This document shows positions 1 to 64,000 of a stretch of 64,000 bases of DNA, piece after piece (within the stretch, counting starts at the first letter, position 1; each line of letters opens with the position of its first letter). The stretch lies in the NCBI GenBank assembly GCA_947452455.1, contig CANGBX010000002.1, forward strand, positions 186,001 to 250,000. The letters are read 5' to 3'. Below the pieces are notes generated by a model. The model searched no databases and was not told the origin of the DNA. It saw only the letters and a list, made by a program, of their open reading frames with translations. The stretch comes from Beijerinckiaceae bacterium. GTDB taxonomy: Bacteria; Pseudomonadota; Alphaproteobacteria; Rhizobiales; Beijerinckiaceae. A program made the translations under genes and the position numbers.

Positions 1-2
1 CC

Positions 3-317
3 GGCCAGTCCGAAGGCATTTCCATCGCAGTGCCCGAAGGCACTGCCGTGAAAGCAGCCGAAGGCGGCACGGTCGCTTATTCAGGCAGCGAATTGAAGGG
101 CTATGGCAATCTCGTGCTGATCAAGCACCCGAACGGCTTCGTTTCGGCTTATGCCCACAACGGCGAGCTGATGGTGAAGCGCGGTGAAGTGGTCAAGCGC
201 GGCCAGACGATCGCCAAATCCGGTCAGTCAGGCAATGTGTCCTCGCCGCAGCTGCAGTTCCAGTTGCGCAAGGGCTCAACGCCAGTTGACCCGACAAATT
301 ATCTCGCGGGTCTCTGA
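3..317 (+). CDS. LytM/M23-like domain protein, C-terminal part only (NlpD/DipM type), catalytically degenerate
   Basis: The gene enters from the left edge and its N-terminus is missing; 104 residues remain. The fold is a LytM (peptidase M23) barrel: a GISIAVPEGTAVKAA start, a GYGNLVLIKH strand and an AYAHN loop. The zinc ligands are absent. The aspartate of the usual HxGxD motif is a serine (SEGISIA), and the HxH near the end is SPQLQFQLR. By analogy with NlpD and EnvC, such domains do not cut peptidoglycan but activate cell-wall amidases at the septum; that role is inferred. The end VDPTNYL matches the family's usual C-terminus. A strong hairpin terminator follows 55 bases after the stop. 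Confidence 0.8.
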   Translation, partial: GQSEGISIAVPEGTAVKAAEGGTVAYSGSELKGYGNLVLIKHPNGFVSAYAHNGELMVKRGEVVKRGQTIAKSGQSGNVSSPQLQFQLRKGSTPVDPTNYLAGL

Positions 318-371
318 CACGCGACAAGGAAAGCTCGCCGGTTTCCGCGAGACACGAAAACCGGTGCAGTC

Positions 372-401
372 AATGGCGGGCCTTTGGGCCCGCCATTTCT
401 T
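372..401 (+). terminator. Rho-independent terminator after the LytM-like gene
   Basis: An 11-bp stem AATGGCGGGCC / GGCCCGCCATT encloses a TTTG loop and is followed by TTCTTT. It lies between convergent genes and can also stop the DUF815 transcript coming from the right. Confidence 0.8.
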
Positions 402-404
402 TGT

Positions 405-428
405 CGGCCTTCGGCCTCCTCGTAATGA
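405..428. repeat. Partial REP-like palindromic repeat (copy A)
   Basis: The stretch ends in CTCGTAATGACGG, a near match to the CTCGCAATGACGG end of the longer copies at 4421-4503 and 5748-5834. Only one arm is recognisable, so it is probably a decayed or partial copy. Confidence 0.4.
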
Positions 429-432
429 CGGA

Positions 433-1299
433 CTAAAGGCGCTGGCCTAGACGGCCTGCCAGATCCTGAATGTATTGAAAGGCTGTGCGGCCGGAGCGCG
501 CGCCACGCGTTGCGGACCATTCAATGGCTTCGGCGCGGATCGCTTCATCTGAAGCTGTAAGTTTAAAGTGCCGCGCGTAACCGAATACCATGTCTAGATA
601 TTCGTCTTGCGAGCATTTGTGAAAACCAAGCCACAGACCGAAGCGATCTGACAGCGAGACCTTTTCTTCGATCGCTTCGCCGGGGTTGATGGCGGTCGAG
701 CGTTCATTCTCGATCATGTCGCGCGGCATCAGATGACGGCGGTTCGAGGTCGCATAAAAGATGACATTATCGGGTCGGCCTTCAATACCGCCTTCGAGTG
801 CTGCCTTGAGCGACTTGTAGCTCGTGTCATCGCTGTCAAAGGACAGGTCATCGCAAAAGACGATAAAATGGTATGGCGCATCGCGCAGCAGGCCAAGCAG
901 CACGGGCAGCGAGTTGATGTCCTCGCGATGGATCTCGACGAGCTTCAGCGCATTCTTGCCCGTCTCGCGATTGGTCTCAGCATGCACGGCTTTGACCAGC
1001 GATGATTTGCCCATGCCGCGCGCGCCCCACAGCAGCGCATTATTGGCGGGCAGGCCCTTGGCAAAGCGCAGCGTGTTTTCCGCCAGCAGATCGCGGACGC
1101 GGTCGATGCCGCGCAGCAGCCCCAGATCGACACGGTTCACTTTCGGCACCGGAGAGAGGCGAGCCCGCTCGGCCTGCCAGACGAAAGCATCCGCGGCTTG
1201 AAAATCGGCCTGCGAGAGGGCGGGCGGGGCGAGCCTTTCCAAGGCCTCGGCAATGCGGGTCAACAGGGCAGGATCAAGGGGCATTTCGGGCTTGGACAT
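433..1299 (-). CDS. DUF815 family AAA-type ATPase
   Basis: The 288-residue protein matches the DUF815 ATP-binding family, which is common and conserved in alphaproteobacteria and has no settled function. A Walker A motif, GARGMGKSS, sits near residue 95, and a Walker B-like segment, FIVFCDDLSF, near residue 147. The sensor segment IFYATSNRRHLMPRD is also typical of the family. The full length matches the family, and the ATG start MSKPEMPLDP is unambiguous. It lies between the LytM-like gene and yajC, an order I recall from Hyphomicrobiales. The promoter must lie in 1300-1490, opposite to that of yajC. Confidence 0.85.
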   Translation of the reverse strand: MSKPEMPLDPALLTRIAEALERLAPPALSQADFQAADAFVWQAERARLSPVPKVNRVDLGLLRGIDRVRDLLAENTLRFAKGLPANNALLWGARGMGKSSLVKAVHAETNRETGKNALKLVEIHREDINSLPVLLGLLRDAPYHFIVFCDDLSFDSDDTSYKSLKAALEGGIEGRPDNVIFYATSNRRHLMPRDMIENERSTAINPGEAIEEKVSLSDRFGLWLGFHKCSQDEYLDMVFGYARHFKLTASDEAIRAEAIEWSATRGARSGRTAFQYIQDLAGRLGQRL

Positions 1300-1436
1300 G
1301 GTTTGGCCGGGAGCTGAGAGAGCGGCTTTCGCTTTAACTGATCAAGGCGCCTTCATAAAGCCCGCCTTGTGCCGTTCACGGGGTCGTCAAAGGGCGGTCC
1401 AGCCATTGCTTTCATGGGGAGCGCCGCTATAGTTCG

Positions 1437-1472
1437 GCCCCAAGTTGGGGGCGGATTCTGCCCCCCTTTTTT
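1437..1472 (+). promoter_or_regulatory. Possible transcription attenuator in the yajC leader
   Basis: GGGGGC (1447-1452) pairs with GCCCCC (1460-1465) and six T residues follow at 1467-1472: a textbook intrinsic terminator. It stands 22 bases before the yajC ATG with no gene upstream on this strand. An alternative hairpin, GCCCC (1437-1441) with GGGGC (1448-1452), uses the same right-hand bases and would exclude the terminator. Regulation by attenuation is inferred from this geometry. Confidence 0.45.
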
Positions 1473-1494
1473 CCTTTGCGGAGCCTATAGCCCC

Positions 1495-1830
1495 ATGAAT
1501 TTCATCTCCCCAGCTTATGCTCAGGCCGCCGGTGCCGCCCCCTCGGGTTCGGAATTTCTGATGCAGATGGCGCCTTTCGCCATCATCCTCGTCATTATGT
1601 ATTTTCTGATCCTGCGCCCGCAGCAGAAGCGCGCCAAGGCGCACCAGGACATGATCACCAATGTGCGCCGTGGCGACACAGTAGTTACCTCTGGCGGCAT
1701 TGTCGCCAAAGTGACCAAGGTCACGGATGAGCCGGAAATCGAAGTCGAGATCGCCCCGAATGTGCGCGTGCGCATTCTGCGCGCCATGATCTCGGATGTC
1801 CGCACCAAGGGCCAGCCTGTTACCGAATAA
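1495..1830 (+). CDS. yajC: Preprotein translocase accessory subunit YajC
   Basis: YajC is a small single-span inner-membrane protein that joins SecD and SecF in the Sec holotranslocon. The 111-residue product has the family layout: a short periplasmic N-terminus (MNFISPAYAQ), one membrane helix at about residues 23-40 (MAPFAIILVIMYFLIL), the hallmark RPQQKRAK directly after it, and a cytoplasmic domain containing GDTVVTSGGIVAKV. I chose the ATG at 1495 because relatives begin this way and GGAG lies 11 bases upstream; the frame stays open to 1369. secD follows 62 bases downstream. Confidence 0.95.
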   Translation: MNFISPAYAQAAGAAPSGSEFLMQMAPFAIILVIMYFLILRPQQKRAKAHQDMITNVRRGDTVVTSGGIVAKVTKVTDEPEIEVEIAPNVRVRILRAMISDVRTKGQPVTE

Positions 1831-1892
1831 CCGGCTTTTTCCCGTAACCAAGTCGGGCCGCCTTGTGCGGCCCGCTCGACACATGGTTTGAT

Positions 1893-3485
1893 ATGCTCCG
1901 TTTCGCCCGCTGGAAGGTCGCGTCCGTTCTGGCCATGAGTTTGGTCAGTATTTTTTTGATCGTGCCGAGCCTTCTGCCGGCCGATCTTCGCAGCGCCATG
2001 CAAAAAGCTCTGCCGAAATGGGTGCCGACACAGGCCATCGTGCTGGGTCTCGATTTGCAGGGCGGGGCGCATCTGCTGCTCGAAGTCGATTCCTCCGACG
2101 TGCTGCGCTCGCAGGTGAACAATCTGCGTGACGATGTGCGCCGCATCTTGCGCGAAGAAAATGCACGCCTGTCGGGTGGCATCGGTATTCAAGGCCGCAC
2201 GGTCCAGTTCCGCGTTCCCGAACAGGCCGACCGCAACCGTGCTTTGCCGAAATTGCGTGCGCTGTCCAATCCAACGGGCTCGGCGCTCGGTGTCGTCTCC
2301 GCGCCGCCTTATGAAATCAACGAGCAACCCGATGGTCTCGTCCAGATCGTCGTCACCGATGCGGGCGTGAATGAGCGCGTACGCCGCGCTGTCGATCAGA
2401 CGATTGAAGTTTTGCGTCGTCGCGTCGATGCGCTTGGCACGACCGAGCCGAACATCCAGCGCCAAGGCGCTGATCGCGTGCTGGTGCAAGTGCCGGGTCT
2501 GCAAGACACGAACCGCTTGAAGGAAATTCTGGGCACAACAGCCAAGCTCGAATTCCGAATGGTTGCTGATCCGGGTGCCAGCCCTGCCGATGTCGATCAG
2601 CTTGATCAAACCGATCAGCCTGGAAAAATTGGTGTCGAAAAGCGCGTGATGGTGGAAGGCGAAGACCTCACCGATGCGCAGCCAAGCTTTGACCAGCGCA
2701 CGGGCGAACCTGTCGTCAATTTCCGGTTCAACATTCGTGGTGGTCAGCGCTTTGGTGAAGCGACCTCTGCCAATGTGGGCCGTCCCTTCGCCATTGTCCT
2801 TGATAATAAGGTGATCTCGGCACCACGTATTCTGAGCCCGATCACGGGTGGCTCTGGCCAGATCTCGGGTCGCTTCACGGTGGAGCAGGCCAATAATCTT
2901 TCGATCCTGCTGCGCGCTGGCGCTTTGCCGGCGAAACTTTCCATTGTCGAAGAGCGCACAGTGGGGCCTGGCCTTGGTCAGGACTCGATTGAAGCGGGCA
3001 AGCGCGCGGCCTATGTCGCGGGCATCCTCGTCTTCTGCTACATGCTCATCACTTATGGCGTGTTTGGTATTTTCGCCGATCTGGCGCTTGCCATCCACAT
3101 CGTCATGATTTTTGCAGGCCTCGTGCTGTTGCAAGCGACACTGACTTTGCCCGGCATTGCAGGGATTGTTCTCACCATCGGCATGGCGGTGGATTCGAAC
3201 GTGCTCATCTATGAGCGTATTCGTGAAGAAGCGCGCGCGGGACGCTCCGTTGTGACGGCGCTTGATGCGGGCTTCAACCGCGCTTTTGCTACCATCATTG
3301 ACTCGCAATCAACCATGTTTGTGGCTGCGGTCATTCTCTACTTCCTGGGTTCGGGCCCGGTGCGCGGCTTTGCTGTGTCGCTGGGTCTTGGCATTCTCAC
3401 CACTGTCGTGACGGCTGTGACCATGACGCGCATGATGATTGCGCTCTGGTATCGCTTCGGCCGTCCGCAGAAACTGCCGATCTGA
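1893..3485 (+). CDS. secD: Protein translocase subunit SecD
   Basis: SecD uses the proton-motive force, together with SecF, to pull secreted proteins through SecYEG. The 530-residue protein has an N-terminal membrane helix (about residues 8-25), the DLQGGAHLLLEVD motif at the start of the first periplasmic domain, the large P1 domain, and the C-terminal five-helix bundle with GIAGIVLTIGMAVDSNVLIYERIREE, which includes the aspartate needed for proton-driven function. The chosen start, MLRFARWKVAS, matches Hyphomicrobiales homologues; the open frame begins 30 bases earlier. secF starts 17 bases after the stop, so the genes form one operon with yajC. Confidence 0.97.
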   Translation: MLRFARWKVASVLAMSLVSIFLIVPSLLPADLRSAMQKALPKWVPTQAIVLGLDLQGGAHLLLEVDSSDVLRSQVNNLRDDVRRILREENARLSGGIGIQGRTVQFRVPEQADRNRALPKLRALSNPTGSALGVVSAPPYEINEQPDGLVQIVVTDAGVNERVRRAVDQTIEVLRRRVDALGTTEPNIQRQGADRVLVQVPGLQDTNRLKEILGTTAKLEFRMVADPGASPADVDQLDQTDQPGKIGVEKRVMVEGEDLTDAQPSFDQRTGEPVVNFRFNIRGGQRFGEATSANVGRPFAIVLDNKVISAPRILSPITGGSGQISGRFTVEQANNLSILLRAGALPAKLSIVEERTVGPGLGQDSIEAGKRAAYVAGILVFCYMLITYGVFGIFADLALAIHIVMIFAGLVLLQATLTLPGIAGIVLTIGMAVDSNVLIYERIREEARAGRSVVTALDAGFNRAFATIIDSQSTMFVAAVILYFLGSGPVRGFAVSLGLGILTTVVTAVTMTRMMIALWYRFGRPQKLPI

Positions 3486-3502
3486 TTGGGGCACGATAAA
3501 TT

Positions 3503-4411
3503 ATGAGAACGTTCCGTCTCGCCCCTGACAATATGACCTTCGGCTTCATGCGCCTGCGCCGCGTGAGCTATCCATTCTCGGCCCTCATGTCGATCATCTC
3601 CGTGCTGATGTTCCTGGCTTGGGGCTTGAACTTCGGCATCGACTTTGCCGGCGGCACTTTGCTTGAAGTGCGTGCCAAATCTGGCACTGCCGACCTGACC
3701 CAGCTACGCGGTCTGGGTGATCGCTTTGCTCTGGGTGAAGTGGAAGTGCAGGCGTTTGGTGGCAATGCCGATGCCACCGTGCGCATTCGTTTGCAGCCGG
3801 GCGGCGATGCCGCGCAGCAGGCGGCCGTTGAGCGCGTGCGCGAGGCCATCACGTCCGATTATGAATTCCGCCGTATCGAAGTGGTGGGCCCGCGCGTTTC
3901 GGGCGAGCTCGTGCAGTCGGGCACGCTCGGTGTCGTCTTGTCGATTGTCTCCGTGCTGATCTATCTCTGGTTCCGCTATGAATGGCAGTTGGCCGTAGCC
4001 GCCGTTATTGCGACCATGCATGACTTGTTGCTGACCGTCGGCTTTTTTGCCGTGACGCGGCTGGAATTCAACATCACCTCTATTGCTGCCATTCTGACCA
4101 TTGTCGGCCTGTCACTGAACGAGACGGTGGTTGTGCTCGACCGTATTCGCGAGATGATGAAAAAATACAAAAAGCTGCCGATCCCGCAGATGATCGATCT
4201 GTCGATCAATGCTGTTCTGTCGCGCACGATCATGACCTCGACGACCACGCTTCTGGCTCTGATCGCGCTGGTGCTGTTTGGTGGTCATGTCATCCAGTCC
4301 TTCTCGCTCGCCATGATGTTTGGCGTGATTGTCGCGACCTATTCCTCGATCTTCATCTGCTCGCCGATCCTGATTTATCTGGGCGTGCGGGATGCGGCGG
4401 ATAAGGGCTAA
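3503..4411 (+). CDS. secF: Protein translocase subunit SecF
   Basis: The 302-residue partner of SecD has the expected six-helix layout. A first helix lies near residues 26-44, followed by the LNFGIDFAGGTLLEVR signature, a small periplasmic domain, and the bundle containing AAILTIVGLSLNETVVVLDRIRE, whose asparagine/glutamate segment occupies the SecF position equivalent to SecD's aspartate. The start MRTFRLAPDNMTFGFM is typical of alphaproteobacterial SecF. It is the third gene of the yajC-secD-secF operon and is followed by a 106-base gap with a palindromic repeat before the next gene on the same strand. Confidence 0.97.
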   Translation: MRTFRLAPDNMTFGFMRLRRVSYPFSALMSIISVLMFLAWGLNFGIDFAGGTLLEVRAKSGTADLTQLRGLGDRFALGEVEVQAFGGNADATVRIRLQPGGDAAQQAAVERVREAITSDYEFRRIEVVGPRVSGELVQSGTLGVVLSIVSVLIYLWFRYEWQLAVAAVIATMHDLLLTVGFFAVTRLEFNITSIAAILTIVGLSLNETVVVLDRIREMMKKYKKLPIPQMIDLSINAVLSRTIMTSTTTLLALIALVLFGGHVIQSFSLAMMFGVIVATYSSIFICSPILIYLGVRDAADKG

Positions 4412-4420
4412 TTTTCTGGC

Positions 4421-4503
4421 GTCGTTGCGAGCGCAAGCGTAGCAATCCAGACAAGCCACATGTGATGCCTCTGGTTTGCTTCGCCTTCGGCTCGCAATGA
4501 CGG
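4421..4503. repeat. REP-like extragenic palindrome (copy B)
   Basis: The element runs from GTCGTTGCGAGCG to CTCGCAATGACGG, with CCTCTGGTTTGCTTCGCC in the right arm, nearly identical to the right arm of copy C at 5748-5834. The left arm is more diverged. It sits between secF and the Mth938-like gene and could form a hairpin in a read-through transcript. Confidence 0.75.
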
Positions 4504-4517
4504 TGAGAGTGCGCATC

Positions 4518-4901
4518 ATGACGCAAAAATACGATGCCTTTGTTCCTGGTATCCATGAGATTGAAGGCTTTGGCGCGGGCGGGTTTCGTTTTGCGGATAT
4601 GTCGCATCGCGGTTCGCTCCTTGTTTTGCCATCGGGCATTTGCGCGTGGGATGTCGTCACGACAGCAGACCTCACACCGCAATCTTTGCAGCGCATTCTG
4701 GATGAGCCAAAAGGCTCCATCGAACTGCTGTTGATCGGAACGGGCGAGTTTTTGTTGCCGATCCGCGCTGATGTGCGCGCCGCTTTGAAAGAGGCCGGTA
4801 TTGGCGTTGATGCCATGGCCAGCGCGCATGCTATTGCGACTTACAATATTCTCTTTGCAGAAAAGCGCCGTGTCGCCGCAGCTCTTCTGGCTGTGTCATG
4901 A
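4518..4901 (+). CDS. Mth938-like (DUF498) domain protein, NDUFAF3 homologue
   Basis: The 127-residue product is a single Mth938/DUF498 domain: YDAFVPGIHEIEGFGAGGFRF at the start, a central GICAWDV strand, and IELLLIGTGEF followed by GIGVDAMASAHAIATYNILFAEKRRV. The human homologue NDUFAF3 is a mitochondrial complex I assembly factor; a bacterial role in complex I assembly is inferred. I chose the start at 4518 (MTQKYDAF); ATGs at 4476 and 4497 are in frame but lie in or next to the upstream repeat. The stop overlaps the start of the next gene by 4 bases, so the two are translationally coupled. Confidence 0.85.
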   Translation: MTQKYDAFVPGIHEIEGFGAGGFRFADMSHRGSLLVLPSGICAWDVVTTADLTPQSLQRILDEPKGSIELLLIGTGEFLLPIRADVRAALKEAGIGVDAMASAHAIATYNILFAEKRRVAAALLAVS

Positions 4902-5746
4902 GCTCTCTCAGCGCGGATCATCAAGCTTGCGCTGATCTTCTGCGGCGCGACGATCCTGATCGCTATTACGCCTGCCTCTTTGCGCCCGAAGACAAGCGCG
5001 GCGCATTATTTGCGCTTTATGCTTTCAGTCTGGAACTGGCGCGCATTCGCGAGATCGTTTCTGAACCCATGCTCGGCGAAATCCGCATGCAATGGTGGCG
5101 CGATGCTCTGGCGGGTGAAGCCCGTGGCGAAGTGAATGCCAATCCGGTGGCAGCTGGCTTGCTCGATGCGGTGAAGACATACAATCTTCCCGTTCAAGCT
5201 TTGACCGATTTGATCGAAGGGCGTTCGTTTGATCTCTATGATGATCCAATGCCCACGCGCAGTGATCTTGAAGGTTATTGCGGCGAGACCTGTTCATCTC
5301 TGATCCGCATGGCGTCACTCGTTCTTGCCGATGGGCGTGATCCGGGTGGTGCAGAGGCTTGCGGTCATGCGGGCGTGGCTTTTGCGCTCACAGGCTTGTT
5401 GCGCGCTTTGCCTTGGCATGTGGCGCGCGGACAATTGTATTTGCCCGCTGATGTCTTGGCGCAGCATGGCGTGACACGCGAACAGATCTTGTCAGGACAG
5501 GTGACGCCCGGTGTGATGGCGGTGCTGTCTGATATGCGTGCTCTCGCGCAACATCATTTTGAACGCGCTATGTTGGGTGCTGCTGACATGGACGAAAGCG
5601 CGCGCGCCGCGCTCATGCCGCTTGCTGTCGTGCCGCTTTATCTGAAGCGCATGGACGCGGGCGGGTATGAACCTTTCCGCACACTTATCACTGCACCGCT
5701 GTGGCGGCGCTTGCTCGCCATGTGGTCTTTCTCGCGAAAACTCTAG
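4898..5746 (+). CDS. Squalene/phytoene synthase-fold protein lacking the catalytic aspartates, NDUFAF6 homologue
   Basis: The 282-residue protein has the all-helical squalene/phytoene synthase fold, recognisable from FALYAFSLELARIREIV, the WWRDAL segment, YCGETCSSLIRMA and GQLYLPADVL. The two aspartate-rich motifs that bind prenyl diphosphate are lost. The first reads REIVSE (residues 51-56) and the second, normally RDxxED, reads RALPWHV (169-175). This is what is seen in mitochondrial NDUFAF6, which assists complex I assembly and is not a prenyl synthase. It is coupled by a 4-base overlap to the NDUFAF3-like gene. A true hopanoid or carotenoid enzyme (HpnC/HpnD, CrtB) is unlikely. Confidence 0.85.
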   Translation: MSSLSADHQACADLLRRDDPDRYYACLFAPEDKRGALFALYAFSLELARIREIVSEPMLGEIRMQWWRDALAGEARGEVNANPVAAGLLDAVKTYNLPVQALTDLIEGRSFDLYDDPMPTRSDLEGYCGETCSSLIRMASLVLADGRDPGGAEACGHAGVAFALTGLLRALPWHVARGQLYLPADVLAQHGVTREQILSGQVTPGVMAVLSDMRALAQHHFERAMLGAADMDESARAALMPLAVVPLYLKRMDAGGYEPFRTLITAPLWRRLLAMWSFSRKL

Positions 5747-5747
5747 T

Positions 5748-5834
5748 CCGTCATTGCGAGGAGCGTGAGCTCCGAAGCAACCCAGAGGCCTCACGTGGGG
5801 CCTCTGGTTTGCTTCGCTTTGCTCGCAATGACGG
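5748..5834. repeat. REP-like extragenic palindrome (copy C, complete)
   Basis: The two arms, each about 40 bases, are near-perfect inverted repeats: CCGTCATTGCGAG...CAGAGGCC and GGGCCTCTGG...CTCGCAATGACGG. The element fills almost exactly the space between the convergent stops of the NDUFAF6-like gene and trmFO, and would fold into a long hairpin in either transcript. Confidence 0.85.
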
Positions 5835-5836
5835 CT

Positions 5837-7231
5837 CTACAGGCTCGCCAACCAATCAGCGTGATCGCGCATGGCGCGTGATGTCATCATCTTTTTCTTG
5901 GCAACAGATTTTTCAGGGCCCTTCAGGCGCTTGCCATCTTCAGCGCGCACAGGTTCGGTGAGCGGGGGGAAGAGACCGAAATTGACATTCATCGGCTGGA
6001 ATGAACGCGGGCCGCCATCAATCACTTCCAGATGACCGCCCGTGATGTGGTTGAGCAAAGCGCCCATGGCCGTTGTCACAGGAGGTGGCGTAAACGCGCG
6101 CTCCAAAATTTCAGCAGCCGCCATGCGTCCCGCCATCAGGCCGACAGCGGCGCTTTCCACATAGCCTTCGCAACCGGTGATTTGTCCGGCGAAACGCAGA
6201 CGTGTGTCTGCTTTGAGGCGGAGACGCTCATCCAGCACGCGCGGTGAATTGAGATAAGTATTGCGATGCAGACCACCGAGACGCGCAAATTCGGCCTTCT
6301 CAAGTCCTGGAATGGTGCGGAAGATGTCTTGCTGCGCGCCATATTTCAGCTTCGTCTGGAAGCCGACCATATTATAGAGCGTGCCAAGCGCATTATCTTG
6401 GCGCAGCTGCACCACCGCATAGGCTTTGACACTCGGATTATGGGCATTGGTCAGGCCCATCGGCTTCATCGGTCCGTGGCGCAACGTTTCTGGTCCGCGC
6501 TCCGCCATGACTTCAATCGGCAGACAGCCATCGAAATAAGGCGTGCCTTCCCATTCTTTGAAGCTCGTCTTGTCACCTTTGATCAGCGCATCGATGAAGG
6601 CGTAATATTGATCCTTGTCGAGCGGGCAATTGATGTAATCGGCGCCCGTGCCGCCGGGGCCTTGCTTGTCATAGCGCGATTGAAACCACGCCTTGTTCAT
6701 GTCGATCGACTCGCGATGCACGATGGGGGCAATCGCATCGAAAAAGGCGAGCGCATCTTCACCCGTCTTTTCGAGAATGGCTTGCGCGAGGGGCGCTGAT
6801 GTCAGCGGGCCTGTAGCGATGATCACATTGTCCCAATCGCTTGGCGGCAGACCCGTCATTTCTTCACGCGAGAGCGTGATGAGCGGATGCTCATGGATGC
6901 GCTGCGTCACCGCTTGTGCAAAGCCTTCGCGGTCGACCGCCAGCGCGCCGCCTGCGGGCACTTGATGGGCATCGGCGCAAGACATGATGATCGAATTCAT
7001 CTGGCGCATTTCGCGATGGATCAGGCCCACCGCATTGGTGGTGGCTTCATCCGAGCGGAAAGAGTTGGAACAGACGAGTTCTGCCAGATGATCGGTCTGG
7101 TGTGCATCTGTGCCGCGCACGGGGCGCATTTCGTGGAGGATGACGGGCACGCCGGCTGAAGCGATCTGCCAAGCGGCTTCTGATCCGGCGAGGCCCCCGC
7201 CGATCACGTGAATGGTTTTGGTCTGTGACAT
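5837..7231 (-). CDS. trmFO: Folate-dependent tRNA (uracil-5-)-methyltransferase TrmFO
   Basis: TrmFO makes ribothymidine at position 54 of tRNA, using methylene-tetrahydrofolate and reduced FAD. The 464-residue protein begins with the dinucleotide-binding motif [15 protein letters not shown]. It then shows the family signatures [20 protein letters not shown] (containing the active-site cysteine) and [11 protein letters not shown], and a C-terminal [20 protein letters not shown] chose the ATG at 7231 (MSQTKTIHV); the frame stays open to 7291, but the extra 20 residues do not look like the family. It is convergent with the NDUFAF6-like gene, and a terminator-like palindrome lies between them. 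Confidence 0.96.
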
Positions 7232-7280
7232 GCGCGCGACCATAGGGAGGTGTCTTGGCGCAGGCAACAGCGCCCAAAAG

Positions 7281-7315
7281 AAAACGCCCACCGGGGGAGG
7301 ATCCGGCGGGCGTTT
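7281..7315 (-). terminator. Rho-independent terminator after the DUF1127 gene
   Basis: AAACGCCC and GGGCGTTT pair around an inner CCGG/CCGG stem; on the minus strand the hairpin is followed by TCTTTT. It lies between the DUF1127 gene and trmFO. Confidence 0.75.
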
Positions 7316-7363
7316 CTGAAACAGGGTCAGCAGGGAGGGGGAAGCTGACCCTTAAAGCGTGTC

Positions 7364-7525
7364 TTAGAGGCCAGCCGAACGGCGGGCGATTTCGTCGATT
7401 TCCCAACGAGCGATGCCGAGGTCGGCGAGTTCGCGGTCGTTGAGGCTGTAGAGCTCACGCAGCGAGGTGCGATAGCGGCGCCAAGCATTCAGCTTGGCAG
7501 AAATGAACTTGATCGTCTGGGTCAT
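7364..7525 (-). CDS. DUF1127 small protein
   Basis: The 53-residue basic protein has the DUF1127 pattern. An amphipathic lead (MTQTIKFISAKLNAWRRYR) precedes the conserved core LYSLNDRELADLGIARWEIDEIAR. Members are common in Hyphomicrobiales, often in several copies. Experimental work in other alphaproteobacteria ties some to RNA binding and phosphate or carbon metabolism; which role applies here cannot be read from sequence. I chose the start at 7525 because the core motif needs only these residues; the longer open frame to 7675 is not conserved-looking. Its own terminator follows. Confidence 0.85.
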   Translation of the reverse strand: MTQTIKFISAKLNAWRRYRTSLRELYSLNDRELADLGIARWEIDEIARRSAGL

Positions 7526-7842
7526 CACATTGCTCTTGTGCGGGGGCGGGGAGAATCGCCCCTCTGATGCAATGCAACATAGATAGAGTCGGTTGGCTGA
7601 GGCAGGGGCTTCTCTGCACCCCAGATATGCAAAATTAGCATGGCAAATAAGTGATCCAGATCGCTTTTGCCACATTCTATCATAATTTTGTCATGATTTT
7701 TCTCAAATTTCGCGATTCCTGCGACATCTTGTCTGCAATTTACGCATTGCTAACTATTGTCGCAGGGGCAAGCGGACGCACCTCAAAAGAAATGGCGGGC
7801 CGAAGCCCGCCATTCTGGTCTTTTTCAGTCTGAGGCGAGGGC
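7526..7842. other. 317-base AT-rich intergenic region
   Basis: Between the DUF1127 start and the cynS stop there is no convincing gene. The middle (about 7620-7760) is clearly AT-richer than its surroundings and should hold the DUF1127 promoter. The right end holds the cynS terminator. Confidence 0.5.
7791..7814 (-). terminator. Rho-independent terminator after cynS
   Basis: AATGGCGGGC / GCCCGCCATT pair around a CGAA tetraloop; on the minus strand TTCTTTT follows. It ends the cyanase transcript 29 bases after the stop. Confidence 0.8.
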
Positions 7843-8331
7843 TCAGTCTTCCTTGAAACCGTAATCGGGGATGCCCTGTTCATTGCCGTAATATTTGAAC
7901 GGCAGGAACTTGCCCGACATGGTGATTTTGACGCGGTCGCCCTTGGGGTTGGCTTCGCGCTCGAAATCCATGTTGAAGTCGATGGCCGACATAATGCCAT
8001 CGCCATATTCTTCCTCGATCAGCTGCTTCCAGGCCGGTCCGTTGACCAGCACCAGCTCGTAGAAACGATAGATGAGCGGGTCGGTCGGGGGCATGGTTGT
8101 GCCGGTACCGCGCATCGGCACTTCATTGAGCATGCGTTCTTCGGCTTGCGACAGACCAAACAGCTTGGCGGCCTTGGCAGCGAGCGGCTTGACGAGCTTG
8201 TGGTTGCCCAGAATGGCGCCGACGATCAGCACAGGCGAGATGCCGCCGATCTCGTTGCAAATGTGGGCCCAGCTCCAGCCCTTCTCGCGCTTGATGTCGA
8301 GCAGCTTTTCGGTGAGTTGTTCGCGCTTCAT
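7843..8331 (-). CDS. cynS: Cyanate hydratase (cyanase)
   Basis: Cyanase converts cyanate and bicarbonate to ammonia and carbon dioxide (via carbamate), detoxifying cyanate and providing nitrogen. The 162-residue protein has an N-terminal helix-turn-helix-like domain and the C-terminal catalytic domain. The three catalytic residues are present: Arg89 and Glu92 in IYRFYE, and Ser115 in DGIMSAIDF. The length fits the family (E. coli, 156). The C-terminus ends in GKFLPFKYYG with a short extension. It is the last gene of a four-gene leftward cluster with an ABC transporter (8352-11619), which implies imported cyanate is consumed here. Confidence 0.97.
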   Translation of the reverse strand: MKREQLTEKLLDIKREKGWSWAHICNEIGGISPVLIVGAILGNHKLVKPLAAKAAKLFGLSQAEERMLNEVPMRGTGTTMPPTDPLIYRFYELVLVNGPAWKQLIEEEYGDGIMSAIDFNMDFEREANPKGDRVKITMSGKFLPFKYYGNEQGIPDYGFKED

Positions 8332-8351
8332 ATTCTTCTCCTTGTAAGTGT

Positions 8352-9248
8352 TTAGGCAGCCGACAAATCGGCTTTGGGGGCGAGAGCCGCTGTTGGGCGC
8401 ACAATCGGCGGATGGCGTTTGGAATAATCAGTCGGAATCTCGTCTTTGAACGATTTGGAACGGGTGACGAGAAAATCGATCAGGTGATTTCGCAAAGCGT
8501 AATAATCGGGCTGCTTGTGCAGATCGATACGGCCACGATGGCGGGGCAGGGGATTTTCGACGACTTCCGCCACCATAGCGCCCGGACCATTGGTCATCAG
8601 CACGATGCGGTCGGCGAGATAAATCGCTTCATCGACATCATGGGTGATCATGAAGGCGGTCTGTCCAGTCTCCAGACAAATGCGGCGCACTTCATCCTGC
8701 AATGTGCCGCGCGTCAGTGCATCAAGCGCCGAGAAGGGTTCGTCCATCAGAAGGATCTTGGGCTCGATGGAGAGCGCGCGTGCAATGCCCACACGCTGCT
8801 TCATGCCGCCTGACAGTTCTGCAGGCTTTTTGAGTTCGGATCCTTTCAAGCCCACTTTTTCGATAAAGCGCATGGCTTGGTCGCGCACTTTGTCAGCGCT
8901 CCATTGAGGCCATTTCGACGAGATCGCGAAGGAGACATTGCCGAGCACCGTGCGCCACGGCAGCAGTGCATGACTTTGGAAGATGACCGCACGATCAAGC
9001 GAAGGTCCCTCGATCGCATGGCCGTCAACCACGGCCACACCATCGTCGGGCAATTCGAGTCCGGCGAGAATATTCAGCACCGTTGTCTTGCCGCAGCCCG
9101 AATGGCCGATGATGCAGGAAAATTCACCGCGGTTCATCGAAAACCAAAGGTCATCGAAAATCGTGGTCTCGCCACCGCCAGCTTTGGGATAGCGCCGGGC
9201 AATGCCTTCAATAGAGATGAAGCGGTCTTCATTATTGTAGAGCGTCAT
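8352..9248 (-). CDS. ABC transporter ATP-binding protein (NitT/TauT type), cyanate uptake
   Basis: The 298-residue ATPase of the nitrate/taurine class has Walker [10 protein letters not shown] near residue 41, signature LSGGMKQR, Walker [14 protein letters not shown] and the switch histidine in MITHDVDEA. The extended C-terminus ([24 protein letters not shown]) is the usual tail of NrtD/CmpD-type proteins. I chose the ATG at 9248 ([10 protein letters not shown]), which lies five bases after the permease stop. The frame is open further upstream but that part overlaps the permease gene. The substrate is inferred from the adjacent cyanase. Confidence 0.9.
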
Positions 9249-9253
9249 GGTGA

Positions 9254-10093
9254 TCAATCCGGATAGGTGACAAGACGCGCAACACGCGCGAGAGCCTGGT
9301 CGAGCAACATGCCCACAAGTCCGATGACGAGAATGGAAATGATGACATTGACGATGGAGAGATTGTTCCATTCGTTCCAGACGAAATAACCGATGCCTGT
9401 GCCACCCACGAGCATTTCAGCTGCGACAATCACCAGCCATGCAATGCCAATTGAAATGCGCATGCCGGTCAGAATGGTCGGTGCTGCGGCGGGCAGAATG
9501 ACAGTGAATGCTTTGCGCAAGGGGCGCACTTCCAATGTGCGCGCGACATTGAGCCATTCTTTACGCACAGCTGCGACGCCGAAAGCCGTGTTGATCAACA
9601 TGGGCCAGAGCGAGCAGATGAAGATCACAAAGATTGCCGAGATCGAAGAATCCTTGATCGTGTAGAGCGCGAGTGGCATCCAGGCGAGGGGCGAGATCGG
9701 CTTCATCACTTGAATGAAAGGATTGAGTGCCTTGCTCATCAAGGGCGACATGCCGATCACAAACCCTGTGGGGATCGCCACGCAAACGGCGATGCAATAG
9801 CCCAGCATCACGCGGCCGATGGAGAAGGCGAGCTGAATACCCAGCCCCTTGTCATTGGGGCCGCGATCATAAAAAGGATTTTTCAGATGTTCCCAGATTT
9901 TCGCCGCCACATCGAAGGGGCCAGGCATTGCCGATTTGCCCGTTGTGGCAGTGAGGCCCATCAGCTTGGCATATTCCGGATCCATTGCTGCGACAGAACC
10001 CGTCTGTCGCGTGGCAATGTGCCAAGCCGCTATGAACAGTGCGAAGATGACAAAAGAGAGGACGCTGGCGCGCAGCGTCAAATTCGATGACAT
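9254..10093 (-). CDS. ABC transporter permease (NitT/TauT type), cyanate uptake
   Basis: The 279-residue inner-membrane permease has about six hydrophobic helices and the permease EAA-type loop [27 protein letters not shown], which contacts the ATPase. NrtB/CmpB-type features include [17 protein letters not shown] and [14 protein letters not shown]. The start at 10093 ([10 protein letters not shown]) precedes the first helix directly; the open frame upstream runs into a palindromic repeat and is not coding. It is followed closely by the ATPase gene, and separated from the binding-protein gene by that repeat. Confidence 0.92.
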
Positions 10094-10118
10094 GTTGGAA
10101 GCCCTGTTTTGTTTTATC

Positions 10119-10242
10119 CTTCTCCCAGCGGGAGAAGGTGGTTGCCGGAGGCAACCGGATGAGGGGTTACGCACTCACAATATAAGTTCGTAACCCCTCA
10201 CCCCGGCGCGTTCGCGCCGACCCTCTCCCTTTGGGAGAAGGT
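10119..10242. repeat. Compound inverted repeat inside the cyanate operon
   Basis: Two small hairpins (CTTCTCCC..GGGAGAAGG at 10119 and CTCTCCC..GGGAGAAGG at the right end) flank a longer inverted repeat, GGATGAGGGGTTAC ... GTAACCCCTCACCC. The element fills the gap between the binding-protein stop (10246) and the permease start (10093). Elements with these CCTCTCCC/GGGAGAAGG ends are frequent between genes in many proteobacteria. It may lower expression of downstream permease and ATPase relative to the binding protein. Confidence 0.8.
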
Positions 10243-10245
10243 GGA

Positions 10246-11619
10246 TTAGGTCCGCTTGATCGCGAAAGAGGCGATATAATCGTCCGGCTTTGTCGGATCG
10301 AATGTCTTGCCCATGATCGAGAAAGTTTTGGTCGTCGAGGCAGGCGGTGTGAGGCCCACTTCCTTCATGAATTTTGTCGTGTCGGTTGCCAGATAAACCT
10401 GCTTGGCGATTTTCTGATAATCGACATCGCCCTTGATCTGACCCCAACGCTTCATCTGCGAGAGAATCCAGATAGCGAAGCTTTCATAGGGGAAAGGATC
10501 GAAATCGATGCGATCAGCCGCTTTCACGACATTGCCAAGACCATCCGCAAAAGTCCCCGTCAACACTTGTTCGACGACAGTCACTGGCTGGTTGAGATAA
10601 TTGGCAGGCGCAATGGCTTCTGCAATTTCCTTGCGATTTTCAGGCTTGGTTGCATAGGCGGTCGCATCAATGATTGCCTTCAGAAGCGCTGCATAGGAAT
10701 TGGGATACGTTTTGACGAATTCTTGGCTAGCGGCAAAACCGCAGCAGGGATGACGATCCCAGATTTGCTTCGACAGCATGTGAATGAAGCCGACGCCATC
10801 ATAGACTGCACGCTGGTTCACCGGATCGGGTGCCAAGAAGCCATCGATATTATCGGCGCGCAGATTGGCGACCATTTCCGGCGGCGGCACTGCGCGGATT
10901 TGCACATCCGTATCAGGGTCGATGCCGTTTTCAGCCAGATAATAGCGCAAGAGATAATTGTGCATCGAATAATCGAAGGGCACTGCAAGCTTGAAGCCTT
11001 TCCATTGCTTCGGATCGCGCTTGTCTTTGTGCTTCATGGCCAGAGTAATCGCTTGGCCATTGATATTTTCAACGGCCGGCATTGTGTAGGGAATTGCGGT
11101 CGCGCCCACACCCATGGTGATGGCGAGCGGCATCGGCGAGAGCATATGCGCCGCGTCATATTCTTTGTTGATGGTCTTATCGCGGATGACCGCCCAACCG
11201 GCGGCCTTGTTCACTTCCACATTGAGGCCGTGCTTGGAATAGAAGCCGAGGGGTGCCGCCATAATGATGGGTGTTGCGCAAGTGATCGGAATGAAGCCGA
11301 CCTTGAGATCTTTCTTTTCAAGGCTACCGGCTTGCGCAAAAACTTCTGTCGCTGTTGCGAGCGGGAAGAAAGAGGAGAGAGCGGCCGCAGCGGTCGAGGC
11401 ACCGAGTTTTTGCAGGAAGGCACGACGATGCGCATCGACGGGGAAAATCTGGCGCATCACGGTTTCGGCGACGAGATTTTCGTAAGTGGCTTCCGTGTTC
11501 TTGGCGAGGTCTGCCGATTGCGCGCGCAAGGCCGCTTCATGCTCGCCCTGCGAGCTATGCTGACCGCAGGTGCAGCCACGCGAGAGTCGATTGCGGTAAT
11601 CGAAAGGATTCTTGAACAT
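10246..11619 (-). CDS. CmpA/NrtA-family ABC substrate-binding protein, probably cyanate
   Basis: The 457-residue protein is full length for the NrtA/CmpA family: KVGFIPITCATPIIMA, YDAAHMLSPMPLAITMG, and NLRADNIDGFLAPDPVNQRA. A twin-arginine signal, RRAFLQKLGAS, starts at residue 65, followed by a hydrophobic stretch and cleavage near VFAQA. Before it lies a 64-residue N-terminal segment with CTCGQH and GEHEAALR, a cysteine/histidine motif I recall from alphaproteobacterial homologues. An internal ATG at 11457 would give a standard Tat signal instead. Substrate assignment to cyanate rests on cynS in the same cluster; nitrate or bicarbonate are alternatives. Confidence 0.88.
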   Translation of the reverse strand: MFKNPFDYRNRLSRGCTCGQHSSQGEHEAALRAQSADLAKNTEATYENLVAETVMRQIFPVDAHRRAFLQKLGASTAAAALSSFFPLATATEVFAQAGSLEKKDLKVGFIPITCATPIIMAAPLGFYSKHGLNVEVNKAAGWAVIRDKTINKEYDAAHMLSPMPLAITMGVGATAIPYTMPAVENINGQAITLAMKHKDKRDPKQWKGFKLAVPFDYSMHNYLLRYYLAENGIDPDTDVQIRAVPPPEMVANLRADNIDGFLAPDPVNQRAVYDGVGFIHMLSKQIWDRHPCCGFAASQEFVKTYPNSYAALLKAIIDATAYATKPENRKEIAEAIAPANYLNQPVTVVEQVLTGTFADGLGNVVKAADRIDFDPFPYESFAIWILSQMKRWGQIKGDVDYQKIAKQVYLATDTTKFMKEVGLTPPASTTKTFSIMGKTFDPTKPDDYIASFAIKRT

Positions 11620-11776
11620 GGGGCCTCCGCCTCGTTGCGATTAAGACGAAGGTTAGAGAGCAACGAGTGTGCCAACCCGCCATCGGCCTGTGCATCTCTT
11701 AGGCAAAGAGGTTGGTTGCGCGGGGATTGATCAGGGTTTGGCGAGGGCTTAGGCGCAGCTCGCAATGTTTGCTGAT

Positions 11777-12838
11777 TTATTGTGCAACTTCACGGGTGTG
11801 TGAAGCGGCTTTGAGCAGGGGGCCGAGCTTTTCTCCAGCCTTAAGCAAGCGAAGAGGGTTGGTCGCCTCGCCATTGATGCGCAATTCATAGTGGAGATGC
11901 GCACCTTTTGTGCGCCCGCTCGCGCCAGACAGGGCGATGCGCTCTTGTGCCGCAACGCGCTCTCCCTCGCGCACGAAAATGCGCGACAGATGGGCATAGC
12001 GGGTAACCATGCCATTGCCATGGTCGATGTCGAGCGACTGGCCGTAGGCACCATTCCAGCCAGAGGCCGTCACAATGCCTGCGGCTGTCGCAAAAACTTC
12101 GGCGCCGCTGTCGCTGCGCAGATCAAGCCCACTATGCCAGGCGGCGCGACCATGGAACGGATCGCTGCGCGCACCAAAGCCTGAAGAGATTTCAATCTTT
12201 CCGGCAAAGGGGGCGCGTAGCGGCAGGCTCGGTAAATGCGCCTGCAAATTCGCATGGCGCACTAGGAACGGCGCGGCTTCCTCATATTTTCGCGCGAAGG
12301 GGCCACTCAGTGCTGCGTCCAGGGGAATGAAGGGGCCACCTTGAGCTGTTTCGGCTTCGGGCTCTTGGGCGAGGGTGATCCCGGCCTCTCTCAACGCTGT
12401 TTCCATGCGCGTGACATCCGACTTGCGTGATCCTGCCAATTCGCTCAGCTCGCGGATTTGGCCTCGCTCGGTGCGATCCATTGCTTCTTCAAGTGCGCGC
12501 AGGCGCAGAGCAGCAGGGCGGTTCGGATTGATTTGCGCAAGGATTTGCGATTGCCCCTCCAAACGGGCGAGGTGTTTTTGCGCCTCCTGCAATCGACCGT
12601 TGATCAGATCCGCACTGAGCGCCTGCTGGCTGGTGACTTGTTCCAATTGTGCTTGAAGAGCCGCAATGCGGTTCTTGGCCTGGTCGAGTGTCTGCGGATC
12701 AGCCGGTGCATCTGGGCGCAGGAGAAAGGTGAAGCCGCAAACAAGTGTCGCCGCCAGCAAAGCTAGGACTGGCGGTGTGAGCCGAAGGCACGCAATCTGC
12801 TCGCCCTTTTGCAGGGTCAGGAAAATGTCTTTGGTCAT
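11777..12838 (-). CDS. M23 family metallopeptidase with coiled coil (peptidoglycan endopeptidase)
   Basis: The 353-residue envelope protein has one N-terminal membrane helix (about residues 20-40), an Ala/Gln/Leu-rich coiled coil (about 48-160) and a C-terminal LytM domain. Unlike the gene at the left edge, the zinc site is intact: WHSGLDLRSD and the late HLHYELR. FGARSDPFHGRAAWHSG is typical of M23 proteins in which the domain cuts peptide cross-links. It is probably anchored in the inner membrane and works in the periplasm. The ATG at 12838 directly abuts the T-run of a hairpin; no other Met lies near. Confidence 0.88.
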   Translation of the reverse strand: MTKDIFLTLQKGEQIACLRLTPPVLALLAATLVCGFTFLLRPDAPADPQTLDQAKNRIAALQAQLEQVTSQQALSADLINGRLQEAQKHLARLEGQSQILAQINPNRPAALRLRALEEAMDRTERGQIRELSELAGSRKSDVTRMETALREAGITLAQEPEAETAQGGPFIPLDAALSGPFARKYEEAAPFLVRHANLQAHLPSLPLRAPFAGKIEISSGFGARSDPFHGRAAWHSGLDLRSDSGAEVFATAAGIVTASGWNGAYGQSLDIDHGNGMVTRYAHLSRIFVREGERVAAQERIALSGASGRTKGAHLHYELRINGEATNPLRLLKAGEKLGPLLKAASHTREVAQ

Positions 12839-12876
12839 AAAAAACCCCGCCCGGCGGCAATGTGGATGCCGGGCAG
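12839..12876 (-). terminator. Hairpin with T-run between bcp and the M23 gene
   Basis: On the minus strand CCCTGCCCGGC pairs with GCCGGGCGGGG and six T residues follow, which then run straight into the ATG of the M23 gene at 12838. It should terminate bcp transcription and leaves no room for a usual leader. Confidence 0.7.
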
Positions 12877-12917
12877 GGTGACGCTAGGTCCGTTATGGTT
12901 AGCGGAAGGTTAAGAGC

Positions 12918-13388
12918 TCAGAGGTCTTTTGCTGCCGCCAAAACTTCTTTGGCATGTCCTGGCACTTTGACCTTGTTCCAGACCTGCGCAATTTTGCCGG
13001 TCTCGTCGATCAGAACCGTCGTGCGTTCAACGCCCATATATTTGCGGCCATACATGCTCTTCTCGACCCAGACGCCATAGGCTTCGAGCATGGTCTTGCT
13101 CTCGTCTGACACGAGATCAAAGTCGAGCTCGTGCTTGGCTTTGAACTTGTCATGGCTTTTCACGGAATCGGGCGAGACACCGATGATGACCGTATTGGCC
13201 TTTTCAAACTGCTTGCGCAGGCCGTTGAAATCAATGGCCTCCTGCGTGCAGCCCGAGGTGTCGTCCTTGGGATAGAAATAAAGCACGACTTTCTGGCCCT
13301 TGAGGCCGGAGAGCTTGATGCGGCCGTCCCCATCGCTGGGCAGGTCAAAAGCGGGGGCCTTTTTGCCGGTTTCGAGCTTGGCAGTCAT
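12918..13388 (-). CDS. bcp: Thioredoxin-dependent thiol peroxidase Bcp (peroxiredoxin Q), one-cysteine form
   Basis: Bcp reduces hydrogen and organic peroxides in the cytoplasm. The 156-residue protein has the expected core VVLYFYPKDDTSGCTQEA with the peroxidatic cysteine at residue 47, the conserved GVSPDS segment and VERTTVLIDETGKI. Cys47 is the only cysteine in the protein, so the resolving cysteine found five residues later in E. coli Bcp is absent and a one-cysteine mechanism with an external thiol partner follows. The common TPGCT is TSGCT here. The gene stands alone with its own terminator and an upstream region shared with the divergent AsmA-like gene. Confidence 0.95.
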   Translation of the reverse strand: MTAKLETGKKAPAFDLPSDGDGRIKLSGLKGQKVVLYFYPKDDTSGCTQEAIDFNGLRKQFEKANTVIIGVSPDSVKSHDKFKAKHELDFDLVSDESKTMLEAYGVWVEKSMYGRKYMGVERTTVLIDETGKIAQVWNKVKVPGHAKEVLAAAKDL

Positions 13389-13531
13389 GCGAATCGCCTT
13401 CCTTTCGTCTTAATGGACGTGCAATTGATTACGGTAAGTCAGGGCTGGCGGATCGCGCCCGAGCCCATGAACTTCTATAGTTCCGGACGAATCGGAACAT
13501 ATGTTTCCGGCCAAGGCGCGGGACCTCAAGT

Positions 13532-16500
13532 TTGAGCGATCAGGAGCAGGATGAACAGGGGCTCAAAGGCCAAAGGCTGACCTCTCCCCAAGAGGTCTTG
13601 TCTGCGCCAGAACCTGTGCGTCTGCGCCCGACCCGACACCCGCATCGGCGTCGTCGGTTGATCGGTTTTTTCGTCGTCATCCTTGCGCTGGTCTGTCTCT
13701 CTCCCGTTTTCATCTCCGCTTATGTCTTCAATCGCCTGAGCGAAGGCCCGATCGAGCTCGACATGATCCGCGGCCCCTTTGCCTCTGCGCTGTCATCGCG
13801 CATGGGGGAGGGCTATAGCGCTGATATTGGTCCCATGGCGCTGGAGGATAGTGACCACGGTCCACGCATCGCCATGCAGGGGTTTTCGCTGAAAGATCCG
13901 CAGGGACGCGTGATCATCGCAGCACCGAAAGCCGATGTGTCGATCAATCCTCTGTCGCTTCTTTTGGGGCAGATTTCTCCGCGCCGTCTTGAATTGATGG
14001 AAGTGGAGCTGCGCCTCTCCGTCATGCCCAATGGTGCAGTGGCCTTGTCTGCGGGCTCTGAGCCCGTTGTCTTGACGGGCGCGCGGCGTGCTGCCGATGC
14101 ACCGCCTGTACCTGAGCCCGTTGTCGATGTGCCCAGTGGCGATGCGATGATTGCATTTGGCGATGCACTGAAAGTGTTGCTCGACAATGCCATGCGGCAA
14201 AACTCTCCGGCAGGCGCGTTGCGCCGCTTGGGTATTTCAAATGGCCGTTTGGTTTTCGAAGATCAAATCACACAGCGTGTGACGCGCTTTGAAGATTTCG
14301 ATCTGGATTTCGACCGCGCCGAGGATTCAGCAGCTTTGCTGGTTTCTGCGCGTGGTCCCAACGGGCGCTGGCGTGCGGAGGCGCTTGCCAATGGCCGGCC
14401 CGGTGAAATTCGCACGCTGGATATTTCGGTCAACAATCTGACGCTCGACGAATTGCAATTGGTCGCGGGCATGCGCGAGCCCGGCTTTGAATTGTCGAGC
14501 CACATGGCCGTGCAAGTGAATGTGACTTTGGGTCGCGACAATCTGCTGGCTGCCGCGAGCGGGCGATTTTCGGCAGGCTCGGGCATTTTCAAGCTCGATG
14601 ATAAAGATCATGAAGCCGCCCATATTGATCTGATTGAGGGCACGTTTGATTGGAATGCCACATCGCGCCGTTTCGATCTCAATCGCACTTTGGTGCAAGT
14701 GGGAGAAACGCGTTTTGCAATTGCAGGCGCTGTGACGCCACCACCCGCCGGCAGCAATGCATGGCAAGTGTCGGGACGCGTGGCTGAGCGCTCTGTCTAT
14801 GGGCCGGAGCGTCCGAGCACAAAACCGATCTTCATTGATCGTGCCATCCTGGACGCGAAACTCGTGCCCGGTGAACGCCGCCTCATTATAGATCGGCTTG
14901 AATTGGCAGGGCCCGATGTTGCACTTGCTGGCCAAGCGGATTTGCGCCTGACCGATCAAGGGCCGCATTTGCGCTTCACAGGACGCGCTGCCACCATGCC
15001 TGCGATCTCTGTTGTGCGTCTATGGCCCACACCCGTTGCACCTCGTGTGCGCGCTTGGTTTGTGCGCGCACTGCAAGGCGGCACATTAGAAGAAGGGTCG
15101 CTGTGGCTTGATTTCGACCCGCAGACTTTTGATCTTCTCAAAAAGGATTTGCAGCCGCCCGACGATAAATTGCGGGTGAATTTCCGTTTGGCTGGCGCTC
15201 TTCTCGAAGCCGTCCCCGGTCTGCCGCCGCTTTCGTCTCTGGATGGCACGGGCGTGGTCACAGGCCGCACTGCCAATTTTGTGGCGACCCGCGCGCTCAT
15301 GGATGTGTCGGGGCAAAAGCTCAATATTGTTGAGGCGTCTTTCAGTGTGCCTGATACGCAAGTGAAAGCTGCGCCGGCCTCTGTCAATATGCGCATCACA
15401 GGCCCGCTTGATGCTGTAGCGGATTTGTTTGAGCGCGAGCGGCTGAAGAATTTTGCGCAATTGCCGATTGATGCGACGACTGTCAAAGGCCAGATTGATG
15501 GGCAGATCGTCATTGATCTGAAACTGGCTGATGAGATCAGGACGGAAGATACGCGCGTGCGCGCAAGTGCGGCTCTGACCAATTTCTCGGTCGATAAATT
15601 GGTCGGCCAAGAAAAGCTGGAAGCAGGTTCCCTCAATCTCACAGCTGAGCGCGGCACGTTGCGCGCTTCGGGCCAAGGCCGCTTGTTTGGCGCGCCCGCG
15701 ACAATTGAATTACGCAAGCAGATCAATATGCCCACTGAAGCCATGATTGGCATGACGCTGGATGATGCGGCACGCACCAAACTAGGCCTCAATTTTGGTC
15801 AGACCCTGACAGGCCAGATTGGGGCTAAACTGACTTCAGCACTTGGCCAGCAAGACAAGACGCGTGCGCAAGTCGAGATCGATTTTACCAAAGCCAATAT
15901 CGACAATTTGCTGCCAGGTTTTGTGAAGCCAGCAGGCAAGCCTGCTAAAGCCTCTTTCACGTTGATCAATGATTTGTCCGGCCCTGATCTGGAAAATTTC
16001 GTCTTTGACGGTGGCACGGCTTACGCCAAGGGCTCAATTGAACTTGATACAGCTGGCGGCATGGAGCGTTTGAAGCTCACACAGGTGCGCCTCTCTCCCG
16101 GCGATGACATGCAGATCATGGCCGAGCAGACGAAAGATCTGCTCAAATTATCGATCTCGGGCAAGTCGGTGGATGCCAAACCCTTCTTGCGTTTGTTGAC
16201 GACAGGTACCGCACCACGCGCAGGCTCTGGTCCGTCGAAAGATTTCGACGTCGATCTCAAAGCCAATGTTGTGGCGGGCTATAATAATCAGACCGCATCC
16301 AATGTGACTTTGCGCATGGGCCGCCGCTCGGGCCAAATCCGCCTGTTCAATCTCAATGGCAAATTCGGCAAAGATAATGTGGTGGGTTCGGTCGTGCGTG
16401 TGCAGGGTGAGCCGCAGATCAGTCTTGCCACCAATGATGGTGGCGCGCTTTTGAATTTCTTTGATTTTTACAAGCGTATGGAAGGCGGCAAGCTGCAATT

Positions 16501-17119
16501 CACCGCACAACTCAGTGATAGTGAGATCGATGGTACCGTGACGGTGCAGAATTTCATTGTGCGCAATGAGCCCGCACTGCGCCGTCTTGTGTCTGAAGGT
16601 GTGGCGCAGCGTGATCGTTCGGGCCAGATCAAGATTGATACGACAGCCTCTGCCTTCACGAAAATGCAGGTGGGTTTCACGCGCGCGCCCGGTCGTATCG
16701 ATTTGCGTGATGGTGTCATCTATGGGCCCGAAGCGGGGACGACGATTGAAGGCACGCTCGATACGCTCAATGACCGTGTGAATCTGACTGGCACATTTGT
16801 GCCGGCCTATGGGCTCAACAATTTCTTTTCGAAAATCCCGCTCTTTGGCGTGTTTTTGGGCGGCGGTGAAAATGAAGGTCTGTTCGGGATCAATTTCCGC
16901 CTCAGCGGCGCATCGACTGCGCCGGCATTGACGATCAACCCGCTCTCGGCTTTGGCACCTGGTTTCTTGCGCAAGATATTCGGGCCCGGCCAAGGTGTGC
17001 CGAGTGATGCCCCTGAGACACCGGCAGGTGCGCCGCAAGCAGCGCCTCCAGAAGAGGGCGAAAAGAAAGATGGCACCCCGCTGCAATTTGTACCCACGCG
17101 CCGCGTGTCGCCGTTCTGA
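13532..17119 (+). CDS. Large AsmA-like/DUF3971 (YhdP-type) envelope protein
   Basis: The 1195-residue protein has a short cytoplasmic N-terminus with a basic RHPHRRRR patch, one membrane helix (about residues 45-68) and a very long periplasmic region of beta-rich repeats. DUF3971 matches the middle, and the AsmA C-terminal-like region lies near the end (GLFGINFRLSGASTAPALTINP). Large AsmA-family proteins of this kind (YhdP, TamB) form bridge-like structures that move phospholipid to the outer membrane; this role is inferred by family. The start used is TTG at 13532; no ATG in frame lies near and the Shine-Dalgarno is weak. It is convergent with tyrS. Confidence 0.88.
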   Translation: MSDQEQDEQGLKGQRLTSPQEVLSAPEPVRLRPTRHPHRRRRLIGFFVVILALVCLSPVFISAYVFNRLSEGPIELDMIRGPFASALSSRMGEGYSADIGPMALEDSDHGPRIAMQGFSLKDPQGRVIIAAPKADVSINPLSLLLGQISPRRLELMEVELRLSVMPNGAVALSAGSEPVVLTGARRAADAPPVPEPVVDVPSGDAMIAFGDALKVLLDNAMRQNSPAGALRRLGISNGRLVFEDQITQRVTRFEDFDLDFDRAEDSAALLVSARGPNGRWRAEALANGRPGEIRTLDISVNNLTLDELQLVAGMREPGFELSSHMAVQVNVTLGRDNLLAAASGRFSAGSGIFKLDDKDHEAAHIDLIEGTFDWNATSRRFDLNRTLVQVGETRFAIAGAVTPPPAGSNAWQVSGRVAERSVYGPERPSTKPIFIDRAILDAKLVPGERRLIIDRLELAGPDVALAGQADLRLTDQGPHLRFTGRAATMPAISVVRLWPTPVAPRVRAWFVRALQGGTLEEGSLWLDFDPQTFDLLKKDLQPPDDKLRVNFRLAGALLEAVPGLPPLSSLDGTGVVTGRTANFVATRALMDVSGQKLNIVEASFSVPDTQVKAAPASVNMRITGPLDAVADLFERERLKNFAQLPIDATTVKGQIDGQIVIDLKLADEIRTEDTRVRASAALTNFSVDKLVGQEKLEAGSLNLTAERGTLRASGQGRLFGAPATIELRKQINMPTEAMIGMTLDDAARTKLGLNFGQTLTGQIGAKLTSALGQQDKTRAQVEIDFTKANIDNLLPGFVKPAGKPAKASFTLINDLSGPDLENFVFDGGTAYAKGSIELDTAGGMERLKLTQVRLSPGDDMQIMAEQTKDLLKLSISGKSVDAKPFLRLLTTGTAPRAGSGPSKDFDVDLKANVVAGYNNQTASNVTLRMGRRSGQIRLFNLNGKFGKDNVVGSVVRVQGEPQISLATNDGGALLNFFDFYKRMEGGKLQFTAQLSDSEIDGTVTVQNFIVRNEPALRRLVSEGVAQRDRSGQIKIDTTASAFTKMQVGFTRAPGRIDLRDGVIYGPEAGTTIEGTLDTLNDRVNLTGTFVPAYGLNNFFSKIPLFGVFLGGGENEGLFGINFRLSGASTAPALTINPLSALAPGFLRKIFGPGQGVPSDAPETPAGAPQAAPPEEGEKKDGTPLQFVPTRRVSPF

Positions 17120-17129
17120 TGAAGAGCTA

Positions 17130-18392
17130 TTAAACCGGCTTCAGAAGCACGTGCTTCTTTTTGCCCATCGACAATTTCACCACACCTTCGCCGGTGAGAT
17201 CAGCTGCGCTCAATGTCGCGCGCTCATCGCTGACGGCAGCATCATTCATGCGCAGACCGCCACCTTTGATCTGGCGGCGCGCTTCACCCGTTGAGGCGAC
17301 AAGACCTGCTTTGACGAAAGCGGTCAGCACGCCGATACCGGCATCAAATTCGCTGCGTGTCACTTCAATTGTGGGAAGCGCTGTCGAGAGCACGCCCTCT
17401 TCAAATGTTTTGCGCGCTGTTTCGGCCGCCTCATCTGCGCTTGCCCGACCATGCAACATGGCTGTGGCTTCATTGGCGAGAATCTTTTTGGCTTCGTTGA
17501 TTTCTGCGCCACCGAGATTTTCGAGGCGGCGGATTTCATCCATCGGCAATTCGGTGAAGAGGCGCAGGAAGCGGCCGACATCGGCATCCTCCGTATTGCG
17601 CCAGTACTGCCAGTAATCATAGACGGGCAGCATGTCGGGGTTGAGCCAGACTGCGCCGGACGCCGTCTTGCCCATTTTCGCGCCCGAAGCTGTGGTGAGT
17701 AGCGGCGAAGTGAGGCCATAGAGCTGGCCCGTGCCCATGCGTCGGCCCAGATCAATGCCCATGACAATATTGCCCCATTGATCGGAGCCGCCCATTTGCA
17801 GGGTGATGCCGTAACGCTTGTTCAACTCGACGAAATCATAGGACTGCAAGCACATATAATTGAATTCGATGAAGGAGAGCTCTTGCTCGCGGTCGAGGCG
17901 CATCTTGACCGAATCCATCGACAACATGCGGTTGACGGAAAAGTGTCGGCCGACATCGCGCAGGAAGTGAATGTAATTGAGTGCAGTCAACCATTCGGCA
18001 TTGTCGGTCATGACCGCATCAGTCTTGCCGTCACCGAAGGTGAGGAATTTTGTGAAGACTTGACGGATGCCGTTCTTGTTGGCGTCGATCTGATCGAGCG
18101 TGAGCAGTTTGCGGCTTTCATCGCGCCCCGAGGGATCGCCGACCTGTGTCGTGCCGCCACCCATCAAAGGGATCGGCTTGCCGCCGGTCTTTTGCAGCCA
18201 GCGCAACATCATGATCTGCAGCAGCGAGCCGATGTGCAGCGAGGAGGCTGTCGCATCAAAGCCTATATAGGCAATGAGGTCTCCAGACTTGGCCTTGTCA
18301 TCCACGCCCGCAAAGTCCGAGCATTGGTGGATATAGCCGCGCTCTTTCAGAACGGCGAGAAAATCGGATTTGGGCTGGAAATCGGTCGACAT
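17130..18392 (-). CDS. tyrS: Tyrosyl-tRNA synthetase
   Basis: The 420-residue class I synthetase charges tRNA-Tyr. The HIGH motif is HIGS (residues 53-56 in [10 protein letters not shown]). The KMSKS loop is KMGKT ([13 protein letters not shown]), a usual variant. [12 protein letters not shown] supplies the tyrosine and tRNA binding loop. A C-terminal S4 RNA-binding domain (about 355-420) contains [16 protein letters not shown]. Length and start [10 protein letters not shown] fit the TyrS family. The gene is divergent from the toxin-antitoxin pair and anmK, with about 90 bases between starts. Confidence 0.97.
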
Positions 18393-18481
18393 GAGGTCCT
18401 CGGTCAGGTGGCCGTGGTTTAATCGACAGGGCGCGTCGGCGCAACGTGACAGACGTCCGATTGGGGCGTAGAATTCTCATC

Positions 18482-18712
18482 ATGTCTGATCCAGCTCGCC
18501 AATCTTTGCCTTCCGGTTCTCGGGCACAAAGCCGCGCGGCCCGCCTGCGTGCGGCTGGCTTGCGTCCTGTGCGCATCTGGCTGCCGGACACGAAGAATCC
18601 GGCCATCATAGAGCGAATGCGTGCAGAAGCGCGCGCGATTGCCCATTCGGACCAGCAGAGCGACGAAGCCATGGATTGGGTTGAGGCCGTTTACGAATGG
18701 CCGAAGGACTAA
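18482..18712 (+). CDS. MazE-family antitoxin (DUF3018 type)
   Basis: The 76-residue product shows the antitoxin pattern RAQSRAARLRAAGLRPVRIWLPDT followed by a helical stretch and an acidic C-terminus (DEAMDWVEAVYEWPKD). The N-terminal half probably forms the DNA-binding dimer and the C-terminal part wraps the toxin. I chose the ATG at 18482 (MSDPARQS); one at 18446 is in frame but the extra residues look non-conserved. The stop overlaps the toxin start by 16 bases, the usual antitoxin-first, translationally coupled arrangement. Confidence 0.85.
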   Translation: MSDPARQSLPSGSRAQSRAARLRAAGLRPVRIWLPDTKNPAIIERMRAEARAIAHSDQQSDEAMDWVEAVYEWPKD

Positions 18713-19035
18713 TCCGGCGCGGCGCCATCGTCGCTGTTGTGATTCCCGGCGACTTTGGTAAGCCCCGGCCAGCTCTAGCTGTCCAGACGGAACTTTATGC
18801 CGATTTGAGCACGGTTCTTGTCTGCCCTCTGACCAGCGATTTGTCCGTTTCGGGCGCTTTGCGGATTAGGCTCGAACCTTCGGCAGAAAATGGTCTCAAG
18901 GCCCCATCCAATATCATGCTCGATAAATTAACCTCCGTTCGGCGGACGCGTATTCGAGATGAAATAGGCGTCGTGAGCCCAGATGTGATGGAAGACGTCA
19001 CGCGTGAATTGGCGCTTCTGATGGGGTTGGGCTGA
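18697..19035 (+). CDS. MazF/PemK-family mRNA interferase toxin
   Basis: The 112-residue protein is a CcdB/PemK-fold toxin: IRRGAIVAVVIPGDFGKPRPALAVQ is the N-terminal strand and loop bearing the conserved RPA(L)V motif, followed by VLVCPLTSD and a C-terminal IGVVSPDVMEDVTRELALLMG. MazF toxins cut mRNA at short sequence-specific sites. The gene overlaps the antitoxin by 16 bases and ends only 7 bases before the anmK start, so anmK may be cotranscribed with the module. Confidence 0.88.
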   Translation: MAEGLIRRGAIVAVVIPGDFGKPRPALAVQTELYADLSTVLVCPLTSDLSVSGALRIRLEPSAENGLKAPSNIMLDKLTSVRRTRIRDEIGVVSPDVMEDVTRELALLMGLG

Positions 19036-19042
19036 TTTGCCG

Positions 19043-20146
19043 ATGACCAAGCTGCGCGTCATAGGCCTGATGTCCGGCACCTCTCTAGATGGTATCGACA
19101 TTGCTTTTGTTGAGACCGACGGAGAATCGCAGGTTTGGCTCGGCCCTTTTGCTACGCGGCCCTATAAGGATGCCGAGCGGCGGCTGCTTAGGGCCGCACT
19201 GGCCGATGCGCGCAGCCTGACCGATGCCGCCAGCCGTCCCGGTATTTTACCTCAGGCTGAAGCCTTCCTCACCTGCGCCCATGCCGAGGCCGTTCGCGCC
19301 TTTTGCAAGGAGCACGGCATCGACCTCGCCTCCATCGATCTCGTCGGCTTTCACGGCCAGACCGTTCTGCATCGGCCGGAGGCGGGGCTGACCGTCCAGA
19401 TCGGGGACGGGCAGGGCTTGGCTGAAGAGCTTGGACGTCCCGTGGTTTTCGATTTCCGTTCAGCCGATGTGGCGGCTGGCGGGCAGGGTGCGCCCTTGGT
19501 TCCCGTCTTCCATCGGGCGCTTGCCGCCAACGCGGATCTCCCGCAACGGGTCGCCTTTCTGAATATCGGCGGGGTGGCCAATGCCACTTTGCTCCATGGG
19601 GACGCTGATCCGGTTGCCTGCGATACGGGGTCGGGCAATGCGCTGATCGATGATTTCGTGCTCGCCAGAACAGGCGCGCCCTATGATGCGGACGGGGCAT
19701 TGGCAGCCTCCGGCTCGCCGGACGAGGACCTGTTGGCGCTTTGGCTGGCGCATCCTTTCTTTTCGGCAGCACCTCCCAAAAGCCTCGACCGCAATGCGTT
19801 CGATGTGAGTGGTGTCGAAAAACTCTCCGATGCGGATGGTGCGGCGACTTTGACAGCCTTCACAGCGCGGGCTGTGGCGAGCCTTTTGCCGCATCTGGAT
19901 GAGGCTCCAGAACTCTGGATCGCCTGCGGGGGTGGAGCGCATAATAAAACGCTTTTATCTATGCTTGAAAAGCAGTTGAGAGCAAAGGTTCGTGCAGCAG
20001 ATGAATTTGGCTGGGATGCCGGCGCGATTGAAGCGCAGGCCTTTGCCTATCTCGCCGTGCGCTCCGCGCGCGGGCTCCCGCTCTCTTTTCCGGGCACAAC
20101 GGGCGTGGATCGCCCGTTGACCGGAGGCCGTTTGGCAAAGCCTTAG
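19043..20146 (+). CDS. anmK: Anhydro-N-acetylmuramic acid kinase
   Basis: AnmK phosphorylates 1,6-anhydro-MurNAc to MurNAc-6-phosphate during peptidoglycan recycling. The 367-residue protein begins with the family signature VIGLMSGTSLDGID and shows FHGQTVLHRPE, ADVAAGGQGAPLVPVFH, the NIGGVAN phosphate loop, CDTGSGNALID and the late ACGGGAHNKTL. I take the ATG at 19043; a TTG two codons earlier is also possible. It follows the toxin gene by 7 bases and ends overlapping the stop of the convergent hydrolase gene by 4 bases. Confidence 0.95.
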   Translation: MTKLRVIGLMSGTSLDGIDIAFVETDGESQVWLGPFATRPYKDAERRLLRAALADARSLTDAASRPGILPQAEAFLTCAHAEAVRAFCKEHGIDLASIDLVGFHGQTVLHRPEAGLTVQIGDGQGLAEELGRPVVFDFRSADVAAGGQGAPLVPVFHRALAANADLPQRVAFLNIGGVANATLLHGDADPVACDTGSGNALIDDFVLARTGAPYDADGALAASGSPDEDLLALWLAHPFFSAAPPKSLDRNAFDVSGVEKLSDADGAATLTAFTARAVASLLPHLDEAPELWIACGGGAHNKTLLSMLEKQLRAKVRAADEFGWDAGAIEAQAFAYLAVRSARGLPLSFPGTTGVDRPLTGGRLAKP

Positions 20147-20832
20147 TCCTCGGCGCCTTTTTTGGCGCGGGCCGGAGTGGGGAGCCGGACCGGATTGTCG
20201 AGGCGGCGGTCGAGGTAATTGCCGACTTCGGCAATGAGCTCATCCACGCGGTTCTCGAAGAAATGGTTCGCGCCCTGCACGACGGCATGCTCGATAATAA
20301 TGCCGCGCTGGGTTTTCAGCTTTTCAATCAGCCCCATGACTTCCTTGAGCGGAGCCACGCGGTCCTGATCGCCATGGACGAAGAGACCGGAGGACGGGCA
20401 CGGCGCCAGGAAGGAATAGTCAAAGCGGTTGGCGGGCGGGGCAATCGAGATGAAGCCCTCGATCTCGGGGCGGCGCATCAACAGCTGCATGCCGATCCAC
20501 GAGCCGAAGGAGACGCCGGCAATCCAGCAGGCGCGTGCTTCCGGATTGATGCCCTGCACCCAATCGAGCGCAGCGGCGGCATCTGACAGCTCGCCTGAGC
20601 CGTGATCGAAACTGCCCTGGCTGCGGCCGACGCCGCGAAAGTTGAAGCGCAGCACGGAGAAGCCGCGCTCAGCGAATGTATAATATAAATTATAGACGAT
20701 CTGATTGTTCATCGTCCCGCCAAACTGCGGGTGGGGATGAAGGATCACAGCGATCGGGGCGCCGCGCTGCTTGGAGGGATGAAAACGGCCTTCCAGACGG
20801 CCAGCCGGACCCGTGAAAATGACTTCAGGCAT
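20143..20832 (-). CDS. Alpha/beta hydrolase of the dienelactone-hydrolase-like/YfhR family
   Basis: The 229-residue serine hydrolase has oxyanion segment HPHPQFGGTMNN, nucleophile motif GVSFGSW, an acid in VHGDQDRVAP, and the late histidine in GANHFFENRVDEL. This compact lid-less hydrolase is widespread in Hyphomicrobiales; substrate unknown. I chose the start at 20832 (MPEVIFTGPAG), four codons inside the open frame. It lies divergent to the cysteine desulfurase gene, with about 220 bases between starts that contain the Irr-like box. Confidence 0.85.
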   Translation of the reverse strand: MPEVIFTGPAGRLEGRFHPSKQRGAPIAVILHPHPQFGGTMNNQIVYNLYYTFAERGFSVLRFNFRGVGRSQGSFDHGSGELSDAAAALDWVQGINPEARACWIAGVSFGSWIGMQLLMRRPEIEGFISIAPPANRFDYSFLAPCPSSGLFVHGDQDRVAPLKEVMGLIEKLKTQRGIIIEHAVVQGANHFFENRVDELIAEVGNYLDRRLDNPVRLPTPARAKKGAED

Positions 20833-20903
20833 CGTGATCCTCAAGCAAGCGGGCAGCCTCTAGCGGCCCGGAGTTCAAATGCGTGTCAGGTCAGCCCCTT
20901 CGC

Positions 20904-20933
20904 TTGACTTCGCCAAAGGGCGACCCCTAATAG
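20904..20933 (+). promoter_or_regulatory. Candidate sigma-70 promoter of the suf cluster
   Basis: TTGACT at 20904-20909 is separated by 18 bases from TAATAG at 20928-20933. The predicted start, near 20940, falls inside the palindrome at 20932-20956, about 115 bases before the desulfurase ATG. Confidence 0.55.
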
Positions 20934-20956
20934 CTGTTAGAATTATTCTAACAGCT
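20932..20956. promoter_or_regulatory. Irr-type iron box (ICE motif) upstream of the suf cluster
   Basis: A perfect 12-base inverted repeat, AGCTGTTAGAAT / ATTCTAACAGCT, is separated by one T. The core TTAGAA-TTA-TTCTAA matches the TTTAGAA-N3-TTCTAAA consensus known for the iron-response regulator Irr of Hyphomicrobiales. It overlaps the candidate -10 hexamer and the transcription start, the position expected of a repressor site. Repression of Fe-S synthesis under iron limitation is the inferred effect. Confidence 0.75.
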
Positions 20957-21055
20957 GAAGGCCCCTCGATAGGCGGGAGGCCGACACGGTCCGGGGCGTT
21001 CTAACACGCAGGCACCGTGCAATTGCAAGCATTTTGCGACAAGCAGCGAAACGTG

Positions 21056-22219
21056 ATGGTGCCTGAGCGGATCTATCTCGACCATAATGCGACCGCCCCG
21101 CTGCTTCCCGCAGTGCGCGCGGCTATGGTCGCGGCGCTGGATTTGACCGGAAATGCCTCCTCTATCCATGCGGAAGGGCGTGCGGCTCGCGCCGCCATCG
21201 AGCAGGCGCGCGCCCAAGTGGCAGGGCTGATCGGCGTCCGGCCGCGTGATATTACTTTCACATCAGGCGGCACCGAGGCGGCCAATCTTGTCCTCTCGCC
21301 CGCCTTGAGCGATGGCGGCAAACCGCTGACCCGTCTTTTTGTGGCTGCCGGAGAACATCCTTGCGTCTTGCAGGGGCACCGTTTCCCGCAAGACGCTGTC
21401 CAGACCATTCCGCTGAAGGCTGACGGCCAGATCGACTTTGGCGTGCTGCAAGCTTTGCTGGCTCAAGCCTCTGGTGAGCGCGTGCTGCTTGCTCTTCAGG
21501 CTGCCAATAATGAGACGGGCGTCATCCAGCCGGTCGCGGAGGCCGCGGCCCTCGTCCATGAAGCGGGCGGGCTTGTGATTTGTGATGGCGTGCAGGCGGC
21601 CGGTCGTATTCCCCTTGCTGGTCTTGGCGCCGATGCGCTTTTCATCTCCGCCCATAAGATTGGCGGGCCGAAAGGCATGGGCGCGCTGGCATTTGCCAAT
21701 ACGCGTCTCCATATGAATGGGGCGGCGCTGGTAAAGGGCGGGGGCCAGGAAAAGGGCCTGCGGGCTGGCACAGAGAATGTGGCGGGCATTGCGGGTTTTG
21801 GCGCGGCGGCCTCTGAAGCAGTCTTGCAGGGTAGCTTGATGGCCGGCCTCGGGGTCCTTCGGGATCGCCTTGAGGCTGAGGTCGCACAGCGGCTTCCCGA
21901 TACGGTCTTCTTCGGGCAGGAGGCGCAACGCCTCCCCCAGACCACGGCCTTTGCCGTGCCGGGTGTGCCGGCCGAGACATTATTGATCGCGCTCGATCTC
22001 GCTGGCTTTGCCGTCTCTTCGGGGTCGGCCTGTTCCTCGGGCAAGGTGCAGCCCTCCCATGTGCTTCTGGCCATGGGCGTGGAGCCGGCCCTCGCCAAGG
22101 GCGCTTTGCGGGTCAGTTTGGGTGCCGGAAATACAGACCGCGACATCGAAGCCTTTTGCGGGGCGCTCGATAAGGCGGTAAGTAATATCAGAGCGCGTTC
22201 GCAGATGAGCGCCGCCTGA
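21056..22219 (+). CDS. Class V cysteine desulfurase (IscS/NifS-like), first gene of the suf cluster
   Basis: The 387-residue PLP enzyme takes sulfur from cysteine for Fe-S assembly. Features: YLDHNATAPL start, TSGGTEAANLVL, NNETGVIQP, SAHKIGGPKGMGA with the PLP lysine, and the long catalytic loop SSGSACSSGKVQPSHVLL with the persulfide cysteine. This loop marks it as group I (IscS/NifS type), unlike the SufS encoded at 25907. I chose the ATG at 21056 (MVPERIYLDHN). In Hyphomicrobiales a gene of this type commonly heads the suf operon. It sits under the Irr-like box, with 86 bases to sufB. Confidence 0.93.
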   Translation: MVPERIYLDHNATAPLLPAVRAAMVAALDLTGNASSIHAEGRAARAAIEQARAQVAGLIGVRPRDITFTSGGTEAANLVLSPALSDGGKPLTRLFVAAGEHPCVLQGHRFPQDAVQTIPLKADGQIDFGVLQALLAQASGERVLLALQAANNETGVIQPVAEAAALVHEAGGLVICDGVQAAGRIPLAGLGADALFISAHKIGGPKGMGALAFANTRLHMNGAALVKGGGQEKGLRAGTENVAGIAGFGAAASEAVLQGSLMAGLGVLRDRLEAEVAQRLPDTVFFGQEAQRLPQTTAFAVPGVPAETLLIALDLAGFAVSSGSACSSGKVQPSHVLLAMGVEPALAKGALRVSLGAGNTDRDIEAFCGALDKAVSNIRARSQMSAA

Positions 22220-22305
22220 AAGATAGATCGGGCCGGGCAACCGGTTCGTATATGAAGTGAAGCCAAACCAGCGGTCCTTGAAACCGCCAAGGTGAGGAGA
22301 AAAGC

Positions 22306-23775
22306 ATGGCGGCCGTCCAAGAGACTGTCGATCGGGTGAAGTCTGTCGACGTCGATGCCTATAAGTACGGCTTCGTCTCCGATATTGAATCGGAGAAGGC
22401 GCCTAAGGGCCTCAACGAAGATATTGTTCGTTTCATCTCGGCGAAAAAGAATGAGCCCGCGTGGCTGACTGAATGGCGCCTTGAAGCCTATCGGCTTTGG
22501 CTCACCATGCGTGAGCCCGATTGGGCGCGCGTCGATTATCCGAAGATCAACTATCAAGATCTCTATTATTATTCCGCGCCGAAAAGCACGCCGGGCCCCA
22601 AGAACATCGACGAGGTCGATCCCGAACTGTTGCGCGTTTATGAAAAGCTCGGCATTCCGCTGCGCGAGCAGGAAATTCTGGCCGGCGTGCAAGAACGCAG
22701 GGTCGCTGTGGATGCGGTGTTCGATTCCGTGTCTGTCGCCACGACCTTCAAGGCTGAATTGGCCAAAGCTGGTGTGATCTTCTGCCCGATCTCGGAAGCT
22801 GTGCACACGCACCCCGAACTGGTGAAGAAATATCTCGGCTCGGTCGTGCCGACGAGCGACAATTATTACGCGACGCTCAATTCCGCAGTCTTCTCGGATG
22901 GCTCGTTCGTCTACATTCCGCCGGGCGTGCGTTGCCCGATGGAATTGTCGACTTACTTCCGCATCAATGAGCAGAACACGGGGCAATTCGAGCGCACGCT
23001 GATCATTGCCGACAAGGGCTCTTATGTGAGCTATCTCGAAGGCTGCACGGCACCCAAGCGCGACGAAAACCAGCTGCATGCAGCGGTGGTTGAACTGATC
23101 ACGCTTGATGATGCCGAGATCAAATATTCCACCGTGCAGAATTGGTATCCGGGCGACGCGGACGGCAAAGGCGGCATTTATAATTTCGTCACCAAGCGTG
23201 GCGATTGCCGCGGCGCGCGCTCGAAGATCTCGTGGACGCAGGTTGAAACCGGCTCGGCTATTACGTGGAAATATCCGTCCTGCATTTTGCGCGGCGATGA
23301 ATCGCGTGGCGAGTTTTACTCGATCGCCATTTCCAATGGTCGCCAGCAGGTCGATAGCGGCACCAAGATGATCCATCTCGGCAAGAACACGACGAGCCGC
23401 ATTATCTCGAAGGGGATTTCTGCAGGACGTTCCAACAACACCTATCGTGGACAGGTGTTGGCGCAGAAGCGCGCGACCAATGCGCGCAATTTCACCAATT
23501 GCGATTCATTGCTGATTGGCGAAACCTGCGGCGCGCATACGATCCCCTATATCGAAGCGAAAAACGCCAGCGCGGTCTTCGAGCACGAAGCGACGACGTC
23601 GAAAATTTCTGAAGATCAGCTGTTCTATTGCATGCAGCGCGGACTTTCGGCGGAAGAAGCGACAGCGCTGATCGTCAATGGTTTCGTGCGCGATGTGCTG
23701 CAACAGCTGCCGATGGAATTTGCGGTTGAAGCGCAGAAGCTCATTTCTATCAGCCTAGAAGGCTCAGTTGGCTGA
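22306..23775 (+). CDS. sufB: Fe-S cluster assembly scaffold SufB
   Basis: SufB is the scaffold on which SufBC2D builds Fe-S clusters. The 489-residue protein is full length: N-terminal [36 protein letters not shown], the beta-helix core with [38 protein letters not shown], and the C-terminal [23 protein letters not shown], where the cysteine thought to accept sulfur lies. [22 protein letters not shown] is the family's closing signature. A strong Shine-Dalgarno (GAGGAGA) precedes the ATG. It is followed 42 bases later by sufC. Confidence 0.98.
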
Positions 23776-23817
23776 GGCGTCTGACGCCTCGCCACCTTTG
23801 AAACGGATACGGGAAAC

Positions 23818-24567
23818 ATGATCGAAATTCGTAACCTTCACGCCGAGATCGACGGCAAGAAAATCATCAACGGTCTTTCGCTGACCGTGAATGACGGCGA
23901 AGTCGCGGCCATAATGGGCCCCAATGGCTCTGGCAAATCGACACTCTCTTATGTGATCTCCGGCCGTGCAGGCTATGAGGTGACGGGTGGCGAGATTTTG
24001 CTGAATGGCGAAAATATTCTGGAGATGAATGCAGCCGAGCGCGCCGCCAAAGGTGTGTTCCTCGCTTTCCAATATCCGCTAGAAATCCCCGGCGTCACGA
24101 CGATGACCTTCCTGAAGGCGTGCCTCAATGCGCAGCGCAAGTCGCGTGGTGAAGCCGAACTCACGACGCCTGATTTCATGAAGCGCGTGAAGGCAGGGGC
24201 CGAAAAGCTCGGCGTGCCGCAGGACATGCTGCGTCGTGCTTTGAATGTCGGTTTTTCGGGCGGCGAAAAGAAGCGCATGGAAGTTTTGCAAATGTCGCTG
24301 CTGGAGCCGACTTTTGCCATTCTCGATGAAACCGATTCCGGTCTCGATATTGATGCTCTGCGCATTGTGTCGGAAGGCGTGAATGCTTTGCGTGATCCCA
24401 AGCGTTCTTTCCTCGTCATCACCCATTATCAGCGTCTGCTCGATTACATCGTGCCTGACACTGTGCATGTCATGTCGAAAGGCCAGATTGTGAAGACGGG
24501 CGCCAAAGAACTGGCGCTTGAACTCGAGGCCAATGGGTATCGCGATTTTGTTGGCGAGGCGGCGTGA
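23818..24567 (+). CDS. sufC: Fe-S cluster assembly ATPase SufC
   Basis: The 249-residue soluble ABC-type ATPase powers the SufBCD scaffold. Walker A is GPNGSGKST, signature FSGGEKKRMEV, Walker B FAILDETDSGLDIDAL, and the switch histidine is in LVITHYQRLL. The LDETDSGLD form (instead of DEP) is diagnostic of SufC. The stop overlaps the sufD start by 4 bases. Confidence 0.98.
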   Translation: MIEIRNLHAEIDGKKIINGLSLTVNDGEVAAIMGPNGSGKSTLSYVISGRAGYEVTGGEILLNGENILEMNAAERAAKGVFLAFQYPLEIPGVTTMTFLKACLNAQRKSRGEAELTTPDFMKRVKAGAEKLGVPQDMLRRALNVGFSGGEKKRMEVLQMSLLEPTFAILDETDSGLDIDALRIVSEGVNALRDPKRSFLVITHYQRLLDYIVPDTVHVMSKGQIVKTGAKELALELEANGYRDFVGEAA

Positions 24568-25910
24568 TGCTCGGTGACGTGAAAGCGGCGCATTCAGCAG
24601 CGGAAGAAAAGCTCGTCGCAGAATTTGCGCGTGCGCGCGGATCGTTGCCCGGTGCAGCGCCCGTTGGTGCTTTGCGAGATGCGGCGTTCGAGGCTTTCAA
24701 ATCTGCCGGCCTGCCTACACGCCGTGTCGAGGCTTGGCATTATACTGATCTGCGTATGGCCATGCGTGATGCTTTGCCTGTGGCGCCTGCGCCCAAGGCT
24801 GACGCGTCACTCAAGCAAAAGCTTGAAAAACTTGCACCACGCATTGCTGATCTCGAAACCACGCGTCTGGTTTTGGTGGACGGCTATTTTGTTGCCGAAC
24901 TTTCGGATGTGACACCAAAGGGTGTCACGGTTACGGCTTTGTCTGAGGCCCTTGCCAAGGGCGATGCGGCTTTTGTGGAAGCTTTGTCAGCACCGGGTAT
25001 GGGGCAGGGTGATGCTGCTCTCGCGCTGAACACAGCATTCATGCAAGGCGGTGTGATCATCGACGTTGCTGCAGGCACGCATGTTGCGCAACCGATTGAA
25101 ATGATCGCGCTGTCTTCTGAGATGTCAGCTCATGCTGTTTATGCGCGCTCTTTGTTGCGCGTTGGCAAAGGCGCACAAGTCACATTGATTGAACGCGAGG
25201 TCAGCACCGCTTCACAAATCGAGCAGCGCAATCATGCTCTGGTCGTGAGTGTGGCAGATGAAGCGCAGGTCGAGCATGTTTTTGTGCCTGCGATTTTGAA
25301 GAGCGCTTCGACATATGTGGCCTCGTTGCTTGCCATTTTGGGCGCAAAGGCATCATTCAACTCCTTCACTTTGGTGCAGGGCGGCGGGCTGCTGCGCCGC
25401 CAGATTCACATGCGCTTTGATGGTGAGCATGCCAAAGGCCAATTGGCTGGTGCGTCTGTACTCAGGAATAAAGATCATGCGGATACGACGCTTGTCGTTC
25501 AGCATGTGGCAGCCCATTGCCAGAGCCGCGAATATTTCAAAACCGTGCTCGACGGTGAATCGACAGGCATTTATCAGGGCAAAGTGATTGTGGCGCCGGG
25601 TGCGCAAAAGACCGATGGCGCCATGAAGAGCCATGCGATCTTGCTTTCTGATGACGCAACCATGAACAATAAGCCTGAGCTTGAAATCTTTGCCGATGAC
25701 GTTGTCTGCGGACATGGCGCGACAGTTGCCCAGCTCGACGAAGATCAGGTTTTTTATGCAATGGCGCGTGGCTTGCCAAAGCCCGTGGCGGAATCGATGC
25801 TGCTCGAAGCTTTTGTCGATGAAGCGACAGATCGCGTCGAGAGCGAGCCTGTGCGTGTCTATCTCACGAGTTTGATCGGGCAATGGCTTTCGCAGCGGGG
25901 GGCAGCATGA
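24564..25910 (+). CDS. sufD: Fe-S cluster assembly protein SufD
   Basis: The 448-residue SufB paralogue completes the SufBC2D complex. Signs: GLPTRRVEAWHYTDLR near the start, the beta-helix core with VQGGGLLRRQIHMRFDGEHA, the motif DHADTTLVVQHVAAHCQSRE, QKTDGAMKSHAILLSDDATMNNKPELEI split over the core, and the closing CGHGATVAQLDEDQVFYAMARGLPK, which contains the histidine of the SufB-SufD interface. The start overlaps sufC by 4 bases and the stop overlaps sufS by 4, so three genes are translationally coupled. Confidence 0.96.
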   Translation: MMLGDVKAAHSAAEEKLVAEFARARGSLPGAAPVGALRDAAFEAFKSAGLPTRRVEAWHYTDLRMAMRDALPVAPAPKADASLKQKLEKLAPRIADLETTRLVLVDGYFVAELSDVTPKGVTVTALSEALAKGDAAFVEALSAPGMGQGDAALALNTAFMQGGVIIDVAAGTHVAQPIEMIALSSEMSAHAVYARSLLRVGKGAQVTLIEREVSTASQIEQRNHALVVSVADEAQVEHVFVPAILKSASTYVASLLAILGAKASFNSFTLVQGGGLLRRQIHMRFDGEHAKGQLAGASVLRNKDHADTTLVVQHVAAHCQSREYFKTVLDGESTGIYQGKVIVAPGAQKTDGAMKSHAILLSDDATMNNKPELEIFADDVVCGHGATVAQLDEDQVFYAMARGLPKPVAESMLLEAFVDEATDRVESEPVRVYLTSLIGQWLSQRGAA

Positions 25911-27139
25911 ATATGAATGTTTCCTATGATGTCGAAGCGATCCGCCGCGACTTTCCGATTCTGAATGAACGCCCTTATGGCAAGCCGCTTGTCTATCTCG
26001 ACAATGCAGCCTCGGCTCAAAAACCGCGTCAGGTCATCGACCGCATGGTTCATGCCTATGAGCATGAATATGCCAATGTGCATCGCGGCCTGCATTATCT
26101 CGCCAATGCGGCGACCGAGGCTTTTGAAGGTGCGCGCGAAAAGGTGCGTGGTTTTCTGAACGCGGGTTCGACGGAAGAAATCGTTTTTACGCGCTCCGCG
26201 ACTGAGGCTATCAATATTGTCGCTGGCGCTTTCGGTCAGGCCTATATTCAGGAAGGTGACGAGATCGTTTTGTCGATCATGGAGCATCATTCCAATATTG
26301 TGCCCTGGCATTTCCATCGCGAGCGCAAGAGCGCGGTGTTGAAATGGGTCGGCGTTGGTGAGGATGGATCTTTCTCGCTCGACGAATTTGAAAAGACGCT
26401 GACGTCCAAAACCAAGATTGTTGCTATCACGCATATGTCGAATGTGCTGGGCACAATCGTGCCGGTGAAAGAGGTGATCCGCATTGCCCATGCCCGCGGC
26501 ATTCCCGTGCTGGTCGATGGATCGCAGGGCGCCTGCCATCTCGATGTTGATGTGCGCGATCTCGATGCAGACTTTTATGTCTTCACGGGTCACAAGACCT
26601 ATGGGCCGACCGGCATTGGCGTGCTCTATGGCAAGCGCGAATGGCTCGAAAAATTGCCGCCCTATAATGGTGGTGGCGAGATGATCGAGACGGTGACGAT
26701 GGACCGCGTCACTTACAATGTGCCTCCGCATCGCTTTGAAGCGGGCACGCCCCCGATTGTGCAAGCCATCGGCTTGGGTGCGGCCATGGATTATATGCTT
26801 GCGGTTGGGCGGGATCGCATCCGCGCGCATGAGAATGCGCTGGGTGCTTATGCGCAGGAGCGTCTTGCACGCCTCAATTCCATTCGTCTCATTGGCACGG
26901 CGCCGGGCAAGGGCGCGATTGTCTCCTTCGAGATGAAAGGCGCGCATGCGCATGATGTGGCAACCGTGATTGATCGCTCGGGCGTTGCCGTGCGGGCGGG
27001 CACCCATTGCGCCATGCCGCTGATGGCGCGCTTTGGTGTGACATCGACATGCCGTGCGTCTTTTGCCATGTATAATACGCGAGCTGAGGTGGATGCGCTG
27101 GTCGAAGCGCTCGCCAAGGCCGAAGCTCTGTTTGCTTGA
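25907..27139 (+). CDS. sufS: Cysteine desulfurase SufS
   Basis: The 410-residue group II desulfurase has YLDNAASAQKPRQVID, FTRSATEAINIVA, SIMEHHSNIVPWH, the PLP lysine in FTGHKTYGPTGIGVLYGK and the short catalytic segment VRAGTHCAMPLM with the persulfide cysteine. Group II enzymes usually need a SufE or SufU partner to take sulfur; none is in this cluster. I chose the ATG at 25907, whose ATGA overlaps the sufD stop; a second Met two codons later is also possible. It is the second desulfurase in one operon. Confidence 0.96.
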   Translation: MNMNVSYDVEAIRRDFPILNERPYGKPLVYLDNAASAQKPRQVIDRMVHAYEHEYANVHRGLHYLANAATEAFEGAREKVRGFLNAGSTEEIVFTRSATEAINIVAGAFGQAYIQEGDEIVLSIMEHHSNIVPWHFHRERKSAVLKWVGVGEDGSFSLDEFEKTLTSKTKIVAITHMSNVLGTIVPVKEVIRIAHARGIPVLVDGSQGACHLDVDVRDLDADFYVFTGHKTYGPTGIGVLYGKREWLEKLPPYNGGGEMIETVTMDRVTYNVPPHRFEAGTPPIVQAIGLGAAMDYMLAVGRDRIRAHENALGAYAQERLARLNSIRLIGTAPGKGAIVSFEMKGAHAHDVATVIDRSGVAVRAGTHCAMPLMARFGVTSTCRASFAMYNTRAEVDALVEALAKAEALFA

Positions 27140-27152
27140 GGTTGCGGATAAG

Positions 27153-27533
27153 ATGACCGATCTCTCCAACGATACGCAGCCCAACAAGCCTGATCTGGCT
27201 TTGCCCAGCGCTTTGCCGCCGGAGGAGCTGGAGCGCCTGACCGACGATATTATCGTCGCGCTGAAGACGGTGTTTGATCCGGAAATTCCGGTCGATATTT
27301 ATGAGCTTGGGCTCATCTATAAAATCGATGTCGATGATTCACGCTTCGTGAATATCAACATGACGTTGACCGCACCGGCTTGCCCGGTCGCTGGTGAAAT
27401 GCCGCAATGGGTGGAGAATGCTGTCTCCGCCGTGCAGGGTGTTTCGGGCGCAAAAGCGCATATGGTTTTTGATCCGCCGTGGGATCAGAGCCGCATGTCG
27501 GATGAAGCGCGTGTCGCGCTGGATATGTGGTAG
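27153..27533 (+). CDS. sufT: SufT/DUF59 Fe-S maturation protein
   Basis: The 126-residue protein carries a MIP18/DUF59 domain: TVFDPEIPVDIYELGLIYKIDV, followed by NMTLTAPACPVAGEMPQWV with the conserved cysteine, and VFDPPWDQSRMSDEARVALDMW. SufT helps in Fe-S protein maturation in bacteria that use the Suf system; the closest studied examples assist under high demand. I chose the start at 27153 (MTDLSNDTQP); it lies 13 bases after sufS. About 25 N-terminal residues before the domain are variable. Confidence 0.93.
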   Translation: MTDLSNDTQPNKPDLALPSALPPEELERLTDDIIVALKTVFDPEIPVDIYELGLIYKIDVDDSRFVNINMTLTAPACPVAGEMPQWVENAVSAVQGVSGAKAHMVFDPPWDQSRMSDEARVALDMW

Positions 27534-27580
27534 GTTGTTGAAGTGACTCATTCGTCGGGCCTTGAACCCGGCTGAGGGAG

Positions 27581-27952
27581 ATGGACATGGTACAGGCAAG
27601 ACCGCGACCGCAAGTCGTGAGATTGACAGACGCAGCGGCCGAACGGGTCCGCGAAATCATGGATGCGGCTGAAAAGCCCGTCGCTGGTTTGCGCGTGGGC
27701 GTGAAGAACGGCGGCTGCGCCGGCATGTCCTACACAATGGAATGGGCCGAGTCTGTCGGCCCGCATGATGAAGTGGTCGACGACAAGGGCGTGAAAGTCT
27801 TCATCGACCCCAAGGCCATTATGTTCCTGCTTGGCACCGAAATGGATTTCAAAGCCGATAAGCTCTCGTCGGGTTTTGTGTTCAACAATCCAAACCAGAC
27901 GGCCGCCTGCGGCTGTGGTGAGAGTGTAACGATCGAGCCGGCCAAGGCGTGA
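27581..27952 (+). CDS. sufA: A-type Fe-S carrier SufA
   Basis: The 123-residue HesB/IscA-family carrier receives clusters from SufBCD and passes them to target proteins. The three cluster-binding cysteines are in GGCAGMSY and the C-terminal ACGCGES. LTDAAAERVREIM and VFIDPKAIMFLLGTEMDF are typical. Position at the end of the suf cluster supports SufA rather than ErpA. ATGs at 27581 and 27587 are both plausible. GAGGGAG lies just upstream. Confidence 0.94.
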   Translation: MDMVQARPRPQVVRLTDAAAERVREIMDAAEKPVAGLRVGVKNGGCAGMSYTMEWAESVGPHDEVVDDKGVKVFIDPKAIMFLLGTEMDFKADKLSSGFVFNNPNQTAACGCGESVTIEPAKA

Positions 27953-27971
27953 CGAGTTAAAGGGGGCGCGC

Positions 27972-28763
27972 ATGCCATATTCAACCGCGAATGGTCTGCG
28001 CATTCACTACGAAGACCATGGAGATGGTCCGCCGCTCGTGATGGTGCATGCCAATCCTTATGATCGGCGGCTTTTCACTTTTCAGGTTGCGCATTTTTCG
28101 AATTATTATCGCTGCATTGCGATTGATCTGCGTGGCTATGGCCTGTCTGACAAGCCGACTGATCCCTTCACGCTGGAAGATATGGTGCAGGATGTGCTGG
28201 GCGTCTGTGATGACCTTGGCATTGTGCAGGCATTATTTCTGGGCGTCAGTGTCGGCTCCGGCATTGCACTGAAGATCGGGCTTGATCACGCAATGCGTGC
28301 GAGTGGCCTCATTCTGGTGGGCGGCTCCAGCCGCCCTGGCGGAAACATTCAAAAGCGCATTGATGCTTTCACCCAAATCGGTCCGGCCAAATATCGGCGC
28401 GACTATATGCCCGAGCTTTTCGCACCCGGTTTTCCTGAAACGACGCTCGGCCGCTGGGTGATGAACCTGTTTTGCGAAGATGCGCATCTTCTCGATGGGC
28501 GCTCTATTGCCCGCATCTTCGAGGCACGCGGATCGGAGAATATGCTGCCACGACTGCCGGGCCTCGATATGCCCGTACTGGTCATCAATGGCGAGCATGA
28601 CAATTCTCTGGGGAGGGGGCGCGAGACCGCGCAACACATCCCCGATGCACGCCATGTCGTGCTGCCGGGAACGGGCCATGCCTGCTGTATTGAAGATCCG
28701 GCGGCTTTTGATGCGGCCATGGCTGATTTTCTGAAGGACAGGGGCCTTTGGCCGCAAGGCTGA
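27972..28763 (+). CDS. Alpha/beta hydrolase
   Basis: The 263-residue alpha/beta hydrolase has oxyanion segment VMVHANPYDRRLF, DLRGYGLSDKP, nucleophile in LGVSVGSGIAL, the acid in VLVINGEHDNSLG, and the histidine in PGTGHACCIEDP. The family includes haloacetate dehalogenases, esterases and ring-cleavage hydrolases; substrate cannot be named. It follows sufA by 19 bases on the same strand and may be cotranscribed with the suf genes, though a functional link is not evident. Confidence 0.82.
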   Translation: MPYSTANGLRIHYEDHGDGPPLVMVHANPYDRRLFTFQVAHFSNYYRCIAIDLRGYGLSDKPTDPFTLEDMVQDVLGVCDDLGIVQALFLGVSVGSGIALKIGLDHAMRASGLILVGGSSRPGGNIQKRIDAFTQIGPAKYRRDYMPELFAPGFPETTLGRWVMNLFCEDAHLLDGRSIARIFEARGSENMLPRLPGLDMPVLVINGEHDNSLGRGRETAQHIPDARHVVLPGTGHACCIEDPAAFDAAMADFLKDRGLWPQG

Positions 28764-28853
28764 TGCCTGCTCTGGCTTGCCGCTCTGGGGCTCTGGGCCT
28801 AAAAGGCGGGACTCGGGTTTTTAAGCCCGACTCACCCCTCCGGATGAGGCCGG

Positions 28854-30563
28854 ATGATCATCGCCCGCATCATTGAACCTGCCGCTGCCGCGCTGGACAC
28901 GACGCTCGCTTCACACAGACGCGCAGCGTTTTTGCTCGTGCTTGCAGCACTGGCTCTTTTCCTGCCGGGGTTTTTCTCGCTGCAGCCGATGGATCGCGAC
29001 GAGCCGCGCTTTGCGCAGGCGACGAAGCAGATGATCGAGACCGGTGATTATGTCGCTATCCGCTTTCAGGATGAAGCACGCAACAAAAAGCCGGTCGGCA
29101 TTTACTGGATGCAAGCGGCTGTGGTGGGTGCGGCTGACGCATTGGGCGTGCCGCAAGCGCGCACGACCATTTGGCTCTATCGTCTTGTCTCGCTGTTGGG
29201 GGCGGTGAGTGCGGTTCTTCTGACCTATTGGACGGCGCTTGTCTTTGTCACGCGACGCAACGCTTTTCTTGCGGCACTTTTGTTTGGCTCGACCATTCTG
29301 ATTGGTGTCGAAGCGCGGCTTGCCAAAACGGATGCCGTTGTGCTGGCAACCATTATGGCAGCCATGGGCGCGCTCGCGCGTTTTTATCTGCTGCCAGAGA
29401 AATCACGCGGCTGGAAATTGCCATTGATTTTCTGGACAGCGATCGGCCTCGGTCTCCTTGTTAAAGGCCCCATCACGCCCATGGTGCCTTTGTTTGCCGG
29501 GCTGGTGCTGGCGGTGAAAGATCGCGGCGCGACATGGTTTGGCGCAGCGCGTCCGCTTTATGGTTTGCTCTGGACTCTGCTCATTGTCGTGCCGTGGTTC
29601 GTGCTGATCATGATCGCAACCAAGGGTGCGTTTCTCGCCGACTCTGTCGGCAATGACATGCTGGGCAAAGTTGGCTCTGGGCAGGAGAGTCACGGCGCAC
29701 CGCCCGGCACTTACTTCGCCGCCTTTTGGGCAACAGCTTGGCCGATGGCGCCCTTCGCCCCTTTAGCTGCGGCTTTTGGTTGGATGGCGCGTCGCGAAAA
29801 ACCGGTCGCGTTTTTGCTTGCGTGGATCATACCTTTCTGGCTCGTCTTTGAAGCTGTGCCGACCAAACTCCCGCATTATGTTCTGCCGGCTTATCCGGCC
29901 ATTGCCATTTTGATCATGCTGGCTTTTGAGCGCGGCGCTTTGCTGGTAAAAAAATTATGGGCGCGGATTTTATTGCGTCTCGTTTCGATCATTCCGCTCG
30001 TTCTTCTCACGGCGGGCATTGGTCTCTCCATCTGGAGCGGGAAACTGCCGGGCGTCTTTGCATTCGTCGCCGCACCTGTCTTGGTGTGGTTGGCGCTGCA
30101 TCTCTTGCGCAATATCGGTACGGAGAAGATCGAGACATCTGTGCTTGCTGCAGTGGCTCTGGCCATCAGCGCTTATGTCTTCGTATTCTCTGGCATTATG
30201 ACGAGCGGACCTTTCGCAGCTTGGCGCATGTCGCCGCGCCTAACGGAAGCTGCGCGACTGGCGTTGAGCGGGCAAGGTCAATGTGCGCGTTTATCTGCCG
30301 TGACAGTGGGTTTCAACGAGCCCAGTCTTGTCTTTCTGATCGGAACAGATCTGCTGATGACAGGTGGGGAAGAAGCCGCGCGCTTTGTGCAAGGCGCTCC
30401 ATGCCGCGTGGCCTTTGTTGATGCGCGCGGGGAGGCGGCTTTCAAAGCTACGCTATCGGCCTCTTCCAATATTGCATTGCTGACGCGCGTTGAAGGACTC
30501 AATCTCAACGGTGGCCGCAAGCTTGATATGGGCGTCTATGCGCTGAAAGTTTCAGCGCCATGA
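28854..30563 (+). CDS. GT39/ArnT-like membrane glycosyltransferase
   Basis: The 569-residue integral membrane protein moves a sugar from a polyprenyl phosphate onto lipid A or another glycan on the periplasmic side. About twelve hydrophobic helices occur. The first periplasmic loop carries FSLQPMDRDEPRFAQA with the catalytic-type acidic pair, then KKPVGIYWMQA, the KPPLxYW-type motif, and ARLAKTDAVVLAT. The C-terminal third includes a soluble domain (about 460-569). It starts a four-gene operon in which each stop overlaps the next start by four bases. Confidence 0.88.
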   Translation: MIIARIIEPAAAALDTTLASHRRAAFLLVLAALALFLPGFFSLQPMDRDEPRFAQATKQMIETGDYVAIRFQDEARNKKPVGIYWMQAAVVGAADALGVPQARTTIWLYRLVSLLGAVSAVLLTYWTALVFVTRRNAFLAALLFGSTILIGVEARLAKTDAVVLATIMAAMGALARFYLLPEKSRGWKLPLIFWTAIGLGLLVKGPITPMVPLFAGLVLAVKDRGATWFGAARPLYGLLWTLLIVVPWFVLIMIATKGAFLADSVGNDMLGKVGSGQESHGAPPGTYFAAFWATAWPMAPFAPLAAAFGWMARREKPVAFLLAWIIPFWLVFEAVPTKLPHYVLPAYPAIAILIMLAFERGALLVKKLWARILLRLVSIIPLVLLTAGIGLSIWSGKLPGVFAFVAAPVLVWLALHLLRNIGTEKIETSVLAAVALAISAYVFVFSGIMTSGPFAAWRMSPRLTEAARLALSGQGQCARLSAVTVGFNEPSLVFLIGTDLLMTGGEEAARFVQGAPCRVAFVDARGEAAFKATLSASSNIALLTRVEGLNLNGGRKLDMGVYALKVSAP

Positions 30564-31357
30564 TCGGGCCGCTTCATATCGCCTCACGCGATTTCATCAC
30601 GCGCTGGAAAAGCACGCATCGTTTCCATGAGCGAAATACGCGCCGTATGGAGGCAGGTCTCGCGCTTGTCTTGTGCCTGTCGATTGTGACGGTCGCAATT
30701 TATGGCGATGAGGCTATTGCCCGCGGTGTGAAATTGATCGCGCGTCCTATCTACGATTTCTTTGCCACAATCACGCGGCTTGGCGAATCAGGTTGGATTT
30801 TTGCGACTTGCGCCGTCTGCCTCGTTGCGGCGCTGGCTTTGCGTTATCGCGGCTGGGGCAAGCGTGTCGATGCCATGCTCGGGCTTTTTGCAGGGCGCGC
30901 GTTCTTTGTGCTTTCTGTCAATGCTGTTTCGGGGCTTCTGTCGATCGCCTTCAAAATGTTTTTTGGTCGCGCGCGTCCCCGTTTGCTTGATATGGTCGGG
31001 CCCTTTCATTTCGATATGTTGTCGTGGAAGTCATCCGTGTTGAGCTTTCCGTCTGGTCATACTGTCACAGCCTTTGCCACAGTGACAGCCTTGGCTTTTA
31101 TGGCGCCGCGTCTGGGTTCTTGGCTTTTTGTCTTGGCCGTGTTGATCGCTGCTTCGCGTGTCATCACGGGCGCGCATTATCCTTCTGATGTGATTGCCGG
31201 CGCAGCTTTGGGCTTTGCCACGGTGATTGTTATGCGCCGCGCCTTTGCTGCGCGGCAGATTGTTTTTCGCTCGCGTGAAAGCGGGATCGAGGCGCGCGGC
31301 GCGGGCCTCATTTCGACTGCTTTTGCAAGCGTGATTGGACTTGGAGTGAAAAAATGA
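30560..31357 (+). CDS. PAP2-family membrane phosphatase
   Basis: The 265-residue protein contains all three PAP2 catalytic blocks: K(x6)RP in KMFFGRARPRL, PSGH in SFPSGHTVTAFA, and SR(x5)H in SRVITGAHYPSD. About six membrane helices are predicted by eye. Such enzymes dephosphorylate polyprenyl diphosphate or, as LpxE, lipid A. In this operon it could recycle the carrier lipid or free a lipid A phosphate position for sugar addition; the sequence does not decide between them. It overlaps both neighbours by 4 bases. Confidence 0.92.
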   Translation: MIGPLHIASRDFITRWKSTHRFHERNTRRMEAGLALVLCLSIVTVAIYGDEAIARGVKLIARPIYDFFATITRLGESGWIFATCAVCLVAALALRYRGWGKRVDAMLGLFAGRAFFVLSVNAVSGLLSIAFKMFFGRARPRLLDMVGPFHFDMLSWKSSVLSFPSGHTVTAFATVTALAFMAPRLGSWLFVLAVLIAASRVITGAHYPSDVIAGAALGFATVIVMRRAFAARQIVFRSRESGIEARGAGLISTAFASVIGLGVKK

Positions 31358-32088
31358 CGACAGCTCCCGGCGTTTCGGTGGTTGTTCCGGTGCGCAATGA
31401 GGCCGGCAATATCGAGCCACTCATCACCGAGATCGAACGTGCGCTGACACCTGAAGGCCCGTTTGAAATCATCTATGTCAATGACGGCTCGACCGATGGC
31501 ACCAGCGCGGAACTGGCGCGTCTGTCAGCGACCCGGACCCATCTGCGCGAGATCTCCCATGCGCAAAGCTGCGGACAGTCCGCTGCTGTGCGCTCGGGCG
31601 TGCGCGCGGCGCGTGGTTCAGTCATCATCACACTGGATGGCGACGGGCAGAATGATCCGGCTTTCATGCCTGCCTTTCTCGCAGCGTTGCGTGCAGCTGG
31701 TCCGTCTTGCGGATTGGTGCAAGGCCAGCGTGTGGGGCGTAAAGATACAGCTTTCAAACGCTGGCAATCGCGCATTGCCAATCATGTGCGCTCCAAAGTT
31801 TTGAATGATGGCACGCGCGATACGGGCTGCGGGTTCAAATGTTTTCCGCGCGAGGCCTATCTGTCATTGCCTTACTTTGATGCGCTTCATCGCTTCATGC
31901 CCGCACTCGTGCGACGTGAAGGACTTGGCATCGCGTATGTTGATGTCATTGACCGCCCGCGTCTGACGGGTGTGTCCAATTACGGTTTCTTTGATCGTCT
32001 GTGGGTCGGCATTGTCGATCTGATGGGCGTGCGTTGGCTTTTGAAGCGCCGCAAGCGTGTGCCAATGGCGACGGAGGTGTCCCGATGA
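31354..32088 (+). CDS. GT2 glycosyltransferase, dolichyl/polyprenyl-phosphate mannosyltransferase-like
   Basis: The 244-residue enzyme has the DPM1-like GT-A fold: VVVPVRNEAGNIEPLI, FEIIYVNDGSTDGTSAEL, and ITLDGDGQNDPAFM with the metal-binding DxD-type motif, then DTGCGFKCFPREAY. No C-terminal membrane helices follow, so it is the soluble type. It would make a sugar-phosphate polyprenol, the donor used by the GT39 enzyme at 28854. Start overlaps the PAP2 stop by 4 bases. Confidence 0.92.
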   Translation: MTTAPGVSVVVPVRNEAGNIEPLITEIERALTPEGPFEIIYVNDGSTDGTSAELARLSATRTHLREISHAQSCGQSAAVRSGVRAARGSVIITLDGDGQNDPAFMPAFLAALRAAGPSCGLVQGQRVGRKDTAFKRWQSRIANHVRSKVLNDGTRDTGCGFKCFPREAYLSLPYFDALHRFMPALVRREGLGIAYVDVIDRPRLTGVSNYGFFDRLWVGIVDLMGVRWLLKRRKRVPMATEVSR

Positions 32089-32417
32089 TTTATTCTCTGT
32101 CGCAATCCGTCGGGGATTATCTCTACGATGTCTTCGTGACACGTTTTGATTTGTGGTTGGTCTTTGGGCTTCTCGCCCAATTGGTTTTTACCGCGCGCTT
32201 TTTGGTGCAATGGTTGGCATCCGAAAAAGCAGGGCGCTCTGTCGTGCCCATGGCTTTCTGGTTTTTATCGATCGCTGGCGGCACGATGACGCTCGTCTAT
32301 GGCATCCAGCGCCGTGAGCCCGTCATCATTATGGGTCAGGTCTTGTCGATCTTTATCTACATCCGCAATGTGATGTTGATCTTCAAGAATAAAACCAAGC
32401 AGAGCGAGAGCGCTTGA
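32085..32417 (+). CDS. Lipid A biosynthesis N-terminal (LAB_N) membrane protein
   Basis: The 110-residue membrane protein has three hydrophobic helices and the LAB_N signature: FGLLAQLVFTARFLVQWLASEKAGRS and VPMAFWFLSIAGGTMTLVYGI, then IMGQVLSIFIYIRN. LAB_N proteins accompany GT2/GT39 pairs in many alphaproteobacteria and are thought to help present or flip the lipid-linked sugar. The start at 32085 overlaps the GT2 stop by 4 bases (ATGA). It ends the four-gene operon. Confidence 0.92.
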   Translation: MIYSLSQSVGDYLYDVFVTRFDLWLVFGLLAQLVFTARFLVQWLASEKAGRSVVPMAFWFLSIAGGTMTLVYGIQRREPVIIMGQVLSIFIYIRNVMLIFKNKTKQSESA

Positions 32418-32427
32418 AGCAGTGCTC

Positions 32428-32763
32428 TCATTTTTGCGTGCAGCTATCATTCACTTCGCTGCCATTGCCATAAAAATTTTTGACCATTTGTTTCGAGCCG
32501 AAGAAGACCAGAATGTCGCCGTGCAATTCTTTGGATTGCCCCCAGACCAAAGCGTCACCTGTCAGTTCGAATTGCGAACGGATGATCTTGTAGGTTTGCG
32601 CGCCTTCGCTTGTCGTGCGCTTCAGCTCTTTGGATTCTGTGTCATAAGTGACTTTGTAAGGCTGGTTGCGGCTGCTCTTGCAATCCAGTGTCAGCACATC
32701 GGCATGAGCCGGAGCTGAGATAAGGGCGAGGCCCAATCCGAGGGTCGATAATCTGACGCGCAT
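32428..32763 (-). CDS. Small secreted protein of unknown function
   Basis: The 111-residue product has a signal peptide (MRVRLSTLGLGLALISAPAHA, cleavage after AHA) and a mature domain of about 90 residues with two cysteines (VLTLDCKSSRN and NDSCTQK) placed to form a disulfide at the two ends. I do not recognise the family. The pattern of short beta strands suggests a small periplasmic barrel or sandwich. It lies downstream of the MetE-like gene on the same strand, 59 bases away, and is convergent with the LAB_N gene. Confidence 0.7.
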   Translation of the reverse strand: MRVRLSTLGLGLALISAPAHADVLTLDCKSSRNQPYKVTYDTESKELKRTTSEGAQTYKIIRSQFELTGDALVWGQSKELHGDILVFFGSKQMVKNFYGNGSEVNDSCTQK

Positions 32764-32822
32764 GATTTTGCCTCCCCAATTCTCGTAGAGTTTCAGCGTG
32801 CGCTGATCCGCTCAAAAATCTC

Positions 32823-33944
32823 TTAACCCCAGACTTCGTTGGCGAGAGACACCACCAGCTCAAGTTTGGCGCGTTGATCGGCCTCTGTGAGCGGATTGCC
32901 CGGCACCGAGGAGGCAAAGCCGCATTGTGCGGACAGGGCCAATTGGTCGAGGGGCACAATCTTGGCGGCATCATCGAGACGCTGGCGAATATGTGCGCGG
33001 TCTTCGAGCTGCGGCACTTTGGAGGAGATGAGGCCGAGCACAACCATTTTGTCGGACGGCAAATGACGCAGCGGATCGAATGTGCCCGCGCGCGGGGAAT
33101 CGAATTCCATCAGATAGGTCTGGATGCGCACTTTTTTGAACAGGCGTTCGGCGACAAGATCATAGCCGCCCTCGGCCTGCCAATGGCCTGCCTGATTGCC
33201 GCGGCACAAATGCATAGCGACATGCATATCTTTCGGCGCGCCATCGACAACGGCATTCATCGCATCCGTATAGACTTCGACGAGCTCACGCCAATCATCG
33301 CCACGCGCTTCGAGCGCCTTCTGGATTTTCGGATCCCCCAATTTCGCGAGCGATGTTTCATCCAGCTGCAAATAGCGGCAGCCCGCGTCATACAGGGCCT
33401 TCATCTCGGCATGATAGGCTTTGGCCAGATCACTCCAGAAGTCGGCGAGATCGGGATAAATATCGCGCGAAATATTGTCGCGGCCTGAGCGATAGTGAAT
33501 GTAGCAAGGGCCGGGCAGGGTAATCTTCGGCAGAGCCGTCTTCACATTGGCGTTGAGGAAGGTGAAATCCGGCGCATTGACGGAGGCCTGCCAGCGGATT
33601 GGCGAGGACACAACAGGCACGCGTGCAGCGCGCTTGCCGCCCTGACCATCTGAATAGGCCCAGTCACCACCACCCACATGTTCACTGCGCACGCCGGTGA
33701 GGCCCTGCGTGGTGAAATTTTCCGAATAGGTCGAGCGGCGGAACTCGCCATCGGTGGCAACTTTCAGCCCCACACTTTCCTGCATCGCGATGACTTTGCG
33801 GATTTCTTCATCCTCAATGGCGCGCAGGTCCGGATGGCTGATGCGGCCTTCGTGATGGGCATCACGCGCTTTCTTGATTGAATCTGGGCGCAGAAAGGAA
33901 CCGACGATTTCGGCGCGGAAAGGCGGGTTATGGTGAACGCTCAT
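32823..33944 (-). CDS. Cobalamin-independent methionine synthase II-like (MetE C-terminal) methyltransferase
   Basis: The 373-residue protein matches only the C-terminal, catalytic half of MetE: EIVGSFLRPDSIKKA, KVATDGEFRRSTY, YLQLDETSLAKLGD, and zinc-ligand regions HLCRGN and LSAQCGFASS. Free-standing proteins of this class transfer methyl groups to varied thiols and are not a full methionine synthase. The substrate is unknown. The ATG at 33944 (MSVHHNPPFRAE) has an AAGAAAAAAGGTC leader and lies 25 bases after the TTT binding-protein gene, so the two are likely one transcript. Confidence 0.88.
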   Translation of the reverse strand: MSVHHNPPFRAEIVGSFLRPDSIKKARDAHHEGRISHPDLRAIEDEEIRKVIAMQESVGLKVATDGEFRRSTYSENFTTQGLTGVRSEHVGGGDWAYSDGQGGKRAARVPVVSSPIRWQASVNAPDFTFLNANVKTALPKITLPGPCYIHYRSGRDNISRDIYPDLADFWSDLAKAYHAEMKALYDAGCRYLQLDETSLAKLGDPKIQKALEARGDDWRELVEVYTDAMNAVVDGAPKDMHVAMHLCRGNQAGHWQAEGGYDLVAERLFKKVRIQTYLMEFDSPRAGTFDPLRHLPSDKMVVLGLISSKVPQLEDRAHIRQRLDDAAKIVPLDQLALSAQCGFASSVPGNPLTEADQRAKLELVVSLANEVWG

Positions 33945-33969
33945 GGTGTGACCTTTTTTCTTCTTCTTG

Positions 33970-35016
33970 TTACTTTGAACCAATGGCCGCGCGTGCCGCA
34001 TCAATGGCGCTTTGCGGAAGATCGTAAATGCGATTGACGACTTGTGCCATTTCCGCGCCGGTGATCGGCGAGACATCGAGCTTCAAACGCTCTGCCTCCG
34101 ACTTGAGGTCGGCGTCTGCCATGCTCTTCATGAATGCAGTGCGCAAAGCTTCGACACGATCTGCTGGCACTTCACCCGCTGCAATGAAGGGGCGGCCAAA
34201 CGTCAGCGGCTCGTAATGCACCTGCATGACCTGCTGCTGTTCTTTCGTCTTGGCGTAGGAATAAGCGAGCGGCACGCCCTCTTTGTCGAGAGCTGGCTCC
34301 GAGCGCATGCCTTCTTGTGCGACGATGCGGATGAACTTGTCTTTCAGCCATTGCGATTTCTGGACTGAAATCGTCGACCAGCCAACACCGCAAGTGCCTT
34401 GCACCTCGCCTTTTTCAATGGCGAGAAGAATCTCGGTCGAACCCGGATAGCCCGAGACGATTTTGAAATTTGCGTTGAAGACGCTGTTCAAGAGCAGCGG
34501 GAAATCGCGGGTCGAACCGCCCGCCGCACTGGCGCCAATCAGCACATTGCCTTTGAGGAAATCATCAAACGTCTTTTGTGGCGCATCGGCGCGAATGATG
34601 CAGACATAGAGTTCGTTATTGGCGCTGCCGATATAGGAGAGTTTGCGCGCATCATATTTCACTTTGCCCTTGTCGCCGATCAGCGGCTCCATCAGCGCGC
34701 CGGGGAAAATGGCGCCCATGACCGTGCCATCTTTGGGGGCGGCAATGGCAATGTGCTGTGTGGCGACAATCGAGCCTGCGCCCGCCATATTGCTCACCAC
34801 AACGGTGGGATTGCCGGGGATATATTTGCCAATCGCACGCGCGACGAGGCGGCCATAAAGGTCATAGCCGCCACCCGCCGAAGAGCCGACAATCATCTGG
34901 ATGTTTTTGCCGCGGTAGAAATTGGCGACATCTTCCTGCGCCTGCGCGCCACCCGCCACAGTCACAGCACCCATGAACAGGGCCGCCAAAGCGAGGCCAT
35001 TGCCGCGATTGGTCAT
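33970..35016 (-). CDS. Tripartite tricarboxylate transporter (TctC/Bug) family binding protein, orphan
   Basis: The 348-residue periplasmic protein has a signal peptide (ending near GGAQAQ) and the Bug-type fold: YRGKNIQMIVGSSAGGGYDLYGRLVAR, IPGNPTVVVSNMAGAGS, PKDGTVMGA. Bug proteins bind carboxylates or aromatic acids. No TctA or TctB membrane subunit is in the window, so transport must rely on unlinked subunits, or the protein acts as a sensor. GGGAGGA before the ATG at 35016 is a strong ribosome-binding site. It is about half-identical by eye to the protein at 37352. Confidence 0.92.
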   Translation of the reverse strand: MTNRGNGLALAALFMGAVTVAGGAQAQEDVANFYRGKNIQMIVGSSAGGGYDLYGRLVARAIGKYIPGNPTVVVSNMAGAGSIVATQHIAIAAPKDGTVMGAIFPGALMEPLIGDKGKVKYDARKLSYIGSANNELYVCIIRADAPQKTFDDFLKGNVLIGASAAGGSTRDFPLLLNSVFNANFKIVSGYPGSTEILLAIEKGEVQGTCGVGWSTISVQKSQWLKDKFIRIVAQEGMRSEPALDKEGVPLAYSYAKTKEQQQVMQVHYEPLTFGRPFIAAGEVPADRVEALRTAFMKSMADADLKSEAERLKLDVSPITGAEMAQVVNRIYDLPQSAIDAARAAIGSK

Positions 35017-35169
35017 GAAGTCCTCCCAAGAATCTCTTTGGCGCCCTTTTGGTGCCCTTTGGGGCAACATGCCACAAGGGGAGGGTAGGTCAACCTTGTG
35101 ACTTGCCTTGACAGGCCCCCGCGCCACCTGTTCCATGGCAAAAAAGAACAGAGAAAAGGGCGGGGTGAC

Positions 35170-36165
35170 ATGCAGGTTGGCGTCTTCGATCATCTCGATA
35201 ATGCTTTCCTGCCCATAGCGCAGTTTCTCGAGGAGCGTTTGACGCTGATCGAGGCTTATGACCGGGCAGGGTTTTACGCCTATCATCTGGCAGAACATCA
35301 CGGCACCGAATTGGGCATGGCACCATCGCCCAATGTGTTTCTTGCCGCCGTGGCCCAACGCACTAAAAAGCTGCGCTACGGCCCCATGGTCTATGCGCTG
35401 CCGCTCTATCATCCGCTGCGTCTGGCGCAAGAAATCTGCATGCTCGACCAGCTCGGCAACGGGCGCCTGATTGTCGGCTTTGGCCGTGGCTCATCGCCCG
35501 CCGAATTGCGCTTCTATGGTATTTAGCCTGCCGAGGCCGAAGCGATTTTCCGCGAGCGTCTGCCGCTTGTATTTGAGGCTTTGCAAACGGGCGTCTATCG
35601 CGAGCCCGGACGCGCGGCGCCATTGGACGAAGTCGAGCTGAAAGTCAGCGTGCTGCAAAAGCCGATGCCGCCTGTCTGGTATGGCGTCCATTCGCCCGAA
35701 AGCGCGACACGTGCGGCCAACAATCGCTGGCAGACGGTTTCTCTGGATGCGGCCGATGAAGCGCGTGATTGCAGCCAGGCCTATCGTGCGGCTTTACCCA
35801 AGGGCGAGGGTGAAGATCTTCTCTTGGGGCTCGGGCGTTTCATCGTTGTGGCCGAGACAGATGCCAAGGCGCACGAGATTGCAAGCCGCGCCTATCCCTA
35901 TTGGCACAAAGCTTTCACGCATCTGGCGCGCAAGCTCGGTTCAACCGCGCGTCATCCACGCCCCGATACGTGGGAAGCTTTGCATGGGCAAGGCAAGGGT
36001 GTGGCAGGTGCACCTGCAACTGTCGCCGCCTTTTTGCGCGATCAGCTCAATGTGTCGGAATGTAATTATCTCGTTGGGCAATTCGCTTTCGGTGATCAAT
36101 CGCTCAGTGAATTGACGACATCACTCGAATTGTTCCGCACGGAAGTCTGGCCCAAGCTCATGTGA
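35170..36165 (+). pseudogene. Luciferase-like flavin monooxygenase (LLM) gene interrupted by an in-frame TAG
   Basis: The frame starts at 35170 (MQVGVFDHLDNAFLP) with the LLM core YHLAEHHGTELGMAPSP, LRYGPMVYALPLYHP and GRLIVGFGRGSSPAELRFYGI. A TAG at 35524-35526 stops it after 118 residues. The reading continues in the same frame with PAEAEAIFRERLPLVFEAL through to 36165, encoding the expected rest (KPMPPVWYGVHSPESA, GVAGAPATVAAFL). No frameshift or deletion is seen. A single base change, for example CAG or GAG to TAG, explains it; a sequencing error or suppression cannot be excluded. The intact protein would have about 331 residues. Confidence 0.85.
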
Positions 36166-36193
36166 AAAGAGCGCCCGAAGGGCGCTCTTTTTT
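36165..36193. terminator. Bidirectional Rho-independent terminator
   Basis: AAAAGAGCGCCC and GGGCGCTCTTTT pair around GAA with T-runs in both directions, between the convergent LLM gene and the PhtD-like gene. Confidence 0.9.
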
Positions 36194-36197
36194 AAGC

Positions 36198-37184
36198 TTA
36201 GACGCGGAATGTGCCGCGCTTGCGGCCTTGTTCGACATTGAGGAAGAGCTGATCAAGGCTCATCTTGTTCTTCATCAAGCCCTGTTCATAGGAATAACCC
36301 ACAAGCGTCTCCAGATTGTGGATGTTCTTGTCGGTCATGCCATATTCCCACGGGTCTTTGCCGAGCAATTCTTCCTGCTCTTCCCAAGCCTCGCGATACC
36401 AGACAACCGGCGCGATGCGCGGATTTTCCATGCGCTTCATGCCAAGGCGCTTGGCCTCGTTGAACGCCTTGTAGAGTTCGACGGGCACCCACGGATATTT
36501 TTCAACAATGGAATCACGAATGCCCATCACATGCATGATCGGGAAGATCTGCGTCTTTTTGTAATAGGCGATTTCATCATTCTTATAATCGGGGAAGAGA
36601 CGCGCCACATTCGGATTGCCCTCAAGAAAGGGATCAATCAGATCGGGATGCAGCACGGCATCGAGCTCGCCTGAGACCAGCATTTTCTCGACATATTTAT
36701 CGTCGGGCAGGCGGGTCAGTTTCAGATCATCGGGTGGCACGAATTCGACATCTTCATCGATTTCCGAAAACCACTCGCAGCTCTTATGTGGCACACCATA
36801 TTCATGTTCCAGAATGCCGCGCAGCCAGAGGATCGCCGAGACCTGATAGGATTTCACGCCGATCTTTTTGCCGATGAGATCTTTGGGCGATTTAATACCC
36901 TTCTTCGTATTGATGAAGATGAAGCCGTGACGGAAGCGACGGTGCAGAAAGACGGGCAGTGAATTGATCGGAAAACCCTGATCGCGCGCGATCAGATAAG
37001 AAGAGGAGGAGAGTTCGGCCACATCGAATTCGCCATTGCGCAGAAAGCGCCAATGGCGTGTGGATGAATCCTGCTTGGTCACCATGGTGAGCTGAATGCC
37101 ATCGGGCTTGACCGCGCCCTCTTTGATCGCGCGCACGATTTCATAATCGCCGCAGGCCAGTGTGAGATGGATATCGCTCGCCAT
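36198..37184 (-). CDS. 4,5-dihydroxyphthalate decarboxylase-like/periplasmic-binding-fold protein
   Basis: The 328-residue protein resembles Pht5-type 4,5-dihydroxyphthalate decarboxylases, which have a type II periplasmic-binding fold: IHLTLACGDYEIVRAIKEG, FDVAELSSSSYLIARDQG, LPVFLHRRFRHGFIFIN, GKKIGVKSYQVSAILWLRGIL and a late WYREAWEEQEELLGKDPWEYG. No signal peptide is visible, so it is cytoplasmic. The substrate may be another aromatic or carboxylate. The start at 37184 (MASDIHLTLACGD) has GAGGAGAC upstream. Divergent from the second TTT binding protein. Confidence 0.8.
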   Translation of the reverse strand: MASDIHLTLACGDYEIVRAIKEGAVKPDGIQLTMVTKQDSSTRHWRFLRNGEFDVAELSSSSYLIARDQGFPINSLPVFLHRRFRHGFIFINTKKGIKSPKDLIGKKIGVKSYQVSAILWLRGILEHEYGVPHKSCEWFSEIDEDVEFVPPDDLKLTRLPDDKYVEKMLVSGELDAVLHPDLIDPFLEGNPNVARLFPDYKNDEIAYYKKTQIFPIMHVMGIRDSIVEKYPWVPVELYKAFNEAKRLGMKRMENPRIAPVVWYREAWEEQEELLGKDPWEYGMTDKNIHNLETLVGYSYEQGLMKNKMSLDQLFLNVEQGRKRGTFRV

Positions 37185-37351
37185 TTTGGGCCGTCTCCTC
37201 GTTCTTGCTGCCCGGTTCTTGATCGCATCTCTGGCCGGGCTGGATAGGGGGCGAATGTATCCTTTCCACCTGAGCCCTTGCAAGCGCCGCTCCCATGCCT
37301 AAACTCATAATCAGACCCAAAAAAGGGCATATTGAGCGAGGGAGAAACAGC

Positions 37352-38389
37352 ATGTTGCGACATGCCGGGTTGGCTTTGGCCGCCCTGATCGGATTTTCAG
37401 CACAAGCAGGGGCGCAAGATTCGCTCGCTTCTTTCTACAAGGGTCGCAATGTGTCGATCATCATCGGCTCGTCGCCAGGTGGCGGCTATGATCTTTATGG
37501 CCGTTTGATCTCGCGATTCATCAATCGCCACATTCCCGGCAATCCGACGATCGTCGCCTCGAACATGCCGGGTGCGGCCTCCAATATTGCCGCCTCGCAT
37601 GTCTATAATGTTGCGCCCAAAGACGGCACGGTGATCGGCGCGCTTTTCATGGGCGCTGTGGTTGATCCTTTGTTTGGTGATGTGAAGCGCCAGACGCATG
37701 ACATGTCGAAATTCAATTATATCGGCAATGCCAATTCGGATGCCTATGTCTGTCTGGTGCGTACCGATGCGCCGGTGAAAACGTTTGCTGATGCTTTTGA
37801 AAAAGAGCTGATCATGGGCGCTTCAGCGGAAGGCGCTTCGACCCGCGATTTTCCGGCCTTGTTGCGCAATCTGCTCGGCGCGAAATTCAAGATTGTCGCG
37901 GGCTATCCCGGCACGCGCGAGATCAATCTGGCGCTGGAAAAGGGGGAAGTGCAGGGCGCATGCGGCGAGACATGGTCGAGTGTGGCTGCCACCTATCCGA
38001 CATGGTTCAAGGACAATTTGGTGAAGCCGCTCGTGCAGGAAAGCAATGTCGGCTATCCGCAGCTTGATAAAATGGGCGTGCCGCTGGCGCGAGAATTCGC
38101 CAAGACCGAAGAACAGAAACAGCTTCTCGAGCTCATCTATTCGCAAACGACGTTTGGTCGTCCCTATGTGCTCGCACCCGGCGTGCCTGAAGAGCGTGTG
38201 GCCATGATGCGCAAAGCTTTTATGGCGACGATGACCGATCCCGATCTGGTTGCCGAAGCCAAGCGGATCAATCTTGATATTGATCCCATCCCCGGCGAGG
38301 AATTGCAAAAGATCATCGCCAAGCTTTATGCGACACCGCAGTCCATGCTGGACAAAGCCAAAGCGGCGATTGCTTTCGGCAATAAATAA
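37352..38389 (+). CDS. Tripartite tricarboxylate transporter (TctC/Bug) family binding protein, orphan
   Basis: The 345-residue secreted protein (signal MLRHAGLALAALIGFSAQAGAQ) has the same layout as that at 33970: YKGRNVSIIIGSSPGGGYDLYGRL, IPGNPTIVASNMPGA, NVAPKDGTVIGALF, and GYPGTREINLALEKGEVQGACGE. The two are clear paralogues in one accessory patch. No TctA/TctB genes accompany it. GAGCGAGGGAG precedes the ATG at 37352. A strong terminator follows the stop. Confidence 0.92.
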   Translation: MLRHAGLALAALIGFSAQAGAQDSLASFYKGRNVSIIIGSSPGGGYDLYGRLISRFINRHIPGNPTIVASNMPGAASNIAASHVYNVAPKDGTVIGALFMGAVVDPLFGDVKRQTHDMSKFNYIGNANSDAYVCLVRTDAPVKTFADAFEKELIMGASAEGASTRDFPALLRNLLGAKFKIVAGYPGTREINLALEKGEVQGACGETWSSVAATYPTWFKDNLVKPLVQESNVGYPQLDKMGVPLAREFAKTEEQKQLLELIYSQTTFGRPYVLAPGVPEERVAMMRKAFMATMTDPDLVAEAKRINLDIDPIPGEELQKIIAKLYATPQSMLDKAKAAIAFGNK

Positions 38390-38392
38390 AAG

Positions 38393-38423
38393 AAAAGGCC
38401 GCCCAATCAGGCGGCCTTTTTTT
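38393..38423. terminator. Bidirectional Rho-independent terminator
   Basis: AAAAGGCCGCC / GGCGGCCTTTT with a CAATCA loop and seven T residues, between the convergent TTT binding-protein and rhlE genes. Its T-run includes the rhlE stop codon. Confidence 0.9.
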
Positions 38424-40032
38424 ATTCGCTCTGGGCTTCTGCCGCGACAGTTTCAGTCTCGGCTTCTGCTTCAGGCTTGCGCGGCTTGATCACAACCGGG
38501 CGCAACAGGAAGCTTGGCACGTGATCGCCAAGGCCAACCACGGGCGGGCCATCATCCTCATCACGGTAGCGGCGGCGTTCGCCATTGCGGTTGTTATTGT
38601 TGTTGCGGTCGAAGCGTTCGCGGCGCGGCTGCTCGAAACGCGGTTCGCTACGCTCTGGGCGTTCCGCACGCTCACGACGCGGCTCGCGCACTTCGCGCGG
38701 CTGTTCGTTATGTGCTTCTTGGCGTGGCTCTGGACGGGGGCTGCGTTCTTCTGGTGGCTGTTCAGCGGCTTCCAGAATGGCGACTTCGCGGGCGGGGCGT
38801 TCACGGCGTTCGCCGCGTTCACGTCCGCGGCCCCCGCGCTCATGACGCTCATTTCGTCCGCGGCCGCGCGGGCGTTCTTCTTCGCCACCTTCAGCTTCCG
38901 GCAATTCGCTTAAAGCTGGGCCGACCCAATCAATCTTCTTGTTGATCAGCTTTTCAATCTCGTCGAGATAGCGCTGATCGGCGCGGGTGATGAGCGTGTA
39001 AGCCACGCCTGAGCGACCAGCACGACCTGTGCGGCCAATGCGGTGCACATAATCTTCGGCATGGTTGGGCACGTCGAAATTGAACACATGGCTGACATCT
39101 GGAATATCAAGACCGCGGGCCGCAACATCCGAGCAGACGAGCAAAGTGATGTCGCCATTCTTGAAATTATCGAGCGAGACCATGCGCGCGCGCTGATCCA
39201 TATCACCATGCAAAGCGCCGGCTGCGAAGCCATGCTTTTGCAGCGACTTGTGCAAAATGGCGACATCGCGTTTGCGATTGCAGAAGATGATCCCGTTTTT
39301 GAGATCCACCGCGTCGCGGATGAGACGACGCAAAGTCTCGCGCTTCAATCCACCGCTATGCGTGGCGACAAGGCCTTGCGTGATTGTGGTGGCGGTTGAA
39401 GAGGCACGCGCCACTTCGACACGCGCGGGATTGCTCAGGAATTGCTCCGTGAGGCGTGTGATTTCCGGCGGCATGGTGGCCGAGAAGAAAAGCGTCTGGC
39501 GCGTGAAGGGCACGAGCTTGCAGATTTTTTCAATGTCGGGGATGAAGCCCATGTCGAGCATGCGGTCGGCTTCGTCGATGACGAGAATTTCAATGCCGGT
39601 CAGCAAGAGTTTGCCGCGCTCGGCAAAGTCGAGCAGTCGGCCGGGTGTGGCAATCAGCACATCAGCGCCGCGCATGATTTTGGCTTCTTGATCGGCGAAA
39701 GACACGCCACCAATCAGCAGAGCGACATTGAGTTTGTGATTGGCGCCATATTTGACGAAGCTCTCTTCGACCTGTGCGGCGAGTTCGCGTGTTGGCTCGA
39801 GAATGAGCGTGCGCGGCATGCGTGCACGCGCGCGCCCGCTTTCAAGGCGCGACAGCATCGGCAAGGTAAAGGCGGCCGTCTTGCCGGTGCCGGTTTGCGC
39901 AATGCCCAACACATCGCGACCGGCGAGTGCGTGGGGAATGGCTTGTTCTTGAATGGGGGTTGGGGTGGTGTAGCCCGAGGCTACAACGGCTTGCAGAACT
40001 TTCTCGCTCAGGCCGAGTTCATCGAATGTCAT
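38422..40032 (-). CDS. rhlE: DEAD-box RNA helicase, RhlE type
   Basis: The 536-residue helicase has the full motif set: TPTPIQEQAIP (Q motif), AQTGTGKT (I), PTRELAAQ (Ia), TPGRL (Ib), DEAD in VIDEADRMLDMGF (II), SAT (III), GIIFCNRKRD (IV), ARGLDIPDV (V) and HRIGRTGRAG (VI). After about residue 380 a long disordered tail follows, rich in Arg/Gly/Glu and Pro, with RERGERRERPA-type repeats and an NNNNN run near residue 478, of the kind that binds RNA and promotes condensates. The tail ends EAETETVAAEAQSE. It probably works in cold or ribosome-related RNA remodelling. Confidence 0.95.
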   Translation of the reverse strand: MTFDELGLSEKVLQAVVASGYTTPTPIQEQAIPHALAGRDVLGIAQTGTGKTAAFTLPMLSRLESGRARARMPRTLILEPTRELAAQVEESFVKYGANHKLNVALLIGGVSFADQEAKIMRGADVLIATPGRLLDFAERGKLLLTGIEILVIDEADRMLDMGFIPDIEKICKLVPFTRQTLFFSATMPPEITRLTEQFLSNPARVEVARASSTATTITQGLVATHSGGLKRETLRRLIRDAVDLKNGIIFCNRKRDVAILHKSLQKHGFAAGALHGDMDQRARMVSLDNFKNGDITLLVCSDVAARGLDIPDVSHVFNFDVPNHAEDYVHRIGRTGRAGRSGVAYTLITRADQRYLDEIEKLINKKIDWVGPALSELPEAEGGEEERPRGRGRNERHERGGRGRERGERRERPAREVAILEAAEQPPEERSPRPEPRQEAHNEQPREVREPRRERAERPERSEPRFEQPRRERFDRNNNNNRNGERRRYRDEDDGPPVVGLGDHVPSFLLRPVVIKPRKPEAEAETETVAAEAQSE

Positions 40033-40251
40033 AAGTTGGTTTGCCTAACGCAGCGGGTTTAGGGCCCTGGGCCACCGCTCACTTTGCGCGATCATGGAAA
40101 TTTCGGGAGCGCTGCCAGAGGGGCGGCGGAACGGGTGGACGGGCTCGCGCGGAGGCCGATGCACCGAGGACAGGGATAGCCGGAACCACGGCTAAGTCAA
40201 TGGAAAAGGGGCACAGAGCCGGGGAAGTCCGGCCCTGTGCTGTCACAGGCC

Positions 40252-42315
40252 TCAAATATCGACCAATTCCTTCTCGGCGGCGAAGGTCGCCCGCTCCTGA
40301 ATGAAGGCAAAACGGGCTTCGGGCTTATTGCCCATGAGACGCTCCACCGAAGAGGAGGTCTCCTCCCGATCCTCGGGCTGGATCACGACTTTGAGGAGCG
40401 TGCGCTTGCGCGGGTCCATGGTCGTTTCCTTGAGCTGGGCTGGCAGCATTTCGCCAAGGCCTTTGAAGCGGCTCATCTCCACCTTGCCGCGCCCTGTAAA
40501 GAGCGTGCGGATCAATTCGTCCTTATGCGCATCATTTCGCGCATAGGCGCTCTTTGAGCCTTGCGTCAGTTTGTAGAGCGGGGGCACCGCCAGATAGAGG
40601 TGGCCCTGATCAATGAGCTTTGGCATTTGCCGATAGAAGAAGGTGATGAGGAGCGAGGCAATATGCGCGCCGTCCACATCCGCGTCGGTCATGATGATGA
40701 TTTTGTCGTAACGCAGATCATCTTCTTTGTAATGCGAGCCCGTGCCGCAACCCAGTGCCAGCACCAGATCACCGATCTGCTGATTGCCGGAGAGTTTGTC
40801 ACGCGTGGCCGAGGCGACATTCAAAATTTTGCCGCGCAGAGGCAACACGGCCTGAGTGGCACGATCGCGCGCCTGTTTGGCCGAGCCACCAGCCGAGTCA
40901 CCCTCGACAATGAACAGTTCGGAATTGTCGGAATTGCTGTTGGAGCAATCGGCAAGCTTTCCGGGCAGGCGCAATTTGCGTGTTGCTGTTTTGCGCGCGA
41001 CATCTTTTTCCGCGCGCCGGCGCAGACGCTCTTCCGAGCGTTCAATCGTCCAGTCGATGAGCTTGTTGGCCGTGGTTGGCGCAGAGGCCAGCCAATGATC
41101 GAAAGCATCACGGACCGTGTTTTCGACAATTTTCGAAGCTTCGACCGTCATGAGACGGCCCTTGTTCTGGCCTTGGAATTCGGGCTCACGAATGAAGACG
41201 GAAATCAGCGCCGCGCAGGTCGCCATCACATCATCACTGGTGACATTGGAAAAGCGCTTGGTCTGGTTGATGCGCTCGGCGTGATCTTTCAAACCGCGCA
41301 AAAGAGCCATGCGCAGGCCCGCTTCATGCGTGCCGCCATCGGCAGTCGGGATTGTGTTGCAATAGGAATGAACAAAGCCATCATCTTGCGTGAGCCATGA
41401 GACGGCCCATTCCAATGAACCATGCCCGCCGGGCTTTTCCACTTTGCCGGTGAAAGCCTGCTCGACGACTTGTTCTTTACCCTCGATGTCCTGAGCGAGA
41501 TAATCTTTCAAACCGCCTGGAAAATGGAAGACGGCTTCAGCGGGAATTTCACTACCAGCCACAAGCTCGGGCGTGCAGGACCAGCGGATTTCAACGCCGC
41601 CGAAGAGATAGGCTTTTGAGCGCGACATGCGGAAGATGCGCGCCGGTTTGAAACGAGCGGTCTTGCCAAAAATTTCCGCATCGGGCTTGAAGCGCACGCG
41701 CGTGCCGCGGCGGTTCAGCACTTTACCGACGGTTTCAAGCTTGCTCTTCACATGGCCTTGTTCAAAGACCTGTCGATAGAGCATCTGTCCGCGCGCGACT
41801 TCCACCTCAAGCCGCTCGGACAAAGCATTGACGACGGAAATGCCCACGCCGTGCAGGCCGCCCGATGTCTGATAAGCGCCGGAGTCGAATTTACCGCCCG
41901 CATGCAGCACGGTCATGATGACTTCGAGTGCAGATTTTTTCGGATATTTGGGGTGCGGATCAATCGGAATGCCGCGACCATTGTCGGTGACAGTCAGCCA
42001 GCCTTCGGCATCGAGATGCACTTCGATGAAGGTGGCGTGGCCCGCGACCGCTTCATCCATGGAATTGTCGATGACTTCGGCAAAGAGATGGTGGAGCGCG
42101 GTTTCATCCGTCCCGCCGATATACATGCCGGGGCGACGACGAACCGGCTCAAGCCCTTCCAGCACTTCAATGGAGGCAGCCGTATAGCCCGCCTCATTGG
42201 GCGTGCCAGCGGATTTGGCGGGTGTTTTGGCTGGTGTCTTGGCTGGGCCAGCCTTGTCGGGCTTGGGCTTGCGGGCGGGGCCGCCCGTGCCGAAGAGATC
42301 GCGATCTGACGCCAT
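40252..42315 (-). CDS. parE: DNA topoisomerase IV subunit B
   Basis: ParE supplies the ATPase and part of the DNA gate of topoisomerase IV, which unlinks daughter chromosomes. The 687-residue protein has RRRPGMYIGGTDETALHHLFAEVIDNSMDE, the ATP-lid motifs DNGRGIPIDPHP and SGGLHGVGISVVNALSE, and the TOPRIM core ELFIVEGDSAGGSAKQARDR with the later TDADVDGAHI. The short length and PLRGKILNV context favour ParE over GyrB, whose C-terminal domain carries longer insertions in proteobacteria. I chose the start at 42315 (MASDRDLFG). The N-terminal 35 residues include repeats of KTPA. Confidence 0.94.
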   Translation of the reverse strand: MASDRDLFGTGGPARKPKPDKAGPAKTPAKTPAKSAGTPNEAGYTAASIEVLEGLEPVRRRPGMYIGGTDETALHHLFAEVIDNSMDEAVAGHATFIEVHLDAEGWLTVTDNGRGIPIDPHPKYPKKSALEVIMTVLHAGGKFDSGAYQTSGGLHGVGISVVNALSERLEVEVARGQMLYRQVFEQGHVKSKLETVGKVLNRRGTRVRFKPDAEIFGKTARFKPARIFRMSRSKAYLFGGVEIRWSCTPELVAGSEIPAEAVFHFPGGLKDYLAQDIEGKEQVVEQAFTGKVEKPGGHGSLEWAVSWLTQDDGFVHSYCNTIPTADGGTHEAGLRMALLRGLKDHAERINQTKRFSNVTSDDVMATCAALISVFIREPEFQGQNKGRLMTVEASKIVENTVRDAFDHWLASAPTTANKLIDWTIERSEERLRRRAEKDVARKTATRKLRLPGKLADCSNSNSDNSELFIVEGDSAGGSAKQARDRATQAVLPLRGKILNVASATRDKLSGNQQIGDLVLALGCGTGSHYKEDDLRYDKIIIMTDADVDGAHIASLLITFFYRQMPKLIDQGHLYLAVPPLYKLTQGSKSAYARNDAHKDELIRTLFTGRGKVEMSRFKGLGEMLPAQLKETTMDPRKRTLLKVVIQPEDREETSSSVERLMGNKPEARFAFIQERATFAAEKELVDI

Positions 42316-42474
42316 GAAAAACCCTGTCCAATGGTGTGGGGAGGGGCCGGAAAGAGCCCGAAGCGATTCACCCCGCTCAGGCAGGGGTGATGCACCATAG
42401 CCTATCTGCGGCGCAACAGGGAACAGAATAAGAACGCCCCTCATTCACAGGGGAGTGCCCCTTATTAGCCTGTG

Positions 42475-42810
42475 TCACTTGCCGCCCAGATCCAGAATGA
42501 AAGCGCTCAGGGCCTCGATTTGGGGCCCTTCCAATATGAGATTGGGCATATTGGCATGCGAGGATTGAAGAAACACGCGCAATGAAAGTGCCGTGGTGGA
42601 AGGCATGGCGCCGATCGCAGCAAAATCCGGAGATGGGCGGTCAGAGCGTATCGTGCCTCCAAATGTGTGGCATTCCGCGCACATGGACTGTGCCAGCAGT
42701 TTGCCTTGTTGCACGAGCATGGCGTCCTGGGCCGCGCTCGCGCTTCCCGTTTGCAGGATCAAGAGTGCGAGACTTGCAAAGATGTGTTGTGGGAACAGGC
42801 GCATGGGCAT
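42475..42810 (-). CDS. Small secreted c-type cytochrome
   Basis: The 111-residue protein has a signal peptide (ending near GSASAAQ), one haem-binding CxxCH (MCAECHTFGG) and a candidate methionine ligand in ANMPNLILEG. It therefore is a monohaem class I cytochrome c of minimal size, acting in the periplasm. Partner unknown. ATGs at 42810 and 42804 are both plausible starts. It lies upstream of parE on the same strand with a 159-base gap and downstream of the HxH-rich gene at 42833. Confidence 0.85.
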   Translation of the reverse strand: MPMRLFPQHIFASLALLILQTGSASAAQDAMLVQQGKLLAQSMCAECHTFGGTIRSDRPSPDFAAIGAMPSTTALSLRVFLQSSHANMPNLILEGPQIEALSAFILDLGGK

Positions 42811-42832
42811 CTTTCTCAGCTGGTGACAAGCG

Positions 42833-43198
42833 TCAGACTTTTTGGGCTGTCATGTGATCACGGGTTTCAAAATAAGCCCGCGCATGAGCGAGCATTTGTC
42901 CGTCAGTCGGGTGATCAGCCGATTCCACGCCAGCAACGCGTGACAAAAGATGCGCGTCATGGTGGGCAATATATTTGATCAAAGCCATTTTGGTCTGGGC
43001 AGGCCCCGTGATCAGTACTTCGCCTGCATTTGAAATCGATTGGGTGATGTCACCAAAGAAATGTTCATCCATGTGATGTTTTTCAGCAAGTTTGGGGTGG
43101 TGCGCATGAAGCGTCAGCTTGTCCGCATCTTGTGCATTGAAGTGAAAAATCTTCGCTTGCGTATGGTCGATCCAGACAACGGCGTGAAAATGCGACAT
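42833..43198 (-). CDS. Small histidine-rich 'translational machinery' family protein
   Basis: The 121-residue protein begins MSHFHAVVWIDHTQAKIFHF and ends GVESADHPTDGQMLAHARAYFETRD, with EVLITGPAQTKMALIKYI in the middle. This is the pattern of a small family usually annotated as translational machinery protein, with an eRF1/pelota-like fold. Its function is unsettled. Histidines are numerous (AHHPKLAEKHHMDEHF). I chose the start at 43198, since the open frame to 43264 adds non-conserved residues. Confidence 0.75.
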   Translation of the reverse strand: MSHFHAVVWIDHTQAKIFHFNAQDADKLTLHAHHPKLAEKHHMDEHFFGDITQSISNAGEVLITGPAQTKMALIKYIAHHDAHLLSRVAGVESADHPTDGQMLAHARAYFETRDHMTAQKV

Positions 43199-43328
43199 GG
43201 CGCTCACCTCATGGTTGAGTGCAGTCTCCTCTTGATCGTCTCGGTCAGCATTGACGGTGGTCAATAGGAAGCGGAAGCTTGGGGTATATTTCAGGGCTTT
43301 TCAGAATATATCTTTGAGGTTATATTTC

Positions 43329-43682
43329 ATGTGGACGGTCAAATTGCATCCTGAATTTGATGCGGAATTAGTTGCTCTGCCGAGTGCGGTTCAGAACGAA
43401 ATTTCTGCTGCTGCGCGTGTTCTCATGCGTGCGGGACCACAATTGGGACGGCCTCAAGCCGATACATTGAAAGGGTCACGCCTAGCGCAGTTGAAAGAAT
43501 TCAGGTTCACGGCCCAAGGCCACCCATGGCGTTTGGCTTATGCTTTTGATCCATATCGGCAGGCCGTTTTTCTGGTCGCGGCTTCTAAGTCAGGCGTGAG
43601 CCAGAAATTATTTTACAAGCGTTTGATCAGAATTGCTGAGCAACGTTTTCACAGCCACATCATTTCAGGAGACCTGTCGTGA
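43329..43682 (+). CDS. HigB/RelE-type toxin (phage Gp49-like, DUF891)
   Basis: The 117-residue protein matches the Gp49-like/HigB ribonuclease toxin group: MWTVKLHPEFDAELVALP, the helix EISAAARVLMRAGPQLGRPQADTLKGS, LKEFRFTAQGHPWRLAYAFDP and LVAASKSGVSQKLFYKRLIRIAEQRF. Basic residues in the central strands would form the RNA-cutting site. I chose the ATG at 43329. Its stop overlaps the antitoxin's GTG start by 4 bases: toxin-first order, as in higBA. Confidence 0.88.
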   Translation: MWTVKLHPEFDAELVALPSAVQNEISAAARVLMRAGPQLGRPQADTLKGSRLAQLKEFRFTAQGHPWRLAYAFDPYRQAVFLVAASKSGVSQKLFYKRLIRIAEQRFHSHIISGDLS

Positions 43683-44110
43683 GAGACATTGAGGATTTCA
43701 TCAAGACGCTCCCCCTCGAGCAGCAAACCGCGATCAAAAAACGCTCTGCCGAACTCATCAATGAAGTTGAGACGCTTCAGCAGATGCGCAAGGCGCGTGC
43801 GCTGACGCAAAAGAAGCTCGCCAAGAAATTGGGCGTGGGGCAGGTGGCTGTGAGCAAGCTTGAAAGCCGCAGCGATCTTTTGCTGTCGACCTTGCGCACC
43901 TATATCGAAGCTATGGGCGGCACGCTTGATCTGATCGTGCGTTTTCCCGATCGCCAGCCCGTCAAACTCGCAACCATTGGTCTTGAAGATGTAGAGCCAT
44001 TGATCAAGCCTGCGCGCAAGAAGACAAAAAGCATCGCACGAAAACCTTTGCGGAAGGCGCTTGTAAAAAAGCCAATCCGCAAAGTGCGGCCCCGCCAGGC
44101 GGCAGAATAA
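43679..44110 (+). CDS. HigA-type XRE antitoxin with Lys/Arg-rich tail
   Basis: The 143-residue protein starts with GTG (MRDIEDFIKTLP). An XRE helix-turn-helix lies at about residues 38-90: MRKARALTQKKLAKKLGVGQVAVSKLESRSD. After about residue 107 comes an unusual, strongly basic tail (KPARKKTKSIARKPLRKALVKKPIRKVRPRQ), which most HigA proteins lack and which could bind DNA or RNA nonspecifically. A terminator follows the stop. Confidence 0.88.
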   Translation: MRDIEDFIKTLPLEQQTAIKKRSAELINEVETLQQMRKARALTQKKLAKKLGVGQVAVSKLESRSDLLLSTLRTYIEAMGGTLDLIVRFPDRQPVKLATIGLEDVEPLIKPARKKTKSIARKPLRKALVKKPIRKVRPRQAAE

Positions 44111-44111
44111 A

Positions 44112-44143
44112 AAAGGCCCGGATCGCTCCGGGCCTTTCTTTCT
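44112..44143. terminator. Bidirectional Rho-independent terminator
   Basis: AAAGGCCCGGA / TCCGGGCCTTT with a TCGC loop; CTTTCTT follows. It separates the antitoxin gene from the convergent glnA. Confidence 0.9.
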
Positions 44144-44159
44144 TCAACCTGCAGAAAAA

Positions 44160-45569
44160 TCAGCAGGAATAATACATATCGAATTCGACAGGATGCGGGG
44201 TCATTTCGAAGCGCATGACTTCCTGCATCTTCAGCTCGATGAAGCTGTCGATGAAATCGTCGTTGAACACGCCGCCTGCCTTGAGGAAGGTGCGGTCCTT
44301 GTCGAGGTTCGACAAAGCTTCGCGCAGTGAGCCGCAAACGGTCGGGATCTTCTTGAGCTCCTTCGGGGGGAGATCGTAGAGATCCTTGTCCATGGCAGCG
44401 CCCGGATCGATCTTGTTCTTGATGCCGTCGAGACCAGCCATGAGCATGGATGCGAAAGCCAGATAGGGATTGGCTGTCGGATCGGGGAAGCGAACTTCCA
44501 CGCGCTTGGCCTTCGGGTTCGACGTGTAGGGGATGCGGCAAGAGGCCGAACGGTTGCGCGCCGAATAGGCGAGCAGCACGGGGGCTTCATAGCCCGGCAC
44601 CAGACGCTTGTAGGAATTGGTCGACGGATTGGTGAAAGCGTTGAGCGCCTTCGCATGCTTGATGATGCCGCCGATGTACCACAGGCATTCCTGGCTGAGG
44701 TCAGCATATTTATTGCCAGCCATCACCGGCTTGCCGCCCTTCCAGATCGACTGGTGAACATGCATGCCCGAGCCATTGTCACCGAAGACGGGCTTGGGCA
44801 TGAAAGTGGCCGACTTGCCGTAGCTCTGTGCGACCTGATGGATGCAGTATTTATAAACCTGCATGTGGTCGGCCATTGTGGTGAGCGTGCCGAACTTCAG
44901 ACCGAGTTCGTGCTGGGCTGACGCCACTTCATGGTGATGCTTTTCAACGACAGCACCCATGGACTGCATAGCAGCCAGCATTTCGCCGCGCATGTCCTGT
45001 GCCGAGTCAATCGGCGGGACCGGGAAATAGCCACCCTTGGTGCGCACGCGGTGGCCGAGATTGCCGCCTTCGTACTGCGTGTCCATGTTGGTCGGCAGTT
45101 CGATATTATCGAGCACGAAACCCGTGTTGTAGGGTTCGGAGGCAAAGCGCACGTCGTCGAACACGAAGAACTCTGCTTCGGGGCCGAAGAAGGCTGTGTC
45201 GCCGATGCCGGTTGTCTTCAGATAGGCTTCCGCCTTCTTGGCAATGCCGCGCGGGTCACGATTGTAGGGCTCGCCGGTTGAAGGCTCGAGCACGTCGCAA
45301 GTGATGACCATGGTCGAGGCTGCAAAGAAAGGATCCATGCAGGCGCTTGTCGGATCGGGCAGGAGCGTCATGTCGGATTCATTGATCGCCTTCCAGCCGG
45401 AGATCGACGAGCCGTCGAACATCGTGCCTTCGGTGAACATTTCTTCGTCGACCAGCGACTGGTCGAATGTGACGTGCTGCCACTTGCCGCGCGGATCGGT
45501 GAAACGCAGATCAACGTATTTCACGTCATTGTCTTTGATCGCCTTGAGGACGTCCTTGGCGTTCTTCAT
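44160..45569 (-). CDS. glnA: Glutamine synthetase type I
   Basis: GlnA joins ammonia to glutamate and is the main entry of nitrogen. The 469-residue protein is full-length GSI-beta: [34 protein letters not shown], the metal site [14 protein letters not shown], the ATP segment [13 protein letters not shown], the ammonia-site latch [25 protein letters not shown] split across motifs, and the adenylylation tyrosine in [11 protein letters not shown] near residue 398, showing control by GlnE. It lies 135 bases downstream of glnB. Confidence 0.98.
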
Positions 45570-45704
45570 CGAAAAGTCCCTCTCATCAGGTAGAAATCAT
45601 GGCCGATGCGCGGATGCGCTTGAGCCGCTTTGGCAGGCCCGTCAGTCGGCGTGAGGTCAGCTGACGGGAAAGTTCAATTCAAATTGTGAGATGACCCCGA
45701 AAGG

Positions 45705-46343
<639 letters not shown>

Positions 46344-47195
46344 TCAGCCTTTGGTGGGACCCGTCGCAATTGCCGGGCCGTCGGGCTTGCCCCATTCGGC
46401 CCAAGAACCATCATAAAGCGCCCCGGCTTTATGTCCGGCGACCGTCAGCGCGAGTGTGATGATGGCGGCGGATACGCCCGATCCGCAGCTGGTGATGACG
46501 GGCTTGCTGGGGTCGATGTTTGCTTGCGCCAAGACGGCATTCAATTGCTCGGGCGATTTCATGCGGCCATTGTCGAGCAGGAGCGAGAAGGGCAGGCTTT
46601 TCGATCCCGGAATATGCCCCATGCGAAGACCGGGGCGGGGTTCTGCGACTTCACCACGGAAACGCTCGGCGGGGCGTGCATCGAGCACTTGAACCTGCGC
46701 TGCGAGGGCGCGCTGGACATCGCCCATATCGGCAAGAACCGAATGATCCAGCCGCGCCGTAAAATGTGACGGGGCGCGGATCACTTCGCCATCTTCGAGC
46801 GGGCGATTTTCGCTTTTCCATGCAGGCAGGCCGCCATCAAGCACATGCACATCGCGTGCGCCAAAGGCTTTCAACATCCACCAGATGCGCGGCGCCGAGA
46901 AAAGACCAAGTCCATCATAGACAATGATGGTGGCGCCATCGCTGATGCCCAGTTTGCGCATGGCGCTCGCAAATTCATTGGGCTGCGGCATCATATGCGG
47001 CAAATCGGTCGCATGAGACGAAACGGCATCGAGATCGAAAAAGACGGCGCCTGGAATATGGCCGTCGAGATATTCCTTCTGCGGGTCGCGCTTCAGTGCT
47101 GGCAAATACCAAGAGCCATCGATGATGACGAGGCCCGGTGTGCCGAGCTTTTCAGCAAGCCATTGTGTTGAGACGAGCGGGGCAGGGAGTGTCAT
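46344..47195 (-). CDS. sseA: 3-mercaptopyruvate sulfurtransferase
   Basis: The 283-residue protein has two rhodanese domains. The N-terminal, inactive one contains PGAVFFDLDAVSS and IVYDGLGLFSAPRIWWMLKAFG; the C-terminal, active one contains LDARPAERFRGE, GHIPGSKSLPFS and the catalytic loop ITSCGSGVSA. The CGSGVSA loop resembles the CGSGVTA of mercaptopyruvate sulfurtransferases rather than the CRKGVTA of thiosulfate rhodaneses. I chose the start at 47195 (MTLPAPLVSTQW). It lies 10 bases after cysK, which suggests a two-gene operon for sulfur amino acid metabolism. Confidence 0.93.
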   Translation of the reverse strand: MTLPAPLVSTQWLAEKLGTPGLVIIDGSWYLPALKRDPQKEYLDGHIPGAVFFDLDAVSSHATDLPHMMPQPNEFASAMRKLGISDGATIIVYDGLGLFSAPRIWWMLKAFGARDVHVLDGGLPAWKSENRPLEDGEVIRAPSHFTARLDHSVLADMGDVQRALAAQVQVLDARPAERFRGEVAEPRPGLRMGHIPGSKSLPFSLLLDNGRMKSPEQLNAVLAQANIDPSKPVITSCGSGVSAAIITLALTVAGHKAGALYDGSWAEWGKPDGPAIATGPTKG

Positions 47196-47205
47196 GCGTG
47201 CCGCC

Positions 47206-48237
47206 TTATTGGAGATCGGGCTTGATGGTGGACGCGCGTTCCATCCAAGCGGGGATCGGCAATTTCTTCTCGCGCAGGAAAGCCGGATTATAGAGTTTTG
47301 ACGCATAGCGAGCGCCGCCATCACACAAAATCGTCACGATCGTATGGCCGGGGCCCAATTCTTTGGCGAGCCGCATGGCGCCTGCAATATTGATCGCGGC
47401 TGAACCACCAAGCAGCATGCCCTCTTGCTCGGCGAGATCGAACAGGATGGGCAGCGCTTCTTCATCAGAAATCTGGAACGCCATATCAATCGGCGCATCT
47501 GTGAGATTGGCGGTGATGCGACCCTGACCAATGCCCTCTGTAATGGACGAGCCTTCGGCCTTCAGTGATCCATGCGCATAATAATGATAGAGCGCCGCGC
47601 CCATCGGATCGCTGAGCGCGATTTTGATATTCTTGTTGCGCTCTTTGAGCGCCATGCCGACGCCAGCCAGCGTGCCGCCTGTCCCCACAGCGCAGGTGAA
47701 ACCATCCACTTTGCCGTCGGTCTGCGCGTAAATCTCCGGCCCCGTTGTCTCGTAATGGCCGCGCCGATTGGCGACATTGTCGAATTGATTGGCCCAGATC
47801 GCGCCTTGGGCATGTTCTTTGGCAAGCCGCTCAGCGAGGCGGCCGGAGACTTTCACGTAATTATTCGGGTTCGAATAAGGCACGGCTGGCACTTCGATCA
47901 GCTCTGCCCCTTGCAGGCGCAGCATGTCTTTTTTTTCCTGCGACTGCGTGTCGGGAATGATGATGACCGTTCTGAAGCCCAAAGCATTGGCGACCATAGC
48001 CAGCCCGATGCCCGTATTGCCGGCGGTCCCCTCGACAATCAGCCCGCCCGGATTGAGGAGACCCTTGGCCATGGCGTCCCGCACAATGGCCAGAGCCGCC
48101 CGATCCTTCACGGACCCGCCGGGGTTCATGAATTCGGCTTTTCCCAATATTGTGCAGCCTGTCGCCTCCGAGGCGTGGCGCAGCTTGATAAGGGGCGTGT
48201 TGCCAATGGCGGCAAGGACGTCTGAGGCGGTCGTCAT
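47206..48237 (-). CDS. cysK: Cysteine synthase A
   Basis: The 343-residue PLP enzyme makes cysteine from O-acetylserine and sulfide. Signs: IGNTPLIKL, NPGGSVKDRAAL with the PLP lysine at residue 44, VEGTAGNTGIGLA for substrate binding, VGTGGTLAGVGMAL for phosphate binding. C-terminal LREKKLPIPAWMERAS is typical of the alphaproteobacterial type. The ATG at 48237 starts MTTASDVLAAIG. It is the promoter-proximal gene before sseA and divergent from the chrR-like gene. Confidence 0.95.
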   Translation of the reverse strand: MTTASDVLAAIGNTPLIKLRHASEATGCTILGKAEFMNPGGSVKDRAALAIVRDAMAKGLLNPGGLIVEGTAGNTGIGLAMVANALGFRTVIIIPDTQSQEKKDMLRLQGAELIEVPAVPYSNPNNYVKVSGRLAERLAKEHAQGAIWANQFDNVANRRGHYETTGPEIYAQTDGKVDGFTCAVGTGGTLAGVGMALKERNKNIKIALSDPMGAALYHYYAHGSLKAEGSSITEGIGQGRITANLTDAPIDMAFQISDEEALPILFDLAEQEGMLLGGSAAINIAGAMRLAKELGPGHTIVTILCDGGARYASKLYNPAFLREKKLPIPAWMERASTIKPDLQ

Positions 48238-48315
48238 GGGGTGTTACTCGGCCAATCTGATGAGAAGGGTGTCACTATTTTGTTACAGGCAGGTTGACAA
48301 TTTTATTGGATAACG

Positions 48316-48343
48316 TGATCCACTGTGGAGCTTGTCGCGTAAT
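48316..48343 (+). promoter_or_regulatory. Candidate extracytoplasmic-function sigma promoter of the chrR-like gene
   Basis: TGATCC (48316-48321), 16 bases, CGTAAT (48338-48343). TGATCC is the known -35 element of sigma-E/ChrR-type promoters in Rhodobacter sphaeroides. The same spacing and sequence recur before the photolyase operon (56157-56184). Confidence 0.6.
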
Positions 48344-48450
48344 GCCTATGAATTCATTGGCTTGATTGAGCCTTTGGTGATGAGGTTGGCGCGTTGGCGC
48401 TATATTGTACCGCTGATAGCGGACGGTCATTAGACTTGTAGGGGCTTGAT

Positions 48451-49125
48451 TTGACACGCATGTCCATTGGATCTGAGGGGCGGGGCGAGGCTGTTGATAC
48501 GCTTCTGGCCGCCTATAGCGCCGGTTCGCTGGATCCGAGCCTTCACGCACTTGTGGCATCTCACCTCATTCTGAGACCTGAGTCCCGCCATTTTGTCGCT
48601 GCTCTGGAAGATATGGCTGGCATGGAACTCGAAAGTGTCGAGCCCGCACCATTGTCTGACCGTGAAAAGCGTCTGGCCGCTATTTTTGCAGCCGAGCCCG
48701 CGCAGCGCAAGGAGGTCGCCCCCTTGGTCGCTGGTTCCGACATTTTACCGTCCCCGCTGCGCCATTATCTGGGTCGCGGCTTTAACGATATCCGTTGGCG
48801 CACCAAAATCCCTGGCGTGAAGGAATTCCGCATTGAGGATAAAGGCCGTGGTGATGCCAGCCTGCTTTGGGTTCGCGCTGGCCGCAGGATGCCGTCCCAT
48901 ACCCATGAGGGCTCTGAAGTGACCCTTGTGTTGCAAGGCGGCTTTTCAGACGTGACAGGGCATTATGGCCGTGGCGATATTGCCATTGCCGAAGCCGATC
49001 TTGACCACAAACCGATTGCCGATGAGGGCAAAGATTGTCTCTGCTTTGCAGTGACAGATGCGCCTCTCCATCTGACGGGACCTTTCGGGCGCGTGCTGGA
49101 ACATCTTTTCGGAGAAAAGCGCTGA
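48451..49125 (+). CDS. ChrR-like cupin anti-sigma factor with degenerate zinc-binding domain
   Basis: The protein (224 residues from TTG 48451; an ATG three codons later is also possible) matches ChrR, the zinc protein that holds sigma-E until singlet oxygen appears. In the N-terminal anti-sigma domain only His38 of the H/HxxxCxxC set remains: the pattern reads SHLILRPESRH, with Arg42 and Ser45 where ChrR has cysteines, and no N-terminal HH. The C-terminal cupin is intact (SHTHEGSE: His150, His152, Glu156; His186 in LDHKP; and DCLCFA). No sigma gene is adjacent. It may be a cupin sensor, or a poorly binding regulator of an unlinked sigma factor. Confidence 0.85.
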   Translation: MTRMSIGSEGRGEAVDTLLAAYSAGSLDPSLHALVASHLILRPESRHFVAALEDMAGMELESVEPAPLSDREKRLAAIFAAEPAQRKEVAPLVAGSDILPSPLRHYLGRGFNDIRWRTKIPGVKEFRIEDKGRGDASLLWVRAGRRMPSHTHEGSEVTLVLQGGFSDVTGHYGRGDIAIAEADLDHKPIADEGKDCLCFAVTDAPLHLTGPFGRVLEHLFGEKR

Positions 49126-49895
49126 TCCCTTACCGCGCCAAACCGGAACATGGTCTGGCGCTGGTGACAGGTGCTTCATCGGGTATTGGCGCGGAAGTCG
49201 CGCGCCGATTGGCAGAGCAAGGTTTCAAAGTCATCGCTGTGGCGCGTCGCGCGGAAGAGCTCTCGAAGCTCGCTGCTGAGGCAACACGTGGTGAAATCAT
49301 TTCTGCACCTGGTGACGTGACGGATCGTGCAGCCATGCGTGATCTGGTTGAACGCATTGAGCGCGAGCACGGCGCCATTGCGCTCGCCTTCCTCAATGTG
49401 GGCACTTACTTCCCAGACAGCGATGATGATTTGGGTGGCGATGGGTTCCGCAAAACCTTTGCCGTCAATCTTGATGGTACCGTCAATCTGATCGGTCCTC
49501 TGGTGCGCGCGATGAAAGTGCGCGGGCGTGGGCAGATAGCCGTCAATTCATCTGTTGCTGGTTATGGCGGTCTGCCGCAGTCAATTGCTTATTCATCGTC
49601 CAAGTCAGCGCTGATTGTGATGTGCGAGGCGTTGAAATTCGATCTCGACAAACTCGGCATTACGATTCAAATCGTCTGTCCCGGCTTTGTGAAGACACCG
49701 CTCACCGACAAGAATGATTTCCCCATGCCCTTCCTTATCTCTGTGGAAGAGGCGGGTGCCCGTATTCTTGATGGGTTTCAGAATGGCGGATTCGAGATCG
49801 CATTTCCAAAGCGCATGGCGTGGCTGTTGAAATTCATCAACCTGCTGCCTTATTCGGCTTATTTCTGGCTCGTGGGCAAAACAACGGGCCGCTAA
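49122..49895 (+). CDS. Short-chain dehydrogenase/reductase
   Basis: The SDR has the Rossmann motif GASSGIGAEVARRLAE, NVGTYF, the catalytic SSVAG...YSSSKSAL set (Ser, Tyr and Lys) and VCPGFVKTPLTD, with a hydrophobic C-terminal end (WLLKFINLLPYSAYFWLVG). No ATG lies at the expected start. The most natural is CTG at 49122, which overlaps the chrR stop (CTGA) and has GGAGAAA seven bases upstream. ATG 49035 would add 29 residues inside chrR; later in-frame Mets remove the cofactor motif. The role within the singlet-oxygen module is unknown. The stop overlaps that of the MFS gene. Confidence 0.85.
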   Translation: MIPYRAKPEHGLALVTGASSGIGAEVARRLAEQGFKVIAVARRAEELSKLAAEATRGEIISAPGDVTDRAAMRDLVERIEREHGAIALAFLNVGTYFPDSDDDLGGDGFRKTFAVNLDGTVNLIGPLVRAMKVRGRGQIAVNSSVAGYGGLPQSIAYSSSKSALIVMCEALKFDLDKLGITIQIVCPGFVKTPLTDKNDFPMPFLISVEEAGARILDGFQNGGFEIAFPKRMAWLLKFINLLPYSAYFWLVGKTTGR

Positions 49896-51208
49896 GCGCG
49901 CTCGATTTGTTGACGCAAACGCGCTTGCATCTCCTCATCGATGGGAAAGCGCCACATCAGCGCGGCGGCGCCTATTTTCAAGACAATCGGCAGGCCAGCA
50001 TAAAGAAATCCGAGCATGGCAAGGCCGCTATCTGTGCGCAGGCCCGCTGCCGGATCAAAACCCGTCGCCCCAAGAAGCGGAAATGCGACACCAACCGCAA
50101 GTGCAAGTGCGAGTTTGGTCGCCAATCCCCAAGCTGCGAAATAGAGCCCCGAGCGCTGTTCGCCTGTGGCGGCTGTGTCGACATCGATCACATCGGCCTG
50201 CATGGCTGGTGGCAGTACAAGGTCAGCGCCAAGAGCCAACCCCGTGCCAATGCAGACAGCCGCGAAAATGGCAGTCTGTCCTGTGCTCAGGAAAGGCGCT
50301 GGCAGGAAGCAGGCGCAAGCGAGCAACATGCCGCAACACCACGCGACATGTTTGGATGTTTTGCGTGCAAGCCATAGCCAGAAGGGCACGCCGATCAGCC
50401 CGCAGATAAAATAGAGAACAAGCAAAGGTCCGGCTGCATCGCCTGCGCCCAATTTCTCGCTCACATAGAAGAGGAACAAAGTCGCGGGAAAGCCATTGGC
50501 AAATCCGTTGAGCAAGAAAGCAAGGATGAGCCTGATGAAGGGCCGATTGGCAAGAAGCTGCAGGAGCCCCTGTTTCAGCGGCAGCGGATGTTTGGAATGA
50601 TCTTTGGGCTCGCGCACCAACGTGACGCTCAGCAAAGATGCGAGCGGCAAAGCGATCAGCGTGAATAGGCCGAGCGCCATAAGCACCGCGCCTTCGCCGG
50701 AAAAGCCCGCCATCGGGACGAGCACTTGCGCGAAGAGCGCGAGCAATGTGCCGATCAGCGCGAACGTCTCGCGCCAAGCAGTGACACGTGCGCGGCCCGC
50801 ATAATCGGAGACCAGTTCTGCGCCCCATGCAGCATAGGGCACAAGGGCTGCGGTTGAGGCGATGGAGAGAATGACGCCCCAGAAGGTGAGATAGAAAAGA
50901 CCCGCACCAGCAGGGGGCGTGAAAACGAGATAAGTGCAAACTGCGGTTGGAAGAGAAGCCGCGAGCACCCAGAGGCGCCGGCGCCCGAAGCTCGGGCGCC
51001 AGCGATCAGCAAATAGCCCCGTGAAAGGATCGGCCAAAGCATCGATGATGCGCACAATGAGCAGAGCCGAGCCCACCGCTGCAATGGGCAGCATCAATTC
51101 GCGTGCATAAAAGGCCGGAACCAGCACATAGAGCGGCAGCGTGAGTAACGCGAGTGGCAATGCTGGAAGCGCATAAGCAGCCAATTCGCTCTTGCGGATT
51201 GTGCTCAT
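49892..51208 (-). CDS. MFS transporter, GPH (Na+/melibiose symporter-like) family
   Basis: The 438-residue inner-membrane carrier has twelve hydrophobic helices. Family motifs: AYALPALPLALLTLPLY at the N-terminus, DALADPFTGLFADRWRPSFGRRR after helix 2, and CGLIGVPFWLWLARKTSKH in the middle. Members of the GPH family carry sugars or other small solutes with cations; carriers of this group lie beside cfa and DUF1365 genes in singlet-oxygen regulons, where they are thought to move lipids or precursors (inference). Fifth and last gene of the leftward operon; 10 bases after cfa. Confidence 0.9.
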   Translation of the reverse strand: MSTIRKSELAAYALPALPLALLTLPLYVLVPAFYARELMLPIAAVGSALLIVRIIDALADPFTGLFADRWRPSFGRRRLWVLAASLPTAVCTYLVFTPPAGAGLFYLTFWGVILSIASTAALVPYAAWGAELVSDYAGRARVTAWRETFALIGTLLALFAQVLVPMAGFSGEGAVLMALGLFTLIALPLASLLSVTLVREPKDHSKHPLPLKQGLLQLLANRPFIRLILAFLLNGFANGFPATLFLFYVSEKLGAGDAAGPLLVLYFICGLIGVPFWLWLARKTSKHVAWCCGMLLACACFLPAPFLSTGQTAIFAAVCIGTGLALGADLVLPPAMQADVIDVDTAATGEQRSGLYFAAWGLATKLALALAVGVAFPLLGATGFDPAAGLRTDSGLAMLGFLYAGLPIVLKIGAAALMWRFPIDEEMQARLRQQIERA

Positions 51209-51218
51209 GGGGTGCGAT

Positions 51219-52475
51219 TCAGCTTTTCGCGAAAGTCATCTGGCGAACATCAATCGTGCCTGCGCGAAAACCCGCCTCGCAATAAGACAGATAATATTCC
51301 CACATGCGTCGGAAATGTTCATCAAAGCCCATCGGCGTGAGTTGCGGCCAAGCTTTGCGGAAACTGTCGCGCCAATGCGAAAGTGTGACCGCATAATCGA
51401 GGCCAAATATACGCTCTGCTGACAGCGACAGGCCATGCTTATCGCCCATATTGCGCATAATGGTGGGGGTCGGCAGCATGCCGCCGGGGAAAATATATCG
51501 TCGGATGAAATCGATATCGCCGCGATAATGCGGGAAAATTTCGTCCTGAATGGTGATGACCTGCAAACCGGCTTTGCCGCCTTCTTTCAGGCGATCCCGC
51601 AATTGCCGGAAATAGACCGGCCAATATGCTTCGCCAACAGCTTCAAACATTTCAATGGAGGCAATGCGATCAAAAACACCTTTTTCATCGCGATAATCCT
51701 GCATTCTAATTTCGACACGATCTGACAGGCCTGCTTTGCGCATGCGTTCAGTCGCAAATTCATACTGCTCCTTGCTGATGGTAAGGCCGGTGACACGCGC
51801 GCCAATTTCGCCTGCCGCATATTCGGCAAAGCCACCCCAACCGCAGCCGATTTCGAGCACATGATGTCCGGGCTGCAAATCAATGTCGCGCGCGAGGGCT
51901 GCATATTTGGCGCGCTGCGCATCAGCAAGATTTTTCGCGTTATCGGTGAAGAGAGCAGATGAATAGGTCATCGTGCCATCAAGCCAAGCCGAGTAGAATT
52001 GATTGCCAAGATCATAATGGGCGTGAATGTTGCGCCGTGATCCGGCCTTGGTGTTACGATTGCGCCAATGCAGGAAGCGATGGAAGAGGCGCACCAGCGG
52101 TTTGCCATCCAGTAATTTATGAATAATGGGCTGATTGACGCAGAAGAGTTCAAGGAAATGCGTAAGGTTGGGGCTTTCCCAATGGCCCTTCAAAAAGGCT
52201 TCCGCAATACCGACCTCGCCACCTGCCGCCAATTCATTGGCGAAATCGAAATCATGCACGATCATCTGTGCATCCGGGCCATCTTCTCGACCTTGAAAAC
52301 GCAAGCTGCGACCATCCGGCATTTGCACATCCAGTGAGCCACGCTCGAGCATGAGCATGAAGTCCAGCGCGCGGCGAACAGCAAAAGGATAATCTTTAGC
52401 AATCGCAGCGACATTATCTTTGCTGACAAGGATATGATCATGCGCGATGGATTGGGTGCTCGTCATCACATTCAT
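51219..52475 (-). CDS. cfa: Cyclopropane-fatty-acyl-phospholipid synthase-like methyltransferase
   Basis: The 418-residue SAM-dependent enzyme adds a methyl(ene) group at the double bond of unsaturated acyl chains in membrane phospholipids. It has AHYDLGNQFYSAWLDGTMTYSS, the SAM motif VLEIGCGWGGFAEYAA, TGLTISKEQ, EMFEAVGEAYW and FIRRYIFPGG, all standard for Cfa. In Rhodobacter sphaeroides a close relative in the ChrR regulon acts in making methylated and furan fatty acids instead of simple cyclopropanes; which applies here is open. Start overlaps the DUF1365 stop by 4 bases. Confidence 0.92.
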   Translation of the reverse strand: MNVMTSTQSIAHDHILVSKDNVAAIAKDYPFAVRRALDFMLMLERGSLDVQMPDGRSLRFQGREDGPDAQMIVHDFDFANELAAGGEVGIAEAFLKGHWESPNLTHFLELFCVNQPIIHKLLDGKPLVRLFHRFLHWRNRNTKAGSRRNIHAHYDLGNQFYSAWLDGTMTYSSALFTDNAKNLADAQRAKYAALARDIDLQPGHHVLEIGCGWGGFAEYAAGEIGARVTGLTISKEQYEFATERMRKAGLSDRVEIRMQDYRDEKGVFDRIASIEMFEAVGEAYWPVYFRQLRDRLKEGGKAGLQVITIQDEIFPHYRGDIDFIRRYIFPGGMLPTPTIMRNMGDKHGLSLSAERIFGLDYAVTLSHWRDSFRKAWPQLTPMGFDEHFRRMWEYYLSYCEAGFRAGTIDVRQMTFAKS

Positions 52476-53302
52476 AGGCGTGCATCCGGAAAAGCGTTAT
52501 TATCAGGCCCTTGATAACTAAGAGGGGCTGGCGGAATGGGGCGGGGGCGAATGCGCAGACCTTTCAGATAGAGGCGCATGGCTTCCCAGTGGATAGCTGC
52601 GACGATTTTGAAGGTCAGCAGCGGAATACGCAAGAAATTTGCAAGCAGGGTGGCTGTGGTCGCCTCCTCGCGCTGCCCGTTGAAGGTGGCAGCCAAGATC
52701 GGGCCTTGCGCATCGGTCTCGAGGATTCGCAGTTTCAGCGTCTCACCGGGTGGCTGCAGACGGAAATGATAGCGCATCGACATATCGAGGAAGGGCGAGA
52801 CATAGAAAATCTTGTTACGTTCTTGTCGCACACCGCCTGCATTGGCTTCGCCCGCCACGATGGGCGCCACATAAGTATGCGCCTCACCGAATGTGTTGCG
52901 CACTTCATAGACAAGAGCCGCCATTTCGCCATCTGCGCCATAGCAATAATAGACCGACAGCGGATTGAAGGTGAAGCCGAGCACGCGCGGATAGCAAAGC
53001 AGAAAGACGCGTCCGCCCGTCAGATCAATGCCCGCATCGGCCAATGCGCGATTGATATAGGCGCGCAGGTCAGAACCATCTCGCGGTCCATGATCCTTCG
53101 GTGAGAAGGAGAGAAGATTGAAGCGTCCAACCGACAAAAGAGGCGAGAGGCGGCTGACTTCATCCAGGCGGTCGAGATCGATCAGCGTCGAAAAAACATC
53201 ATAGGTGAAGCGATGCGTTACGGGCTTCATGCGCGCATGCATCACCGGCCCGCGATAAATCGACAGGCTGGCATGCGGCGGCTTGAAGCACGCTTCATTC
53301 AC
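52472..53302 (-). CDS. DUF1365 family protein
   Basis: The 276-residue protein shows the DUF1365 pattern: SLYRGPVMHARMKPVTHRFTYDVFSTLIDLD over the start, SFSPKDHGPRDG, LLCYPRVLGFTFNPLSVYYCYG, and KIFYVSPFLDMSMRYHFRLQPPG. DUF1365 genes regularly lie between cfa and a FAD oxidoreductase gene and have been implicated in membrane fatty-acid remodelling. The exact reaction is not established from sequence. It overlaps both the FAD gene stop and the cfa start by 4 bases. Confidence 0.92.
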   Translation of the reverse strand: MNEACFKPPHASLSIYRGPVMHARMKPVTHRFTYDVFSTLIDLDRLDEVSRLSPLLSVGRFNLLSFSPKDHGPRDGSDLRAYINRALADAGIDLTGGRVFLLCYPRVLGFTFNPLSVYYCYGADGEMAALVYEVRNTFGEAHTYVAPIVAGEANAGGVRQERNKIFYVSPFLDMSMRYHFRLQPPGETLKLRILETDAQGPILAATFNGQREEATTATLLANFLRIPLLTFKIVAAIHWEAMRLYLKGLRIRPRPIPPAPLSYQGPDNNAFPDARL

Positions 53303-54651
53303 TGAACGAGCTCCACTTCGCGATTGGCTTCAATGGGCATGGTTGAAATCGGCAAAGGATCTGTGTCGCGCATATTGGCCCAGGGTGCGGGGCAACCCAA
53401 GCGCGCGGCTACCGAAATGCCGGAGAGCAGGCCATCTTCATGGAAGCCGTGGCCGGTCCATGCGCCTGCGAACCATGTGCGGCGCACACCTTGTATCTCA
53501 TCAAGCCGCTTGCGGGCCGCCAGCGCAGCCGTATCAAATTGCGGATGCTCGTAATTGAACCGCGCGAAAGTCAGTTCGGGCTTGGGCTCGAAGGGCGGGT
53601 TCAATGTCACAAAGAGCGGCTTGCTCTCGTCGATCTTTTGTAGACGGTTCATCCAATATGTCACCGCACAGGCGCGATCATCGACATCGCCTTCGCGCAG
53701 GAAATTCCATGAGGCCCAGGCCGCACGACGTTTGGGCATGAGGGCGAGATCGCGATGTAACCACACATCATTGGGCGCATAGCGACAGGCTGCGAGAATA
53801 GCCTGTTCATTCGCATCCGCATCAGCCAGTGCTTTCAAGGAATCTGGTGCATGCGCTGCCATGACAACATGATCGAAGTTTTCGACGCCGCCCTGCGCAT
53901 CGCGGATCGTCACATGATCTTCATGGCGTGTGATGGCGGTGGCGCCGCAATTGAGGCGCAGCCTGTTGCCGAAGAGCTCAGCCAGTTTGCGCACATATTC
54001 GCGGCTGCCGCCTGAAACCGTGCGCCACCGCGGCCGGTCCCATTGCAAGAGACAATGATTGTCGAAAAATTCAATGAAGCTGGTCGCAGGGAAATTCAGC
54101 ATTTCGCGTGGGCTGGTCGACCAAATGGCAGCTCCCATCGGCACCAGATAATCGCGGCACAGACGCTGCGAAAATCCATGACGATCAAGATAATCTTGCA
54201 ATGTGCCGGGCCCCACAGTCGCAGCGCGCGCATCTTTGATCGCCTGTTTCTGGAAGCGTGGAATTTCAAGCAGCAGTGCAAGGTAGGACGGCGAGAAGAG
54301 ATTGCTGCGCTGGGCAAACAATCCGTTGATCACGCCTTTGCCATCCTGACCGCACCATTCGAATTTGCCGCGATCTGCCGAGACCGAAAAGCTCATATCC
54401 GACAATTGCGTTTTGACGCGCAGATAATCAAACATAGCGGTGAGGTTTGGGTAATTCTTTTCGTTATAGACGATAAATCCCGTATCAACCGCGATTGGCG
54501 TGCCATCGTAATTGATGTCAACCGTGGCAGTATGGCCGCCTGCACGCGCTTCGCGCTCATAGAGAACGACCTCATGACCATAGCTCTCTTGCGACAGGGC
54601 GAGCGCTGCCGCATGTCCGGTAATTCCTGTGCCGACGATGGCAATTTTCAT
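53299..54651 (-). CDS. FAD-dependent amine-oxidase-like oxidoreductase (COG2907 type)
   Basis: The 450-residue flavoprotein starts MKIAIVGTGITGHAAALALS (FAD-binding Rossmann fold), then LYEREARAGGHTATVDI, DTGFIVYNEKNYPNLTAMF, and the C-terminal FAD-contact TWFAGAWTGHGFHEDGLLSG. This is the COG2907 protein that accompanies DUF1365 and cfa in many alphaproteobacteria; oxidation or desaturation of fatty acyl chains is a plausible function (inference). I chose the ATG at 54651, directly after the photolyase stop. It overlaps DUF1365 by 4 bases. Confidence 0.92.
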   Translation of the reverse strand: MKIAIVGTGITGHAAALALSQESYGHEVVLYEREARAGGHTATVDINYDGTPIAVDTGFIVYNEKNYPNLTAMFDYLRVKTQLSDMSFSVSADRGKFEWCGQDGKGVINGLFAQRSNLFSPSYLALLLEIPRFQKQAIKDARAATVGPGTLQDYLDRHGFSQRLCRDYLVPMGAAIWSTSPREMLNFPATSFIEFFDNHCLLQWDRPRWRTVSGGSREYVRKLAELFGNRLRLNCGATAITRHEDHVTIRDAQGGVENFDHVVMAAHAPDSLKALADADANEQAILAACRYAPNDVWLHRDLALMPKRRAAWASWNFLREGDVDDRACAVTYWMNRLQKIDESKPLFVTLNPPFEPKPELTFARFNYEHPQFDTAALAARKRLDEIQGVRRTWFAGAWTGHGFHEDGLLSGISVAARLGCPAPWANMRDTDPLPISTMPIEANREVELVQ

Positions 54652-54652
54652 A

Positions 54653-56125
54653 TCAGGCCATATCTGTTTTTGTTGAAGCCAGCGCCGCCAGCGCGCGGTC
54701 GCGTGCGCGTGCATGATCGACCATCGGCTTGGGATAAGTTTTGCCCAGAGTCACGCCAGCCGCCTTCAAAGCAGCATCAGGCGCGTTCCAAGGTTCGTGA
54801 ATCCAATTGTCCGACAATTTGGCAAGCTCTGGAACCCATTGGCGCACATAGGCCGCTTCGGGATCAAACTTCTGCGCCTGCAAGGTCGGATTGAAAATAC
54901 GGAAGTAAGGCGCTGCATCTGCACCCGAGCCTGCGACCCATTGCCAGCTTGCCGTATTATTGGCAGGGCAGGCATCGCAGAGCGTATCCCAAAACCATTC
55001 TTCGCCGATGCGCCAATCACCCAGGAGATCTTTCACAAGGAAAGAAGCAGCAATCATGCGCACACGATTATGCATTGTGCCAGTGTGCCAGAGTTCGCGC
55101 ATGCCGGCGTCCACGATCGGGTAGCCCGTCTGGCCTCTCTGCCAAGCCCGAACGTCTTTTGCGTCGAGATCGATCCATGGAAAAGCATCGAATTTCGATT
55201 GGAAGTTGCGCGTGCCCAGATCAGGGAAATGATAGAGCAGGTGATAGGCAAATTCACGCCAGCCGATTTCACTCAAAAATTTATCGGCATCACGCGCTGG
55301 CACGTCTCCGCTTGCTTGTGCATGGCGTGTTGCATGCCAGACCTGACGCGGCGAGATTTCACCAAAGCGCAAATGCGGCGAGAGATTGGAAGTTGAGGGC
55401 ACATCGGGACGATCGCGCAGAGTGCCGTAATTTTTGGCGCGCGTTTCAAGAAATGCTGTGAGGCGCTCTTGCGCCCCTTTTTCTCCCGGCTGCCATGTGT
55501 CACGCAAACCGCCGGCCCAATCCGGCTTTTTCGGCAGGAGGCCGAGTTTGTCGAGCGCCACGCGCTTCGGGGCTTTGTCCGGCCAATCTGCACTTTTGAT
55601 TTTGGTGGCGCGCGGCAAGGGGCCATCAGGCTCACCCTTTGCCAGAGCAGCACGCCAGAACGGAGAATAGACTTTGAAAAAGTCTCCGCTCTTGGTTTGC
55701 ACATCCCAAGGCTCGTGCAGAAGCTGGCCGTTAAAGCTCTTCACCACATGTCCGGCATCGCTGAGCGAGGCTTTGATATCGCGGTCGATGGCAATCTCGG
55801 CCTGACCATAGCGGCGCGTCCAACAGACCGCGCCGGCATCTGTTGACTTGGCTAGGGCCGTGATGAGGGGCAGGGCCGCACCTTGCAAGATGTCGAGCCG
55901 GGCGCCTGCTTTTTCGAGGGCGGCGGAGAGAGCGGCGAGCGAGTGATGCAGCCACCAGCGCGAGGCGCCTCCCAGAGCCCTGAGGCCCGGGCTCACTTCA
56001 TCATGAATATAGATACAGATAAGGGGGCTTGCGCTGTCGCGTGCAGCTTGAAGGGCCGGGTGGTCGGAAAGGCGCAGATCGTCACGAAACCAGACGATGG
56101 CAGGTCGGGAAGTGACTGGCGGCAT
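54653..56125 (-). CDS. phrB: Class I CPD photolyase
   Basis: DNA photolyase uses blue light to repair cyclobutane pyrimidine dimers. The 490-residue protein has an N-terminal antenna domain (IVWFRDDLRLSDHPAL, CWTRRY) and the FAD/DNA domain with TSNLSPHLRFGEISPRQVW, FLSEIGWREFAYHLL, the WQRGQTGYPIVDAGMRELW repair site, HNRVRMIAASFLVKDLLGDWR and ASWQWVAGSGADAAPYFRIFNP. I chose the ATG at 56125 (MPPVTSRPAIVW), since the predicted transcription start (about 56150) lies downstream of the other ATG at 56155. Operon leader for the five leftward genes. Confidence 0.95.
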   Translation of the reverse strand: MPPVTSRPAIVWFRDDLRLSDHPALQAARDSASPLICIYIHDEVSPGLRALGGASRWWLHHSLAALSAALEKAGARLDILQGAALPLITALAKSTDAGAVCWTRRYGQAEIAIDRDIKASLSDAGHVVKSFNGQLLHEPWDVQTKSGDFFKVYSPFWRAALAKGEPDGPLPRATKIKSADWPDKAPKRVALDKLGLLPKKPDWAGGLRDTWQPGEKGAQERLTAFLETRAKNYGTLRDRPDVPSTSNLSPHLRFGEISPRQVWHATRHAQASGDVPARDADKFLSEIGWREFAYHLLYHFPDLGTRNFQSKFDAFPWIDLDAKDVRAWQRGQTGYPIVDAGMRELWHTGTMHNRVRMIAASFLVKDLLGDWRIGEEWFWDTLCDACPANNTASWQWVAGSGADAAPYFRIFNPTLQAQKFDPEAAYVRQWVPELAKLSDNWIHEPWNAPDAALKAAGVTLGKTYPKPMVDHARARDRALAALASTKTDMA

Positions 56126-56156
56126 TCTGGAACTTTTGTCCTCGGTCGGCCACAAA

Positions 56157-56184
56157 GCTACGTTCAGGTAGCGTCAATGGATCG
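56157..56184 (-). promoter_or_regulatory. Candidate extracytoplasmic-function sigma promoter of the photolyase operon
   Basis: On the minus strand CGATCC (56184-56179), 16 bases, CGTAGC (56162-56157). This matches the chrR-like promoter (TGATCC-N16-CGTAAT) in spacing and in all but one base of the -35, and places the start about 25 bases before the photolyase ATG. Confidence 0.6.
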
Positions 56185-56302
56185 GATCGGCTCATTGATC
56201 GGCTTTCGGGCGGCCGGGGTCAAGCTGGGCTGGTTCACAAGACCATGAATGGGGGCAAAACCCGCCTTCTTCAGTGTCTAGACGATCCATAAAGGGAGAT
56301 TT

Positions 56303-56376
56303 TGGAGGCCTCGCCCGGAATCGAACCGGGGTGCAAGGATTTGCAGTCCTCTGCGTAGCCACTCCGCCACGAGGCC
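56303..56376 (-). tRNA. tRNA-Cys (GCA)
   Basis: The acceptor stem GGCCTCG pairs with CGAGGCC; the anticodon loop CTGCAAA gives GCA; the T arm is CCGGGTTCGA-like (CCCCGGTTCGATTCCGGG). The discriminator T is followed by an encoded CCA. 74 bases. Confidence 0.97.
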
Positions 56377-56566
56377 TCTGATCAGCCCGCAGGGAGTGCT
56401 GCGGGCCCGCGCGTCTTAGCAAGGGTGGGCCAGAGGGGCAAGGACGTAAGCCGTCAGCCCCCTTAAATTTACTGTGTCGACAGGTAAAGTCAGGTGGCCC
56501 CCGCTTTTAAGCTTTGCAAAGCGGGGTTCGCTTGCTATAGGCCACACCGTCGCGACGCGGCATCGG

Positions 56567-56642
56567 TCCCCGATAGCTCAGTTGGTAGAGCAGACGACTG
56601 TTAATCGTCTGGTCGCAGGTTCGAGTCCTGCTCGGGGAGCCA
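56567..56642 (+). tRNA. tRNA-Asn (GTT)
   Basis: The acceptor stem TCCCCGA pairs with TCGGGGA, with discriminator G and encoded CCA. D arm GCTCAGTTGGTAGAGC, anticodon loop CTGTTAA (anticodon GTT), T arm CAGGTTCGAGTCCTG. 76 bases. Confidence 0.98.
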
Positions 56643-56694
56643 CTTTCTTCTTCATCATTTGGCCGAGATTGCGCTGTGATCCATGCGCTTTCCC

Positions 56695-58719
56695 TTAGGC
56701 TGCCTGGTTTTCTTGCGGCTCTACATCTTCGTGCACGTTTTCGAGCGGCGCTTTAAACTTCCACACCACACCTTCGCTCTCGAACCGATAGTCCACGTCG
56801 CCGAACAATGAGCGCGCGGTCATATCTGCGATGACAATATGGCCAAAGCCACGATGACGGGGCGGGGAGACGGGCGGCCCCCCATGTTCACGCCATTCCA
56901 TATGGAAGATCGGATTGTCCTCAACATTTTGCGTGTCCCATGTGACGAGAATTCGCCCATCGGGAGAGGACAGCGCGCCATATTTCACCGCATTGGTCAT
57001 GAGTTCATAGAGCCCCATGCCAATGGCTTGTGCGGCGCGCGGCGATAATTTGATCTGCGGCCCTGCGGCAACGATCTGCCCGCCCGAGAGATCGTGGAAC
57101 TGGCTGAATTGCGAATGCACAAGATCGGCCAGAGAAGCGCCGATCCAATTGCTTTCCACCAGAACGTCATGGGCCGAGGCCAGAGCTGTCAGACGGCTGT
57201 TGAAGCGATCCTTGAAATCGTCGAGATCTTTTCCCGTGCGCGCCAATTGGCCGGCGATTGAGCGTATGACGGTCAGAAGATTTTTCGTGCGATGGTTTAA
57301 TTCGCGCATCACAAAAATCTGCTGCGCCTCGCGCTCGCGCCGCTCGGTCAAATCCAGCACGAAACAGGTCCATGTGAAAGGATTTGTCTCATAAAGCGTG
57401 GCGCCGATCAGAACCGGGACGGTGCGCCCGTCCTCGATCCAGATTTCTGTTTCCATGGGCGGGCAAGTGCCGCGTTTGCGCAAGGACGTGGTCACGCGCC
57501 GATCTTTGACCAGAGCAATGCCGTCTTTGCCAATCCAGTTAAATCCCTGTTTGCGAAATTCCGAGCGGGTGAGGCCAACAAGTTCAAGGAAGGCATCGTT
57601 GGCCTCGACGATATTCTCTTCCGTACAGGTGATCACGCCAAAGACATTGGCTTCCATCAGGCGTTTCATGCGCAGATTGGCCTTGGAGGCGGCGGCATGT
57701 TCGCTGGCTTCAACCGCCAATCGCGCATAGGCGCGTTGTTCGCTTTGCGTTGAGGTCGCCGTTCGCCAAATGAGAATGCACATAAAGGCAATGCTTGAAA
57801 AGCAGAGCAGTGCATAGGGCAGAACGCGCCAGACCCAAACTGACACAAGGTCGGAAAGCGAACGACGCAGCACCAGATAAACCGGATAATCCCCCACGCG
57901 CCGAACAATATAGGCGCTGGAAGGTTTGAGCCGCGCACCCGTCACACGCAATGTCGCATTTTGACCATTGGCATTTTTGAGAATGCGGGCGGGCTCCTCT
58001 TGCTCTTCCTTTGTTTCGACCCCCGGATGTGTGCGCGCGAGCACAGAACCATCTTCGCGCACCAATGCAATCAGGTCGCCGGCGTCACGGCGCAGCGGAT
58101 CGTAAAAGCTTTCAAAAAAGTTCGTTTCAAAGGTCGAGAGAATGAGGCTCTCGGCCTGATCCCGCAATAGAATGCGTCGGCTTAAGAAGAATTGGCTCGC
58201 ACCCTGCTCATCAGCGTTCGAGGCTTTGCTTACTGCAATGCGGCGGTTTTGATCGCGCAGGGCTGCGAGCATGACCGGGTCCGATAATGGCTTGGTGTCG
58301 ATTGATGCGGCTTGGCTCGACAAGACCACTTGCGAAGGCATTTGCACCATGGCGAGCCCCGCAACGGCGGGTGAGGAGCGACGCAAAGCGCTAACGAAAG
58401 CGCTCAGATCCTCGCGCTGGGTCCGCAATGCGGCACGGTCCAGCCCAGAAACGCGCTGGTCAAGCGCTGTGATCATGGCTTCATGCGTCTCAAAGCTGCG
58501 AACAGCATGTTCATGCAAGAGAGAAGAGACACGCTCCATCGTGACCATGGCTTCTTCATCGGTTGTCATCCAAGCGCTGCCCGCGCCGATCACGAAAAAG
58601 CCGAGGGGAAGAAAAATGGCGCAAATGACAAGGACAATAAAGCGCGTGTGGCGCGGGGGAGGCACAACCGCGTCATTCAAAGAATGATCTGAAAAAACCT
58701 GAGCCGTCTGATCGGCCAC
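56695..58719 (-). CDS. Membrane-bound PAS sensor histidine kinase, HWE family
   Basis: The 674-residue kinase has a membrane helix at about residues 27-50, a periplasmic sensor domain (about 55-300), a second helix near 305-325, a PAS domain (about 350-465, with ENIVEANDAFLELVGLTRSEF) and an HWE kinase core. The phosphoryl histidine is in MRELNHRTKNLLTVIRSIAGQLART, the N box is GLYELMTNAVKYGALS, and the WxE segment is MEWREHGGPPV. HWE kinases are abundant in Hyphomicrobiales and often feed the general stress response. No response regulator is adjacent, so its partner is unlinked. It is convergent with tRNA-Asn. Confidence 0.92.
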   Translation of the reverse strand: MADQTAQVFSDHSLNDAVVPPPRHTRFIVLVICAIFLPLGFFVIGAGSAWMTTDEEAMVTMERVSSLLHEHAVRSFETHEAMITALDQRVSGLDRAALRTQREDLSAFVSALRRSSPAVAGLAMVQMPSQVVLSSQAASIDTKPLSDPVMLAALRDQNRRIAVSKASNADEQGASQFFLSRRILLRDQAESLILSTFETNFFESFYDPLRRDAGDLIALVREDGSVLARTHPGVETKEEQEEPARILKNANGQNATLRVTGARLKPSSAYIVRRVGDYPVYLVLRRSLSDLVSVWVWRVLPYALLCFSSIAFMCILIWRTATSTQSEQRAYARLAVEASEHAAASKANLRMKRLMEANVFGVITCTEENIVEANDAFLELVGLTRSEFRKQGFNWIGKDGIALVKDRRVTTSLRKRGTCPPMETEIWIEDGRTVPVLIGATLYETNPFTWTCFVLDLTERREREAQQIFVMRELNHRTKNLLTVIRSIAGQLARTGKDLDDFKDRFNSRLTALASAHDVLVESNWIGASLADLVHSQFSQFHDLSGGQIVAAGPQIKLSPRAAQAIGMGLYELMTNAVKYGALSSPDGRILVTWDTQNVEDNPIFHMEWREHGGPPVSPPRHRGFGHIVIADMTARSLFGDVDYRFESEGVVWKFKAPLENVHEDVEPQENQAA

Positions 58720-58872
58720 GTGAAAGAATCCCCTATGCGCTTAAAAACAACGCGCATCAAAAACTATGTCTCTTGTTGTAAAAGTTCCGTCAAGCCAAGG
58801 CTCTACAATAAGGTTAGCGAATGTTCGCTCTTGAGCCGTCAGTTTTGGAATAGCTATAGAAAATATTTTTAT

Positions 58873-59718
58873 TCATGTTTTGAAATCAGACGCTTGAATT
58901 AGCTTGTAGCGCTCACCTACGAGGTCACACCCGTATTTTCGTTCTAACCGGCGGATTGTGAAATGACCGGTCGCTAAAGATTGGAAATGATGAATGAAAG
59001 CATAATTGATCGCGGCGCCGCCGACGGCGCCCAACAGTGGCACAGCTTGCGCCATGGCTTTCTGCGTGACGGCCACGCCAAAGCGCGCGGCGATCTGGTT
59101 CAGCAAGCGCAAGATTACGGGGGCGGATTGGCTCGCAGCCGTGCTTGTGGCCACATATTGTGCAGCTTCAGAAATGCTGCGCGCCAACAAAGCGCGTGTG
59201 GCAAAATAGGACGAGGAGAGAAAGTCATCGTCCTTGGCGTGCGATCCCAGAGCAAAGACTTCAATACAAGCCATTGCTACATCAGGGTGCGACAGGTCTT
59301 CACCATGAGCACGTGCGATATCGGCAATCGAGCGCAGTAAAATCACGGTCGAGATGGGCAATTCGAGGGGAAGACTCACCATGCCAAAAGCCCCGCCTGC
59401 CGCACCAGACGTCACAGCCAAAGCTTGATGCAGGCGTGGAGAGGGTGCTTGCGTTCCAAGCTGCATGCTTTTGAGCGAGGCTTTCATGGCTGCTGACAAA
59501 GCGTGTCCTGTCGCCTTGCGCGCCATATCGCGAAGCCGTTCCGGCAGGATGAGGCTTGCGTCATCAAGTCTGCGTCCAATCACACCTGACAGTCTTGCCG
59601 TCAGCGGCATGATCTCCAAACGCCGCCAGGCATCGCGCAAGTCACGCAGATCTTCGGCCGACAAAGTCTCCCGGCTTGTCGGTAAGTCATGCGCAACAGG
59701 CAAGGGGAGATTCACCAT
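58873..59718 (-). CDS. EcsC family protein
   Basis: The 281-residue protein matches EcsC: TSGAAGGAFGMVSLPLELPISTVILLRSIADIARAHGEDL followed by FALGSHAKDDDFLSSSYFATRALL in separate motifs and a C-terminal AVTQKAMAQAVPLLGAVGGAAINYAFIHHF. Hydrophobic stretches suggest membrane association. EcsC in Bacillus lies with an ABC transporter; bacterial roles are unclear. I chose the start at 59718 (MVNLPLPVAHD). The AT-rich gap to the kinase (58720-58872) holds no convincing gene. Confidence 0.85.
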   Translation of the reverse strand: MVNLPLPVAHDLPTSRETLSAEDLRDLRDAWRRLEIMPLTARLSGVIGRRLDDASLILPERLRDMARKATGHALSAAMKASLKSMQLGTQAPSPRLHQALAVTSGAAGGAFGMVSLPLELPISTVILLRSIADIARAHGEDLSHPDVAMACIEVFALGSHAKDDDFLSSSYFATRALLARSISEAAQYVATSTAASQSAPVILRLLNQIAARFGVAVTQKAMAQAVPLLGAVGGAAINYAFIHHFQSLATGHFTIRRLERKYGCDLVGERYKLIQASDFKT

Positions 59719-59996
59719 TGAACCTTTCTTTTGGAATTGCAGCCCGACGCGAGGGCCGATTTTAACTTTAAGGATCAACCTTCTCGTTGCGTAAGTCTTT
59801 CTGACCTTACGTCAACTTATGCGTGTTTTTTGTTTCAGAACAGAAAGGTTTTACAACTCAAGATTGCTTTACCTCCAAGGCTACCCCGATTGCGGTTGCG
59901 CTCAGCGTAAATGGATATTGCGCAATTTGGGAGAAGTGTTTCAGCCGCTCTCAAAGTCGTTCCTCCATGATGCGCCCTTGCCAAAAGGGTCGCGTC

Positions 59997-60617
59997 ATGT
60001 GTTGCGTTTTGTTAAGACATTTCATTGTGTTGAGTCTTGCTTGCTTGGGCTTTGCTATGAGCAGCGACAGTTCACAGGCGCAATCGCGCAGCCTCTATCT
60101 CGATTTGGGTCAGACGACATACACGCCCACCGGATGGGCAGAATTCTGTGTGCGCTATAAAGGGGATTGCGAGCAACCCCGTGATCGCGCGCTGGAGATT
60201 GTGTCGAGTGACGCCAATGTGGCACTTATTTATCGCGTGAATAAGCAGGTGAACGAGGCAATCAAGCCTTTGCCGGATATGGATCATTGGCGAGAGATCG
60301 ACCGGTGGGATTATGCCGAAGACGGGTCAGGCGACTGCGAAGATTATGCCTTGGTGAAGCGCAAGCTTTTGCTAGCTGCTGGCTTGCCGCAAGGCGCTCT
60401 GCTGATGACGGTTGTGCGCGACAAGAATTTGGATGGTCATGCCGTTCTCACGGTTCGCACTGACAGGGGTGATCTCGTGCTCGACAATATGTCGGACCAG
60501 CTGCATCTCTGGTTTCGCACCCCCTACCGCTTTGTCAAAATACAATCGCAGCAGGATCCCAATACTTGGGTCACGATTGGCGCCGGGACTACGCGGCCGC
60601 AAATTGTCTCGCGCTAA
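59997..60617 (+). CDS. Bacterial transglutaminase-like cysteine peptidase (BTLCP), secreted
   Basis: The 206-residue protein has a signal peptide (MCCVLLRHFIVLSLACLGFA) and the BTLCP/DUF920 domain. The catalytic triad is visible: Cys114 in GSGDCEDYAL, His148 in LDGHAVLTV and Asp163 in VLDNMSDQ. In other bacteria such proteins (LapG group) cleave surface adhesins in the periplasm; no LapD-like partner is nearby, and many Hyphomicrobiales carry several BTLCPs of unknown target. I chose the ATG at 59997 because AAAGGG lies upstream and the signal peptide starts there; the frame is open to 59823. Confidence 0.88.
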   Translation: MCCVLLRHFIVLSLACLGFAMSSDSSQAQSRSLYLDLGQTTYTPTGWAEFCVRYKGDCEQPRDRALEIVSSDANVALIYRVNKQVNEAIKPLPDMDHWREIDRWDYAEDGSGDCEDYALVKRKLLLAAGLPQGALLMTVVRDKNLDGHAVLTVRTDRGDLVLDNMSDQLHLWFRTPYRFVKIQSQQDPNTWVTIGAGTTRPQIVSR

Positions 60618-60693
60618 CGCTTCGTAAGTCGATCTTGCTTGTGTCTCATGGGCCAGCTTTGATGGATGCCTTATTTTTAAGAAAGGCATTTCC

Positions 60694-61167
60694 ATGTTCA
60701 AAGGGCTGATTGTTTCCGGGGTTTTCGTGCTGCTCATTGCGCAGCCCAGTCTGGCGCAAGATGCGGCGATGAAAATCTGTGGCGAGAAATGGCAGGCCGC
60801 CAAAGCATCGGGCTCAACCAACGGGGCAACATGGCCTAAGTTTTTGGCCGACTGCCGTTCAAGCCTGCCTGCGGCGCCTGCAAGTGCGCCCGCAGTGGCG
60901 CCCGCAAGCGCACCTGCGCCGGCCGGAAAACCAAACTCGAAGCCCGCCATTGATCTGCCGGCTTCCGCCAAAGTGGCAGGGGCACCGATCTTCCCTCCGG
61001 CGGTCTCTGCCAAATTTGCCGAATTACGCCCCGCTCAAGCAAGGCAGAAAACCTGTAGCGAACAATACCAAGCCAATAAGACCACGGGAGGCAACGCCGG
61101 GCTCAATTGGCTGGAAAAGGGCGGCGGCTATTGGAGCCAGTGCAATAAGAAGCTGAAGGGTGTGTAA
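60694..61167 (+). CDS. Small secreted protein with two Cys-Trp repeat modules
   Basis: The 157-residue product has a signal peptide (ending SLAQ), then a module Cys29-GEKWQAAKASG...WPKFLADC54, a Pro/Ala linker (about 60-105), and a second module Cys121-SEQYQANKTTG...WLEKGGGYWSQC150. Each pair of cysteines about 26-30 residues apart likely forms a disulfide. I do not recognise a characterised family, although this CxxxWxAxK..W..FxxxC module is common in alphaproteobacterial periplasmic proteins. It lies 76 bases downstream of the peptidase on the same strand. Confidence 0.8.
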   Translation: MFKGLIVSGVFVLLIAQPSLAQDAAMKICGEKWQAAKASGSTNGATWPKFLADCRSSLPAAPASAPAVAPASAPAPAGKPNSKPAIDLPASAKVAGAPIFPPAVSAKFAELRPAQARQKTCSEQYQANKTTGGNAGLNWLEKGGGYWSQCNKKLKGV

Positions 61168-61299
61168 GAGGCCCCAAACCTCCGGCTTGAGGGCCCTCAC
61201 ATCATGGACAGCGCCCGCTGCTCTCGCCTATAAGCTGCCCATCAACTAGTCCGGAGGGAGCGCGGGTCGCGCTGCTTTCTGTTTCTTGCCGGAGCGCCC

Positions 61300-61977
61300 A
61301 TGACCGTCGCCGTCTTGTCCGATTTCGCCACGCAGCGCCAGACCATGGTGGATTGCCAGATCCGCACATTCGATGTGACGGATCAGAATGTGATTGCGCG
61401 CTTCACTGAAGTTCCACGTGAGCATTATGTGCCAGAGTCATTGAAGTCACTTGCTTATTCTGATGCAGCACTTGAGCTTCGTGCGGATGGTGGCACGCGC
61501 TCCATGCTCGCACCCCTCGTCTTGGCGCGTATGATCCAGGGGGCGGGTGTTACCGCCTCTGATCGCGTGCTCGATGTGGCAGGTGGTGCGGGCTATACGG
61601 CCGCTCTTATTGCTGGCCTCGCCAAAGAAGTGGTGGCGCTTGAATCCCTTTCGTCCCTGTCGTCGCAGGCGGCTTCCAATCTGGCTTCTGCTGGCGTGAC
61701 CAATGCCAAGGCAGTGGCTGGGGCGCTGGATGGGGCCTCTGTTTCTGGCCCGTTCGATCTTATTTTCGTCAATGGTGCGGTCGAGGATGGCGTGGAGCCG
61801 CTTCTGGCTAAACTTGCGCCGGGTGGTCGTTTGATCGCTCTCCGCAAAGTCGCCGGGCAGACCGGAAAAGTGACGCGCTTCGAGAAGATCGCTGGCGAAA
61901 CCAGCCATCGCATCCTTTTTGATGCATCTGCGCCTGTTTTGGATGCCTTTGCTGGCAAGGCAATATTTGCCTTCTGA
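61300..61977 (+). CDS. pcm: Protein-L-isoaspartate O-methyltransferase family protein
   Basis: The 225-residue SAM-dependent methyltransferase matches the Pcm family: RQTMVDCQIRTFDVTDQNVIARF, VPREHYVPES, the SAM motif VLDVAGGAGYTAALIAGL, and IALRKVAGQTGKV. Classical Pcm repairs isoaspartyl residues. This shorter alphaproteobacterial version lacks the usual VLEIGTGSGYQ wording and may have another protein target; it is always found just upstream of tolC in this group. The ATG at 61300 starts MTVAVLSDFATQR. Confidence 0.85.
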   Translation: MTVAVLSDFATQRQTMVDCQIRTFDVTDQNVIARFTEVPREHYVPESLKSLAYSDAALELRADGGTRSMLAPLVLARMIQGAGVTASDRVLDVAGGAGYTAALIAGLAKEVVALESLSSLSSQAASNLASAGVTNAKAVAGALDGASVSGPFDLIFVNGAVEDGVEPLLAKLAPGGRLIALRKVAGQTGKVTRFEKIAGETSHRILFDASAPVLDAFAGKAIFAF

Positions 61978-62170
61978 AATTCATGGAAGTAACTTTTAGT
62001 GTAACATTTTTGCGCCATATAGAAATGTATATGGCTTTTTCATTCATTTTGTCTCAACACATGGTCTCCATGGGTTAGAATAGCTTTTAGGCGGGTCTGA
62101 TGCCGTTATGGCTTCCGTAACCACTATGGTTAACATTCTGCCAATGTATTGGATTGATTCGAGGATTCAA

Positions 62171-63601
62171 ATGGCCCGCAGGTTTTCTGGCGCATCGGAT
62201 ACGGGTTTGTTCCGTCTCCGTCTTCTTGGCAGCGCGCTGTCTGTGGCTCTTGCATCAGCTGGTCTTTGTGTCCCTGCTTCCGCTGAGACAATTTCGAACG
62301 CTCTTGCGCGTGCTTACGGCTACAATCCTGATCTCAATCAGCAGCGTGCAGGCGCACGCTCGGTTGATGAAAACATGCCCAACGTTTTGTCCGGCTATCG
62401 TCCGACGGTGACGGCGACCAGTGATATTGGTCGCGCATGGCAAGAACAGCATGCCGGAGTGTCTGCTAAGACCCCGGGTGACACGCGTGCTTCAACCAGC
62501 CCGCGTGGTGCTGGTGTCACCATTACTCAGAATGTGTGGAACGGCAATCGCACCATCAATGGTGTTGACCGTGCGGAAACACAGATTTTTGCGGCGCGCG
62601 AGCAACTCCGTTTGACGGAGCAAAATGTTCTTTCCAGTGCTGCTACCGCTTATATGAATGTGTTGCGCGACACAGCCATTCTCAATTTGCGCCGCAACAA
62701 TGTGGACGTGCTTGAGCAACAGCTGCGTCAGACGCGCGATCGTTTCCAGGTGGGTGAAGTGACGCGCACAGATGTGGCGCAGTCTGAAGCTTCGCTGGCG
62801 CAGGGCCAAGCAGATGCCTTTACGGCACAGTCGAATTTGCAAACAAGCATTGCCAATTATCGTAGCTCGATTGGCGATGATCCCAAGAATTTGCAGCCGG
62901 CCCGTCCGCTGGATAAGTTGATCCCGCCATCTTTGCAGGCGGCAATCGGCATGTCCGAAATGGAGCATCCTGGTCTGCAAGCGGCGCGCTTCACTGCGGA
63001 AGCGGCAAAGATCAATATTAATATCATCGAAGGTCAACTTTATCCGACGATTGGCGTGACTGGTTCATTGACACGCCGCAATGATGCGATCGCCTCACCC
63101 GGTACCAACTCAACAAGTGCCTCTATCGTCGGCTCTCTCTCGGTGCCCATTTATGAAGGCGGCGCCGTCTATGCCAACGTGCGTCAGGCGAAGGAATTGT
63201 TCCAGCAATCGCAATTGCTGGCCGATTTGCAGCGTGAAACTATTCGCGCGCAGGTCGTCTCGGCTTGGGGTGTCTGGTCGAATTCTTCTGCTGTGATCCA
63301 AGCCGCACAGGCTCAGGTGCGTGCTGCGGAAATTGCTCTCAACGGCGTGCGGGAAGAAGCCAAAGTCGGTCAGCGCACCACGCTCGACGTTCTCAATGCG
63401 CAGCAGACTTTGCTTAATGCGCGCGTGCTGCTTGTGACCGCGCAACGTGACCGTGTGGTTGGCTCTTATTCCGTGGTCGCAGCTTCCGGTCGTCTGTCAG
63501 CCACTACGCTCGGCCTTGAAGTCGTGCCTTATGACCCGACCGTCCATTATGCCCAGGTCAAGGGCAAGTGGATCGGCACCGGCACGCCGGACGGTCGCTA
63601 A
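62171..63601 (+). CDS. tolC: TolC family outer membrane efflux protein
   Basis: The 476-residue protein forms the outer-membrane exit duct for type I secretion and RND efflux pumps. After a signal peptide (ending VPASAE) come two homologous halves: TISNALARAYGYNPDLNQQRAGARSVDE, GVTITQNVWNGNRT, LSSAATAYMNVLRD, VGEVTRTDVAQSEASLAQ in the first, and PLDKLIPPSL, GSLSVPIYEGGAVYANVRQAKE, and VGQRTTLDVLNAQQTLL in the second. Layout is that of TolC type I (TIGR01844). I chose the ATG at 62171 (MARRFSG); an open frame extends to 62108. Between pcm and popZ. Confidence 0.93.
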   Translation: MARRFSGASDTGLFRLRLLGSALSVALASAGLCVPASAETISNALARAYGYNPDLNQQRAGARSVDENMPNVLSGYRPTVTATSDIGRAWQEQHAGVSAKTPGDTRASTSPRGAGVTITQNVWNGNRTINGVDRAETQIFAAREQLRLTEQNVLSSAATAYMNVLRDTAILNLRRNNVDVLEQQLRQTRDRFQVGEVTRTDVAQSEASLAQGQADAFTAQSNLQTSIANYRSSIGDDPKNLQPARPLDKLIPPSLQAAIGMSEMEHPGLQAARFTAEAAKININIIEGQLYPTIGVTGSLTRRNDAIASPGTNSTSASIVGSLSVPIYEGGAVYANVRQAKELFQQSQLLADLQRETIRAQVVSAWGVWSNSSAVIQAAQAQVRAAEIALNGVREEAKVGQRTTLDVLNAQQTLLNARVLLVTAQRDRVVGSYSVVAASGRLSATTLGLEVVPYDPTVHYAQVKGKWIGTGTPDGR

Positions 63602-63758
63602 AAAGCAAGCGGGGCGGGCGCTTTGGCGCCTGTCCACAACAGCTTTTTGCCTTCCCCTTCCTCAGCCTTGCTCTGCTTCTGCCCAGCGTCCAATGTGATT
63701 TGGCGCGCGTCAGCGCGTTCGTCGCGTTTGATTGAGCGTATGGAAAGAGCATCCGGCC

Positions 63759-64000
63759 ATGACCCCCATTCCGGAATCGACAGCTGCCGAACAGCGGGCC
63801 CATGAGCCCTCGATGGAGGAAATTCTGGCCTCCATCCGGAAAATCATTTCCGAAGATGTCGCTTTGCCGCTCACCCCGCGCCCCGCACCCCGTGAGGTAG
63901 CCCCAGAGCCGCGCCCCGTTGCGCCTGCTGCCCGCCCAGCCGGTGATTTCAGCCTTTCGCCACCACCCGCTATCCCGCGTATTCCACGCGTCGAGCCATC
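63759..64000 (+). CDS. popZ: PopZ/DUF2497 polar organising protein, 5' part
   Basis: The gene starts at ATG 63759 and runs off the right edge after 80 codons. The translated N-terminus has EPSMEEILASIRKIISED, the near-invariant N-terminal helix of PopZ/DUF2497 proteins, followed by a proline-rich acidic spacer (PRPAPREVAPEPRPVAPAARP). In Caulobacter PopZ assembles a polar matrix that anchors the ParB-parS complex. The C-terminal oligomerisation domain would lie beyond the window. I recall valS following popZ in relatives. Confidence 0.9.
   Translation, partial: MTPIPESTAAEQRAHEPSMEEILASIRKIISEDVALPLTPRPAPREVAPEPRPVAPAARPAGDFSLSPPPAIPRIPRVEP

Follow-up and report, generated by a model that had tools for sequence, protein, structure and literature searches.

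The window analysed here, a stretch of 64,000 nucleotides from a Beijerinckiaceae bacterium (assembly GCA_947452455.1, contig CANGBX010000002.1, positions 186,001–250,000), carries on its forward strand chrR (48451–49125), the gene of a ChrR-family protein of 224 amino acids that lacks the zinc ligands and which we propose to be an anti-sigma factor. The gene starts with TTG at 48451, and an alternative ATG is found at 48460. The protein consists of an anti-sigma domain (48472–48690, forward strand; helices at residues 8–24, 29–41, 44–62, and 71–80) and a cupin domain (48751–49074, forward strand; Cupin_7 43.3 bits, cut-off 27). Upstream of the gene lies an ECF11-type promoter-like element, TGATCC-N16-CGTA (48316–48341, forward strand), which is the only match in the window, 0.05 being expected.

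Divergently oriented to chrR is its neighbour cysK (47206–48237, reverse strand; PRK10717 556 bits), which is not thought to belong to the regulon. Directly 3′ of chrR follows a short-chain dehydrogenase (SDR; 49125–49895, forward strand; adh_short 152.8 bits, start codon unsettled) that is RSP_1087-like by family. The reverse strand then codes for a GPH/MFS symporter that is RSP_1089-like by family (49892–51208; MFS_2 262 bits), a cyclopropane-fatty-acid-synthase-like (CFA) methyltransferase that is by family similar to cfaS (RSP_2144) (51219–52475; CMAS 280 bits), a DUF1365 protein taken as RSP_1090-like (52472–53302; PF07103 263 bits), RSP_1090 presumably being a DUF1365 protein, a FAD amine-oxidase-like protein taken as RSP_1091-like (53299–54714, start maybe nearer 54651; Amino_oxidase 78 bits), and a phrA-like protein of the photolyase/cryptochrome family (54653–56155; 337 bits with PRK10674 and 379 bits with TIGR02766, in each case less than the cut-off of the model). 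A tRNA-Cys (56303–56376, reverse strand) and a tRNA-Asn (56567–56642, forward strand) are located upstream of the photolyase gene.

The RpoE regulon of R. sphaeroides comprises rpoE, chrR, cfaS, phrA, RSP_1091, RSP_1090, RSP_1089 (GPH symporter), RSP_1088, RSP_1087 (SDR), rpoHII, and others (PMC7074977, in excerpt), and full activation by singlet oxygen depends on RSP_1091 and RSP_1090 (PMC3818230, in excerpt). The cluster in the window appears to unite chrR with counterparts, by family only, of cfaS, phrA, RSP_1091, RSP_1090, RSP_1089, and RSP_1087.

Zinc and cupin ligands

With the TIGR02451 profile (anti_sig_ChrR) the protein scores 173 bits (cut-off 124.5) over profile positions 5–214 of 216, that is over both domains, and with the equivalog model NF051881 (StressantisigmaChrR) 124.8 bits, below the cut-off of 300. 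The solved ChrR 2z2s_B matches at 4e-44, residues 14–208 of the window protein aligning with 7–199. In ChrR of R. sphaeroides the zinc is bound by His6, His31, Cys35, and Cys38 and is required for inhibition (PMC6852236, in excerpt). The alignment to 2z2s_B places His38 (48562–48564) at the position of His31, Arg42 (48574–48576) at Cys35, and Ser45 (48583–48585) at Cys38; His6, one residue beyond this pairwise alignment, is matched by Glu13 (48487–48489) in the multiple alignment. The ZAS motif H/C-x24/25-H-x3-C-x2-C is absent and, as had been claimed in the original prediction, the zinc cysteines are gone and the equivalent of His31 is the sole ligand left. The claim of an intact cupin metal site is borne out as well, as His141, His143, Glu147, and His177 are all present as His150, His152, Glu156, and His186, and the CxC motif Cys187/Cys189 is found as Cys196/Cys198. 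By profile and cupin the window protein is a member of the ChrR family and, without this motif, is not counted in the zinc-binding (ZAS) group.

Zinc loss and linkage among relatives

When the own genome and 60 relatives were searched, 49 of the 61 yielded a TIGR02451 match at 1e-6. The first alignment comprised 47 ChrRs, 18 sigma-linked and 29 unlinked; all four ligands are kept in 17 of the 18 linked proteins, and in all 28 unlinked proteins with an N-terminus His6 and both cysteines are missing. Named genomes were scanned with a single pattern taken from the region of the CxC motif in zinc-less proteins, which gave 88 relatives, 80 of them kept. Besides metagenome-assembled genomes of Beijerinckiaceae and Hyphomicrobiales these loci include Stappia, Roseibium, Pannonibacter, Bosea, and Alsobacter; one locus (Ruegeria, L167) is canonical and linked, and the other 79 are zinc-less. 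The only sigma factor match in the flanks of the 79 zinc-less loci has 32% identity and is ~10 kb away (L149); contig ends in fragmented assemblies can hide a neighbour, and at least 1.5 kb upstream are covered at 70 of the 79 loci. A divergent cysK is found beside chrR at 59 of the 79 loci, an SDR within 1.5 kb downstream at 67, and the genes for CFA, DUF1365, FAD oxidase, and photolyase follow in the same order at 41, some loci being cut by contig ends. Among 25 named isolate genomes searched, all 24 with a zinc-less ChrR carry one ECF11-like sigma factor at 1e-35, and no chrR was found within ~1.5 kb to either side of these 24 sigma loci.

Rows without N-terminus (L055, L127) and rows from the same places as others (L087 and L006, same as L013 and L058) were excluded, and near-identical rows were removed from the trees and promoter sets. 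An alignment for the variant at the CxxC motif had been proposed; it shows that all 85 non-redundant unlinked ChrRs with an N-terminus, the own protein included, lack both cysteines, and the cupin ligands are kept in all 86 non-redundant unlinked ChrRs. A sequencing error or gene decay is thus ruled out. The zinc loss, first noticed in a single protein, characterises a large clade whose chrR lies apart from rpoE.

The scan of named genomes favours zinc-less forms, and to counter that bias 150 genomes were evenly drawn from the order. ChrR was found at 1e-20 in 93 of them and an ECF11-like sigma factor at 1e-34 likewise in 93, one each. The 96 ChrR loci (80 new and 16 earlier ones) divide into 43 without a sigma factor within ~1.8 kb (40 lacking both cysteines, three with all four ligands, HHCC) and 53 sigma-linked loci, of which 46 of the 52 readable ones keep the CxxC motif and six lack one or both cysteines (L270 is frame-broken and was omitted). 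All 40 zinc-less proteins retain the cupin ligands, and all 40 genomes that encode them hold one ECF11-like sigma factor at another place (upstream coverage of L274 is only ~0.5 kb). Of the 40 sigma factors that reach 51% identity, 39 belong to genomes with a zinc-less ChrR. There are two exceptions: G147 has an orphan-type sigma factor (G147:C53:155382–155927, 53% identity) and no ChrR match at 1e-20, and G043 has a zinc-less ChrR and a sigma factor of only 47% identity. Two further genomes, G017 and G018, have the sigma factor and no ChrR; we do not accept a true loss here, as assembly gaps are likely: in G017 the cysK match begins at base 2 of the contig and the chrR-side end is missing, and in G018 cysK was not found at 1e-80.

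The six linked ChrRs that miss one or both zinc cysteines are L046, L268, and L282 (genomes G055, G193, and G162), L219 (G126), and L217 and L220 (G191 and G160). In a quick tree they form about three lineages apart from the clade of the window protein. Zinc loss is thus not limited to unlinked ChrRs; it is general only in the unlinked clade.

The anti-sigma domain without the zinc cysteines

The vacated ligand sites drift: Cys35 is replaced by K, S, N, R, or T and Cys38 mostly by N or S, and 66 of 86 relatives have no cysteine at all between residues 12 and 79. All 85 non-redundant unlinked proteins with an N-terminus have His38, as do 36 of the 40 zinc-less proteins of the order-wide sample, four having lost it. 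The histidine of the motif is reportedly not required for the anti-sigma activity of ChrR and its kin (PMC2893595, in excerpt), and the retention of just this ligand speaks against our preferred explanation. Two other positions have changed together with the ligands. Residue 15 (Val15 in the window protein, 48493–48495) is hydrophobic in 36 of 40 zinc-less proteins vs none of 54 others, and residue 48 (Phe48, 48592–48594) is aromatic in 34 of 40 vs three of 54. According to these residue tables we suggest that a hydrophobic cap, aliphatic at residue 15 and aromatic at residue 48, may replace the zinc site. The fold itself is predicted with high confidence: pLDDT values of the AlphaFold model are 93–97 over residues 11–80, and Foldseek puts ChrR chains of 2q1z and 2z2s in its first six places, with a TM score of 0.85–0.87 by target length. 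In addition, L18, Y22, G25, L27, L34, V35, H38, and L39 are invariant in 17 aligned sequences.

Sigma factors of the own genome

The own assembly (3.05 Mb, 95.6% complete) contains no second ChrR at E 0.01, and the idea that a second, intact ChrR might exist elsewhere has gained no support. A general sigma factor model gave nine matches, six of them above the cut-off: RpoD, FliA, two RpoH types (one by PRK07500), the ECF11-like sigma factor, and EcfG, the other ECF sigma factor of this genome, which is flanked by NepR and PhyR. Three matches fall short of this cut-off: two LuxR-type response regulators and a protein of 156 residues. The latter (L010:1441–1908, reverse strand, contig C1) carries sigma region 4 together with weak PhyR-like matches and is perhaps a second sigma mimic.

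A search for rpoE–chrR elsewhere in the genome had been suggested and returned one RpoE-like sigma factor, located on another contig (C3:61760–62338; RpoE 2q1z_A at 5e-47) without an adjoining chrR, so that rpoE is indeed not beside the chrR of the window. No anti-sigma factor was found among the five proteins tested at this locus, that is the sigma factor and its four neighbours, an IalB-like protein just above the cut-off (22.2 vs 22.1 bits), an acetyl-CoA synthetase, a DUF1223 protein, and a transglycosylase. With one ChrR and one unpaired ECF sigma factor, the genome thus has two lone genes at separate places. The IalB-like gene (own copy L210:7866–8516) is divergent to the orphan sigma gene, and a relative is present at all 52 other orphan sigma loci (L059–L086 and L168–L191; counted by presence).

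Promoter-like elements

The motif TGATCY-N16-CGT is taken to be the RpoE promoter, a reading supported by its position ahead of linked rpoE genes: TGATCY-N16-CGT[AC] precedes 15 of 19 of them (17 in a looser form). The same pattern precedes 81 of 85 non-redundant zinc-less chrR genes, for which 0.49 would be expected by chance (looser form TGATC-N17-CGT, resampled sequence), and none of 53 orphan sigma genes. In the order-wide sample the element lies before 27 of 40 zinc-less chrR genes (35 with N16–18), before the sigma gene in 32 of 53 linked pairs (37 with N16–18), and before chrR in none of these 53 pairs. The division is not entirely clean, as 16 of the 53 orphan sigma genes are preceded by the half-site TGATCY, with 7.9 expected by shuffling, and this excess may point to some weak ECF11 input there; with loose spacing the ECF11 pattern occurs before two of 53 (1.1 in shuffled sequence). 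Patterns for EcfG, RpoH, and sigma-70 are not clearly above shuffles in the 53 upstream regions.

The own genome contains 12 matches to the element and none to the reversed pattern. Apart from the match at chrR, one begins 56 bases upstream of an RpoH-type open reading frame, and others lie shortly upstream of frames for DUF2177, DUF3422, DUF2269, and PNPOx-like proteins. As open reading frames of at least 100 amino acids cover eight of the 12 sites, some matches are due to chance. No exact element is found at the genes from photolyase to symporter in the window, which is at odds with the preferred explanation; the photolyase gene of the named relatives has the element in 19 of 49 cases, the copy in the window being without. 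Before cysK it was found at none of 59 loci.

Phylogeny and co-variation

In the careful ChrR tree the zinc-less proteins are all on one side of a branch with 100/100 support (86 rows vs 19), and in the careful sigma factor tree with EcfG as outgroup the orphan sigma factors are on one side of a 97/85 branch (53 vs 19). The ChrR trees are without outgroup. In the order-wide quick tree SH-aLRT is 79 for the zinc-less branch and 99 for the canonical branch. The zinc-less L274 falls between them, at the base of the canonical side, which does not fit the preferred explanation, and three unlinked HHCC proteins as well as the six linked cysteine losers are placed among the canonical ChrRs. As the zinc-less unlinked ChrRs are essentially one clade, zinc loss and unlinking amount to about one event, which weighs against the preferred explanation.

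Across the 42 genomes that have ChrR, the sigma factor, and CysK, the distances of the first two correlate with r = 0.85, and with 0.80 when CysK, a weak proxy for the species tree, is held constant; none of 500 permutations reached this correlation. Restricting ChrR to its first 75 residues yields r = 0.80 (partial 0.73). Orphan sigma factors have Leu80, Arg82, and Arg87 (numbering of L006:1429–2007), presumably near region 2.3–2.4, in 53 of 53 cases and linked rows in none of 20. Between the two groups residues 165–172 are identical or almost identical. The sigma position that we map to Lys38, which we assume to be important for ChrR binding, is Asn in the own sigma factor and mixed among the orphans, again an argument against the preferred explanation.

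Discussion

We suggest, with a probability of about three in four, that the window protein is a conserved zinc-free anti-sigma factor of the ECF11 type, with a hydrophobically packed helix bundle, a cupin as sensor, and chrR as the sole autoregulated partner. It would act on the RpoE/ECF11-like sigma factor encoded far off on C3. Its four-helix anti-sigma domain would fold without zinc, the cap taking the place of the His2Cys2 site, and would sequester the sigma factor as ChrR and the zinc-free RseA do. Under photo-oxidative or peroxide stress the metal-binding cupin together with the products of the RSP_1091/1090-like genes could lead to release or turnover of ChrR. The freed sigma factor would then transcribe chrR, rpoH, and other targets from TGATCY-N16-CGTA promoters and leave its own gene alone, so that feedback would be exerted via the anti-sigma factor only. 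Of the options left by the original prediction, binding of sigma without zinc is favoured by the orphan ECF11-like sigma factor, the co-occurrence in 40 of 40 genomes, and the distance tracking, the binding itself being our deduction from these sequences.

More tentatively, and with odds somewhat short of even, we propose that this branch of the Hyphomicrobiales has rebuilt the ECF11 photo-oxidative switch: zinc was given up, the cupin (with the fatty-acid enzymes) became the sole sensor, the operon was split, the sigma factor came to be expressed from another promoter, and only the anti-sigma factor is induced, turning a mixed feedback into a purely negative one.

Zinc could also have been a dispensable structural prop that was lost by ordinary drift, with sensing and feedback unchanged. 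This is compatible with a role as anti-sigma factor, and the motif is missing in ~44% of class I anti-sigma domains and in ~28% of the soluble ones (PMC7406223, in excerpt); linked ChrRs, too, have lost cysteines in about three other lineages. Nevertheless we consider plain drift rather unlikely, as the loss in the large clade accompanies the substitutions at residues 15 and 48, the unlinking, and an ECF11 element before chrR and not before the sigma gene.

Considerably less probable is that ChrR has parted from the sigma factor and become a cupin-based sensor or enzyme expressed under ECF11 control, with regulation of the sigma factor by other means. Such an escape had been considered in the original prediction, and it would agree with the loss of the ligands needed for inhibition by ChrR of R. 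sphaeroides (PMC6852236, in excerpt), with the distance of chrR from rpoE, and with the missing full ECF11 element at the orphan sigma gene. On the contrary, the anti-sigma domain is conserved as well as the cupin, its fold is confidently predicted, its first 75 residues track the divergence of the sigma factor, and the co-occurrence is complete; the ECF11-type element before chrR likewise disfavours an escape. It is very improbable that the domain still binds zinc via other ligands as a usual ZAS protein, since, despite the widely kept His38, most relatives lack any cysteine in the domain, the other three positions drift, and His38 itself is lost in four of 40. Equally improbable is control of another sigma factor (EcfG, RpoH, or FliA): the genes are unlinked and no operon fixes the pairing, but EcfG already has NepR and PhyR alongside, and the orphan is the only ECF11-like sigma factor found and co-varies with ChrR.

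The proposed zinc-free anti-sigma factor shares with ChrR of R. sphaeroides (sigma-E/ChrR, ECF11; 2q1z, 2z2s) the two-domain fold, the cupin ligands, the CxC motif, the position of His31, regulon-like neighbours, and an ECF11-type element as before linked rpoE genes. It differs in the lack of His6, Cys35, and Cys38, in the position of chrR outside of the sigma operon, and in the orphan sigma gene without full ECF11 element. RseA of E. coli has, to our knowledge, no cupin. RseA/sigma-E is similar in kind, with a helical anti-sigma bundle that is kept together by protein contacts in place of zinc, and differs by cleavage in the membrane-spanning region (PMC6852236, in excerpt). Soluble class I anti-sigma domains without Hx3Cx2C are also alike in being soluble and free of the zinc motif; the survey describing them took anti-sigma factors up to 10 genes away from an ECF sigma factor and would thus miss an unlinked ChrR; a zinc-free ChrR is not mentioned there (PMC7406223, in excerpt). 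Zinc-free anti-sigma domains are already known and common, and among the matches listed in the open-licence literature searched we recognised none that deals with a ChrR free of zinc or unlinked from its sigma factor.

What the zinc of ChrR does in the response to singlet oxygen is unknown according to a 2019 review, which also reports that ChrR85, a form without the cupin, inhibits and gives no answer to singlet oxygen (PMC6852236, in excerpt). A peptide study points to the cysteines that bind the zinc, arguing that their oxidation may be a key event (PMC6432622, in excerpt). If the zinc-free pair still answers to singlet oxygen, oxidation of a zinc-thiolate would not be the trigger. As it has kept the cupin and regulon-like genes and lacks the zinc site, this clade is a natural experiment on the role of zinc in singlet-oxygen sensing, and it has cultured genera with Stappia, Roseibium, Pannonibacter, Bosea, and Alsobacter. 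It also suggests a route by which the operon of an autoregulated sigma factor can be broken up and the regulon still be retained.

Two genomes of the order-wide sample, G121 (L256, L292) and G158 (L260, L293), encode two ChrRs each, one HHCC and one zinc-less with His31 replaced by Tyr, and have one ECF11-like sigma factor each at 1e-34. Their HHCC proteins have no sigma factor in the stretch examined, and SDR- and CFA-like frames were seen nearby by eye.
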